38,405 bases of DNA from a virus, in the IMG/VR virus record IMGVR_UViG_3300043775_002130, positions 1 to 38,405 of that record. One strand, written 5' to 3'. The position numbers and the translations under genes were made by a program. This document shows positions 1-38,405 of the stretch, piece by piece. Below the pieces are notes generated by a model, which did no database searches, was not told the DNA's origin, and saw only the letters and a list, made by a program, of their open reading frames with translations. Numbering within the stretch: position 1 is the first letter of the stretch; the number at the start of each line of letters is the position of its first letter.

Positions 1-1250
1 CAAAGAAGCCGCGCGACGAGTGGCATGACGCGGCCGGTGGTGCGGATGCGGACGGCGAGTCCGAATCTGGACCGCAGGCAAAGCCCGTCCACCCGCTCGC
101 GCGCTTTGTCTCGCCGCTGCCCGAGACGCTGCGGCAGCCCAAAATGATCCTGCCGGGGCTGATAGGTGCCGGGTTGGTCGTCATTGCCGGGCAGCACGGC
201 GTCGGCAAGACAACGGTCCTGGCGTCCATCGTGGTCAAGGTGGCCGGCGCCACAGTAGCGGGCGACCCGCTGGCGCCGCGCTACGGCCGCCACGTCATCT
301 ATATTTCAGAGGACACGGACCAGTTTCAACGGATCATGTACGCGGTCGCCAAGGCAATCCCTGGCGCGGGCGACATCATCCGGCAGCGCGTGCATCTGGT
401 CGAGGCGGTGCGCATGCCGATCGACCAGGTGGTCGAGGTCGCCGCGATCTACACGGAGCAGTTCACCGAGGAGGTGGACGGCAACCGGCTGCCGCCGCTG
501 GTGGTGCTGGATACCAGGTCGGCCATCATCGCCGTCGACGACGAAAACGACAACGCGGAAACCTCGCAGATAATGGCCGCGCTCAAGCAGCGGTTTGCCG
601 GGCTGCCGGTCTGGATCGTAGGCCACGTCGCCAAGGCGTCATTTGGCCGGGCCGACGCCAAGAATATGTCAGCGCGCGGCGCTACGGCGCTGGAGGGCGA
701 CGCGCACCAGGTGATTTTCATCGTGATCGAGGACGACGACCAGAGATTCCTCATACGGGGCAAGACCCGCTTTGAAGCGGCGATCGCCTCCTGCCGACTG
801 GTGTCGCATGTGGACCACGAATGGGGGGTCGATGAGTTTGGCGAAGCCTGCGAGATCCCTGTACGGCACGTCACCATCGAGCCGCTGACTAGCGAGGAGG
901 AGGGCGACCGCAAAGCGCAGGCTGGAGCAATCCGGGCCGCCGAAAAGGAAGAGCGGACACGCGAACGACAAGAACGAGCTCGGCAGGAGATCATTGAGTT
1001 CGTGCGCCAGAAAGCCTCGGAAGGGGTGCTGATGGGCAAAAAGGACGTTGCCGAGCGACTAGGCGGACGCCGGTCGCAGCGCCTCACTGTGATCAAGCAG
1101 CTTATCCTAGACGGCCTGTTGATCGTGGCCACCGACTGGCCGGATGACGTGCGGCGACACAATCGAAGCGAGGGGTATTTGGTCGCGCTGAACGAGGGCG
1201 AACGGCTCGTTTATGAGCGCACCGGGAACAGGCCAAATGGTCGGAAATAA
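1..1250 (+). CDS. AAA family (RepA/AAA_25-like) replication ATPase, 5' end outside window
   Basis: The reading frame is open from base 3 with no start before ATG 144. Residues coded upstream of that ATG (ending ...LPETLRQPK) read like the usual lead-in to this ATPase family, so the gene begins left of the window. Counting from M144, Walker A is AGQHGVGKTT (about residues 15-24) and Walker B is PPLVVLDTRSA (about 117-127), giving a RecA-like fold as in phage and plasmid RepA-type helicase/ATPases. A charged, probably coiled segment (about 255-285) leads to a C-terminal part that looks like a winged helix. It probably acts as a replicative helicase or initiator on phage DNA. It lies directly before the repeat cluster at 1255-1449, consistent with an origin next to its initiator. 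Fold is confident; exact role is inferred. Confidence 0.85.
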   Translation, partial: KKPRDEWHDAAGGADADGESESGPQAKPVHPLARFVSPLPETLRQPKMILPGLIGAGLVVIAGQHGVGKTTVLASIVVKVAGATVAGDPLAPRYGRHVIYISEDTDQFQRIMYAVAKAIPGAGDIIRQRVHLVEAVRMPIDQVVEVAAIYTEQFTEEVDGNRLPPLVVLDTRSAIIAVDDENDNAETSQIMAALKQRFAGLPVWIVGHVAKASFGRADAKNMSARGATALEGDAHQVIFIVIEDDDQRFLIRGKTRFEAAIASCRLVSHVDHEWGVDEFGEACEIPVRHVTIEPLTSEEEGDRKAQAGAIRAAEKEERTRERQERARQEIIEFVRQKASEGVLMGKKDVAERLGGRRSQRLTVIKQLILDGLLIVATDWPDDVRRHNRSEGYLVALNEGERLVYERTGNRPNGRK

Positions 1251-1254
1251 ATCT

Positions 1255-1449
1255 CAAGGTTCCCAAGGTTCCCCAAGGTTCCCCAAGGTTCCCGGATGTG
1301 CCGGAACCTTGGGACCGGGTGGGGGGACTTTGGTCCCCACACCCAAGGTTCCCACTGTTTTTTTCCTAAGGGGAACCTTGAAAACGGGAACCTTGGAAAC
1401 CGGCTCATTCCTGCGTCGGCAAATGACCTCAAAACGGGGTCAAGGTTCC
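1255..1449. repeat. Cluster of nine CAAGGTTCC repeats (putative iterons / replication origin)
   Basis: The 9-mer CAAGGTTCC occurs on the plus strand at 1255, 1264, 1274, 1284, 1344 and 1441, and inverted (GGAACCTTG) at 1303, 1372 and 1387. The first four are near-tandem at 9-10 bp steps, about one helical turn. The cluster fills the 240-bp gap between the replication ATPase and the next gene, whose ribosome site (GGAGG, 1478-1482) lies beyond it. Open frames through it look fortuitous because they are just the repeat translated. Repeat arrays beside an initiator gene are typical of iteron origins. A regulatory or recombination role is also possible. Confidence 0.8.
1303..1352. other. Long composite hairpin inside the repeat cluster
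   Basis: Bases 1303-1313 (GGAACCTTGGG) are the exact reverse complement of 1342-1352. Nested inside is a second stem, GGGGAC (1323-1328) with GTCCCC (1333-1338), around a 4-base loop. The arms are themselves repeat units, so the structure is built from the same 9-mer. There is no T-run close behind the outer stem. It could be a single-strand origin, a cruciform or an RNA structure. Confidence 0.7.
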
Positions 1450-1490
1450 CACCTACTAATTTACTCAACTATTCTGCGGAGGCACTCGGA

Positions 1491-2093
1491 ATGCCACCCA
1501 TTTTACCTGTAGTGAACCGCCCCATTCGCGGGCGGGCCAAGCCTCCCGCAGCGCCGTCAATGTCCGAGGCCGAAAGCCGGGCATGGGCCGCCTCAACCGC
1601 CGTCCTCGATCGCGTGGCCGGCGACCTGGAGCGGACATGGGGCGTTAACCGGTTGCCGCAGCTGGTGCCGCCCGACCTCGCGGCCAAGTTCGCGCTCGCG
1701 CAGGAGCAGTGCGACATGGCGATCGCCTCCGGGGACGTGGAGAACGCCGCCCAGAAGGCCGCCGCCCTCGCGCGTGGCTGGAAGGCGCTCGATGCCGCCG
1801 CCCGCGCCGCCGGGCACACGCCCAATGACCTGGGCGTCGTGTGGACCGCATCTATGGCCGGTGAGGCGTTCGCGGTTTGCCTGCATACCGCCGACGTAGG
1901 CGCGGTGGCGGGCCGATACCCAGATCACACCGCGATCGCGCTCGAAGAACTGCTGCGCCTGCTGACCGCCCAGCAGGCCGCGCTGTTGCTGCGGGCAAAG
2001 CAGGTGTTCCCCGGCGCCGAGATCACCGACGTGCGACCAAAAGCAATCAAGCCGCCGGCGGACTGGAAAGCCGGCGACGCGCTGCCGTTCTGA
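1491..2093 (+). CDS. Conserved-type phage protein, unknown function, acidic-aromatic C-terminus
   Basis: A 200-residue protein. ATG 1491 is chosen because GGAGG (1478-1482) sits 8 bases upstream; the longer open frame from 1296 runs through the repeat cluster and is unlikely. The protein is Ala-rich and mostly helical, with no enzyme motif that I recognise. The last residues, DWKAGDALPF, resemble the acidic C-terminal tip of single-stranded DNA binding proteins, which end in an Asp-rich stretch and Pro-Phe. Its place between the ATPase and a recombination-type nuclease makes a replication accessory role plausible. The gene stops 12 bases before the next start, so they are probably co-transcribed. 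Confidence 0.7.
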   Translation: MPPILPVVNRPIRGRAKPPAAPSMSEAESRAWAASTAVLDRVAGDLERTWGVNRLPQLVPPDLAAKFALAQEQCDMAIASGDVENAAQKAAALARGWKALDAAARAAGHTPNDLGVVWTASMAGEAFAVCLHTADVGAVAGRYPDHTAIALEELLRLLTAQQAALLLRAKQVFPGAEITDVRPKAIKPPADWKAGDALPF

Positions 2094-2105
2094 GGAGAGG
2101 CCAAG

Positions 2106-2438
2106 ATGGGCAAAGCCAGCCGAGACAAGGGCAAGCGCGGCGAACGCGAGGTGGCAGAGCTTCTGCGCGGCCACGGCATCCCCGCGCGCCGGGGCGTGCA
2201 GTACGCCGGCGGCAACGACAGCCCCGACGTGATCGGCCTCGACGGCGTCCACATCGAGGTCAAACGCAGCGAGACGCTGGCGCTGTACCCGGCGCTCGAG
2301 CAGGCGCTGACAGACGCGCGGCCGGGCGACATCGCCACGGTCTGGCACCGCCGATCGGGCCGACGCTGGGTCGTCGTGCTGCACGCCGAGGACTTCCTGG
2401 CCCTGATGCGGACATTGAGAGCAGGGAGCGCAGCATGA
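2106..2438 (+). CDS. PD-(D/E)XK nuclease, Holliday junction resolvase-like
   Basis: A 110-residue basic protein. The N-terminus GKRGEREVAELL contributes a conserved Glu. SPDVIG (about residues 39-44) supplies the metal-binding Asp and IEVKR (about 51-55) the Glu-x-Lys pair, in the order expected for the Hjc/RuvC-substitute branch of the PD-(D/E)XK fold. Such phage enzymes cut branched DNA and resolve recombination or replication intermediates. Start ATG 2106 follows GAGGAGAGG, which overlaps the stop of the gene before it. The stop overlaps the optional upstream start of the next gene by ATGA, so the operon is tight. Confidence 0.8.
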   Translation: MGKASRDKGKRGEREVAELLRGHGIPARRGVQYAGGNDSPDVIGLDGVHIEVKRSETLALYPALEQALTDARPGDIATVWHRRSGRRWVVVLHAEDFLALMRTLRAGSAA

Positions 2439-2455
2439 GCGGCGGGAGGGACACC

Positions 2456-2713
2456 ATGAGCGCCGCCACCCTCATCGACCAGGCGTCCTGCATAGAGCGC
2501 GAGCGGCAGGCCACCTACGGCGACCCTGGAGAGGCAATGGCGGCCATCGCGGCCCGCTGGTCGATCACGCTGGGCCACCCCGTCACGCCGGCGCAGGTCG
2601 TGCTGTGCATGATCGACCTCAAGCTGACGCGCCTGGCGCGCGATCCCGGACACCAGGACTCGATCATCGATTTGGTGGGCTACGCAGCCATCCTGCACGA
2701 CGTTCGGAAATGA
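2456..2713 (+). CDS. DUF6378-like phage protein
   Basis: An 85-residue protein from ATG 2456. An in-frame ATG at 2435 overlaps the nuclease stop and would add seven residues. The 2456 start is preferred because GGAGGG (2445-2450) lies just before it and the family pattern begins there. The core ERERQATYGDP followed by a helical block with ...CMIDLKLTRLARDPGHQDS.IDLVGYAA is characteristic of the small DUF6378-type phage proteins that sit near replication genes. Its biochemical function is unknown. The stop overlaps the next start (ATGA). Confidence 0.75.
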   Translation: MSAATLIDQASCIERERQATYGDPGEAMAAIAARWSITLGHPVTPAQVVLCMIDLKLTRLARDPGHQDSIIDLVGYAAILHDVRK

Positions 2714-2922
2714 ACGCCGACCGCGAGCACCGCATCCGCGGCAGCCTTGAGCGGCACCTGCCGCGGCAGCCGGTGGCCAGCGAGACGCTCCGGCGGCTCG
2801 TCGCCGAGGCGCGCGAAGCCGGCGTGATCGTGTTCCTGAAGTCGGAGCTGGCCACGCTGGCGCCGGTCGATCGGGCCGTGATCGAAGCCGTGGCGGAACG
2901 ATTCGCGAAAGGGAGCGGTTGA
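2710..2922 (+). CDS. Small helical protein of unknown function
   Basis: A 70-residue protein from ATG 2710, which overlaps the previous stop (ATGA), as usual for translational coupling. It is highly charged and predicted helical, with Arg/Glu-rich N- and C-terminal parts flanking VIVFLKSELATLAPVDR. I recognise no domain. The codon use and strict overlaps support it as a real gene of the replication operon. Confidence 0.65.
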   Translation: MNADREHRIRGSLERHLPRQPVASETLRRLVAEAREAGVIVFLKSELATLAPVDRAVIEAVAERFAKGSG

Positions 2923-2924
2923 TT

Positions 2925-3488
2925 ATGGCGAAGCCGAAGAAGTCGAAGAAGATCCGGAAGCGCTTTGGTCGCGATGCCCTCGACTGGCAGGAGCTGCACA
3001 GCCCCACGGTCGAGATCGCGGTGGACGATCCCGAGGCCACGCGCAAGGCCAGACGCAACCTCACGCGGGTGCGCCAGTCCGAAGCGTGGCGCCACAACCG
3101 CCTGAGCGGCATGCAGCGCGACGCCGAGAAGGAGATGGAGTTCGCCTGGCGCCAGCGCACGGTGGGGCTGGGCGCTGCGGCGTCCAGGTACGGCGAGTCG
3201 CGTGGTGCCAGCGCTCGCGCCGATCTGGGATCGTCCGTCGACGCATCATGGCGGGAGTGGGTGGCACTGGCCCATCGGCGCCGCATCCTGGTCGAGGCCG
3301 TGGTCGACGTGCTGACGGAGCCGCGCTCATTGGCTGAGGTCGAGCATGACAGGCGGATGCGCAAGGGTGAGGCGTTCAGGAACTATGCGGCTGGCCTCGA
3401 CCTCTGGTGCGAGGTGCGTGGCTGGATTCGCGGCCCTCGCATGGATCGCGGGCCGCACCTGGTCGCCGAGTCGCCAACTACAGCTTGA
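2925..3488 (+). CDS. Basic phage protein, possible DUF6456-like late regulator
   Basis: A 187-residue protein. ATG 2925 is chosen because GGGAG (2911-2915) is 9 bases upstream; a TTG at 2919 is an alternative. The N-terminus is a run of Lys residues (AKPKKSKKIRKRFGR). The C-terminal part (about 120-170, ending ...GLDLWCEVRGW) resembles the degenerate helix-turn-helix region at the end of DUF6456-type proteins. It is the last gene of the replication block, followed by a terminator-like hairpin and the packaging genes. That is where lambdoid phages place antiterminator or late-activator genes, so a late-gene regulator is a reasonable but unproven guess. Confidence 0.55.
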   Translation: MAKPKKSKKIRKRFGRDALDWQELHSPTVEIAVDDPEATRKARRNLTRVRQSEAWRHNRLSGMQRDAEKEMEFAWRQRTVGLGAAASRYGESRGASARADLGSSVDASWREWVALAHRRRILVEAVVDVLTEPRSLAEVEHDRRMRKGEAFRNYAAGLDLWCEVRGWIRGPRMDRGPHLVAESPTTA

Positions 3489-3546
3489 CAAGGCGTGTCA
3501 CTTGCCCCCCATATATGTGCTATTATCTGTAATTGCCACGACCACA

Positions 3547-3576
3547 GCCCGCCCGGTTCTCCGCGGCGGGCGTTTT
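3547..3576 (+). terminator. Rho-independent terminator-like hairpin before the packaging genes
   Basis: GCCCGCCCGG (3547-3556) pairs with CCG (3561-3563) and GGCGGGC (3565-3571) across one bulged base, followed by GTTTTC. It separates the replication operon from the HNH/terminase genes, so late transcription would have to start here or read through by antitermination. Confidence 0.65.
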
Positions 3577-3589
3577 CATGCGGTGCGCC

Positions 3590-3898
3590 ATGGCCAAGCT
3601 CGCGATGCTTAAGCCTCGCGTCGCCACGATCGACACCAGCATCGCAGCACCGCCGCCCAAGCTCGTTGAGCCGTTCTACACCTCGCGGGCGTGGCTCGAG
3701 CTGATGGCCGGCATCAAGCGCGAGCGCGGTGAGAGGTGCCAGGACTGCGGACGTGGCCGCTGCCGCATCTTCGGCGACCACATCGTCGAGCTGAAGGACG
3801 GCGGCGCGAAGCTCGACCCACGCAATGTCCGGCTCCGGTGTGGCTCCTGTCATACCCTCAAGACCAACGCGCAGCGCGCGAAGCGGATGCGGGCCTGA
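3590..3898 (+). CDS. HNH endonuclease, packaging-associated
   Basis: A 102-residue protein from ATG 3590; an ATG at 3578 would add four residues and neither has a clear ribosome site. CQDCGRGRC provides a zinc-binding Cys pair. It is followed by the HNH core DHIVELKDGGAKLDPRN and the closing LRCGSCH. In HK97-like cos phages a small HNH protein (HK97 gp74) encoded beside the terminase genes stimulates terminase cleavage of cos DNA. The position, one gene before the small terminase, supports the same role here. Confidence 0.85.
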   Translation: MAKLAMLKPRVATIDTSIAAPPPKLVEPFYTSRAWLELMAGIKRERGERCQDCGRGRCRIFGDHIVELKDGGAKLDPRNVRLRCGSCHTLKTNAQRAKRMRA

Positions 3899-4054
3899 CC
3901 CCGCGCAACATTGTTGCGCGCGAAGGGGGGGGGGCCTCCAAAGTCTAAACCGCCGGGGAGCGCCAACCGCGCGGGGTCGCACGCAGAGGTTTTTTTCTTT
4001 CGCCCATAACCCCCAAAAGGGGCGCACGTCGGCCGACTCCGACCGTGAGGCATT
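3899..4054. other. Intergenic region with palindrome and G10 tract; candidate cos/terminase site
   Basis: Just after the HNH stop is a perfect palindrome with one central base (CGCGCAACA-T-TGTTGCGCG, 3902-3920). Then come ten consecutive G (3925-3934), a T7 run (about 3990-3996) and a small hairpin CCCC-AAAA-GGGG (4011-4022). HK97-type phages carry cos near the HNH and small terminase genes, so this is a candidate cos region. The palindrome could also be a terminator stem or a protein site. Confidence 0.4.
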
Positions 4055-5368
4055 ATGACCGCTAAAACTGACAGATCGCGCCCTGTGGCCGAGAAACCGG
4101 CCCCTGCGGCGAAGTCTGGCCCTACCTGGCCGGCTGACTCCGTTGAACGCCGGCCCATCGCCAGCCTGGTGCCATATGCCCGCAACGCGAGGACTCATTC
4201 GGACGAGCAGGTGGCCCAGATTGCGGCCTCTATGCGTGAATGGGGCTGGACGAATCCGGTGCTGGTTGACGAGGACGGCGGCATCATCGCTGGGCATGGC
4301 CGCGTCCTTGCGGCGCGAAGCCTGGGTTATTCCGAAGTTCCCGTGATGGTGGCGCGCGGTTGGACCGAAGCGCAGCGGCGGGCATATGTGTTGGCGGACA
4401 ATCAACTGGCGCTGAACGCCGGCTGGAATCCGGAGCTGCTGTCGGTGGAGTTGACGGGCTTGGCCGAGTTGGGGTTTGACCTCGACCTCCTGGGCTTTCC
4501 CGACCTCGACATGCTGATGGCGGACAAAACAGATGGCCTGACTGATCCCGACGACGTGCCAGAGACGCCAGCCGATCCTGTCACCAGGCTGGGCGATGTC
4601 TGGGTTATGGGCAGGCATAGGATTGTCTGCGGCGACTGCACCGACCCGCTGGTGGTGGACAAGGCGCTCGCCGGGGTGAAGCCGCACCTGATGGTCACGG
4701 ACCCGCCGTATGGGGTGGAGTATAACGCTGACTGGCGGACGACAGCCCGCAATGGTGACGGTTCGTTGCTTTCAACGGGGAGCGGCCGCGCGAAAGGCAA
4801 GGTTGAGAACGACGGGCGTGCCGACTGGCGCGAGGCGTGGGCTCTGTTCCCCGGCGATGTGGCCTATATTTGGCACGCAGGGAACAAGGCTCACATCGTA
4901 GCTGAGAGCTTGATCGAAACAGGCTTTGATATCCGGGCTCAAGTTATATGGGCCAAGTCGAACCTTGTCATTGGGCGCGGCCACTATCACCCGAAGCACG
5001 AGCCCTGTTGGTATGCCGTGCGCAAGAGCGCCACCGGCCATTGGGCAGGCGACCGCAAGCAGACCACCCTCTGGCAGATCGACAAGCCGCAGAAAAGCGA
5101 GACGGGCCACTCTACCCAAAAGCCTGTCGAGTGCATGAAGCGCCCGATAGAGAACAACAGCAGCCCCGGCCAAGCCGTCTACGAGCCCTTTAGCGGTTCC
5201 GGCACCACCATCATTGCAGCCGAGATGACGGGCCGCAGCATACACGCGATCGAGTTAAATCCGGCCTACGTCGATGTGGCCGTCATGCGCTGGCAGGAGT
5301 TTACCGGCGAGCAGGCAAAACTGGAATCAGATGGCAAAACCTTCAACGACATCAAAGCCGCGAAATAA
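4055..5368 (+). CDS. ParB-domain / beta-class DNA adenine methyltransferase fusion
   Basis: A 437-residue protein. After a Pro/Ala-rich start, residues about 30-125 form a ParB N-terminal-like domain (PIASLVPYARNARTHS...GIIAGHGRVLAA). The methyltransferase part has DPPY (motif IV, about 215) before FSGSGT (motif I, about 378). This motif order defines the beta class of N6-adenine (or N4-cytosine) enzymes. It should methylate phage DNA using S-adenosylmethionine, probably to evade host restriction or to mark DNA for packaging or replication. Such fusions are common beside phage terminase genes. No restriction partner is nearby. Its 3' end overlaps the small terminase gene by 38 bases. Confidence 0.9.
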   Translation: MTAKTDRSRPVAEKPAPAAKSGPTWPADSVERRPIASLVPYARNARTHSDEQVAQIAASMREWGWTNPVLVDEDGGIIAGHGRVLAARSLGYSEVPVMVARGWTEAQRRAYVLADNQLALNAGWNPELLSVELTGLAELGFDLDLLGFPDLDMLMADKTDGLTDPDDVPETPADPVTRLGDVWVMGRHRIVCGDCTDPLVVDKALAGVKPHLMVTDPPYGVEYNADWRTTARNGDGSLLSTGSGRAKGKVENDGRADWREAWALFPGDVAYIWHAGNKAHIVAESLIETGFDIRAQVIWAKSNLVIGRGHYHPKHEPCWYAVRKSATGHWAGDRKQTTLWQIDKPQKSETGHSTQKPVECMKRPIENNSSPGQAVYEPFSGSGTTIIAAEMTGRSIHAIELNPAYVDVAVMRWQEFTGEQAKLESDGKTFNDIKAAK

Positions 5369-5750
5369 GGGCGGGCGCCCGTCGCACGCGCCGACGCCGC
5401 AGAACCGCGCGATGGTCGAGAACCTGTCCGCCTTTGGCGTGCAGCAGGAAGACATCGGCAGGATGCTGGGCATCACGCCGCCGACGTTGCGTTTTCACTA
5501 TTTCCAGGAGATCGAGCTTGGCGCGCTGAAGGCTAACGCCAAGGTCGCGCAAAACCTGTTTCGGATCGCCTGCAAAGAAACCCGCGAAGGTCTGGACGCC
5601 GCGAAGTTCTGGCTCCGCATGCGCGCCGGCTGGTCTGATCCGGCGGCGGTTCGCCCCGAGGGCGATGTTGTCGGCAAGAAAGCCGCTGCGGAACAGAACG
5701 CCAAGACGGCGCACGAGGGCACGGAGTGGGATAGCCTGGTCCAACACTGA
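5331..5750 (+). CDS. terS: Terminase small subunit
   Basis: A 139-residue protein. ATG 5331 lies inside the methyltransferase gene; the coded start is basic with an AT-hook-like NKGGRPS. A helix-turn-helix follows (NLSAFGVQQEDIGRMLGITPPTLRFHY). This small DNA-recognition protein, immediately before the large terminase, is the pattern of a phage small terminase that binds cos/pac. A downstream start is possible but would remove the basic arm. The stop overlaps the TerL start by one base (TGATG). Confidence 0.85.
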   Translation: MAKPSTTSKPRNKGGRPSHAPTPQNRAMVENLSAFGVQQEDIGRMLGITPPTLRFHYFQEIELGALKANAKVAQNLFRIACKETREGLDAAKFWLRMRAGWSDPAAVRPEGDVVGKKAAAEQNAKTAHEGTEWDSLVQH

Positions 5751-7444
5751 TGGCGGCGCACTGGTCTTTCGCGGTTCCTGATTGGGCGGCGCGGATCGAG
5801 GCGGGGCAGTCGCTACTGCCGGCGCTGCCGATCGACCGGAGCGAGTATAACCGGGCGACATCGATCTTCGACAAGCTGCGCCTGCCCGACGTTTCGGGCA
5901 AGCCGGCGCTGAAAGAGGCGAGCGGCGAGTGGTTCCGCGAGATCGTCGGCACGGTGCTGGGCTCGGTCAACAAAGCGACGGGCGAGCGCCAGGTGCCGGA
6001 GCTGTTCCTGCTGGCGCCGAAGAAGTCGAGCAAGACGAGCTATGGCGCGGCCTTCATGGTGACGGCGCTTCTGTTGAACGACCGGCCACGAGCCGAGTTC
6101 CTGTTAATTGCGCCATCACTGGCAATTGCTCATCTCGCGTTCACGCAAGCGGTCGGCATGATCGAGGCCGACGAGTCGGGTTTCCTGTCGCGCCGGATGC
6201 ACGTCCAGGAGCACATGCGGAAGATCACCGACCGGCGGACGAAGGCATCGCTGGCAATCAAGACTTTCGACGCAAGCATCCTGACCGGCATCAAGCCGGC
6301 CGGCGTGCTGCTCGACGAGCTTCACGAAATCGCGCGCAGCCCGGCGGCGGAGAGGATCATCGGGCAAATCCGGGGCGGCATGATCGCCATCCCGGAGGCG
6401 TTCTTTGCGATGATTACGACGCAAAGCGACCAGCCACCGCGAGGCGCGTTCGCCTCCGAGCTTCGAAACGCACGCGGCATCCGCGACGGGCGCACACCCG
6501 GCCGCACGCTGTCGGTGCTGTACGAGTTTCCCGAGCGCTTCATAAAGGACAAGGCCATCCCGCCGGCTTGGAAAGAGCCGAAAAACTGGTGGATGGTGAC
6601 GCCCAACCTCGACAAGTCGGTGACGCTGGCGAAGCTCGAGGAGATGCTCGAGCGTGCCGAGCGCGACGGCGACGGCGAGGTCATCCGCTGGGCCTCGCAG
6701 CACCTCAATATCGAGATCGGCCTGGCGCTCGGCTCCGACCGCTGGGCTGGGGCCGATCACTGGCAGGCAGCGGCGGAAACGACGCTCACCCTCGACGAGC
6801 TTCTGACACGCTCCGAAGTGGTCGTGATGGGCGCGGACGGCGGCGGCTTGGACGATTTGCTCGGCCTGGCGGTGATGGGCCGCGAAAAGAAGACCGGCCG
6901 GCTGCTGCTGTGGTGCAAGGCGTGGGCTTACAAGTCGGTGCTTGAGCGTCGCAAGGGCGAGGCATCCGTACTGCGTGATTTCGAGAAGGCGGGCGACCTC
7001 CGCGTGATCGATCGGCTGGGCGACGATATGGACGACCTCACGGAGATGGCCGAGCAGGTGCTGGCGAGCGGCAAGCTCTACAAGGTCGGCGTTGATCCGG
7101 CTGGAGTGGGTGGCATCATCGACGCTCTGGGCGAGGCCGGCATCAAGGGCACCGAGGCCGGCGGCATGATCCAGGGCATATCGCAAGGCTGGCGATTGAG
7201 CGGCGCGATCAAGACGATGGAGCGGGCGCTCGCCGATGGCTCGCTGATACATGGCGGCCAGCCTATGATGGCCTGGTGCGTCGGCAACGCGAAGGTCGAG
7301 CCGCGCGGCAACGCGATCATCATCACGAAACAGGCCGCTGGCTCGGCGAAGATCGATCCGCTTATGGCGAGCTTCAACGCGATCTCGCTCATGGGCATGA
7401 ATCCGCAAGCACGCGCCGGCGCCACCATCACTCTGTTAGATTGA
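5750..7444 (+). CDS. terL: Terminase large subunit (Terminase_1/HK97 type)
   Basis: A 564-residue packaging ATPase and nuclease. The Walker A-like element is LLAPKKSSKTS (about 87-97), the lysine-rich variant usual in HK97-type TerL rather than GxxxxGK. Walker B with the catalytic Glu is GVLLDE (185-190). The C-terminal RNase H-like nuclease carries acidic residues in VVMGADGGGLDD and KVGVDPAG, with a final DPLMASFNA. It cuts and pumps phage DNA into the prohead through the portal. Length is normal for the family. Confidence 0.95.
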   Translation: MAAHWSFAVPDWAARIEAGQSLLPALPIDRSEYNRATSIFDKLRLPDVSGKPALKEASGEWFREIVGTVLGSVNKATGERQVPELFLLAPKKSSKTSYGAAFMVTALLLNDRPRAEFLLIAPSLAIAHLAFTQAVGMIEADESGFLSRRMHVQEHMRKITDRRTKASLAIKTFDASILTGIKPAGVLLDELHEIARSPAAERIIGQIRGGMIAIPEAFFAMITTQSDQPPRGAFASELRNARGIRDGRTPGRTLSVLYEFPERFIKDKAIPPAWKEPKNWWMVTPNLDKSVTLAKLEEMLERAERDGDGEVIRWASQHLNIEIGLALGSDRWAGADHWQAAAETTLTLDELLTRSEVVVMGADGGGLDDLLGLAVMGREKKTGRLLLWCKAWAYKSVLERRKGEASVLRDFEKAGDLRVIDRLGDDMDDLTEMAEQVLASGKLYKVGVDPAGVGGIIDALGEAGIKGTEAGGMIQGISQGWRLSGAIKTMERALADGSLIHGGQPMMAWCVGNAKVEPRGNAIIITKQAAGSAKIDPLMASFNAISLMGMNPQARAGATITLLD

Positions 7445-7452
7445 GGCCGCCG

Positions 7453-8700
7453 ATGTGGAATCCGTTTCGGCGGCGCGAGGCCAAGAGCAACGCGCTCGAC
7501 CTGCTGCGCGAATACCTGGTGACGGGCGGGCAGTCGGCGAGCGGGCAGAGCGTGACGTCGGAGCGTGCGCTGGGCGTCACTACGGTGATGAGGTGCGTGA
7601 CGTTGCTCGGCAACGGCTGCTCACAGATCCCTTTCAAGCTGTATCGCATAAGCAGCGACGGCAAGAGCCGCGCGGTGGTAACGGATCACGCGGTGTCGAG
7701 GTTGATCGCGCGCCGCCCGAACGGATGGATGACGCCGAGCGAGTGGCGGCGAACGATGACGATGCACGCCGCCATGGCGGATTTCGGTCTGTCGATCATC
7801 ACGCGGGCGCCGTCGGACGGCCGACCGCTTGAATTGCTGCCGGTCCGGCCGGACTGGATCACCTGGAAGCAGGGCGACGACTGGAAAATCACCTACACGG
7901 TCACATGGCCGAACGGCACGCGCGACACATACAGCCAGCGCGACGTGTTCGTTTTGCGCGGGCCCTCCTGGGATGCGGTCAAGGGCCTTGGCGCCCTTCG
8001 CTACGCGCGCGAAGCCATCGGCCTGCGCATGGCAGTCGACGAGGCGCAGGCACGGCTGTTCGCCAACGGTGCGCGGCCGGGCGGGATCCTGACGGCCAAG
8101 GCACCGCTCAACGATGAGCAGCGCGCGATGGTCAAAGCGGCCTGGCAGGCAATGCACGGTGGCAGCGGCAACGCCGGCAAGACCGCGCTACTGGAGGGCG
8201 ACCTCGAGTTCAAGTCGCTGATGCTGGACAACGTCGACGCCGAGACAATGGCGCTGCGGGGGCAGCAAATCGAGGACATCTGCCGCGGATTTAATGTGTT
8301 CCCGCAGATGGTGGGCCACAGCGGCGACTCGGCGCCGACCTTTGCCAGCGCGGAGCAGTTTTTCATTCAGCACGTCGTGCACACGCTCTCGCCCTGGCAT
8401 GTGGCCTGGGAAGAGGCGATGTCGACGCAGCTTCTGACCGACGACGAATGGGCGGCCGGGCTTTACTTCAAGTTCACGGTGCAGGCGCTGCTGCGCGGCA
8501 CCGCGAAAGAGCGCGGCGAATACTATCAGCTGCTCGTCAACATGGGCGCGGTCACGCCGAACGAGATTCGCGCCTGGGAGGAAATGGACCAGGCGCCCGA
8601 ACTCGACCGCTTCCGCATGCCGCTCAACACCACGGTTGTTGAGCCGGACGGCACGCCGTTCTTTCCGCCGAAGTCCGATACGCCGCCACCGGCCATATAA
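7453..8700 (+). CDS. Portal protein, HK97 family
   Basis: A 415-residue protein from ATG 7453; upstream open frame belongs to the TerL region. The N-terminus MWNPFRRRE is typical of HK97-type portals. Recognisable blocks are ALGVTTVMRCVTLLGN, LPVRPDWI, and the C-terminal VFPQMVGHSGDSAPTFAS. The portal forms the dodecameric ring at one head vertex through which terminase packages DNA and to which connector and tail attach. It lies between TerL and the protease, the canonical HK97 order. Confidence 0.93.
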   Translation: MWNPFRRREAKSNALDLLREYLVTGGQSASGQSVTSERALGVTTVMRCVTLLGNGCSQIPFKLYRISSDGKSRAVVTDHAVSRLIARRPNGWMTPSEWRRTMTMHAAMADFGLSIITRAPSDGRPLELLPVRPDWITWKQGDDWKITYTVTWPNGTRDTYSQRDVFVLRGPSWDAVKGLGALRYAREAIGLRMAVDEAQARLFANGARPGGILTAKAPLNDEQRAMVKAAWQAMHGGSGNAGKTALLEGDLEFKSLMLDNVDAETMALRGQQIEDICRGFNVFPQMVGHSGDSAPTFASAEQFFIQHVVHTLSPWHVAWEEAMSTQLLTDDEWAAGLYFKFTVQALLRGTAKERGEYYQLLVNMGAVTPNEIRAWEEMDQAPELDRFRMPLNTTVVEPDGTPFFPPKSDTPPPAI

Positions 8701-8713
8701 CCAAGGACACGCC

Positions 8714-9367
8714 ATGCACGACAAGTTTCTGGCCGCGGTTCCTGCGGAGTGGAAGTTCGCTGACGCCGGCGACGCGATGATCGTCGAGGGCTACGGCGCA
8801 TACTTCAACAATATCGATGGCTATGGCGACGTGATCGTGCCGGGTGCGTTCGCCGATACGCTCGCGGCTGCGCAGTCGGCCGGCAAGACCATCCCGATGC
8901 TCTACCAGCACCAGTCCGACAAGGTCGCCGGGGTCTGGACGCACCTCGCCGAAGACGGCAGGGGCCTGGCGGTCAAGGGGCGTCTGCTGCCGACCACGCT
9001 CGGCCGCGATACCTACATCGAGATGAAGGAGAAGGCCGTCACCGGCCTGTCGATCGGCTTCACCACGCTGGATTCCTCGCCGCGGGTGAACGCCAGCGAC
9101 CCCAAGCGAACGATCAAGAAGGTCCACCTGTGGGAAGTCTCCCCGGTCACCTTCCCCGCGAATGACAAGGCGCGCGTGACCGACGTGAAGTCGGCCGCGC
9201 CTTCCGAGATCGAGAAGCTCCTGCGCGACGCAGGACTCTCGCGTGCCGAAGCCAAGGCCTTTATGGCCGACGGCTTCAACGGCCTGAAGCGCCTGCGCGA
9301 TGCTGGCGACGACGCCGATGAGTTGGCGAACATCATCCGCCGCAACACCGCAATCTTCAAAAAGTAG
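8714..9367 (+). CDS. HK97-type prohead protease (peptidase U35)
   Basis: A 217-residue protein from ATG 8714. Conserved elements are VEGYGAYFNNIDGYGD, MLYQHQ (His66) and GLSIGF (Ser113), followed by LWEVSPVTFPAN. These match the herpesvirus-assemblin-like serine protease fold of HK97 gp4. It should remove the N-terminal delta domain of the capsid protein, then itself, during head maturation. A helical C-terminal tail probably directs it into the prohead. It precedes the capsid gene by 10 bases. Confidence 0.93.
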   Translation: MHDKFLAAVPAEWKFADAGDAMIVEGYGAYFNNIDGYGDVIVPGAFADTLAAAQSAGKTIPMLYQHQSDKVAGVWTHLAEDGRGLAVKGRLLPTTLGRDTYIEMKEKAVTGLSIGFTTLDSSPRVNASDPKRTIKKVHLWEVSPVTFPANDKARVTDVKSAAPSEIEKLLRDAGLSRAEAKAFMADGFNGLKRLRDAGDDADELANIIRRNTAIFKK

Positions 9368-9377
9368 GAGGCTCATC

Positions 9378-10604
9378 ATGAGCGACGAGATCAAGGTTCT
9401 GCTCGAAAAGCAGGGCGAAGCCTTCGAGGCGTTCAAGGCCGCCCTGGCCGACGAGGCCAAGAGCAAGACCGCCGAGAGCGAGGCCAAAACGGCCCGGATC
9501 AACGACGAGCTGACGCGGCTCGCCAAGGAGATCAAGACCGCCAACGATCGCGCCGAGGCCGCCGAGACTGCCGCCGCCCGACCGAACCGCGGCGACGGCA
9601 AGTCGGTCACGCCGGCCATGGCCGAGTACAAGGCGGGCCTGTTCAACTACATCCGCAAGGGTGAAGAGGAAGGCCTGGAGAAGAAGGCGCTTTCGGCCGG
9701 CGTCAACCCGGACGGCGGCTACACCGTGCACTCCGAGCTCGACACGATGATCGACCGTGTGGCGCGCGCGAACGTCAACATGCGCAACCTTGCCACGGTT
9801 CGCAGCATCACCGGCCGCAGCTTCAAAAAGCTGGTGACGACGTCGGGCGCCGGATACGGCGGCTGGGGCAACGAGCACACTGCGCCGACCGAGACCACCA
9901 CGCCCGGCCTGGTCGAGCTCGAGTTCACGCCCGGCACCCTGTGGGCCGAGCCGCGCGCGACGCAGGAGCTGCTCGAGGACTCCGACCAGAACATCGAGGC
10001 CTGGCTGGCCGACGAGGTCGGCATCATCTTCGAAACCACCGAGAACCAGGCGTTCATCGATGGCAACGGCGTGAACCGCCCGCGCGGTTTCCTCGACTAC
10101 AGCATCGTGGCCAACGCCTCCTATGCCTGGGGCTCGATCGGCTACGTCCCGTCCGGCGCTTCGGGCGCCTTTCGCACCACCTCGACCTCGGTCAGCCCGG
10201 TGGACGACTTCGTCGCGCTGCGGCACGCACTGAAGCCTGTCTATCGGCCCAATGCGGTCTGGCTGATGAATGACGCCACCGTCGCCACGGTCCGCAAGTT
10301 CAAGGACGGGTCCGGAAACCTTCAGTGGAAGCCGGGCGCGTCGGTGGCTGACGGCTTCACCGAGACCTTCCTGGGCCATCCGATCAACTATGACGATCAG
10401 ATGCCCGATGTCGCGGCGAACAGCTACTCGGTGGCGTTCGGCGACTTCAAGCGCGGCTATCTGATCGTCGATCGTCTGGGCACCCAGGTCATCCGCGACT
10501 CGCTGACCTCGAAGCCCTACGTGAAGTTCTACACGCGCCGCCGGGTCGGTGGTGGCGTGCAGAACTTCGAGGCCATCAAGGTCATGAAGATGGCGGCCAG
10601 CTAA
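9378..10604 (+). CDS. Major capsid protein, HK97 fold
   Basis: A 408-residue protein with a strong ribosome site (TAGGAGG, 9365-9371). Residues 1 to about 75 are a charged, coiled delta domain that serves as a built-in scaffold. The mature fold begins at KKALSAGVNPDGGYTV, and Lys103 here corresponds in position to the HK97 cleavage site. The rest has typical capsid blocks (TTSGAGYGGWGNEH, ELLEDSDQNIEAWLADE, FIDGNGVNRPRGFL, YTRRRVGGGV). The exact cut site is inferred, not shown. Confidence 0.95.
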   Translation: MSDEIKVLLEKQGEAFEAFKAALADEAKSKTAESEAKTARINDELTRLAKEIKTANDRAEAAETAAARPNRGDGKSVTPAMAEYKAGLFNYIRKGEEEGLEKKALSAGVNPDGGYTVHSELDTMIDRVARANVNMRNLATVRSITGRSFKKLVTTSGAGYGGWGNEHTAPTETTTPGLVELEFTPGTLWAEPRATQELLEDSDQNIEAWLADEVGIIFETTENQAFIDGNGVNRPRGFLDYSIVANASYAWGSIGYVPSGASGAFRTTSTSVSPVDDFVALRHALKPVYRPNAVWLMNDATVATVRKFKDGSGNLQWKPGASVADGFTETFLGHPINYDDQMPDVAANSYSVAFGDFKRGYLIVDRLGTQVIRDSLTSKPYVKFYTRRRVGGGVQNFEAIKVMKMAAS

Positions 10605-10637
10605 GGCTGGCGCTGCACCCGCAAGGGCAAGGTCGTC

Positions 10638-10679
10638 GCGGCGGCCGACCTAAACTGCCGCCGCACCATTTCCGTTTTT
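10638..10679 (+). terminator. Hairpin after the capsid gene, weak terminator-like
   Basis: GCGGCGGC (10638-10645) pairs perfectly with GCCGCCGC (10657-10664) around an 11-base loop. A T5 run follows 10 bases later (10675-10679). The distance is long for a strict intrinsic terminator. It may attenuate late transcription or protect the 3' end of the abundant capsid message. Confidence 0.4.
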
Positions 10680-10698
10680 CTTTGCTGGAGGCGCTACC

Positions 10699-11121
10699 AT
10701 GCGCGACATGTTCAACCAGGTCACCCCGAAGCGCTGCATCTCGCCGGTGTCGGTGGCCGACAATACGGCGGCTGTCGGGGAAATTATCGACCGCAAGGGC
10801 TTTGAGTCGCTGACCTACTTGCTCGCCACCGGTTCGCTCGGCGATGCCGGCGCGGAGTTCACGGTGCTGCTCGAAGAGGGCGACGCCTCGAACCTCTCCG
10901 ATGCCGCGGCGGTGGCCGATACCAATCTGCTGGGCACCGAGGCGCTGGCGTCGTTCATCCAGAGCGACGACAACAAGTGTTTCAAGCTCGGGTATCTGGG
11001 CACGAAGCGCTACACGCGGCTCACCATCACGCCGACCAACAATGCGACCGCCTCCCTGATCGGAGTGATCGCGCTGCTCGGCAACCCGGCGGCTGCGCCA
11101 ACGGTCAATCCGCCGGCCTGA
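10699..11121 (+). CDS. Probable capsid decoration or head-associated protein
   Basis: A 140-residue protein, ribosome site GGAGG before ATG 10699. It has the pattern of a small beta-rich phage protein (VADNTAAVGEIIDRKGFESLTYLL...EEGD...LGYLGTKRYTRLTITPTNN...ALLGNPAAAP). Proteins of this pattern are common directly downstream of the capsid gene in siphophages, often annotated only as hypothetical. Beta-strand content and position suggest a head decoration or stabilising protein. Function is inferred from position. Confidence 0.6.
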   Translation: MRDMFNQVTPKRCISPVSVADNTAAVGEIIDRKGFESLTYLLATGSLGDAGAEFTVLLEEGDASNLSDAAAVADTNLLGTEALASFIQSDDNKCFKLGYLGTKRYTRLTITPTNNATASLIGVIALLGNPAAAPTVNPPA

Positions 11122-11137
11122 TCTCCACCAGCGTGAC

Positions 11138-11167
11138 TGCCGCCGCCGGTATGATCCGGCGGCGGCA
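11138..11167. other. Perfect 12-bp GC hairpin
   Basis: TGCCGCCGCCGG (11138-11149) is the exact reverse complement of 11156-11167, with loop TATGAT. No T-run follows. It lies in the leader of the connector gene, 20 bases before its start, so it may act as an RNA processing or stability element rather than a terminator. Confidence 0.6.
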
Positions 11168-11186
11168 CCTTCTGCGGAGCACCGCT

Positions 11187-11882
11187 ATGCGCGCCTTTGC
11201 CGACCTCCTAGAGACGACGGCTGCGGCGACCGACGACGCCACCAACCGGTCTCTGACGACCTCGACAAAGGTCAAAGAGGCGCTCCGGATCACCGACTCC
11301 AATTCCGACACCATCATCGCCGCTCTGATACCGCGCGCCACCGCCCTGATCGTGGCTTGGTGCCGGCTGGCGCGCGACGCGTCCGGCGCCAAGCCGACCT
11401 TTGCCCGCGAGACGCTGCGTGCGACGTGGCACGCCGAAACGATCGCCGGTCGCGGCAGCGAACTGTACCTGCCGTGGCGCGTCCCGCTCTTCTCCATCGA
11501 CTCGGTCGTCGAGGCGGAAACAACGCTTGCGGTGAGCACCGACTACGTCGTGCTCGGCTCGACGCCGGGCGTCCTGCGCCGCATCTCGACCGATACGCCG
11601 ATCGAATGGAGCACCGGCAAGATCGTGGTGACGTTTAAGGCGGGCTTCGCCGTCACGACTTCGCTCGCCACCAACATCGACGCGGCGATCGAGGCCGCCT
11701 GCATCGAGCAGATCAAGGGGATGCTTTTTGCCGCCGACCGCGATCCCACTATCCGGTCGGAGAATGTGCCGGACCTCGCGGCCGTCTCCTACTCGGTGCC
11801 GGGCGGCGACGTGATGGGCGCCAACGTGCTCCTCCCGGCGGTGCGCGACATGCTCGCGCCTTGGCGTAATCCTGCGCCGTGA
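11187..11882 (+). CDS. Head-tail connector (gp6-like adaptor)
   Basis: A 231-residue protein. ATG 11187 is preferred, with GCGGAG (11174-11179) 7 bases upstream. The N-terminal helical part TKVKEALRITDSNSDTIIAALIPRATALI is the signature of HK97 gp6/SPP1 gp15-type connector proteins. The C-terminal half (IEAACIEQIKGMLFAADRDP...) is the usual second helical block. It should form the ring below the portal that closes the filled head. Position between head and neck genes agrees. The stop overlaps the next GTG start. Confidence 0.8.
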   Translation: MRAFADLLETTAAATDDATNRSLTTSTKVKEALRITDSNSDTIIAALIPRATALIVAWCRLARDASGAKPTFARETLRATWHAETIAGRGSELYLPWRVPLFSIDSVVEAETTLAVSTDYVVLGSTPGVLRRISTDTPIEWSTGKIVVTFKAGFAVTTSLATNIDAAIEAACIEQIKGMLFAADRDPTIRSENVPDLAAVSYSVPGGDVMGANVLLPAVRDMLAPWRNPAP

Positions 11883-12205
11883 GCATTCTGGAAACGACAG
11901 CGCGCTTTATTGCCGCGCGTGGATCGAGCATGACGCTGGCGCGCGAGGGCGAGGGCACCACCATCGCGCTCAAGGGAAAGCGCGTGCCGGGCACCACCGT
12001 GGCCGTGGGCAACTCCGCTGAGCAGCAAAGCTTCCGGGTGAAGATCGGCACGGCCGAGCTGCTGGCTTCGGCCTGGTCGGTGAAGGTGCCAAGCTCAAGC
12101 ACCGACTCGCTCACGGTCGATGGTGTTCCTCGCGCCGTGGTCGACGTTCGCCCGCTGGCCGATGGCGGAATAACCGGGGCCTATGAGCTTGAGGTGATCG
12201 GCTAG
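11879..12205 (+). CDS. Probable head closure (stopper) protein
   Basis: A 108-residue protein starting at GTG 11879, which overlaps the previous stop (GTGA). It is beta-rich (GEGTTIALKGKRVPGTTV...FRVKIGTAELLAS...VDGVPRAVVDVRPL). By size, strand content and position after the connector it fits the stopper proteins of the SPP1 gp16 / lambda FII class. I see no decisive motif, so the assignment rests mainly on gene order. Confidence 0.6.
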   Translation: MSILETTARFIAARGSSMTLAREGEGTTIALKGKRVPGTTVAVGNSAEQQSFRVKIGTAELLASAWSVKVPSSSTDSLTVDGVPRAVVDVRPLADGGITGAYELEVIG

Positions 12206-12948
12206 TGGGTGTCACCGTTCAGCACATCGGCAAGCCGTTTGACGGCAAGTCGATTGGCGAATGGGTGAAGGCCAACACGATTGCGGTGGCAGAGAGGGCT
12301 TTGCGCGAGGAGGTCAGCCGGGGCTTTGACAATCAGCCGGTAGTGGTAACGGACGGCACGCCGCGGCGCGACTATTTGCAAGTTAAGCCTTTCGGCAAGA
12401 TCGAATTCATTAGGCGCCCGCAGATGGCCGAAGCGGTGTTATGGGCGCTCGATGCGCTCCGCAAGAAGTCTCCGGTGCGAAGCGGGCGCTATGTGCAGTC
12501 GCATATGGTGCTCTTGAATGGCGCCGAGATAACCGGCGATCTTCGAGCGGTTCTCTTTGCGGTAAAAGAAACCGACCGGGTGCAGATCGTTAATCCACTG
12601 CCCTACGCCAGAAAGATCGAAGGCCGCAAGGGAACCAAGAAAAGCGGCGGCAAGATCGCGGGTCAAAGTTTGATGGCACCGCGCGGCGTCTATGAGCGCG
12701 TGGTGCTGCCGTTGCTGGTGCGCCGCTATGGGCGGTCGATGTTTTTCGATTTTAAGTTTGTGAAGCTTGAGGGCGCGGCGAAAGTGTGGGGCGCACCCGG
12801 CGGCAGAAAAGCGCCGCTTCCTGCCCGCTCACTAACGCGCGGTAGTAACGGCCGCATTACCGGGCAAACGCACGCAGGCCGCATCCAGCGCGACGCTGTG
12901 TACCCCTCGCTCAACTTCTTCATCAAGCCCACCGGCTTGGCCAACTAA
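12205..12948 (+). CDS. HK97 gp10-like neck / tail-head joining protein
   Basis: A 247-residue protein from GTG 12205 sharing one base with the preceding stop (TAGTG). The core ALRKKSPVRSGRYVQSHMV followed by VNPLPYARKIEGRK fits the gp10-like pattern of a Pro-Val-(Asp/Arg)-Ser/Thr-Gly-Arg turn and a later Asn-Pro-x-x-Tyr-Ala. It is longer than usual, with a basic C-terminal extension. Proteins of this class help join the tail to the completed head. Moderately confident on family. Confidence 0.7.
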   Translation: MGVTVQHIGKPFDGKSIGEWVKANTIAVAERALREEVSRGFDNQPVVVTDGTPRRDYLQVKPFGKIEFIRRPQMAEAVLWALDALRKKSPVRSGRYVQSHMVLLNGAEITGDLRAVLFAVKETDRVQIVNPLPYARKIEGRKGTKKSGGKIAGQSLMAPRGVYERVVLPLLVRRYGRSMFFDFKFVKLEGAAKVWGAPGGRKAPLPARSLTRGSNGRITGQTHAGRIQRDAVYPSLNFFIKPTGLAN

Positions 12949-12957
12949 GAGGCGACC

Positions 12958-13419
12958 ATGGCCGGTGACACTCTCCGCGATGCCTTCCGCAGCGAGCTTG
13001 CGACCATCCGCTCGGCCGAGTCGATCGCCTGGCCTATCAAGGACACCCTCAACACCAGCGTGCAGCCCAACCCGGCCGCGGCCGGCGTGGCCTCAACGGC
13101 GGCTGGCTATCTTGAATTGGAATTCCCCGGCGGCAGCGAAGCGCAATATACGTTTGGCGCACCGGCCGCTAACTTTCACCGCGAGCAAGGGCAGGTAACA
13201 GTTAACGTGGTGACGCGCCTGCGCACCGGCACCACCAACCGCGACCTTGCCGAAACCTACGCTGCATCCATCCGCTCGGCATTCCGCATGCGCCGCTTTG
13301 CTGCCGGCTCGCGCTCAATCCGCATTACCGCAACTATGCCGATGAGCGGCGGCCACGATGAAGGTGGCATGTGGGTCGAGAGCCTGGCCCTCGCGTATGA
13401 AATTTACAATGTCGGCTGA
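12958..13419 (+). CDS. Probable tail terminator / tail completion protein
   Basis: A 153-residue protein, ATG 12958. Layout and content (N-terminal helix SELATIRSAESIAWPI, beta strands, then YAASIRSAFRMRRF and VESLALAYEIYNVG) fit the tail terminator fold of lambda gpU-like proteins, which cap the tail tube and set its end. It is the last gene before a strong terminator and the tail tube gene. Assigned by position and general pattern. Confidence 0.6.
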   Translation: MAGDTLRDAFRSELATIRSAESIAWPIKDTLNTSVQPNPAAAGVASTAAGYLELEFPGGSEAQYTFGAPAANFHREQGQVTVNVVTRLRTGTTNRDLAETYAASIRSAFRMRRFAAGSRSIRITATMPMSGGHDEGGMWVESLALAYEIYNVG

Positions 13420-13440
13420 TATCCGACGCATCGACTGACC

Positions 13441-13465
13441 ACCGCCGCCATCCCGGCGGTTTTTT
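13441..13465 (+). terminator. Rho-independent terminator between neck and tail genes
   Basis: ACCGCCG (13441-13447) pairs with CGGCGGT (13454-13460) around a 6-base loop, followed directly by a T run through 13465. This is the cleanest intrinsic terminator within the structural genes. It would lower tail gene expression relative to head genes unless late transcription is antiterminated or a promoter lies near 13466-13492. Confidence 0.8.
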
Positions 13466-13492
13466 CTTGTCCAATCTAGAGGAGCCACCGCA

Positions 13493-14416
13493 ATGGACAG
13501 CGCGAACAAACAGACCGCGATCATCGCGGAGGTAACACAGGGCACGACCCCGGCAACGCCGGCCTTTCTTGTGACCCGCGATATCCGCGTCAGCGGCTCG
13601 CCGAGCCGGCCAGCATCGCGCTCGCCGGAGCGCCGCGCCGACCGCATGGCGGCGAACATGACCACGGGGCTTTCCAGTTTTCCGAAGACGATCGAGCTGC
13701 CCTATGTCCGCGACGCGGCAACGGACGTGCTCTGGGAGTCCACGCTCATGGGCACCTGGGCGACGAACGTCCTGAAGAACGCCAGCACGATGAAGTTCTT
13801 CACGCTGGAGGAAAAGTACGAGGGCGGCTCGACCGACCCGTATCGCCGCCTCGCCGGATGCATGGTCGATTCGTGCGCCATCAGCTTCCGCAACGGTGAG
13901 CCCGGCACGCTGAGCTTCGGCATCCGCGCGCTGGCTGAGACGGCCGCAACGGCGGCGATTGCCAGCTCGACCTATGCCGCGCCGACGCCCGGCTACGATC
14001 CGTCGACTCCGGCTGACATCGTGGTCAACAATCTCTTCGGTGTGAGTTCGCCCAAAGTCATGGGCCTCAATATGACCATCGCGAACAACCTGCGCGAACA
14101 GCATGCCTGGGGCAGCAATTCTCCCTATGGCATCGGCCTCGGCCTGTTCGATGTGAGCGGATCCGTCCAGCTCTACTTCTCTGCCGCGGCCGACTATTCG
14201 ACGTTCATGACGCGGCAGACGGCGCAGACCCTCTCGCTCACGATCGGGTCGCAGGCCAACTTCAAGGACACGATCGTTCTGGGAAATTGTGACGTGTTCA
14301 ACCCGGACATCGACGATCCGGGCGCAACCGGCGATCACATGGTGACGCTCAATTTCATGGCGCGCTACTACGCCACCGACACCGCCGCTATCAAGATCAC
14401 GCGCCTGGTCGCCTGA
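13493..14416 (+). CDS. Major tail tube protein
   Basis: A 307-residue protein preceded by GAGGAG. The N-terminus (DSANKQTAIIAEVTQGTTPATP) and C-terminus (TGDHMVTLNFMARYY) match the tail tube family of long-tailed phages: it starts with an adaptation to variable ring contacts and ends with the immunoglobulin-like tube fold. It should polymerise as stacked hexameric rings around the tape measure. Position before the assembly chaperones supports this. Confidence 0.85.
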   Translation: MDSANKQTAIIAEVTQGTTPATPAFLVTRDIRVSGSPSRPASRSPERRADRMAANMTTGLSSFPKTIELPYVRDAATDVLWESTLMGTWATNVLKNASTMKFFTLEEKYEGGSTDPYRRLAGCMVDSCAISFRNGEPGTLSFGIRALAETAATAAIASSTYAAPTPGYDPSTPADIVVNNLFGVSSPKVMGLNMTIANNLREQHAWGSNSPYGIGLGLFDVSGSVQLYFSAAADYSTFMTRQTAQTLSLTIGSQANFKDTIVLGNCDVFNPDIDDPGATGDHMVTLNFMARYYATDTAAIKITRLVA

Positions 14417-14460
14417 TGCCGCCGCGTATTCTCAACCCCATCGCAGAGGAGCCCGCCGCC

Positions 14461-14634
14461 ATGGGCAGCAAGTACATCATCGAGGCCAACTTCCACGTGT
14501 ATGTCAGCGAGGGCGACGGCAAGCCCGAGCGCAAGGCCGCCTTTACCAAGGGCATGGTCGTGGAAGCCGCCGACATTCCCCAGGGCCAGTCCGCCGCGGA
14601 TTGGGTGGCCAAGGGGCTCGCCAAGGCGGCGTAG
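14461..14634 (+). CDS. Small protein between tube and chaperone genes, unknown
   Basis: A 57-residue protein. ATG 14461 is chosen because AGAGGAG (14445-14451) is 9 bases upstream; an in-frame ATG at 14416 overlapping the tube stop would add 15 residues. The text KYIIEANFHVYVSEGD...TKGMVVEAADIP suggests a compact beta fold. I know of no assigned function. It is probably a minor tail or assembly factor. Confidence 0.6.
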   Translation: MGSKYIIEANFHVYVSEGDGKPERKAAFTKGMVVEAADIPQGQSAADWVAKGLAKAA

Positions 14635-14668
14635 GCCGTCCTAGCGGCCCAGTGATGGCCCGCGAACC

Positions 14669-14699
14669 GAGGCCCGCCCGTGGTCGGCGGGCGGGCCTC
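14669..14699. other. Perfect 12-bp GC hairpin before the chaperone gene
   Basis: GAGGCCCGCCCG (14669-14680) pairs exactly with 14688-14699 across a 7-base loop. No T-run follows. It sits 21 bases before the chaperone start codon and could influence translation or mRNA stability of this message. Confidence 0.65.
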
Positions 14700-14720
14700 A
14701 CCTCACCGACCGGAGGCACT

Positions 14721-15152
14721 ATGTCAAAAGTAGAATATCAATTCGACAACATCGCGCCGATGCAGCGTAACCGCGAGATTGAAGGCGAGAAGGGCACGGA
14801 GCTGGGCTTGCCCGGCGGCATCACCTTGACCGTGCTGGCCGCCAGCGATGGCAATCCGCGATGGCGGAACCGTTCTGACGAAATCGCCGCCGAACTGAAC
14901 AGGCTCCGCAATGCCCGCGCACCGGGCGAGCGGGTTCGGAAGTACCTCTCGACGATCTACTCGCAGTGTCTGGTCATCGGGTGGTCGGGCGTAAAAAGCA
15001 AAGGCGTCCAAATCCCGTTCTCGGCCGAGGCGTGCGCGGCGTTCTTGATGGCCGCAGACGATGCCTATGCCATTTTAGACGGCGTGGTTTACGAGTCGAA
15101 AAACTATCGCGGCGCGCGCATCGAAGCCACGGTGGAAGCCGCAAAAAACTAA
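14721..15152 (+). CDS. Tail assembly chaperone, short form (lambda gpG-like)
   Basis: A 143-residue protein from ATG 14721 with GGAGG at 12712+2000 offset positions 14712-14716. It lies just before the tape measure gene, where siphophages encode the tail assembly chaperone. The sequence ends ...EAAKN at TAA 15150-15152, directly behind a slippery heptamer. It coats the tape measure during tail assembly and is absent from the finished tail in lambda. No strong motif; assignment rests on position, size and the frameshift architecture. Confidence 0.8.
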   Translation: MSKVEYQFDNIAPMQRNREIEGEKGTELGLPGGITLTVLAASDGNPRWRNRSDEIAAELNRLRNARAPGERVRKYLSTIYSQCLVIGWSGVKSKGVQIPFSAEACAAFLMAADDAYAILDGVVYESKNYRGARIEATVEAAKN

Positions 15153-15538
15153 TCCGGTGGGATAGCGCCAACGCCGGCCAGCTTCGCGGCTGGACGGATC
15201 GCGCGGACAAGGGCGACGAAGAGGCCGTTGACCGCCTGCTATCCCGCCCAAGCCTATCGACTGAGGCCGCGTCTTACTGGTCGGCCTTCCTAACTCTCGC
15301 CCGCGACCGGCCGCACGAGTCCATTTCGATGGGCATGAGCGGCGGCCTCTCGCTTCCTCGGCCGGTGCCGCTGGAAACGATCCGCCGCGAGGGCGCGCGC
15401 CTGGGTTACTCCGGCGAGGGCCTTGAGGATTTCGTCATCATCGTCGCGCACATTGACGACTTTTACGTCGATATCGAAGTGCGCCGCGCCGCCGACGAAG
15501 CCAAAGCCTCTGCTGCTCGCTCGCGGTCAAAAAAGTAA
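14721..15538 (+). CDS. Tail assembly chaperone, frameshifted long form (lambda gpGT-like)
   Basis: Produced by -1 slippage at 15143-15149: 143 residues of the short form followed by 129 residues read from 15149 to 15538, 272 in total. The second part (GWTDRADKGDEEAVDRLL..., ending AAARSRSKK-like basic residues) has no start codon near its beginning: the first ATG in that frame comes about halfway through. Frameshifting is therefore the natural way to make it. The long form is known in lambda to recruit tube protein to the chaperone-coated tape measure. Confidence 0.85.
15143..15149 (+). promoter_or_regulatory. Programmed -1 frameshift slippery site A AAA AAC
   Basis: In the chaperone frame the codons are GCA AAA AAC TAA, which gives the X XXY YYZ heptamer A-AAA-AAC immediately before the stop. 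After slipping back one base, reading continues CTA ATC CGG and stays open to 15538. A stem CCAGC/GCTGG (15178-15182 with 15189-15193) lies 28 bases downstream. Confidence 0.88.
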
Positions 15539-15548
15539 CGGGTGATCC

Positions 15549-18500
15549 ATGGCCGAAGCGACCCAGATCATCCGCCTGGTCATCGACAGCAGCAAGGCGG
15601 TCGAAGGCTCGGCCGCGGCGACGCGAGCGCTTGAGAAGCTGGAGCGCAGCACGGCGTCGATGGATGGCGCGCTCTCGCGCATGGAGAAGGGCCTCGCCTC
15701 GGTCGGCGGCATGGTCAAGGCGCACCTCGCCTTGATGGTGGTCGAGCTGGGCGCGCGCTTTCTGCAAATGGGCAAGGATTCGCTCAAAGCCGTGGCGGGC
15801 CTGGACGAGCTTTCCGAGCAGCTCGGCATCACGACTACGGGACTGCAGGCGCTGCAGTTCTCGGCCGTGCAGAACGGCGTCAAGCTGGAGCAGCTTGAAA
15901 CCGGCATAAGCAAATTCAGTCAGAAGATGGGCGACGCCGCCAACGGGTCGAAAGACATGGTGGACGCGCTCAACGCCATCGGCGTCAAGAATCTCGACGT
16001 GCAAGGCAAGCTGCGGCCCACTGAGGCTTTGCTCGAGGATGTCGCGGCGGCGATCACGTCGATCGACGACCCGGCCAGGCGCTCTGCGGCGGCGGTCGAT
16101 TTCTTCGGCAAAGCTGGCGCGCGCATGCTGCCGATGCTGGCCGATATCGCGGCCGGCACGGGCGTTATGGCGCAGAAGGCGGCCGAGGCCGGCGCCATGA
16201 TCGACGGCAGTGTCATCAAGCAGCTCGACAAGCTGGCGGATCATTCTGAGGTGTCGGCGCTCAAGTTCCGCGCCCTCGTCGCGACCATCGGCGCTCCGAT
16301 CGCCACCGACGCGATGGAAGCTGTTAACAACATTCTCGGAAAGCTTCTCGGCAACATAAAGGAACTGGAAGGCCAGCGGCTGCGCTCCGAACAGGGCGTC
16401 CTGCCTGAAACCGATTTGAAGATGCTGCAAGACCGCGCCGCCTTCTGGAACAAGAAGGCCGCAGTCGAACGCAACAATGCCCGGACGCAGACCATGGCAG
16501 AGCGCGCGAACGAAGCTCTGAAGAACGCGACGGCGAATGCTGGCGGTGTTGTAGATCCTGCCGAACGCGGCGCGATCATCCAGGATCAATATGCTTCCCA
16601 GCTACTTGTAAGCGGTTCGTTCCCGCCGACGGAGCCGCTGGCGGCGCCGGGCGTGTCGACGTCCAGCGTTAAAAGCTCAGGCGGCGACTCTGTGGCCGAC
16701 CGCCGGCAGAAGGCACTTCAGGACGCCGGGCGCGAACTCGACGCGGCCAGGGCATTCGCGGCGGCCAGCAATGACGGCGCGCTGGCTGTCGCGAACCTCG
16801 AGGCGCATTTCAAGGCGCTGAAGACGGCGCAGGATGTGTTCGGGAAAACGGCCGAGCAAAACGGGCAGGGCGTCAAGGCGTTGACCGCCCAGCTTGAGGC
16901 GGCTGCGCAGGCCACCGAGAAGCTCAAAAACCTCAAGGACTTCAACCTCGGCACTGTAGAGCTGGAGAAGGCCAACGAGCTTCTGGCCGCCGAGAACCGC
17001 CTCATCAATGCCACGGTCGAGACGCGCGCCATTGAAATTGCGCAAATCAAACTCAAGCAGGAATTGCAGGCCAAGGGCATTACGGGAGACACCGAAGAAG
17101 GCCGCCGCGCGATCGAGCGCCGCAGTATTGCGCTTGAAACCGGCGAGCGCCTCAAGGCCCAAGGCGAGGAGATCAAGAAGGCCAACGAACTTTGGACGGC
17201 GCCGCTGAAGAGCGCGCTGGAAAGCATCCAGAAAGTCGGCGCCGACGCTTTCGAGCAAATGCTGACGAACGGCAACTTCACGTTTCAAAGCCTGGGCGAC
17301 ACGTTCAAGAAGATCGTAATCCGCATGGCCGCCGAGTTTATGGCGCTGGCGATGATCCGGCCGGTAATGACGGTGATGGTCAACGCGGTATCGCCCGGAA
17401 TGGCGTCGAGCATGGGGCTTGGCGGCGGCGGTATGTCGATGCCGGGCCTGGGCGGCGCCGGCGGCGGTGGTGGTGGGTTTTCCATGCCGTCGATGGGCGG
17501 CGGAATGTTCGGCAGCGCAAGCGATTGGACGAGCAGCGCAGGCTCCGGCTTCTCAATGCCGGAGTTTATGGGCGGCAGCGGCAGCGGCAGCATCGCGGGC
17601 TTTTTCGGCCAAAACTTATACGGCGGATCGGCCATCGCGGGTCCGCTACAGCCTGGTGCCGCGTCGCTCGGCATGTCCGGCGGCGTGAGCCTGGGTGGCG
17701 CCTTGTCCGGCGCCATGGGAATCGGAATGGGCGCCTACACCCTAGCCACGGCCAACGGCAGCACAGGAAAAACTATCAGCGGCATCGGCCAGATGATCGG
17801 CGGCGGCATGATGCTGATCCCAGGCATGCAAATCCCCGGCATGATCGTCACGGCACTCGCCACCATCTTGCCTATGTTGATGCCCGACGCGGAAACGCGC
17901 ACGCATAGCTCGACGAACGCCAACCTGCGCTACGGCGGCGGCAACTGGTACACGACCGGCGGCGCTTATGGCCCGGGCGCAAATTCCGGACAATCGGAGT
18001 CTGCATTGCGCGGGCTGACCGGCAACATCGACAAGGTCTTCGGGATGCTGGGCGGCGTCACCGACCCGAGCAAGGTCTGGGGCATGAACGCCTCAAGCTG
18101 GACTGCCCAGGGCAAAGACTGGTCCTACACCTCGCAGGCCACGGACCTGGTCGATCCCTCGGGCAACCAGCAGTCCTGGCGCATGAACGAAGACAACATG
18201 ATGGACACGGGGTCCGCTCAGCTTGTCATTCGATCCATCCTCGGCGGGGCCGTGGGTGAAATCACAGCGACAATGGCGACGGCTCTCAAGTCGATGAGCG
18301 CTGCGGCCGTGGGCATGAAGGAGACGGCCGAAGGAATCGGCTTTGTCGATCAGGTCTACGAACGGCTCGGCAAGGGCGCGCTTACCGTCCGGACCCAATT
18401 CCGCGAACTTGAGAGCCAGTTTACGGAAATGACTGCGACGGCCAAGAAGCTCGGGCTGGCGCTGGAGCCGGTCGAGGCCGAACAGAAGAAGGCGACGGAG

Positions 18501-19151
18501 CGTCTCGGCAAAGACTTCATCGACGGCCTGATCGATCCCATCGCCGTTGGCCTGCGCGCCTGGGAAGACGAGAAGGCCTCGATCCTCGCGAATGTCGATT
18601 ACATCGGCCAGCACACCGACGTCATCGTCGACATGGCGCGCATCAACGAGGCGCTGCTTCGCAAGGAGGCCACCCTCAAGGAGCAGCTCTACGGCGGCGC
18701 CATCTCGCAGCTCGAGGACGCGATCAAGCGCCTGCTGCCCGGCGGCAACCTGGCCAACGTCGATCCGTCTGGCACCCTCGCGGGCCTACAGGCCACATAT
18801 CAGTCGACCTATGCCCAGGCATCGGCCGGCGACGCGGCGGCGATCGGCCGGTTCGGTGGCGAGGCTTCATCCTACGCGGAGTATGCCCAGAGCTATTTTG
18901 CGGGCTCGCCCGAATACAACGCGATCAAGCTGCAGATCGTCGATGCCCTGCAGACCGTGCAGGCCGCCGCGATGGGTCCGTCCGTGCAGGCTGACGGCAC
19001 GCCCTCGTCGGCGTCGAACGCCAACGGCGCGCAGATGCAACAGCTTCTCGGCACCGTCAACAACCTCATCGCCGAGCTGCAGCAGGAGCGCCAGGAGTCG
19101 GCGAAGCTGCGGGCGGTGCTGTCGCGCTATGTGACCACGCAGGCTGCCTGA
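15549..19151 (+). CDS. Tape measure protein
   Basis: A 1200-residue protein, the longest gene of the window. The N-terminal 130 residues are helical (KAVEGSAAATRALEKLERST...) and the segment about 100-260 has the pattern LGITTTGLQALQFSAVQNGVKLEQLE typical of phage tape measure proteins. Coiled helical stretches run to about 600. A Gly/Met/Ser-rich low-complexity part follows (about 610-700). The C-terminal region contains a hydrophobic GIGQMIGGGMMLIPGMQIPG and ends in coiled helices. It sets tail length; at the usual 1.5 angstrom per residue the tail would be about 180 nm. It may also form the DNA channel. Confidence 0.95.
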   Translation: MAEATQIIRLVIDSSKAVEGSAAATRALEKLERSTASMDGALSRMEKGLASVGGMVKAHLALMVVELGARFLQMGKDSLKAVAGLDELSEQLGITTTGLQALQFSAVQNGVKLEQLETGISKFSQKMGDAANGSKDMVDALNAIGVKNLDVQGKLRPTEALLEDVAAAITSIDDPARRSAAAVDFFGKAGARMLPMLADIAAGTGVMAQKAAEAGAMIDGSVIKQLDKLADHSEVSALKFRALVATIGAPIATDAMEAVNNILGKLLGNIKELEGQRLRSEQGVLPETDLKMLQDRAAFWNKKAAVERNNARTQTMAERANEALKNATANAGGVVDPAERGAIIQDQYASQLLVSGSFPPTEPLAAPGVSTSSVKSSGGDSVADRRQKALQDAGRELDAARAFAAASNDGALAVANLEAHFKALKTAQDVFGKTAEQNGQGVKALTAQLEAAAQATEKLKNLKDFNLGTVELEKANELLAAENRLINATVETRAIEIAQIKLKQELQAKGITGDTEEGRRAIERRSIALETGERLKAQGEEIKKANELWTAPLKSALESIQKVGADAFEQMLTNGNFTFQSLGDTFKKIVIRMAAEFMALAMIRPVMTVMVNAVSPGMASSMGLGGGGMSMPGLGGAGGGGGGFSMPSMGGGMFGSASDWTSSAGSGFSMPEFMGGSGSGSIAGFFGQNLYGGSAIAGPLQPGAASLGMSGGVSLGGALSGAMGIGMGAYTLATANGSTGKTISGIGQMIGGGMMLIPGMQIPGMIVTALATILPMLMPDAETRTHSSTNANLRYGGGNWYTTGGAYGPGANSGQSESALRGLTGNIDKVFGMLGGVTDPSKVWGMNASSWTAQGKDWSYTSQATDLVDPSGNQQSWRMNEDNMMDTGSAQLVIRSILGGAVGEITATMATALKSMSAAAVGMKETAEGIGFVDQVYERLGKGALTVRTQFRELESQFTEMTATAKKLGLALEPVEAEQKKATERLGKDFIDGLIDPIAVGLRAWEDEKASILANVDYIGQHTDVIVDMARINEALLRKEATLKEQLYGGAISQLEDAIKRLLPGGNLANVDPSGTLAGLQATYQSTYAQASAGDAAAIGRFGGEASSYAEYAQSYFAGSPEYNAIKLQIVDALQTVQAAAMGPSVQADGTPSSASNANGAQMQQLLGTVNNLIAELQQERQESAKLRAVLSRYVTTQAA

Positions 19152-19152
19152 C

Positions 19153-20874
19153 ATGGCGCAGCTCGAAACCGCGGAGTTCTTCCCGCCGCTCGGCCAGATG
19201 GGTGGACCGAACCAGCCGTGGCCGCTGGCCTATGGCGTCGATCCGCTCGACTTCGGCGCCTATCGCGACCGCGACCTGTTGCTGGTCGCGGAGCCGGTCG
19301 ATCCGGACAGCGGGCCGTCGCTCGGCTTGTTCGCGCCGCTGGGTGACATGGCTTATCCGGACGGCGGCGAGTGGGGCTGGAAGGGCGGCAAAATCTTGAT
19401 CTGGCCCGCCACGACGGCGCCTCGATCGAGCGACAACGACGACGTTCCGGCCGCGACCTATGTTCATGGCGGCCTGCCTGCTTCGCCCAATTTCGCCTCG
19501 TCTCTGTTCGACGGCGTTGACCCGCTGACCCGCAGCCGGCCCACGGTGGGCGAGATCGAACTCATTGATCCCGCCGGCGAACTCGACTGGCTTCTCGACT
19601 ATGTCTGGGACGGCGCAAGGCTCACCCTGAAGCGCGGCGCGCGCGGCACAAAATACTCGACATGGGAGACGGTGGCGCGCTTCACGACATCGGGGCTGGT
19701 GCCGGCGCTGGACGCCAAGCGCTTCGCCCTGCGCGATCTCGGCTGGCAGCTACAGGGGCCGCTGCACGGCGAATATTACCACGGCACCGGCGGCATCGAG
19801 GGCGACGCCAGCCTGGCGGGCCGCTGGAAGCCCTGGGCGCTGGGCTACGTCTTCAACGCCGAGCCGGTCCTTCTGAGTGCAACCGACCAGGTGTTTCAGT
19901 GGAGCCTGGGCTCCTCGCAGGCGCTCCTGACATTCAAGCACGGCGGCGTGGTGCTGCCGGTCAATGCGGACTACGCGACGTATGAGGCGCTGGCGGCGGC
20001 TGTAATCCCCTCGGGTGAGGTCGGCACCTGTCTGGCGCAGTCGCTGGCCCGGCCGAACGTGACCCTGCAGTACGGCGTCCGCGTCGATGTGATCGGTGAT
20101 GCCGACGTGGCCTATGGCCATCCAGGGCCGACGACCAGGGCCGCCATCGCCCGCCGCATCGCCACGACGCGCGGCGCCAACCGGCTTGATGACACCGCCG
20201 ACATAGACATGACCGGGTTCAACCGTCTGGAAATACGCCAAGCCGCGCCGGTCGGCTGGTACTTCGACGGGGAAATCAGCAAGGCTGACGCCCTTGACCT
20301 GGTGCTGGCCGGCATCCTGGGCTGGTGGCGCATCAGGCCGGACGGGCTGCTGACCGTGGGTTTCGTCGAGTCGCCGGCCACGGGATCGTCGAGGGCGATC
20401 GCGTACCAGGAAGAGGGCATGGGCGAGCCCCGTGTCGTCGCGATCGGCGTGCCGCGCGCCGGGACGAACATGAGCTGGCGCACGAACGCGGCGCCGCAGG
20501 GCCGCAGCGAACTGGCGGCGTCGGTCGACGATGCGACGGCGGAAATCCTGGGCAAGGCCGCCCGCTACGCCACGTCGGCGTCGCCGGCGGTGGCCAACCT
20601 CTATCCGACGGCACGCACGATCTTCGTCTTCAACTCCGGCTTCTGGCTTGAGGTTGACGCGCAGCTCGAGGCGGCTCGGCAACAGGGCATCCTCGACGTT
20701 CCGCGCAAGCGCTGGCAGTGGGCAATGAAGGTCGATCCGTATGCCGACCTTCTTGGCTCGGTGGCGACGCTGACCGGCTTCGACCGGCTAGCCGCCGGCG
20801 CGGCTCTGCCGCTGCTGGCCGTGAGCATCGACGCGCAGGGCGCCGATGAAGTGCTTTTCAACTGGTGGGGCTGA
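19153..20874 (+). CDS. Putative tail tip / baseplate hub protein
   Basis: A 573-residue protein starting one base after the tape measure stop. It is rich in Trp, Gly and beta-strand patterns (WPLAYGVDPLDFGAYRDRDLL, LTRSRPTVGEIELIDPAGELDWLLDYVWDG). The middle part, DIDMTGFNRLEIRQAAPVGW and ILGWWRIRPDGLLTVGF, resembles hub-like tail proteins that define the distal end of the tube. Position after the tape measure fits. No enzymatic motif is evident. Which tip protein it is remains open. Confidence 0.65.
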   Translation: MAQLETAEFFPPLGQMGGPNQPWPLAYGVDPLDFGAYRDRDLLLVAEPVDPDSGPSLGLFAPLGDMAYPDGGEWGWKGGKILIWPATTAPRSSDNDDVPAATYVHGGLPASPNFASSLFDGVDPLTRSRPTVGEIELIDPAGELDWLLDYVWDGARLTLKRGARGTKYSTWETVARFTTSGLVPALDAKRFALRDLGWQLQGPLHGEYYHGTGGIEGDASLAGRWKPWALGYVFNAEPVLLSATDQVFQWSLGSSQALLTFKHGGVVLPVNADYATYEALAAAVIPSGEVGTCLAQSLARPNVTLQYGVRVDVIGDADVAYGHPGPTTRAAIARRIATTRGANRLDDTADIDMTGFNRLEIRQAAPVGWYFDGEISKADALDLVLAGILGWWRIRPDGLLTVGFVESPATGSSRAIAYQEEGMGEPRVVAIGVPRAGTNMSWRTNAAPQGRSELAASVDDATAEILGKAARYATSASPAVANLYPTARTIFVFNSGFWLEVDAQLEAARQQGILDVPRKRWQWAMKVDPYADLLGSVATLTGFDRLAAGAALPLLAVSIDAQGADEVLFNWWG

Positions 20875-20875
20875 C

Positions 20876-21553
20876 ATGGCGCACAAGAAATTTGATCTCG
20901 CCCAGCAGCTCACGACCTCAACCGGGACAGGAGCGCTGACGCTGGGCGCAGTGCCGACAGGCCGCATCGACTTTGCCAACCAGGGAGCCGTGGCCGCGGA
21001 CACGTTCTGGGGCTGCATCCAGCACGAGACCGCCAACGAGGTCGAGGTTACGCTCTGCACGATCGTCGGCGATGGGACCATCACGCGCTCCACGACGCCG
21101 CTGATCTCGACGACCGGCGCCAAGATCGCCTTCTCAGCCGGCACGAAGATCATCAGCTGCGTAGCGCCCGCGTCAAAGAGCGTCACCGCCGACGCGAATG
21201 GCATCTTCAACTTTCCGCTCCCTGTCGCGGCCAAAGGCGTTCGCGAGACTGTCGTGGCCGTGGCGATTGCCGCTGGCGTCGTTGCGCTCGACCTCAACGC
21301 GGGCGGCGTCTTCACGCTGCCGGTGAATGCGAACATAACCTCCATCGACATCCAGAACGAAGTCGCAGGCTATGGCCAGAGCTTCACGATCCAGTTCACC
21401 GCGAACGGAACCGGCTACACGCAGGCGTGGCCGTGGACGTGGCTCAACGGAACGCCGGTGCTCACGACGACGAACGCCAAGCGCGACCTCGCTGTCGTGT
21501 TCACGCTTAACGGCACCAACTTCTTCGCGATGATGGTCGCGCAGAACTTCTGA
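20876..21553 (+). CDS. Tail fibre-type protein with phage adaptor N-domain
   Basis: A 225-residue protein from ATG 20876, one base after the preceding stop. The first about 90 residues (TTSTGTGALTLGAVPTG...TLCTIVGDGTITRSTTP) share the pattern TGTGxxxLxGA...R(S/T)T with the start of the large fibre at 26979, a common virion-attachment domain. The C-terminal half is a beta-rich domain with FTLPVNANITSIDIQN and ends MMVAQNF. It probably attaches a fibre or is itself a short fibre at the tail tip. Confidence 0.65.
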   Translation: MAHKKFDLAQQLTTSTGTGALTLGAVPTGRIDFANQGAVAADTFWGCIQHETANEVEVTLCTIVGDGTITRSTTPLISTTGAKIAFSAGTKIISCVAPASKSVTADANGIFNFPLPVAAKGVRETVVAVAIAAGVVALDLNAGGVFTLPVNANITSIDIQNEVAGYGQSFTIQFTANGTGYTQAWPWTWLNGTPVLTTTNAKRDLAVVFTLNGTNFFAMMVAQNF

Positions 21554-21568
21554 TCAGGGAGGCTCGTC

Positions 21569-21691
21569 ATGCGCATGCTTGTTGCACGTCTCGCGATGGC
21601 GTTCGCCACAACCATCAGGAGCTATCTTGGCCACGAGAACGGCGCGGATCGCATCGTCACCGAGGCCGGTGACTCGATCATCGTGGAGTGA
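21569..21691 (+). CDS. 40-residue small ORF with GADRIVTEAGDSIIVE tail
   Basis: ATG 21569 follows AGGGAGG (21556-21562) at good spacing and the frame ends at TGA 21689-21691, 6 bases before the next gene. The protein begins hydrophobic (MLVARLAMAFATTI) and ends DRIVTEAGDSIIVE. This resembles the short (D)R(I)VTE(D)GD repeat texts found near tail fibre genes in many phages. It is probably a small tail-associated or assembly peptide. It is below the size limits of most gene callers. Confidence 0.6.
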   Translation: MRMLVARLAMAFATTIRSYLGHENGADRIVTEAGDSIIVE

Positions 21692-21697
21692 CCGGCC

Positions 21698-23035
21698 ATG
21701 CCTGATCTGAAAGTGTCGACGCGAACGGAACTGGCGCTCACGGAACTCGATCACGAAGCTGACCTGCTGCTCGTGACCGACACGAGCGCAGCGGCGTCGC
21801 GAGGCATGAAGGCTTCAGAGCTCATGCGCGCGTCGCTGCCGTATCTCTCGACGGCATGGGACTTCGCGACGAACGCCCTGAACCCGGCGATCACCTTCAC
21901 GCGCGCATCGGCGGGCTATCGTTACAACGGCGCAGGCTTGCTCGTGTCGGAGACGACGGACGTGCCACGCTTCTCCTATGATCCTATTGCGCTCACGCCG
22001 CGCGGCCTCCTGATCGAAGACACAAGCTCAGGGGTGGCGACCTACTCAGAAGACCTCACCAACGCGGCATGGAGCAAGGTGCGCGGCAGCATCACGGCGA
22101 ACGCCATCGCGGCTCCGGATGGAACGATGACGGCAGACAAGCTGGTCGAAGACGGCACCGCTTCTTTGTCCCACTACGTTTCTCAAAGCTGTTCATTCGT
22201 ATCCGGCACGACATACGCCACGTCTGTGTTCGCAAAGGCTGACACGCGGAGTTGGGTGCTCATTCAACTTCCTTCGGGCGCGTTCGGCAGCAATCTTCGC
22301 ACATGGTTCGATGTCGGCACTGGAGCAGTCGGCACTGTCGGCGCGGGATGCACAGCTCGTATCCAGAACGTCGGCGGCGGTTGGTATCGCTGTGTCGTCT
22401 TTTGTGTCGCGACGGCCACGGCCTCTGCTGCTCCGCTGTATGCGCTGTCCACAGGTGATGGTATCACCAACTATAACGGCGACAGCGTGAGCGGCCTTTA
22501 TTTCTGGGGCATGAATATTCGCGGCGACGACAGCCTTACCTCTTATGTCCAGGTCGTCGCGTCTCCTGTTGTACGCGCGGTGGACACTGCATTAGCCACG
22601 AACCCTCGCGCACTCACGGACGGCTGCTGGATCATCAAAGGCCGCACGCCGAGCAAGATCACCAGCGGCGCGGTCAACATGGCGGCATGCTTCGATGATG
22701 GAACATCGAGCAACCGGCGCTGCCTCCAGTACCGCACGACGAATGACCTGACGTTCATCGCGACCTTGGGCGGCACGACGCAATGCCTGATCAGTCTCGG
22801 CACCGTCGCGCCTGACACCGACTTCGCTGTGGCCGTTCGCTGGGCAGACAACAACTTTGCCGCCTCGCTGAACGGCGGTGCTGTCGTGGCGGACGGAGCG
22901 GGCCTCAACCCATCAGGCCTGACGACGGCGCGTGTCGGACGCGGCACGAGCGGCAACTACTGGAACAGCACCATTCGCTACATCGAGACGCGGCGCACGG
23001 CGACTGACGCCGAACTCGTCCTGCTCTCGACGTAA
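21698..23035 (+). CDS. Tail spike/fibre protein, paralogue 1 of 3
   Basis: A 445-residue protein. N-terminal about 50 residues (DLKVSTRTELALTELDHEADLLLVTD...ASELMRASL) form a short attachment domain of the kind found on phage fibres. Then FTRASAGYRYNGAGLLV...VPRFSYDP...RGLLIE leads a spike-fibre domain (head spike fiber type) with DLTNAAWSK and a beta-sandwich. The C-terminal part (WADNNFAASLNGGAVV...YWNSTIRYIETRR) resembles concanavalin-like lectin folds. Likely binds a cell surface sugar or protein. It is one of three tandem relatives with separate ribosome sites. Confidence 0.8.
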   Translation: MPDLKVSTRTELALTELDHEADLLLVTDTSAAASRGMKASELMRASLPYLSTAWDFATNALNPAITFTRASAGYRYNGAGLLVSETTDVPRFSYDPIALTPRGLLIEDTSSGVATYSEDLTNAAWSKVRGSITANAIAAPDGTMTADKLVEDGTASLSHYVSQSCSFVSGTTYATSVFAKADTRSWVLIQLPSGAFGSNLRTWFDVGTGAVGTVGAGCTARIQNVGGGWYRCVVFCVATATASAAPLYALSTGDGITNYNGDSVSGLYFWGMNIRGDDSLTSYVQVVASPVVRAVDTALATNPRALTDGCWIIKGRTPSKITSGAVNMAACFDDGTSSNRRCLQYRTTNDLTFIATLGGTTQCLISLGTVAPDTDFAVAVRWADNNFAASLNGGAVVADGAGLNPSGLTTARVGRGTSGNYWNSTIRYIETRRTATDAELVLLST

Positions 23036-23046
23036 GGGGAACGATC

Positions 23047-24372
23047 ATGGCCAACGTAGCGGTCAGCGCTCTCACGGAATTGCTCGGCGCGTCGCTCGAC
23101 GCCAACGCCGACGCGCTCTTGGTTTCGGATATGAGCGCGCGGCTTTCGAAGAGGATGACGCCCGCGAACATCATGCGCGCGTCGCTCTACAATCTCACCT
23201 CCGTGTACGATTTCACGACGGGCAGCTTGGGCCCGTTCGTCTCGTTCACCCGCGCTTCAACCGGCTGGTATCGGGACAGCGTTGGCGCGATAGCTGCGGC
23301 GCTCACGGACGTGCCGCGCTTCCAATACGATCCTGTCGCGCTGACGCCGCGCGGCCTGCTCGTTGAGCAATCGACAACCAATCAGTTCGCGTACTCTGAT
23401 GCGCTCAACGACGCGAGCTGGGTGAAGGTGCGCACATCAGCCCCGGTTGCCGATGGCTACGGCACGATGGACAAGCTGGTCGAAGATACGAACGGCAGCA
23501 CGCACAACGTGTCGCGGACCAGCAGCCTCGTGGCCGGCACGACCTACTGCTTTGAGGCGTATGCCAAGCACGCAGGGCGCGACTTCCTGACGTTCGTTTT
23601 GAACACGCTCGTCACTGGTGGCGGCACAGTCCGGTCATACTTCAACATCAACACCGGCGCGCTTGGCACAGGAAGCGCTTATTTGACGGAGTCAATCGAG
23701 CACGTCGGCAACGGCGTCTATCGTTGCTCTGCGCTCGTCACAAGCATCTACACCGGCTCAGGCTCGTTAGTGTTCTACGAAATGGCTCAGGTGAACAACA
23801 ACGCTAACTACACCGGCGACGGCGTCAGCGGTCTGTTCCTTGGCGGCATGTCGCTAACCGATTGCGCATCCCTCACCAGCCCCATTCTCACGACGACGGC
23901 GGGAGCCACGCGTGCCGCCGATGAAGTTCGGATCGCGAACCCGGCTGCGCTGATCGATCAGTGTTGGATCGTCAAGGCAAGGACGCCGCGCAAGCTGATC
24001 GGCGTCGCGGAAAACGTCGCCTTCCAAGTGGACGACGGAACAGGGGCTAACGCTCGCGTGCTCATCCATGGAACGGACGGCGTGCTGTACGCGATCACGA
24101 CAGTTGGCGGTGTGATCAACTGCTTCATCTCCTTGGGCGCGGTCGCAGGGGACACCGACTTCACCGTGGCCGTCCGTTGGGCGGACAACAACTTCGCCGC
24201 ATCGTTGAACGGCGGTGCCGTCGTCACCGATACGTCTGGCCTGAACCCGCTCGGCCTGACGACGGCGCGCGTTGGCAGCGGCGCAGGGACCAACTATTGG
24301 AACAGCACCATCCGACGCATCGAGACGCGGCGCACAGCGAGCAACGCTGAGCTGCAGGCGTTGTCGGTGTAA
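23047..24372 (+). CDS. Tail spike/fibre protein, paralogue 2 of 3
   Basis: A 441-residue protein starting 11 bases after paralogue 1, with its own GGGGAACG ribosome site. The same three parts are present: attachment domain (SLDANADALLVSDMSARLS), FTRASTGWYRD...VPRFQYDPVALTPRGLLVE with a beta-sandwich, and a lectin-like end (WADNNFAASLNGGAVV...YWNSTIRRIETRR). The middle, ligand-facing part differs most from its neighbours, while the last 130 residues are closest. It probably adds a different binding specificity, or forms a hetero-oligomer with the other two. Confidence 0.8.
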   Translation: MANVAVSALTELLGASLDANADALLVSDMSARLSKRMTPANIMRASLYNLTSVYDFTTGSLGPFVSFTRASTGWYRDSVGAIAAALTDVPRFQYDPVALTPRGLLVEQSTTNQFAYSDALNDASWVKVRTSAPVADGYGTMDKLVEDTNGSTHNVSRTSSLVAGTTYCFEAYAKHAGRDFLTFVLNTLVTGGGTVRSYFNINTGALGTGSAYLTESIEHVGNGVYRCSALVTSIYTGSGSLVFYEMAQVNNNANYTGDGVSGLFLGGMSLTDCASLTSPILTTTAGATRAADEVRIANPAALIDQCWIVKARTPRKLIGVAENVAFQVDDGTGANARVLIHGTDGVLYAITTVGGVINCFISLGAVAGDTDFTVAVRWADNNFAASLNGGAVVTDTSGLNPLGLTTARVGSGAGTNYWNSTIRRIETRRTASNAELQALSV

Positions 24373-24387
24373 TGGGGGAGAAGTGCT

Positions 24388-25719
24388 ATGGCTGACTTCA
24401 AAGTATCCGGGTTGCCGCTGCTCGGCTCTGGCGCATTGGACGCTGCCGCTGATTTCCTTCTGATCGCTGACGGCGGCACTTCGAAGAAGATCAAGCCGTC
24501 AGAGCTGTTCAAGGGCGCGCTGCCCTTCGCAGAGCCGATGTTTGATTTCGCGAAGGGCACGTTGCCGTCCGGCGTGTCGCTCACCCGCGCCTCGACAGGT
24601 TATCGCTACAACGCCTCCGGCGTGCTCGTGTCGGAGGCGACGGACGTTGCGCGCTTCCAATACGATCCTGTCGCGTTCAGCTCTCACGGTCTGTTGGTCG
24701 AAGAAGCTGAGACTAACGACCTTCAACGCTCTGCTGAAATAGACAACGCTTATTGGTCGAAGCAGCAAGTCACCATCGTTGCGAACGCTATCGCTGCGCC
24801 GGACGGCACGACGACGATGGACAAGATGGTCGAGGATGTGTCGGCCGCTCAGGGCCACTACATCCGCCGTACATGCTCTTACGTCACGGGCACGACATAC
24901 ATCGCTTCTTTCTTTGCTAAGGCAGGGGCGCGTTCGTGGGTGTGGGTCGACCATCCTTCCCAAGCCTTCACAACCTTGCAACGAACCTACTTCGATCTGA
25001 CCAACGGCGTCGTCGGCACAATCGGCTCGACAACGACTGCCTACATGCAGCACGTCGGCGGAGGTGTTTACTATTGCGCCATTGTCGCGACGGCGACCGC
25101 CACGATTTCGGCGTATCTCCAAATTGGACTAGCCCCTAGTGACGGCGGCGCGATCTACACCGGCAACGGTGTGAGTGACGCATACTTCTGGGGCTTGCAA
25201 CTTTCTTCGGCATCTTCCGTCCAGAGCTACATTCAGACGACGACGGTCGCAGTCACCCGCGCCGCAGATGTCGCTCTCATCACGAACCCGCTCGTGCTCA
25301 CGGATCGATGCTGGGTGATCAAGGGACGCACGCCGCGCAGGGTCATCAGCAGCAGCACGCCGACGATCTTTCAAGTTGACGACGGGAGCGAGAGCAACCG
25401 GCTGCTCATTCGCTACGCTGACGGCGGCACGCTCAACGCCATCGCGACGGTGGGCGGAACGACTCAGTGTAACATAGCCACCGCCGTCGTCGCGGGCGAC
25501 ACAGACTTCACCATCGCCGTTCGCTGGGCAGACAACAACTTCGCCGTGTCGCTGAACGGCGGCGCGATCATCACTGATCTAGCTGGCACGGTCCCGGCGA
25601 ATCTCACGGCAGCTCGCGTCGGTCGCGGCTTCTCGACAGGCTACTGGAACAGCACCATCAAGAGTATCGAGACGCGGCGCACAGCAACAGACACTGAGCT
25701 GCCCTTACTTTCATCGTAA
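24388..25719 (+). CDS. Tail spike/fibre protein, paralogue 3 of 3
   Basis: A 443-residue protein starting 15 bases after paralogue 2 (GGGGGAGAAG ribosome site). It begins DFKVSGLPLLGSGALDAAADFLLIAD and continues with LTRASTGYRYNASGVLVSEATDVARFQYDP, the beta-sandwich and a lectin-like end (WADNNFAVSLNGGAII...YWNSTIKSIETRR). The DNA in this block is less GC-rich than the head genes: a counted line at 24961-25020 is 55% GC, against 75% at 8041-8100. This suggests recent acquisition or a different source for the fibre cassette. Confidence 0.8.
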   Translation: MADFKVSGLPLLGSGALDAAADFLLIADGGTSKKIKPSELFKGALPFAEPMFDFAKGTLPSGVSLTRASTGYRYNASGVLVSEATDVARFQYDPVAFSSHGLLVEEAETNDLQRSAEIDNAYWSKQQVTIVANAIAAPDGTTTMDKMVEDVSAAQGHYIRRTCSYVTGTTYIASFFAKAGARSWVWVDHPSQAFTTLQRTYFDLTNGVVGTIGSTTTAYMQHVGGGVYYCAIVATATATISAYLQIGLAPSDGGAIYTGNGVSDAYFWGLQLSSASSVQSYIQTTTVAVTRAADVALITNPLVLTDRCWVIKGRTPRRVISSSTPTIFQVDDGSESNRLLIRYADGGTLNAIATVGGTTQCNIATAVVAGDTDFTIAVRWADNNFAVSLNGGAIITDLAGTVPANLTAARVGRGFSTGYWNSTIKSIETRRTATDTELPLLSS

Positions 25720-25731
25720 AGGAGAACGATC

Positions 25732-26061
25732 ATGTGGTCGCCTGCGATATACCTACAGCATCCAAATGAACCGACTGCCCGCGCGGCGGCGGCTTCTCTG
25801 GGCATGGACTTCCCTGAGTCCGGCGCGATCCCAACCGGAAACGAGAACTTCGCGCTTCACGCGCCGATGCAAGCGCCTTGGGTGACGCCGCCGGTGGTCG
25901 ATGGCGACGGCAACGTGGTCACGCCCGGCGTGCCTGAGACGGGCTTCTGGTCGATGCTTCGATTGAACATGGATTGGGCGGGCGCTGTTCCGACGCTCGC
26001 GGCTATCGACGCATCAGGCGTCCGTCGCGATCTGTCGACGCCTCCTGTGGTGTGGGCATAG
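25732..26061 (+). CDS. Unknown tail-region protein after the spike genes
   Basis: A 109-residue protein with AGGAGAA before ATG 25732. It reads WSPAIYLQHPNEPTARAAAASLGMDFPESGAIPTGNENF and ends in a hydrophobic Trp. I recognise no family. Its place at the end of the fibre cassette suggests a fibre chaperone or a short accessory subunit, but there is no direct evidence for either. Confidence 0.6.
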   Translation: MWSPAIYLQHPNEPTARAAAASLGMDFPESGAIPTGNENFALHAPMQAPWVTPPVVDGDGNVVTPGVPETGFWSMLRLNMDWAGAVPTLAAIDASGVRRDLSTPPVVWA

Positions 26062-26064
26062 AGC

Positions 26065-26964
26065 ATGTCGGAGCTGGCTCCATATAGCGCGCTGCCGATT
26101 GGCGCTGGCGACGACTATGCCGCGCCAGTCGCCTCGCAGCAGCGTTGCCTCTTTCTCTCTTCGCGCACCATCGATCTGGCGACCGTTGTGGCCAGCACGG
26201 AGATGACCGGCCTGCCGTCTTCGTTCCTGGCCGACATCCAGCCGGCGAAGAAGTGGCGCACGACGAGCAAGGCCAGCCAGTATCTCAACTTCACGCTTGA
26301 GCAGGCCGAGGTTTGCGACACGGCCGCGTTTATCTCGCCGAACTTCGGACCGTCGACCGTGGTCCGGATCTACGCTGCCGAGACGGCCGCCGAGTTGCTC
26401 ACCGCGCCGGCGCTCGACACCGGCTGGCAAAGCCCGTGGCCCGGAGCGGAAAAGCCCGTCGTCGCAGATTGGCCGGTCTTCACCGGCCTGCTGCGCTGGA
26501 CCAACACGGCGGCCTTTAAATACTGGCGCATCGAGTTCGCCGACCCCGGCTCGGCGTTGACCTATTTCGATCTCGGCCGGGTGCTGCTCGGCCAGGCATT
26601 TCAGCCGAGCTTCAACGTCGACAACAGCCCGGCGATCGGCCTGCAGTCACCCGATGCACAGACCCGGACGCCGTTCGCCCGCACCTACACCGACCCGCGC
26701 GGACCCGCCTCGCGCCGGCTGAACCTGCCGTTCTCCAGCGTAAATCACGACGAGCTGGTCGCCTCGCTGTTTGAGCTGCAGCGGTATTGCGGGCTGGCGC
26801 GCGACTTCGTGTTCGCGCTCGATCCCGGCGCCACCCGGCGCGATGCGTACCTCTACACGCTGCAGGCGCTGTTCGCGGACCAGGCGCAGTTCGAGGCGCA
26901 GCCCTGGTGGGACGGCGCCGACGCGGTCTGGCGGACGCAGCTTACCCTTACCGAATTGATCTAG
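26065..26964 (+). CDS. Putative tail protein, distal tail-like
   Basis: A 299-residue protein from ATG 26065, 3 bases after the preceding stop. Sequence texture is a beta-rich virion protein: TSKASQYLNFTLEQAEVCDTAAF, FKYWRIEFADPGSALTYFDLGRVLLGQAF and TRRDAYLYTLQALFADQ. The ...GRVLLGQAFQP... and final LTELI are reminiscent of distal tail or tube-adaptor proteins. The fibre cassette 20876-26061 lies between this gene and the other tail tip gene at 19153, so it may have been inserted there. Function inferred from position. Confidence 0.6.
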   Translation: MSELAPYSALPIGAGDDYAAPVASQQRCLFLSSRTIDLATVVASTEMTGLPSSFLADIQPAKKWRTTSKASQYLNFTLEQAEVCDTAAFISPNFGPSTVVRIYAAETAAELLTAPALDTGWQSPWPGAEKPVVADWPVFTGLLRWTNTAAFKYWRIEFADPGSALTYFDLGRVLLGQAFQPSFNVDNSPAIGLQSPDAQTRTPFARTYTDPRGPASRRLNLPFSSVNHDELVASLFELQRYCGLARDFVFALDPGATRRDAYLYTLQALFADQAQFEAQPWWDGADAVWRTQLTLTELI

Positions 26965-26978
26965 GAAAGAGGCCTGAC

Positions 26979-28649
26979 ATGGCGCGCACATTCGCTGAGG
27001 AAACGGTTGAGACCAGCAACACGACGGGCACCGGCTCTTATTCCCTCGACGGGGCGAAGGGCGACTATCTGCCGTTCTCGTCGCAGTACTCCTCAGGCGA
27101 CAAGCCGGCGTATGTCGTGCGCAACAACAACAACACGAAATGGGAGATGAACCGCGGCGCGGTCTTCACGCCGGGCTCGCCGGCCACCATGGCGCGCGGT
27201 GTGTGGAAGTCGACGAACAGCAACGCCGCGGTGCCGTGGACGGTCGATGATCTGCCGCTCACGGTCTACGTCCCGGCCTCTGCCGAAGTTCACGAAGGCG
27301 TCGTGACCGGGTGGCTTGCGGCCACACGCCACGCTCTGATGCGCGCCGGTTCCGCCTTCTGGACCTATGCGGACGTGGCCGTGAAGTGGGACCGCTACAT
27401 CGCTCTGGGCGATGCCACGCAGACGAAGGTCGGCACGCTTGATGTCGTGAAGGGCCTCTGGTTCGACGACGGTCGCCGCCCATGGACTGCTGTCGGCGCG
27501 GCCAACAAGATCATTGCGATTGCCGACATTAACGGTGTGTTTACGCAGGACAACGCCGCCGCCAATCGCACGTTCACGCTGCCCGCTCACGGGACTGCTG
27601 GAGTCGCCGAGGGCTTCAAGGTTGGCGGGCTCGGCCTCACGGCGGGCGGTCAATACGGCATCGTGATCACGCCGGCGGCGGGCGACGGCATCGACGGCGG
27701 CGCGGACGGTGCCACCAAGACGATCCCTGGTGGCGTGCGCTTCGATGTCGAGTGGGACGAAGCAGGCGACACGTGGCGCGTGACGTACCTGAACACGCTT
27801 CCGCAGGTCTGGTCGGATCGCAGGCAGACGGTCGCGTGCGGACCGGTCACCACGGCTGGCCTTCCCTCGTTTCTTCCTTCGACCAACGGTGCTCTGAGCA
27901 TCACGGCGCAGAACATTACCGCCACGGCGCGCTTCGTCGCGACCGCAGCGAACGGCTGCGACTATCAAGGGCGACCGTCCGACCGCGTGGGCGTCTCGCT
28001 GACGAACCTCGCGTGGACCGGGCTGACTGCCAGCCGCGCGGCCGCAACGCCAAACTTCCTGTATGTGACGGTCAACGCCGATGGGACGCTGACCACCGGC
28101 TCGACCATCCTGGCGCCGGTCTACCAGCTCGGCGGCACGCCCGCGACAACCTCTGGCCAGTTCACCTTCAACATTGCCGAAATGAAGGGCTACCTCGGAA
28201 ACGGCAGCACGGCGCCGGAAGCCTTCGTGGTCTTCGTCGGCGAGGCGGCCACGGACGGCAGCGGTGTTATCAGCACCGTGGCCTACGGCTACAAAGGGCG
28301 GTACGAAAGCGCGTTCACGGCGACGCTGCCGGGGGCCAGCACCGCGATCGGCGCCAACCACAACCTCGGTGTGAAGCCGCGGCACTTCAAGCTGGTGCTC
28401 GAAAACACAACTACCAATCTTGGCTATGCCGTCGGCGACCAGTTGATCGAGGGCGTCATGGGCCAGCTCAGCACGACGCAGGTCGTCACGTTGACGCCGT
28501 GGGTAAATACAAAGTCGGGCGGCATCGTCACCGGCGACGGCGGCTCCGGTTCGTTCTTCGCGTCAAACAGGACTTCGCCGGGAGCTTATCAGTCCCTCAC
28601 GCTGGCGAGTTGGAAATACGGCTTCACCGCAGATCGCGGCTGGGGCTGA
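26979..28649 (+). CDS. Large tail fibre protein
   Basis: A 556-residue protein, ribosome site AGGAAAGAGG before ATG 26979. The N-terminal domain (ARTFAEETVETSNTTGTGSYSLDGAKGDYLPF...MARGVWKSTN) is the widespread phage fibre attachment domain. The middle has receptor-type beta repeats (ADINGVFTQDNAAANRTFTLPAHG...). The end (TATLPGASTAIGANHNLGVKP...TPWVNTKSGGIV) is a typical fibre tip. Likely the main or a side tail fibre recognising the host surface. It is the last gene before lysis. Confidence 0.8.
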   Translation: MARTFAEETVETSNTTGTGSYSLDGAKGDYLPFSSQYSSGDKPAYVVRNNNNTKWEMNRGAVFTPGSPATMARGVWKSTNSNAAVPWTVDDLPLTVYVPASAEVHEGVVTGWLAATRHALMRAGSAFWTYADVAVKWDRYIALGDATQTKVGTLDVVKGLWFDDGRRPWTAVGAANKIIAIADINGVFTQDNAAANRTFTLPAHGTAGVAEGFKVGGLGLTAGGQYGIVITPAAGDGIDGGADGATKTIPGGVRFDVEWDEAGDTWRVTYLNTLPQVWSDRRQTVACGPVTTAGLPSFLPSTNGALSITAQNITATARFVATAANGCDYQGRPSDRVGVSLTNLAWTGLTASRAAATPNFLYVTVNADGTLTTGSTILAPVYQLGGTPATTSGQFTFNIAEMKGYLGNGSTAPEAFVVFVGEAATDGSGVISTVAYGYKGRYESAFTATLPGASTAIGANHNLGVKPRHFKLVLENTTTNLGYAVGDQLIEGVMGQLSTTQVVTLTPWVNTKSGGIVTGDGGSGSFFASNRTSPGAYQSLTLASWKYGFTADRGWG

Positions 28650-28692
28650 TGGGTGTTGAGACGTGCCGTCGGACAGAGGAGGTCATGCTGAC

Positions 28693-28908
28693 ATGACGCC
28701 AGAAGAACGAGACCGCCTCACCCGGCTTGAGCAGCGCGTCGAGGGATTGGATTCCTGGATGAAAAGCATCAACACAAAGCTCGACGAGGTGAGGACCGCC
28801 GCTCACATGGGCGCCGGCGCGTGGTGGATCATCCTGCGGCTCGGCGCCGTCGTGGTCGCCATATCGGCCGTGTTCGCCTGGCTGTTCGATCGCTGGCCGC
28901 ACAAGTGA
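28693..28908 (+). CDS. Small coiled-coil / one-TM protein of the lysis cassette
   Basis: A 71-residue protein from ATG 28693. Residues 1-35 are a charged coiled helix (TPEERDRLTRLEQRVEGLDSWMKS), followed by one membrane span (AWWIILRLGAVVVAISAVFAWLF) and a short basic end. This one-TM layout directly before the endolysin is common for small holin-type or membrane anchor proteins in phages. Its stop overlaps the endolysin start. Holin activity is possible but unproven; the 3TM holin downstream is the stronger candidate. Confidence 0.7.
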   Translation: MTPEERDRLTRLEQRVEGLDSWMKSINTKLDEVRTAAHMGAGAWWIILRLGAVVVAISAVFAWLFDRWPHK

Positions 28909-29447
28909 TCGACTATCAGTCAGCAGCCGACCAGATCGGCGTCGAGGTTGCTGCCGTGAAGGCCATCGCCGAGGTCGAGAGCAGCGGCCGGGGCTTCCGG
29001 GACGGCCTGCCCATCATCCGCCTTGAGGCGCACTGGTTCGGCAAGCTCACCGGCTACCAGTTCAACGATAGTCATCCGCATATCTCGTGCCGCGCCTGGA
29101 CGCCTGCGCTCGCCGCCCGCAACCAAAGCGAGGCGTGGGTGCAGTTCGACGAAGCCGCGTCGCTGGACGAGGGCGCGGCCATTCAGGCGACCAGCTGGGG
29201 CGCTTTTCAGATCATGGGCTTCCACTGGCGCGCGCTGGGCTATGACAGCCCGCAAGCGATGCGCGAGGCGATGGCAACCGACGACGGGCAGCTCGACGCA
29301 TTCGTGCGCTTCGTGAAGGCCGACGCGGTGCTGGTCGATGCCGTGCGCCGAACGGACTGGCACGCCTTTGCCGCCCGCTACAACGGGCTGGGGCAGGTCG
29401 ATCGCTACGCCGGCCTGATGGCTGCGGCCTACGAGAGGCACGCCTGA
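28905..29447 (+). CDS. Endolysin, DUF3380 N-acetylmuramidase
   Basis: A 180-residue protein from GTG 28905, overlapping the previous stop (GTGA). The family pattern is clear: IAEVESSGRGFRDGLPIIRLEAHWF with the catalytic Glu in EVESSG, DSHPHISC, then ATSWGAFQIMGFHWRALGY, LDAFVRFVKAD and FAARYNGLGQ. These are the DUF3380/N-acetylmuramidase blocks. It has no signal peptide, so it needs a holin to reach the peptidoglycan that it degrades at the end of infection. Confidence 0.92.
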   Translation: MIDYQSAADQIGVEVAAVKAIAEVESSGRGFRDGLPIIRLEAHWFGKLTGYQFNDSHPHISCRAWTPALAARNQSEAWVQFDEAASLDEGAAIQATSWGAFQIMGFHWRALGYDSPQAMREAMATDDGQLDAFVRFVKADAVLVDAVRRTDWHAFAARYNGLGQVDRYAGLMAAAYERHA

Positions 29448-30001
29448 TGCCCTTGATCCCCCTGCTGCTCGGCCTGGCGCCGACCGTCGCGTCCTGGATC
29501 ATGGGCGACAAGGCCGGCGTCGCCGCGGCGAAGATCACCGGCATCGCGCAGGACATCCTGGGCACGTCGGACGCTGCCGGCATCGAGCGGGCGATCTCCG
29601 CCGATCCCAATCTCGCGCTTCAGTTCAAGATGGCTGTGCTGCAGGCGGAAGCCGACGCGCGCAACCACGAAGCGCAGATGAACCGGCAGGCGCTCGAGGA
29701 ACTCAACAGCCGGATCGCCGACGTGGCGTCTGCTCGCAGCCAGACCGTCGAACTTGCCAAGGCTGGATCGGCGATAGCCTGGGGCTCGCCCATCGTGAGC
29801 GTGCTGGCGATCGTCGTGTTCGCTGGATTCGTCTACATGCTGTTCGCGAAGGTGGTGCCTGAAGGCATGAAGGAAGCGCTTTTGCTTCTCGGCGGCAGCG
29901 CGGCGACCGGGTACGGCATGGTGCTGAGCTACTGGTTGGGCTCGTCCAGCGGGTCCGCTCAAAAGACTGCGGCGCTTGAGAAAGTGGCCGCGGGCCGCTG
30001 A
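29447..30001 (+). CDS. 3TM holin (GTA holin-like)
   Basis: A 184-residue protein sharing one base with the endolysin stop (TGATG). Membrane segments: a hydrophobic N-terminus (PLIPLLLGLAPTVASWIMG), then about 105-130 (AWGSPIVSVLAIVVFAGFVYMLFA) and about 140-165 (KEALLLLGGSAATGYGMVLSYWLG). A long charged cytoplasmic helix lies between. This matches the 3TM holin family found in Rhodobacteral gene transfer agents and alphaproteobacterial phages. It should form membrane lesions that release the muramidase. Confidence 0.88.
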   Translation: MPLIPLLLGLAPTVASWIMGDKAGVAAAKITGIAQDILGTSDAAGIERAISADPNLALQFKMAVLQAEADARNHEAQMNRQALEELNSRIADVASARSQTVELAKAGSAIAWGSPIVSVLAIVVFAGFVYMLFAKVVPEGMKEALLLLGGSAATGYGMVLSYWLGSSSGSAQKTAALEKVAAGR

Positions 30002-30003
30002 CC

Positions 30004-30183
30004 ATGACGGCCGTGCTGCTGATCGCCGCTGCGGTGCTGTTGCTGGCCTCGCTGGCCTGCACCTGGGCGTGGCTGATCTGCCTCGGTCGCGGCCTCGAGC
30101 GGCTGGCGGCACGACCGGCCGCGATCTTCGCCGTGGTCCTGTTCGTGCTGGCCGCGCTGTCGGCCTGCGTCGCGATCATTTGA
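30004..30183 (+). CDS. Two-TM small membrane protein of the lysis cassette
   Basis: A 59-residue protein starting 2 bases after the holin stop. Two hydrophobic stretches (AVLLIAAAVLLLASLACTWAWLICL and AAIFAVVLFVLAALSACVAII) are joined by a basic loop (GRGLERLAARP). A lipobox-like LAC is not in the ideal context, so an Rz1-type lipoprotein is doubtful. It may be a second holin, an antiholin or a spanin-related protein. Function unknown; reading frame supported by spacing and coding pattern. Confidence 0.65.
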   Translation: MTAVLLIAAAVLLLASLACTWAWLICLGRGLERLAARPAAIFAVVLFVLAALSACVAII

Positions 30184-30266
30184 ATATGCGCTGAGGCGCA
30201 CACGAGGTTGGCGTCTGGATTCGTCCGGAGCCGACATGCCCGTCTTGGGCGTTTCCTCCCTAAACT

Positions 30267-30302
30267 GCCCGTCCCGGTCCACGCCGGGGCGGGCGCTTTT
30301 TT
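30267..30302 (+). terminator. Rho-independent terminator ending the late operon
   Basis: GCCCGTCCCGG (30267-30277) pairs with CCGGGGCGGGC (30284-30294) with a single G-T wobble, followed by GC and T6 (30297-30302). It closes the long rightward late transcription unit and protects the convergent integrase gene from read-through. Confidence 0.9.
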
Positions 30303-30338
30303 CGTTTCAGGGCGAACCGCCCACCCGCGCCAGCCGTT

Positions 30339-30410
30339 TGCCCGCCAGGTGGCCGCCGTCCGGTCCGGACGCACTCCGGGGCCTGCGGGCGGGATCGCGC
30401 CTGGCGGGCA
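30339..30410. repeat. 11-bp inverted repeat at the 3' end of the integrase
   Basis: TGCCCGCCAGG (30339-30349) is repeated as exact reverse complement at 30400-30410, with 50 bases between. It lies between the late terminator and the integrase stop (30432). Options are a 3' structure of the integrase message, a bidirectional transcription block or a protein binding pair. Confidence 0.45.
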
Positions 30411-30431
30411 GATTTCCGGGGCCGGCGGCGC

Positions 30432-31418
30432 TCACCCAAGCCGCGCCGCGATCTGCTCGGCCGTCTCCCGATAATAGGCGTTCTGCAGGATCCGGAGATC
30501 CTTGTGGCCGGAGATCTTCGCGAGCGTCAGCACGTCGACCTTGCGGGCCAGCCGGGTGAGCGCCTCGGCGCGGGAGTCGTGAAAGTGCAAATCCTCGATC
30601 AGCAGCCGATCGCGGGCCTTGCGGAAAAGGGTATCGAGCACGGCCGACGAGATCGTGAAGCACTGCTTGAGCTGGGCGACGGGCGCCAGCAACCGGACGG
30701 CATGCCGGGTCAGCGGCACGTCTCGAGGCTTGCCGGTCAGGTGCTGGGTCTTGTGGGCGACCGAGGCCACCCGCCGGCGCAGGTCCAGATTGCCGCTCGA
30801 CAGGCTCAATATCTCGCCCGCGCGCATGCCGGAGCGGATGCCGACCAGGAAGGCCAGCGCGACCTCCTGCGACTTCGTCTGAGGGGCCTTGCCGGGCCGA
30901 TAGTCGAGGACGCGGCAGAGCGCGCGGACTTCGGCCGGGCTGACCCGGCGCGTGCGTGGTGCGGGGTTTCTCGGGATGCGGAGGCCCGTCAGCGGGTTGC
31001 CGGTCATCCACCGCCATTCCTCCCTCGCGATCCTGAATGCGTGGCGCAGCCAGTTCAGATTGCGCAGCACCGTGGCATCGCTCACCGACTGCAGCCGCTC
31101 GTCGCGCCACCGGGCGAAGTCCGGGGTATCGAGCTCGGCCAGCCGCTTGTCGGCCAGCCAGCCGAAGTCGCGCAGAAACGCCTTGGCCTGGCGCTCCTCG
31201 TGCACGTTGCCGCGCTTCTTCGACATGACCTTGTCGACGTAGTCGTCGATCAGGTCGCGCAGTGTGTGCCGATCGGCCGGCGCTGCGGCGAGCTGCTCCT
31301 CCATCTGAGCCGCCCAGGCGTTCGCCTCGCGCTGCGTTCGAAACACCTTCGACGCCCGCCGCCCGCCGACATAGACCTGCGCCCGGTATCCCCGGCCGTG
31401 CTTGCCCACCGATGCCAT
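30432..31418 (-). CDS. int: Tyrosine recombinase / phage integrase
   Basis: A 328-residue enzyme read from ATG 31418 with a GGGGGAG ribosome site at 31426-31432 (written on its own strand). The N-terminal about 40 residues (GRGYRAQVYVGGRRASKVFRTQREA) look like an arm-site binding domain, followed by a core-binding helical domain. The catalytic set is Arg199 (GMRAGEI), Lys223 (HKTQ), His280-x-x-Arg283 (HDSR), His305 (SGHKD) and Tyr315 or Tyr316. It should integrate and excise phage DNA at attP. Full length for its family. Confidence 0.95.
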   Translation of the reverse strand: MASVGKHGRGYRAQVYVGGRRASKVFRTQREANAWAAQMEEQLAAAPADRHTLRDLIDDYVDKVMSKKRGNVHEERQAKAFLRDFGWLADKRLAELDTPDFARWRDERLQSVSDATVLRNLNWLRHAFRIAREEWRWMTGNPLTGLRIPRNPAPRTRRVSPAEVRALCRVLDYRPGKAPQTKSQEVALAFLVGIRSGMRAGEILSLSSGNLDLRRRVASVAHKTQHLTGKPRDVPLTRHAVRLLAPVAQLKQCFTISSAVLDTLFRKARDRLLIEDLHFHDSRAEALTRLARKVDVLTLAKISGHKDLRILQNAYYRETAEQIAARLG

Positions 31419-31444
31419 CGTCGCTCCCCCGTGCGTAGTGGCCT

Positions 31445-31500
31445 GGGGGAATAATGGGGAGTCGTTGGCGAGATTGTCCAGTTCGGGGGATATTCAGGGG
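31445..31500. repeat. Direct repeats upstream of int, candidate arm-type sites
   Basis: GGGGGAATAATGGGG (from 31445) and GGGGGATATTCAGGGG (from 31485) are similar G-flanked, AT-centred elements exactly 40 bp apart, about four helical turns. They lie between the integrase start and the putative attP core. Repeats near a core site are the expected form of integrase arm sites. Two units only, so tentative. Confidence 0.35.
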
Positions 31501-31583
31501 CAAGCGCGAGGCCGGTGAAGTGTCGGTGGCGCCGGTATTATCCGCTTTTTCTCTCTATGCGAGGAAGGCCGGGATAGGCCCCT

Positions 31584-31603
31584 TGGTGCCCCCGGCCGGA
31601 CTC
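31584..31603. other. Putative attP core: tRNA 3'-end-like segment
   Basis: The plus strand TGGTGCCCCCGGCCGGACTC, read in reverse, is a tRNA end: T-loop GAGT, T-stem CCGGC, seven acceptor bases CGGGGGC, discriminator A and CCA. The upstream bases (TCGA plus unpaired T-stem) no longer fit a tRNA, as expected for a phage attP that carries only the part needed to restore the host gene. It lies between int and the excisionase-like gene. The tRNA type is not identified. Confidence 0.7.
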
Positions 31604-31628
31604 TCGACGCCCTGCAAATCGTGGGTTT

Positions 31629-31865
31629 TCAGGACACCTTGCGTAAATTCTGGGGAACGAGCAGCGCGTCGACGGCGCCGATCGGGATGAGGCCGCAGCC
31701 GTTGAGCGTCAGTTTCCCGGCGGCGATATAGTTTCGGATCGTCTTCGGATGAAAGCCGAGGATCTCGGCTGCCTGCCGCTGCGTAACCTGCGCCGGCCTT
31801 GGATGCGTCTCGGCGTAGAGCTGCACCGCGCGAGCGGCGATGCGCAGGGTCTGGTCTTCACTCAT
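31629..31865 (-). CDS. Excisionase-like HTH protein
   Basis: A 78-residue protein from ATG 31865. An N-terminal helix (SEDQTLRIAARAVQLYAE) leads into a MerR/Xis-type helix-turn-helix (TQRQAAEILGFHPKTIRNYIAAGKLTLNG) and a final PIGAVDALL that closes the winged fold. Small HTH proteins just upstream of int are usually recombination directionality factors. The attP core separates it from int. A transcription regulator is the alternative. Confidence 0.75.
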   Translation of the reverse strand: MSEDQTLRIAARAVQLYAETHPRPAQVTQRQAAEILGFHPKTIRNYIAAGKLTLNGCGLIPIGAVDALLVPQNLRKVS

Positions 31866-32160
31866 CGCCCGTCTCCTTCGCTGCGCGGAGCATGTCGGCC
31901 CATACGTCACGAGCGCGCACCTTCGCGCCGGGTGGAACGCCACCCATGTAGACGTTGGGGCGAATGATCGAACCGCCGCCCGCTGTCGCCATCGCCTCTG
32001 TCGGCACTACCGGCACCACCGCCAGCCCTGCGGTCTCAAGGGCGTCGAGGATTCGTATTGCCTGCTCATTGAACGGCTTGGGGAACATCGAGTAAGTGAC
32101 GCCCTCGTATGCGGCGGCACCCTCCGCGATCACCTGTATGATCTTGTCGCGGTCAGTCAT
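31858..32160 (-). CDS. Early leftward operon protein, unknown
   Basis: A 100-residue protein from ATG 32160. Its end overlaps the excisionase-like start by 8 bases and its start overlaps the preceding stop by 4. It reads TDRDKIIQVIAEGAAAYEGVTYSMFPKPFNEQAIRILDALETAG, then a central Gly/Pro-rich part and a charged end. No motif I recognise. Phage early accessory genes with such overlaps are commonly non-essential host-takeover or immunity genes. Confidence 0.65.
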   Translation of the reverse strand: MTDRDKIIQVIAEGAAAYEGVTYSMFPKPFNEQAIRILDALETAGLAVVPVVPTEAMATAGGGSIIRPNVYMGGVPPGAKVRARDVWADMLRAAKETGDE

Positions 32161-32477
32161 GGTTGGCTCCTCGGCCACGGCTGCGGCTGATACGAATCGG
32201 CATCAATTCCGACCGTGACATCCTCGCCGGCTGCCGCGCGGTCGATCAGCTCTTTGATCGCCGCCACGGCCTTAACGCCGACATATTCTGTCCGCCACCA
32301 TTTACGCTCGCCCATGTCGGCAAGCTCGCCAAGCGTCATGCCGGCCCACTCGTGGCCGTCGGGATATTGGGGATCACGCGGCGGCGTGGAATGAGCAAAC
32401 AGCACCATCGCATTCCGCGAGCTGGCGGTGATGCGCCAGTTGACGCGGTTGAGCGGGATCGTGCGCCAATCGCTCAT
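32157..32477 (-). CDS. Early leftward operon protein, unknown, Trp-rich
   Basis: A 106-residue protein from ATG 32477, coupled by ATGA to both neighbours. Text: SDWRTIPLNRVNWRITASSRNAMVLFAHSTPP...EWAGMTLGELADMGERKWWRTEYVGVKAVAAIKELIDRAAAG. The mid-part is rich in Trp and charged residues; the second half is probably one helix. I do not recognise the family. Confidence 0.65.
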   Translation of the reverse strand: MSDWRTIPLNRVNWRITASSRNAMVLFAHSTPPRDPQYPDGHEWAGMTLGELADMGERKWWRTEYVGVKAVAAIKELIDRAAAGEDVTVGIDADSYQPQPWPRSQP

Positions 32478-32632
32478 TTGTATTCCTCCAGGTCTGCAAT
32501 CCGCATCATCTTGTCGGTAAGGCGCTCGTCATCGCGGCGATGCTCGGCTTCGTGCGCGATGATGTCGCCCTGGTTGCGGCACCGCGCGTCGCACCAGGAG
32601 CACCGCGGCGCCTCCGGATTGCGCCCGCTCAC
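32474..32632 (-). CDS. Small C2H2-type zinc finger protein
   Basis: A 52-residue protein starting at GTG 32632, overlapping the preceding stop (GTGA). A longer ATG start at 32728 would lie inside the neighbour gene and is unlikely. It contains CSWC...(12 residues)...HEAEH: Cys11-x2-Cys14-x12-His27-x3-His31, the exact spacing of classical C2H2 fingers, with Ile24 at the usual Leu position. A helical charged tail follows. It probably binds DNA or protein. Prokaryotic and phage C2H2-like fingers are known (Ros/MucR type) but usually have different spacing. Confidence 0.65.
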   Translation of the reverse strand: MSGRNPEAPRCSWCDARCRNQGDIIAHEAEHRRDDERLTDKMMRIADLEEYK

Positions 32633-32832
32633 GGCCGGCCTGCCAATCCGCAGTAGCCCTGCCACGGTCCGGCATAATAGTTGGGCTGATCGTTCTCGTC
32701 TTTTCCCGCCTTGTGAAGCCACCGCCACGCCATGCAGCGGGAACCGATGCAGTTGCCCGCATGCGTGTCGCCGTCAATGCTGCTTGCAGCCGTGGGCGGG
32801 CACCACTTCGTCTTGGCTTCTTCTTCGGTCAT
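32629..32832 (-). CDS. Small Cys/Trp-rich phage protein (KWCP...CMAWR type)
   Basis: A 67-residue protein from ATG 32832. The blocks EEAKTKWCPP, GNCIGSRCMAWRW and YCGLAGRP match a recurring small phage protein with a conserved W-C-P and C-x4-C-M-A-W-R, found in early regions of many siphophages. The four Cys (11, 28, 33 and 60) could bind a metal. The function is not known. Coupled by overlaps to both neighbours. Confidence 0.75.
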   Translation of the reverse strand: MTEEEAKTKWCPPTAASSIDGDTHAGNCIGSRCMAWRWLHKAGKDENDQPNYYAGPWQGYCGLAGRP

Positions 32833-33089
32833 TTCGCGGTCCTCTGGCACGTCACCCTGCTGCCCTTCGGCAGCACGTTCGCCAGGCTTGCCGCGTCGAG
32901 CTGGCACGCGGTCTGCCCGAGCGGCTTGCCGTGCGATCGGCAGGCGTCTTGCTGGCACGACCACAACAGGTGCGTGGCTGGCGATCGATCGTGATCGGCA
33001 GCGGCCCTAGCGCGCGGGGCGCACGTCACGACGATCAGCGCGCCGGCCAGCGCCATAGCCGGGCCGAGGAGTAGCCAGTTGCGGGTCAT
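32829..33089 (-). CDS. Secreted or membrane-anchored Cys-containing small protein
   Basis: An 86-residue protein, ATG 33089, with a strong ribosome site (AGGAGG on its strand, about 33095-33100). A hydrophobic N-terminus (LLLGPAMALAGALIVV) ends at ARA, a signal peptidase-like site. The mature part has four Cys (residues about 45, 50, 62 and 80) and would be disulphide-bonded in the periplasm. Early phage genes of this sort can block superinfection, but nothing here proves it. First gene of the minus block before the plus-strand island. Confidence 0.65.
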   Translation of the reverse strand: MTRNWLLLGPAMALAGALIVVTCAPRARAAADHDRSPATHLLWSCQQDACRSHGKPLGQTACQLDAASLANVLPKGSRVTCQRTAK

Positions 33090-33112
33090 GCTGACCTCCT
33101 GAAAAACAGCGC

Positions 33113-33148
33113 TTGCATTCGGTCTGCCCGTGTCCTAAATACCGGACA
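33113..33148 (+). promoter_or_regulatory. Promoter TTGCAT-17-TAAATA with inverted repeat over the -10
   Basis: -35 TTGCAT (33113-33118), a 17-bp spacer and -10 TAAATA (33136-33141) form a good vegetative-type promoter for the plus-strand genes at 33197. The inverted repeat TGTCC-TAAATACC-GGACA (33131-33148) exactly spans the -10. A bound regulator would therefore block transcription. The small HTH protein at 33649 is the obvious candidate to bind it. Confidence 0.7.
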
Positions 33149-33196
33149 TGGACGGGCGCTGAGGCCCGCCTGATCTGGGCAGGAGGCCCGACCAAC

Positions 33197-33412
33197 ATGA
33201 CGAACCTTCGCAAAGTCACCGAGTGCATCGCCAAGGATGGCTCTACCTATTACAGCGCGGGCGGCGATAGCCGCTTCCGCAGCAAGGCTGCAGCCCAGCA
33301 AGCCGTCGACGCCCATGCCCGCTTTGCAACGGCCGTGAACCGCGAAGGCATGACCGAAGAGGAGCGCGCGGGAGCCTTCGTCGCCTTCTTCGCCAAGCGC
33401 GAGGAGGCCTAA
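33197..33412 (+). CDS. Small unknown protein, first gene of the plus-strand island
   Basis: A 71-residue protein with AGGAGG (33181-33186) upstream of ATG 33197. It reads TNLRKVTECIAKDGSTYYSAGGDSRFRSKAAAQQAVDAHARF then a charged helix ending KREEA. No known family seen. It is transcribed against the surrounding early operon from its own promoter, so it is likely an independently acquired (moron-type) gene, perhaps expressed in the prophage. Confidence 0.7.
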   Translation: MTNLRKVTECIAKDGSTYYSAGGDSRFRSKAAAQQAVDAHARFATAVNREGMTEEERAGAFVAFFAKREEA

Positions 33413-33415
33413 GCC

Positions 33416-33652
33416 ATGACCAAGATCGAATGGCAGGCGACGCGGACATGGTGCGACGACCTCGCGGCCGTCACCGGCATGGACCACGACTATCCGACCG
33501 GCTTCACCTACCGCGACGGTGGCGAACACATCGAAGCGCGCGAGTGGGGCTTTGGGGTCGTGATCGGCACCACGGAAGCCGAGTTCAAGACGCTGGAAGA
33601 GGCCGAGGATTACCTTTGGGCCGAATGGGCGGACGGCGAGTGCAACGGATGA
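33416..33652 (+). CDS. Small acidic unknown protein of the plus-strand island
   Basis: A 78-residue protein with GAGGAGG (33401-33407) upstream. It is strongly acidic and aromatic: TKIEWQATRTWCDDLAAVTGMDHDYPTGFTY...EAEFKTLEEAEDYLWAEWADGE. Compact, acidic proteins of this size are typical of phage inhibitors that mimic nucleic acid or bind host nucleases, but no family is recognised. Overlaps the HTH gene start by ATGA. Confidence 0.7.
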   Translation: MTKIEWQATRTWCDDLAAVTGMDHDYPTGFTYRDGGEHIEAREWGFGVVIGTTEAEFKTLEEAEDYLWAEWADGECNG

Positions 33653-33864
33653 CCCCCGCTCTCCTCCGCGAGGCCGGCGAGGCCATGTACGGCCCGCGCT
33701 GGCAATCCGACCTTTCCCGCGACCTGAAGGTGTCAGACCGGACGGTGCGGCGCTGGGATGCGGGATCGAATGAAATTCCGGCCGGCGTCTGGGCCGAGAT
33801 CCGGGCGCTGCTGAAGGCGCGCGGGCTGGCGCTGGCATCGGTGAGGCGGAAGCTGCCGAGGTGA
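33649..33864 (+). CDS. Small HTH protein, possible aca-type autoregulator
   Basis: A 71-residue protein, ATG 33649 coupled to the gene before it. The helix-turn-helix is WQSDLSRDLKVSDRTVRRWDAG, followed by a second helical part (VWAEIRALLKARGLALASV) with basic end. It is a Cro-sized DNA-binding protein. Its place as last gene of a short operon, with an inverted repeat over the operon's -10, suggests it autorepresses this operon, as aca proteins do. Its stop abuts the orphan methyltransferase stop on the other strand. Confidence 0.75.
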   Translation: MTPALLREAGEAMYGPRWQSDLSRDLKVSDRTVRRWDAGSNEIPAGVWAEIRALLKARGLALASVRRKLPR

Positions 33865-33966
33865 TCATGTGGCGGCCTTCTCTGTAAGGTTCTCGACGAA
33901 GGCGATCCGCTCACCGATCCAAGCCATACAAGGCACTGCCATCGAGCTGCCGAGCGCCTTGTAGCG
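33865..33966 (-). pseudogene. Orphan 3' end (motif X) of a cytosine-C5 methyltransferase
   Basis: On the minus strand this codes RYKALGSSMAVPCMAWIGERI followed by 12 more residues and a stop at 33865-33867, 33 residues in all. It matches the motif X end of the intact methyltransferase at 34499-36118 (R476 onward): over 27 aligned residues 20 are identical (74%), but DNA identity is 53 of 81 bases (65%) and 12 of the 20 shared residues use different codons. There is no start codon or upstream homology. It looks like the original gene end, cut off by the HNH unit, kept as a remnant. Confidence 0.8.
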
Positions 33967-33981
33967 AGATATGCTTCCCTT

Positions 33982-34656
33982 ATGGCACCCAAGAGAACCA
34001 ATCGCCCTTGCTCCATCGACGGATGCGGCAGAAGACACGCTGCACACGGACTTTGCTTGATGCACTACAAGCGCCAGATGCGGCATGGATCGCCTGAATA
34101 TAGGTGGGCTGGCCGCGTCGTTGGCCGCTCCTGTAAACACTGTGACCGTCCTGTCACGGCACGCGAGATGTGCGTCCGGCACTATCAGATGTGGCATCGG
34201 CACGGTGACGCGCTTTACGCGGATAAACAGAAGAAGCACGGCCTGCCGAGCGGCACGCACGAGCGGCACGGCTACTTGATGGTATGCCCTGTGGTGGACG
34301 CGATCACGAAAGCCGCGCCAGTCACAAATCCAGCCATTGAGAAGGGCGACCGGCCCCACGCCGCGATGATTAAGAACCACGGCCTTCGGGATGGCTCGCA
34401 GCGATACAGGCGCGAATGGGAACACCGCAAAATTGCAAAGGCGAGGAAGGGTGAAATCGTTCACCACATCGACCTGGACGCCGCCAACAACGATCCCTCT
34501 AATCTCCATGTGTTTCCCTCTCCAGCGGCGCATTCGACGGCGCACCGTTCGCTTGAGCGGGCCGCCTGCGCTTTGCTGCGGGCTGGGCTTCTGTTCTTTG
34601 ATCGAGCGGCTGGAGTTTATCGACCAACGCAATCCGTTGACCGATCCACCTCATAA
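33982..34656 (+). CDS. HNH homing-type endonuclease with two zinc-finger modules
   Basis: A 224-residue protein from ATG 33982, 10-16 bases past the orphan methyltransferase end. Two Cys/His modules open it: PCSIDGCGRRHAAHGLCLMHY and SCKHCDRPVTAREMCVRHY. The nuclease domain at the end has EIVHHIDLDAANNDPSNLHVF (His-His, Asn, then His in the following AHSTAH), typical of free-standing phage HNH homing enzymes. Lower local GC (57% in a counted line) than the backbone. The C-terminal 50 residues overlap antisense with the end of the methyltransferase gene. Likely cuts motif X DNA of intron-less relatives. Confidence 0.85.
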   Translation: MAPKRTNRPCSIDGCGRRHAAHGLCLMHYKRQMRHGSPEYRWAGRVVGRSCKHCDRPVTAREMCVRHYQMWHRHGDALYADKQKKHGLPSGTHERHGYLMVCPVVDAITKAAPVTNPAIEKGDRPHAAMIKNHGLRDGSQRYRREWEHRKIAKARKGEIVHHIDLDAANNDPSNLHVFPSPAAHSTAHRSLERAACALLRAGLLFFDRAAGVYRPTQSVDRSTS

Positions 34657-36118
34657 CGGGAACAGCCATACTATTCCCCAAAGCCTTATATCTGTTTCCG
34701 TCCGCTGCCGGCTTTCCCCGATACGGGACCAGCGTGTAGTCGTCGGGAAACCCCTGAAGGCGCTCGCATTCTCGAGGTGTGAGGCGGCGGACGGCGGTGG
34801 CGGCGACATAGCTTCGCGACGACCCGCCAGATGCCGCCCTGATGTTCGCCGTGTCGTGCGGCCCCTCAAATTGAGCGCCGCCCTCCCTGCCGCGGAGGTC
34901 AAAGGCGACGGCAGGCGTCTGGCTCTTGATAAGCGCAGGCGAGAAGTCCTCGTGCATAGCAAGGTTCTGCGTCGCTCCGCGCTGCCACTCAAAGGCAATC
35001 GCCGGCATCACCCCGCCGTTCGCGTGGCTCTTGTCATGGCCGCCGGCGCGCAATGTCGGGGAGATAGGCCCGGCATCAGCCCCGTGGTCTTTTACGGAAA
35101 AGGCAATCGCGGGGGGATGCGCTCCCGCAGCAAGCGGATGGCATGGATCGCCCGACTTCGGCTTGCTGTAGTTCGCCGCGCTGGTGATCTGCGTGGTGTC
35201 GAATGGCACCGGCTCAACGATGTAATCGCCGCCCTGGTTTCCGCCGACAGGGCCGCCGGCCATGATTGGCTGGGCGATGTCTGTCTCGCGCGCCTTGTAG
35301 TCCTTGCCGCTGTTCATCGGCATGATGGAGAAGGCGACGGGAACCAGCGGCGTGCCGCGTCCTGTGCCGTCCTCGCTGGCGTCGAAGCCTTCGGCGCGGA
35401 GGGCGTGGGTAACGAACGTCTCGGATTCAAAGTCACGCCGGCCAGAGTGGGCGGTAAGACAATGGGAAATCAGGCCGCCGTCGCAGTCAAAGTCGGTTCC
35501 GAGTCCGCCACCGCCTTTAGTGCGTGCGCTAATGGTGGGGGCAACTCCTTCCCCCGCTTCGCGGCGCGGCGCAGGATGCCCGAGCAGGCTTTCGCGCTCA
35601 AAAATAACCGCTGCGGCACGTCGCCAGTCTCCAAGACATCCGACAACGAACACGCGCGCCCGTCGCTGGGCCAGGTTGAAGTATTGAGCGTCAAGAACCC
35701 GGTAGGCGAACCCATACCCGAGTTCTGCCAGCCCTCCGAGGAAGGCTCCAAGCGCCCGTCCTTCGTCTGACGACAGGACACCGGGGACATTCTCCCAAAC
35801 GATCCACCGTGGCTGCGTTCGCGCAGCCAGGCGTAGGAACTCAAGTGTGAGGTTCCCTCGATCGCCAGTAATTCCTGCGCGAAGTCCGGCGACGCTGAAG
35901 TCCTGGCAGGGGGTGCCTCCGACAAGAAGGTCAATTGATCCATAGTCGTCGGCTCCGATCGTGGTGAAGTCTCCGTGCAGCGGGACGGTAGGGTAGTGGT
36001 GCGCCAGCACGGCGCGCGGGAACGGGTCGATCTCGCTGAAGGCAACGGGCGTCCAGCCAAGCGGATGCCAAGCGACCGTCGCGGCCTCGATGCCGGAACA
36101 GACGCTCAGATACCTCAT
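34499..36118 (-). CDS. DNA (cytosine-5-)-methyltransferase
   Basis: A 539-residue enzyme from ATG 36118. Motifs in order: YLSVCSGIEAATVAW (I), GGTPCQDFSVAG with catalytic Cys71 (IV), WENV (109-111, VI), QRRARVF (151-157, VIII), then a long variable region (about 180-430) with repeated AF...PTLRAGG-like segments as target recognition, RECERLQGFPDDY (IX) and RYKALGNSMAVPVM (X, from 476). It should methylate phage DNA to resist host restriction. The end after motif X (about 480-539, basic and Pro/Ala-rich) is unusual and is antisense to the HNH gene. Stop at 34499. Confidence 0.93.
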   Translation of the reverse strand: MRYLSVCSGIEAATVAWHPLGWTPVAFSEIDPFPRAVLAHHYPTVPLHGDFTTIGADDYGSIDLLVGGTPCQDFSVAGLRAGITGDRGNLTLEFLRLAARTQPRWIVWENVPGVLSSDEGRALGAFLGGLAELGYGFAYRVLDAQYFNLAQRRARVFVVGCLGDWRRAAAVIFERESLLGHPAPRREAGEGVAPTISARTKGGGGLGTDFDCDGGLISHCLTAHSGRRDFESETFVTHALRAEGFDASEDGTGRGTPLVPVAFSIMPMNSGKDYKARETDIAQPIMAGGPVGGNQGGDYIVEPVPFDTTQITSAANYSKPKSGDPCHPLAAGAHPPAIAFSVKDHGADAGPISPTLRAGGHDKSHANGGVMPAIAFEWQRGATQNLAMHEDFSPALIKSQTPAVAFDLRGREGGAQFEGPHDTANIRAASGGSSRSYVAATAVRRLTPRECERLQGFPDDYTLVPYRGKPAADGNRYKALGNSMAVPVMRWIGQRIALVDKLQPLDQRTEAQPAAKRRRPAQANGAPSNAPLERETHGD

Positions 36119-36288
36119 GTGCCGGTCCTTGCGGCATGCTGCAGGCCCGTTTCCCGGTGCAGGCGGCTGGTGTGATCGACCATGGCCGCGAGCGTGCCGA
36201 CAAAGGGCGTTCCCATATCCTCGCGGATGACGCCGTCGATGATGGGCCGCACGAACCAGAGCGGCTGGCCGTTGGTGCGCGCGCTCAT
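36115..36288 (-). CDS. Small early protein before the methyltransferase, unknown
   Basis: A 57-residue protein from ATG 36288, overlapping the methyltransferase start by ATGA and the preceding stop by one base. It reads SARTNGQPLWFVRPIIDGVIREDMGTPFVGTLAAMVDHTSRLHRE. Function unknown. The tight coupling suggests co-expression with the methyltransferase, perhaps as an accessory. Confidence 0.65.
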   Translation of the reverse strand: MSARTNGQPLWFVRPIIDGVIREDMGTPFVGTLAAMVDHTSRLHRETGLQHAARTGT

Positions 36289-36536
36289 CAGGCCGCACTC
36301 ACCGGCTCGCCGGCGCGCTCCAGCGGCCAGCACAACCGCGCCTGCGCCTCGCTGCCTGGCATCGAGGCCGGGGTGACGATCACGATGAGGTCTTTCGCCC
36401 GGACGGTGCGGGCCACGGTCTCGCCGTCGAACTTGACCTCGACGAAGTTGACGCCGGCGTGCGCGACGGTGCCGGCCCCGTAGGACCGCAGCGGGTTGCG
36501 GTGGATCACGCGGGCGTTGCGGGTGATGTTGGACAT
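36288..36536 (-). CDS. First gene of the leftward early operon, unknown
   Basis: An 82-residue protein from ATG 36536 with ribosome site GGGAGGG on its strand (36541-36547). Text includes RNARVIHRNPLRSYGAGTVAHAGVNFVEVKFDGETVARTVRAKDLIVI, a beta-rich SH3-like pattern. It is the first gene after the leftward promoter, so expressed earliest. Function not recognised. Confidence 0.65.
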   Translation of the reverse strand: MSNITRNARVIHRNPLRSYGAGTVAHAGVNFVEVKFDGETVARTVRAKDLIVIVTPASMPGSEAQARLCWPLERAGEPVSAA

Positions 36537-36550
36537 GCTGCCCTCCCGAT

Positions 36551-36570
36551 CGAGCGATGGGTGTCGCTCG
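36551..36570 (-). other. Leader hairpin of the leftward early transcript
   Basis: CGAGCGA (36551-36557) pairs perfectly with TCGCTCG (36564-36570) around a 6-base loop. A second small stem CCGGG/CCCGG lies at 36573-36587. They lie in the 75-base leader between the leftward promoter and the first gene. Hairpins here could be antitermination (nut-like) or translation control elements, or only incidental. Confidence 0.45.
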
Positions 36571-36618
36571 CTCCGGGTGCGGCCCGGCCCGTGTCGGCGT
36601 GGTGCTGACGTGACGGAG

Positions 36619-36663
36619 TTAATACGAAACGTCACGCATAAGTCAACACAAAACGTCACGCAT
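36619..36663 (-). promoter_or_regulatory. Leftward early promoter with two repressor operators
   Basis: On the minus strand: -35 TTGACT (36646-36641), 16-bp spacer, -10 TATTAA (36624-36619). The 13-mer AAACGTCACGCAT (plus strand) occurs at 36627-36639, exactly within the spacer, and again at 36651-36663, just upstream of the -35, 24 bp apart. This is the form of a repressor-controlled lambda pL. The same core occurs at the rightward promoter. Confidence 0.8.
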
Positions 36664-36702
36664 CAACATGTAGGCTTTTTGCCAACTTCGCGGAGGTTGG
36701 GG

Positions 36703-36951
36703 ATGAATTGGCTGCGTTCTTTGTTTGGGGGAGGGGCGTCGAAGCGAGAGCCAGCGCCAAATCAGCGGCAGCCAAGCTCGCCCAAAACGCTAGCCGAGCT
36801 CGCCGCTCGCGCTCAGCCTTATGCGGAAATTCGATTTGTCGAAGACGTGCTCAAGGTCTACCGGCGCACCGGGAAACTGTCCTCCAAACAAACCGAAGCG
36901 CTTATGCGAATCGTGTTGGAGCGCGAGGCAGAAGAACGCGACGGTAACTAG
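36703..36951 (+). CDS. Unknown plus-strand protein between the leftward promoter and the repressor
   Basis: An 82-residue protein, GGAGG (36692-36696) before ATG 36703. Begins NWLRSLFGGGASKREPAPNQRQPSSP (amphipathic start then a basic, Pro-rich linker) and ends with a charged helical domain (AARAQPYAEIRFVEDVLKVYRRTGKLSSKQTEALMRIVLERE). It is transcribed away from the leftward promoter and converges on the repressor gene. It would share operators with that promoter. Possible immunity or antirepressor gene; no evidence beyond location. Confidence 0.6.
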   Translation: MNWLRSLFGGGASKREPAPNQRQPSSPKTLAELAARAQPYAEIRFVEDVLKVYRRTGKLSSKQTEALMRIVLEREAEERDGN

Positions 36952-36972
36952 CGCCGCCGCTCTGCTCGACCA

Positions 36973-37695
36973 TTAGAACCTCGTAAAACCCAATATAACA
37001 CGCCCGTTGATGTGCGCCTCATCGACGGTGCGCTCATAGGTTTCATACTTCGGGTTATCGCTCTTGATGCGAACGGTCGGCGGGTTGCTGCCGGGGATGA
37101 GCTCGACGCGCTTTATGACCAACCCCATGCCGTCCCAAACGTAGAAGATGCCCGGCGGGGTGGGGCGCTTGTCGTGAATGTGCACCATGACTTTTTGGCC
37201 GGGGTAAAGCGTCGGCATCATCGAATCGCCAAGCACTTCGGCGATGATGACCTCGCCAGCGTTGGCGCCGAATGCCTGGCGGAAGCCAGCGGACGGGAAA
37301 CTATATTGGCCGGTCATCGCGTCGACCGCATCGGCTTGCGTAATGAGGAATTGACCATCCGCGCCATGGCCCGCCATAGCGTGCACCTCGAGCTCAGGCA
37401 CCATGACCGAAGCCTTATCGGCAAATAATAATTGCTTAGCGATAGGTTCTGGGCGGTCATCAGGATCGACGCCCTTCGGCGGTGTGCCCTTGCCGTAGAG
37501 CAACCATTCCACCGAAACGCCAGTGCGCCGACCGGCTCGCGCGTACAAGCTTGCGGCCGCCTTGGGGATGGAATCGCGCGCAATGTGCTGGCGCATCGTT
37601 GCCTCTTGGATCGTGGCGGCGCGCGCCAAGTCCGAAAGGCTTTCAAAGCCGGCGGCTTCGGCTAGTGCGCGCAACCGGTCGGCGGGACTGCTCAT
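36973..37695 (-). CDS. CI-like repressor with S24 LexA-type peptidase domain
   Basis: A 240-residue protein from ATG 37695. N-terminal helix-turn-helix (about 5-60: LSDLARAATIQEATMRQHIAR...SVEWLLYGKG). The S24 domain has the nucleophile Ser158 in EVLGDSMMP and the base Lys195 in LVIKRVE, with a plausible Ala108-Gly109 self-cleavage pair in HAMAGHG. It should maintain lysogeny and be inactivated by RecA-stimulated self-cleavage after DNA damage. It probably binds the AACGTCACGC motif at both early promoters. Divergent from the Cro-like gene. Confidence 0.92.
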   Translation of the reverse strand: MSSPADRLRALAEAAGFESLSDLARAATIQEATMRQHIARDSIPKAAASLYARAGRRTGVSVEWLLYGKGTPPKGVDPDDRPEPIAKQLLFADKASVMVPELEVHAMAGHGADGQFLITQADAVDAMTGQYSFPSAGFRQAFGANAGEVIIAEVLGDSMMPTLYPGQKVMVHIHDKRPTPPGIFYVWDGMGLVIKRVELIPGSNPPTVRIKSDNPKYETYERTVDEAHINGRVILGFTRF

Positions 37696-37704
37696 GGGCA
37701 CAAA

Positions 37705-37763
37705 GCGTAACGCAGCGAGCGTGACGTTAGGTGTTGACGTGTCATATGACGAAATGTAACGTC
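37705..37763 (+). promoter_or_regulatory. Rightward early promoter and operators between repressor and Cro-like gene
   Basis: -35 TTGACG (37734-37739), 17-bp spacer and -10 TAACGT (37757-37762) drive the Cro-like gene. GCGTGACGTT (37719-37728) is the exact inverse of the leftward operator core AACGTCACGC. GCGTAACGC (37705-37713) and AACGTCCGCGC (37758-37768) are partial copies. The predicted transcript starts almost at the ATG (37771), so the Cro message may be leaderless. No strong minus-strand promoter for the repressor is obvious. Confidence 0.75.
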
Positions 37764-37770
37764 CGCGCCT

Positions 37771-38022
37771 ATGGAAACCTTCAGCGACTTGGTCGATGGC
37801 TTTGGTGGTGCCGCAAAAATGGCACCCCAAATCAGTGAAAGCCCCAACACCATTAGGCAGTGGGTCGCGCGCGGAAGCGTCCCGGCCCGATACTGGCAGC
37901 AGATAATTGAGGCTGCGCAGCGGCTAAGTGTTCGCGGCGTCACGTATGCCGCACTGGCTGAACTTGCGAATCGAAAAAAGGCAACGCCACCGCGCCGCCA
38001 GCTTCGGAAGAAGGCGGCCTGA
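37771..38022 (+). CDS. Cro-like carph-isopro domain DNA-binding protein
   Basis: An 83-residue protein from ATG 37771 with no Shine-Dalgarno. It reads FSDLVDGFGGAAKMAPQISESPNTIRQWVARGSVPARYWQQII, the carph-isopro/Cro-type helix-turn-helix in which RGS(I/V)PARYW is the hallmark. Length and divergent position opposite the repressor identify it as the Cro analogue. It probably reduces repressor synthesis during lytic growth. A basic tail (RKKATPPRRQLRKKAA) may add non-specific DNA affinity. Confidence 0.85.
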   Translation: METFSDLVDGFGGAAKMAPQISESPNTIRQWVARGSVPARYWQQIIEAAQRLSVRGVTYAALAELANRKKATPPRRQLRKKAA

Positions 38023-38025
38023 GCA

Positions 38026-38405
38026 ATGACCGGCGAGCGCCTCGGCCTGGTCGACCAGCTCCGCGAGCGGACAGCCGCCGTGGTCGCCGCGAATCCGCAC
38101 CTCGCCGAGAAGCTCACCGGCAAGCCATTGCCGGCAGCGGCGCTCGATCGCGATATTCAAAAGCTGCCGATCTTCTCGCGAGGCCGGTACATCCAGCACT
38201 CGCTGGCTGGTCTGATCGACGCGGTCTGCCGGCTGACCGACATTCATCGCGCCGCGCTGACGGGCAACGGCCGCACGCGCCGGCTGGTCGATGCGCGATC
38301 GTGCGTCGCAGTGCTGGCGGTCGAGTTCACGCCGCGCCACAGCGCCCAGGCGATCGACGACGCGCTGCTGCGCGGTAGCGGCTGCTGCGTGTGGTATCGC
38401 GAGCG
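38026..38405 (+). CDS. DnaA C-terminal-like DNA-binding replication protein, 3' end outside window
   Basis: The frame from ATG 38026 runs off the right end (126 residues visible). N-terminal part is helical (LVDQLRERTAAVVAANPHLAEKL). The end, RRLVDARSCVAVLAVEFTPRHSAQAIDDALLRGSGCCVWYRER, resembles the DnaA domain IV-type helix-turn-helix found in alphaproteobacterial phage proteins near the start of the replication operon. It starts 3 bases after the Cro-like stop. Role as origin or promoter binding protein is inferred. Confidence 0.65.
   Translation, partial: MTGERLGLVDQLRERTAAVVAANPHLAEKLTGKPLPAAALDRDIQKLPIFSRGRYIQHSLAGLIDAVCRLTDIHRAALTGNGRTRRLVDARSCVAVLAVEFTPRHSAQAIDDALLRGSGCCVWYRE

Follow-up and report, generated by a model that had tools for sequence, protein, structure and literature searches.

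A conserved operator, a two-hairpin leader and exchangeable small genes mark an aca-like candidate anti-defence slot in a temperate phage

What role could be played by three small genes that stand, in the genome of a temperate phage, against the direction of the early genes around them? The locus belongs to a virus record of 38,405 bases, the whole of which was analysed and is called the window here, and the phage carries an integrase. The three genes lie on the plus strand and are flanked on both sides by minus-strand early genes. The first (33197-33412) encodes a 71-residue protein of unassigned function (pI 7.9, no family match), and the second (33416-33652), which has its own Shine-Dalgarno sequence, a 78-residue protein (pI 4.1, net charge -13) for which no homologue was found; these two are termed cargo genes below. 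The third (33649-33864) encodes a 71-residue helix-turn-helix (HTH) regulator (pI 11.1) of four helices with the recognition helix SDRTVRRW. Its start codon overlaps the stop codon of cargo gene 2 as ATGA, which makes translational coupling of the two genes plausible. A longer frame opening at TTG 33113 was discarded for the first gene, whose start is fixed by the position of the leader at ATG 33197. An earlier note had reported these coordinates, the ATGA overlap, the acidity of the second protein and the opposite orientation of the operon, together with a promoter of its own and an inverted repeat over the -10 element; all of this was recovered, the promoter by way of its conservation in relatives. 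As for the neighbourhood, a C-5 cytosine methyltransferase gene (34499-36298, minus strand) adjoins the operon, and a ParB-N6/N4 methyltransferase gene lies elsewhere in the phage (4055-5368, plus strand).

The promoter consists of the -35 element TTGCAT (33113-33118, plus strand) and, 17 bases from it, the -10 element TAAATA (33136-33141), which is covered by the inverted repeat TGTCCTAAATACCGGACA (33131-33148, plus strand; TGTCCTA and CCGGACA around AATA). A consensus promoter scan of the window operon returned no sigma-70 site, because both hexamers are weak. Sister cassettes carry TTGCAT or TTGCGT as their -35 element and more distant ones TTGACA or TTGACG, all at the same spacing, and the promoter therefore rests on conservation. 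The repeat pattern TGTCC-N8-GGACA occurs a single time in the whole window. Throughout the family, an operator with the consensus TGTCCTA-N4-TAGGACA precedes the cargo genes; with two specificity classes counted together, the operator is conserved in 55 non-redundant loci, and phages, prophages and plasmids supply more than 50 non-redundant loci with the cassette of operator, leader and HTH gene. The operator usually covers the -10 element, with a TTGACA-like -35 element about 17 bases before; in a small number of loci, its position is between the -35 element and a -10 element that is displaced.

Its association with the HTH gene is tight. Specifically, the 1.1-kb stretches that precede the HTH gene in relatives (96 kb in total) contain the exact repeat 32 times, versus twice in 441 kb elsewhere (p = 5e-22). 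When 2.9 million virus contigs were scanned for the perfect operator alone, 16 contigs were found, nine of which also carry the -35 element and the leader; in eight of these nine the HTH gene follows, and the remaining one is cut off by the end of the fetched stretch. Within 2 kb of many HTH relatives of 41-50% identity, a recognisable operator was not found. One locus, L084, holds two full operators about 970 bases apart, such that one HTH gene may control two transcription units. A literature search found no paper that names this operator. Because the operator lies over the -10 element, autorepression at this site is very probable.

The argument that the HTH protein reads this operator comes from matched changes in the two partners. 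Besides the main operator, there is a second class, TGTCGTA-N4-TACGACA, and a third, TGCGCCTA-N4-TAGGCGCA, which was found in L031, L093, L107 and L013 (truncated in the last) and which accompanies recognition helices of the GDRRVREW type and a changed second hairpin. Where the base after TGTC is C, the recognition helix reads R-x-x-R (46 of 46 non-redundant loci), and where it is G, the helix reads R-x-x-Q (nine of nine), without exception. The corresponding Fisher value for C with Arg (46:0) and G with Gln (9:0) is 1.6e-10, a figure that overstates independence because the tree of these short proteins is weakly resolved; a tree for which that column was masked requires at least two events of change. 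Among the hits of a search with the G-type operator, only two proved to be cassettes, and these were already in the set. The perfect match between base and residue, otherwise hard to explain, strongly supports the view that the HTH protein reads its operator, and it provides ready-made controls for binding experiments.

Between the operator and the first gene, the window holds a two-hairpin leader (33150-33190) that had been overlooked in the earlier note. Hairpin 1 (33150-33170, plus strand) is built from GG, a bulged A, CGGGC, the loop GCTGAG, GCCCG and CC, and hairpin 2 (33176-33190, plus strand) from TGGGC and GCCCG around AGGAG, which places the Shine-Dalgarno sequence in the loop. The anatomy of hairpin 1 is shared by about 40 distinct leaders with compensatory changes: an outer and an inner stem flank the bulged A, which is present in 32 of the 44 leaders parsed, and the loop reads, for example, AATCAG or ATCGG. 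Hairpin 2 has a stem of 4-5 bp, which varies among relatives as GGGC/GCCC, TGGC/GCCA, GGGT/ACCC or CGGC/GCCG around an AGGAG-type loop. A MAFFT alignment of all leaders evaluated with RNAalifold gave two pairs only, because the length of hairpin 1 differs between subclasses, and a model from one subclass was used instead. Across 61 distinct rows of the resulting alignment, the covariation score was 0.371 versus 0.100 after shuffling and about 0.02 with the partners slid; fitting to a model favours structure, and the slid controls nevertheless fail clearly. In an alignment of 14 leaders made from sequence only, the score was 0.211 versus 0.073.

Further support for a role at the RNA level is provided by three loci (L057, L075 and L072) in which a second leader stands before a later cargo gene, with neither an operator nor a good -35 element in the preceding 75 bases; since these internal leaders lack a promoter and an operator, the leader appears to work as RNA, and there is every likelihood that it is a functional RNA element. 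A 20-base leader word searched alone found eight contigs, two of them near-identical, and all eight then carry the HTH gene. Matches to a leader 17-mer in coding sequence of unrelated contigs lacked an operator and were discarded. Rfam contains no such leader family, judging by the window stretch and twelve relatives, the relatives returning only tRNA and an unrelated sRNA. In the window itself (33149-33200), both hairpins have GGGC/GCCC stems and can pair with each other, and it is this inter-hairpin pairing that has the lowest energy when the leader is folded as a whole; switching of the window leader between two folds is possible. Elsewhere, contig L153 holds two leader-like words (11229-11245 and 11564-11580), each shortly before a start codon; neither operator nor HTH gene was seen on this contig, which may carry another regulated gene array.

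The HTH family was assembled from 98 related loci fetched from virus contigs and genomes, and also occurs in phages and plasmids of named hosts. The gene is present once per genome in ten host genomes, one with two copies excepted, and a sample of 384 genomes from one class yielded the family in five, the seed genome not counted. Such rarity is what an accessory gene on mobile elements would be expected to show. Relatives on Klebsiella and Acinetobacter plasmids are distant and stand in contexts without a recognisable cassette, and they were not accepted as cassette members. In L010, L013 and L015, the HTH domain forms the C-terminal end of an extended protein of the phrog_12690 type, resembling a fusion of cargo and regulator.

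AlphaFold2 models the window HTH protein as a four-helix HTH (pLDDT 96.9) of the Cro/C1 class, with Aca10 and Aca2 among its nearest fold neighbours and HigA2 as a further one. Compared with all PDB sequences, a 48-member profile of the family had four Aca2 proteins as its top, if weak, matches (E 0.002-0.004), followed by YdiL, and the near-invariant Arg31 of the window protein aligns with Arg30 of Aca2, a residue required for repression (PMC8434428). Against the Pfam profile Aca2_YdiL (PF08965), the window protein scores 14.2 bits, under the cut-off of 23.8, and 13 of 48 relatives match it at E up to 0.05 (best 1.3e-5); the C-terminal dimerization domain of Aca2 is absent from the AlphaFold2 model, which comprises the four helices only. 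Since it falls below the Pfam cut-off and is without this domain, the family is not Aca2 proper. Kinship with Aca1 was not found either, as Aca1 of phage DMS3 scores 9 bits over just 26 positions of the short helix-turn-helix. For Aca3 to Aca9 the comparison covered Pfam classes and sizes, and the family could be identical with one of these. Because the HTH protein is kin to Aca2, which binds DNA and RNA, it might also bind the leader, with even chances either way.

In contrast to this constant frame, the genes within it are exceptionally variable. One to four small genes lie between the leader and the HTH gene, and in total the cargo amounts to 89 unique proteins (median length 79 residues), which fall into 71 clusters. 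Comparison of closely related DNA reveals how they are exchanged: six near-identical phage contigs are 95-98% identical up to the start codon, continue with four unrelated first genes that have no identity to each other, and become alike again at the second gene or the HTH gene. Similarly, the window and L003 are 81-86% identical in promoter-leader and HTH gene, with unrelated DNA between. Because promoter, leader and HTH gene are constant, the cargo would be exchangeable by recombination. A relative of the first window gene (63% over residues 22-69) is fused in the sister cassettes L019 and L043 to another cargo protein, which is a stand-alone gene in L037 and L038. Among viral contigs, phages and one bacterial class, this fusion was the only relative of the first cargo protein, and none was found for the second; neither resembles a known inhibitor. 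The AlphaFold2 model of the second protein alone (pLDDT 43) was unusable, and no fold search was made from it. PDB matches of this protein to tyrosine kinases and of the L089 cargo to pentatricopeptide repeats were dismissed as chance or repeat artefacts. Library scans of the cargo gave almost only unknown families, the exceptions including J domain, LPD29 and DUF5710 proteins. The L058 cargo (about 2428-2914), a 161-residue protein in the slot with an N-terminal J domain, may recruit host DnaK.

A link to a known inhibitor is provided by L053, whose sole cargo gene, located between a standard operator-leader and the HTH gene, matches a PHROG of type I-E anti-CRISPRs (E 1.4e-4) and, in the PDB, AcrIE3 (E 0.0012). 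With 78 proteins scanned, the chance expectation is about 0.01 such PHROG hits, and the direct alignment gives stronger evidence: the protein is 35% identical to AcrIE3 of phage DMS3 over 51 residues without a gap, and the ungapped score of 80 compares with a maximum of 60 in 20,000 shuffles and at most 39 for other cargo proteins. By this alignment the L053 cargo is an AcrIE3 homologue, and anti-CRISPR activity is predicted for it. It represents the only one of about 71 cargo clusters with a match to known anti-defence proteins, and not all cargo need be anti-defence, because some proteins carry J domain, LPD29 or DUF5710 regions. An anti-defence function is quite likely the main role of the cargo, and the balance also leans towards such a role for the two genes of the window. 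New anti-defence proteins are probably to be found in this slot.

The cassette can be compared with several known systems. In acrIF8-aca2 of the Pectobacterium phage ZF40, too, a small anti-defence gene comes first and the HTH gene last, the operator lies within the core promoter and a stem-loop in the leader precedes the Shine-Dalgarno sequence, and the HTH regions of the two regulators align ungapped over 43 residues. However, ZF40 Aca2 has 116 residues with the C-terminal dimerization domain, whereas the window protein has 71 without it, and the ZF40 operator is of the TTCG/CGAA type and not TGTCCTA-N4-TAGGACA. The ZF40 stem-loop, furthermore, resembles its DNA operator in sequence, while the hairpins of the window cassette are unrelated to the operator, are two in number and present the Shine-Dalgarno sequence in the loop of the second. 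The acrIE3-aca1 locus of the Pseudomonas phage DMS3 arranges its acr and HTH genes in the same order and with the same overlap, and its AcrIE3 is the protein to which the L053 cargo is homologous, but its Aca1 is unlike the window protein beyond the short helix-turn-helix. At aca5 and aca9 loci, a single HTH gene likewise points to small anti-defence genes of many unrelated kinds carried by mobile elements; the portion of that report consulted (Pinilla-Redondo 2020, PMC7648647) does not mention a conserved two-hairpin leader. Known Aca families are characterized by burst expression on entry followed by HTH repression at the operator (PMC9410906).

In the family as a whole, the HTH gene shares an operon with one or more small genes ahead of it, these upstream genes belong to more than one unrelated family, the core promoter contains a conserved inverted repeat whose recognition is suggested by the joint change of operator and helix, and at least one upstream gene is related by homology to a known inhibitor (L053). 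By every feature tested, the data support assigning the window operon to the acr-aca kind, with the activity of its own cargo predicted. The aca-like reading of the earlier note has thereby gained substance, with a conserved core-promoter operator, highly variable small upstream genes, Aca2 as the best solved relatives and one AcrIE3-homologous cargo gene behind it.

The available data can also be read in other ways. The slot could be an autorepressed site for genes of host takeover in general or of lysogenic conversion ('moron' genes), among which anti-defence genes form only a minority, as the extreme diversity of the cargo (J-domain, DUF5710 and LPD29 proteins included) and the confinement of the anti-CRISPR match to one cluster might suggest. 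This is unlikely, given that rapid turnover of tiny proteins at a fixed slot is what an arms race gives, that near-identical phages differ in cargo alone, that the AcrIE3 homologue occupies the standard position and that, as a raw count, 19 of 98 cassette loci have DNA methyltransferase genes or relatives in their fetched flanks. A toxin-antitoxin module of the HigBA/YdaS type, in which a small toxin is followed by an autoregulated HTH antitoxin, is considerably less probable still: searches of Pfam, NCBIfam and PADLOC matched none of the cargo proteins to a toxin family, near-identical phages keep unrelated cargo with one and the same HTH protein, and many operons have two or more cargo genes. 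In its favour, the toxin-first order, the terminal HTH gene and the autoregulated promoter fit HigBA, HigA2 is a structural neighbour, and 32 of 48 HTH members weakly match Pfam YdaS_toxin; the window's own Cro-like protein matches YdaS too, and the match therefore signals only a Cro-like fold. A role of the HTH gene as the Cro-like regulator of lysis and lysogeny, with the small genes being early genes of the usual kind, is scarcely credible, for all that the Cro/C1-class fold and the temperate, integrase-bearing phage would suit it, since a CI repressor (Phage_CI_repr and Peptidase_S24, 36973-37830) is encoded separately in the window with a divergent Cro-like gene (37771-38022), and the HTH family is accessory in the sampled genomes.

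A further alternative concerns the RNA step only and is compatible with the remainder of the best explanation. It holds that the hairpins are read by a host factor of the CsrA/RsmA type, with GGA in the loop, or merely tune ribosome access, and that the HTH protein acts on DNA alone. AGGAG presented in a loop, as in hairpin 2, resembles CsrA sites. Many of the loci lie in Alphaproteobacteria, however, most of which are without CsrA, and the joint travel of two hairpins and a bulged A with the HTH gene suggests a dedicated ligand. Other Aca families are explained by DNA autorepression alone (PMC9410906), while the nearest solved relative, Aca2, binds RNA and represses via both DNA and RNA (Birkholz 2024, as cited in PMC12017499). 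On balance, this alternative is rather doubtful while keeping real weight.

The right answer to the opening question is fairly likely to be an anti-defence operon of the aca-like type whose design is that of a swappable slot. According to this model, the promoter would fire at once upon infection, and the small cargo proteins would block host defences. The HTH protein, encoded last, would then bind the inverted repeat over the -10 element and shut the promoter, so that cargo would be made as a burst and stay low in the lysogen. In an additional RNA layer, the two hairpins, with the Shine-Dalgarno sequence in the second loop, would set or block translation of the cargo genes, with the HTH protein as the likeliest ligand by analogy with Aca2. 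Recombination would exchange cargo genes between the constant parts. A more far-reaching proposal can be advanced tentatively, at somewhat less than an even chance: a minimal, single-domain HTH protein may repress both transcription, at the -10 palindrome, and translation, through a separate and dedicated two-hairpin RNA before the cargo genes, and the DNA-plus-RNA cassette may constitute an expression slot that is portable and in which recombination, anchored in the constant ends, exchanges about 70 anti-defence protein families across mobile elements of Alpha-, Beta- and Gammaproteobacteria.

Many anti-CRISPRs have been discovered through known aca genes. The cassette would add a new marker for anti-defence genes with three independent handles, namely the HTH gene, the 18-base operator and the two-hairpin leader, and it points to about 70 families of small proteins, most of them uncharacterised, that come largely from phages of Alpha- and Betaproteobacteria. 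To our knowledge, control at both DNA and RNA by small HTH proteins is known only for Aca2. Taken together, the findings make it testable whether phages in general use such DNA-plus-RNA control to time and limit their anti-defence genes.
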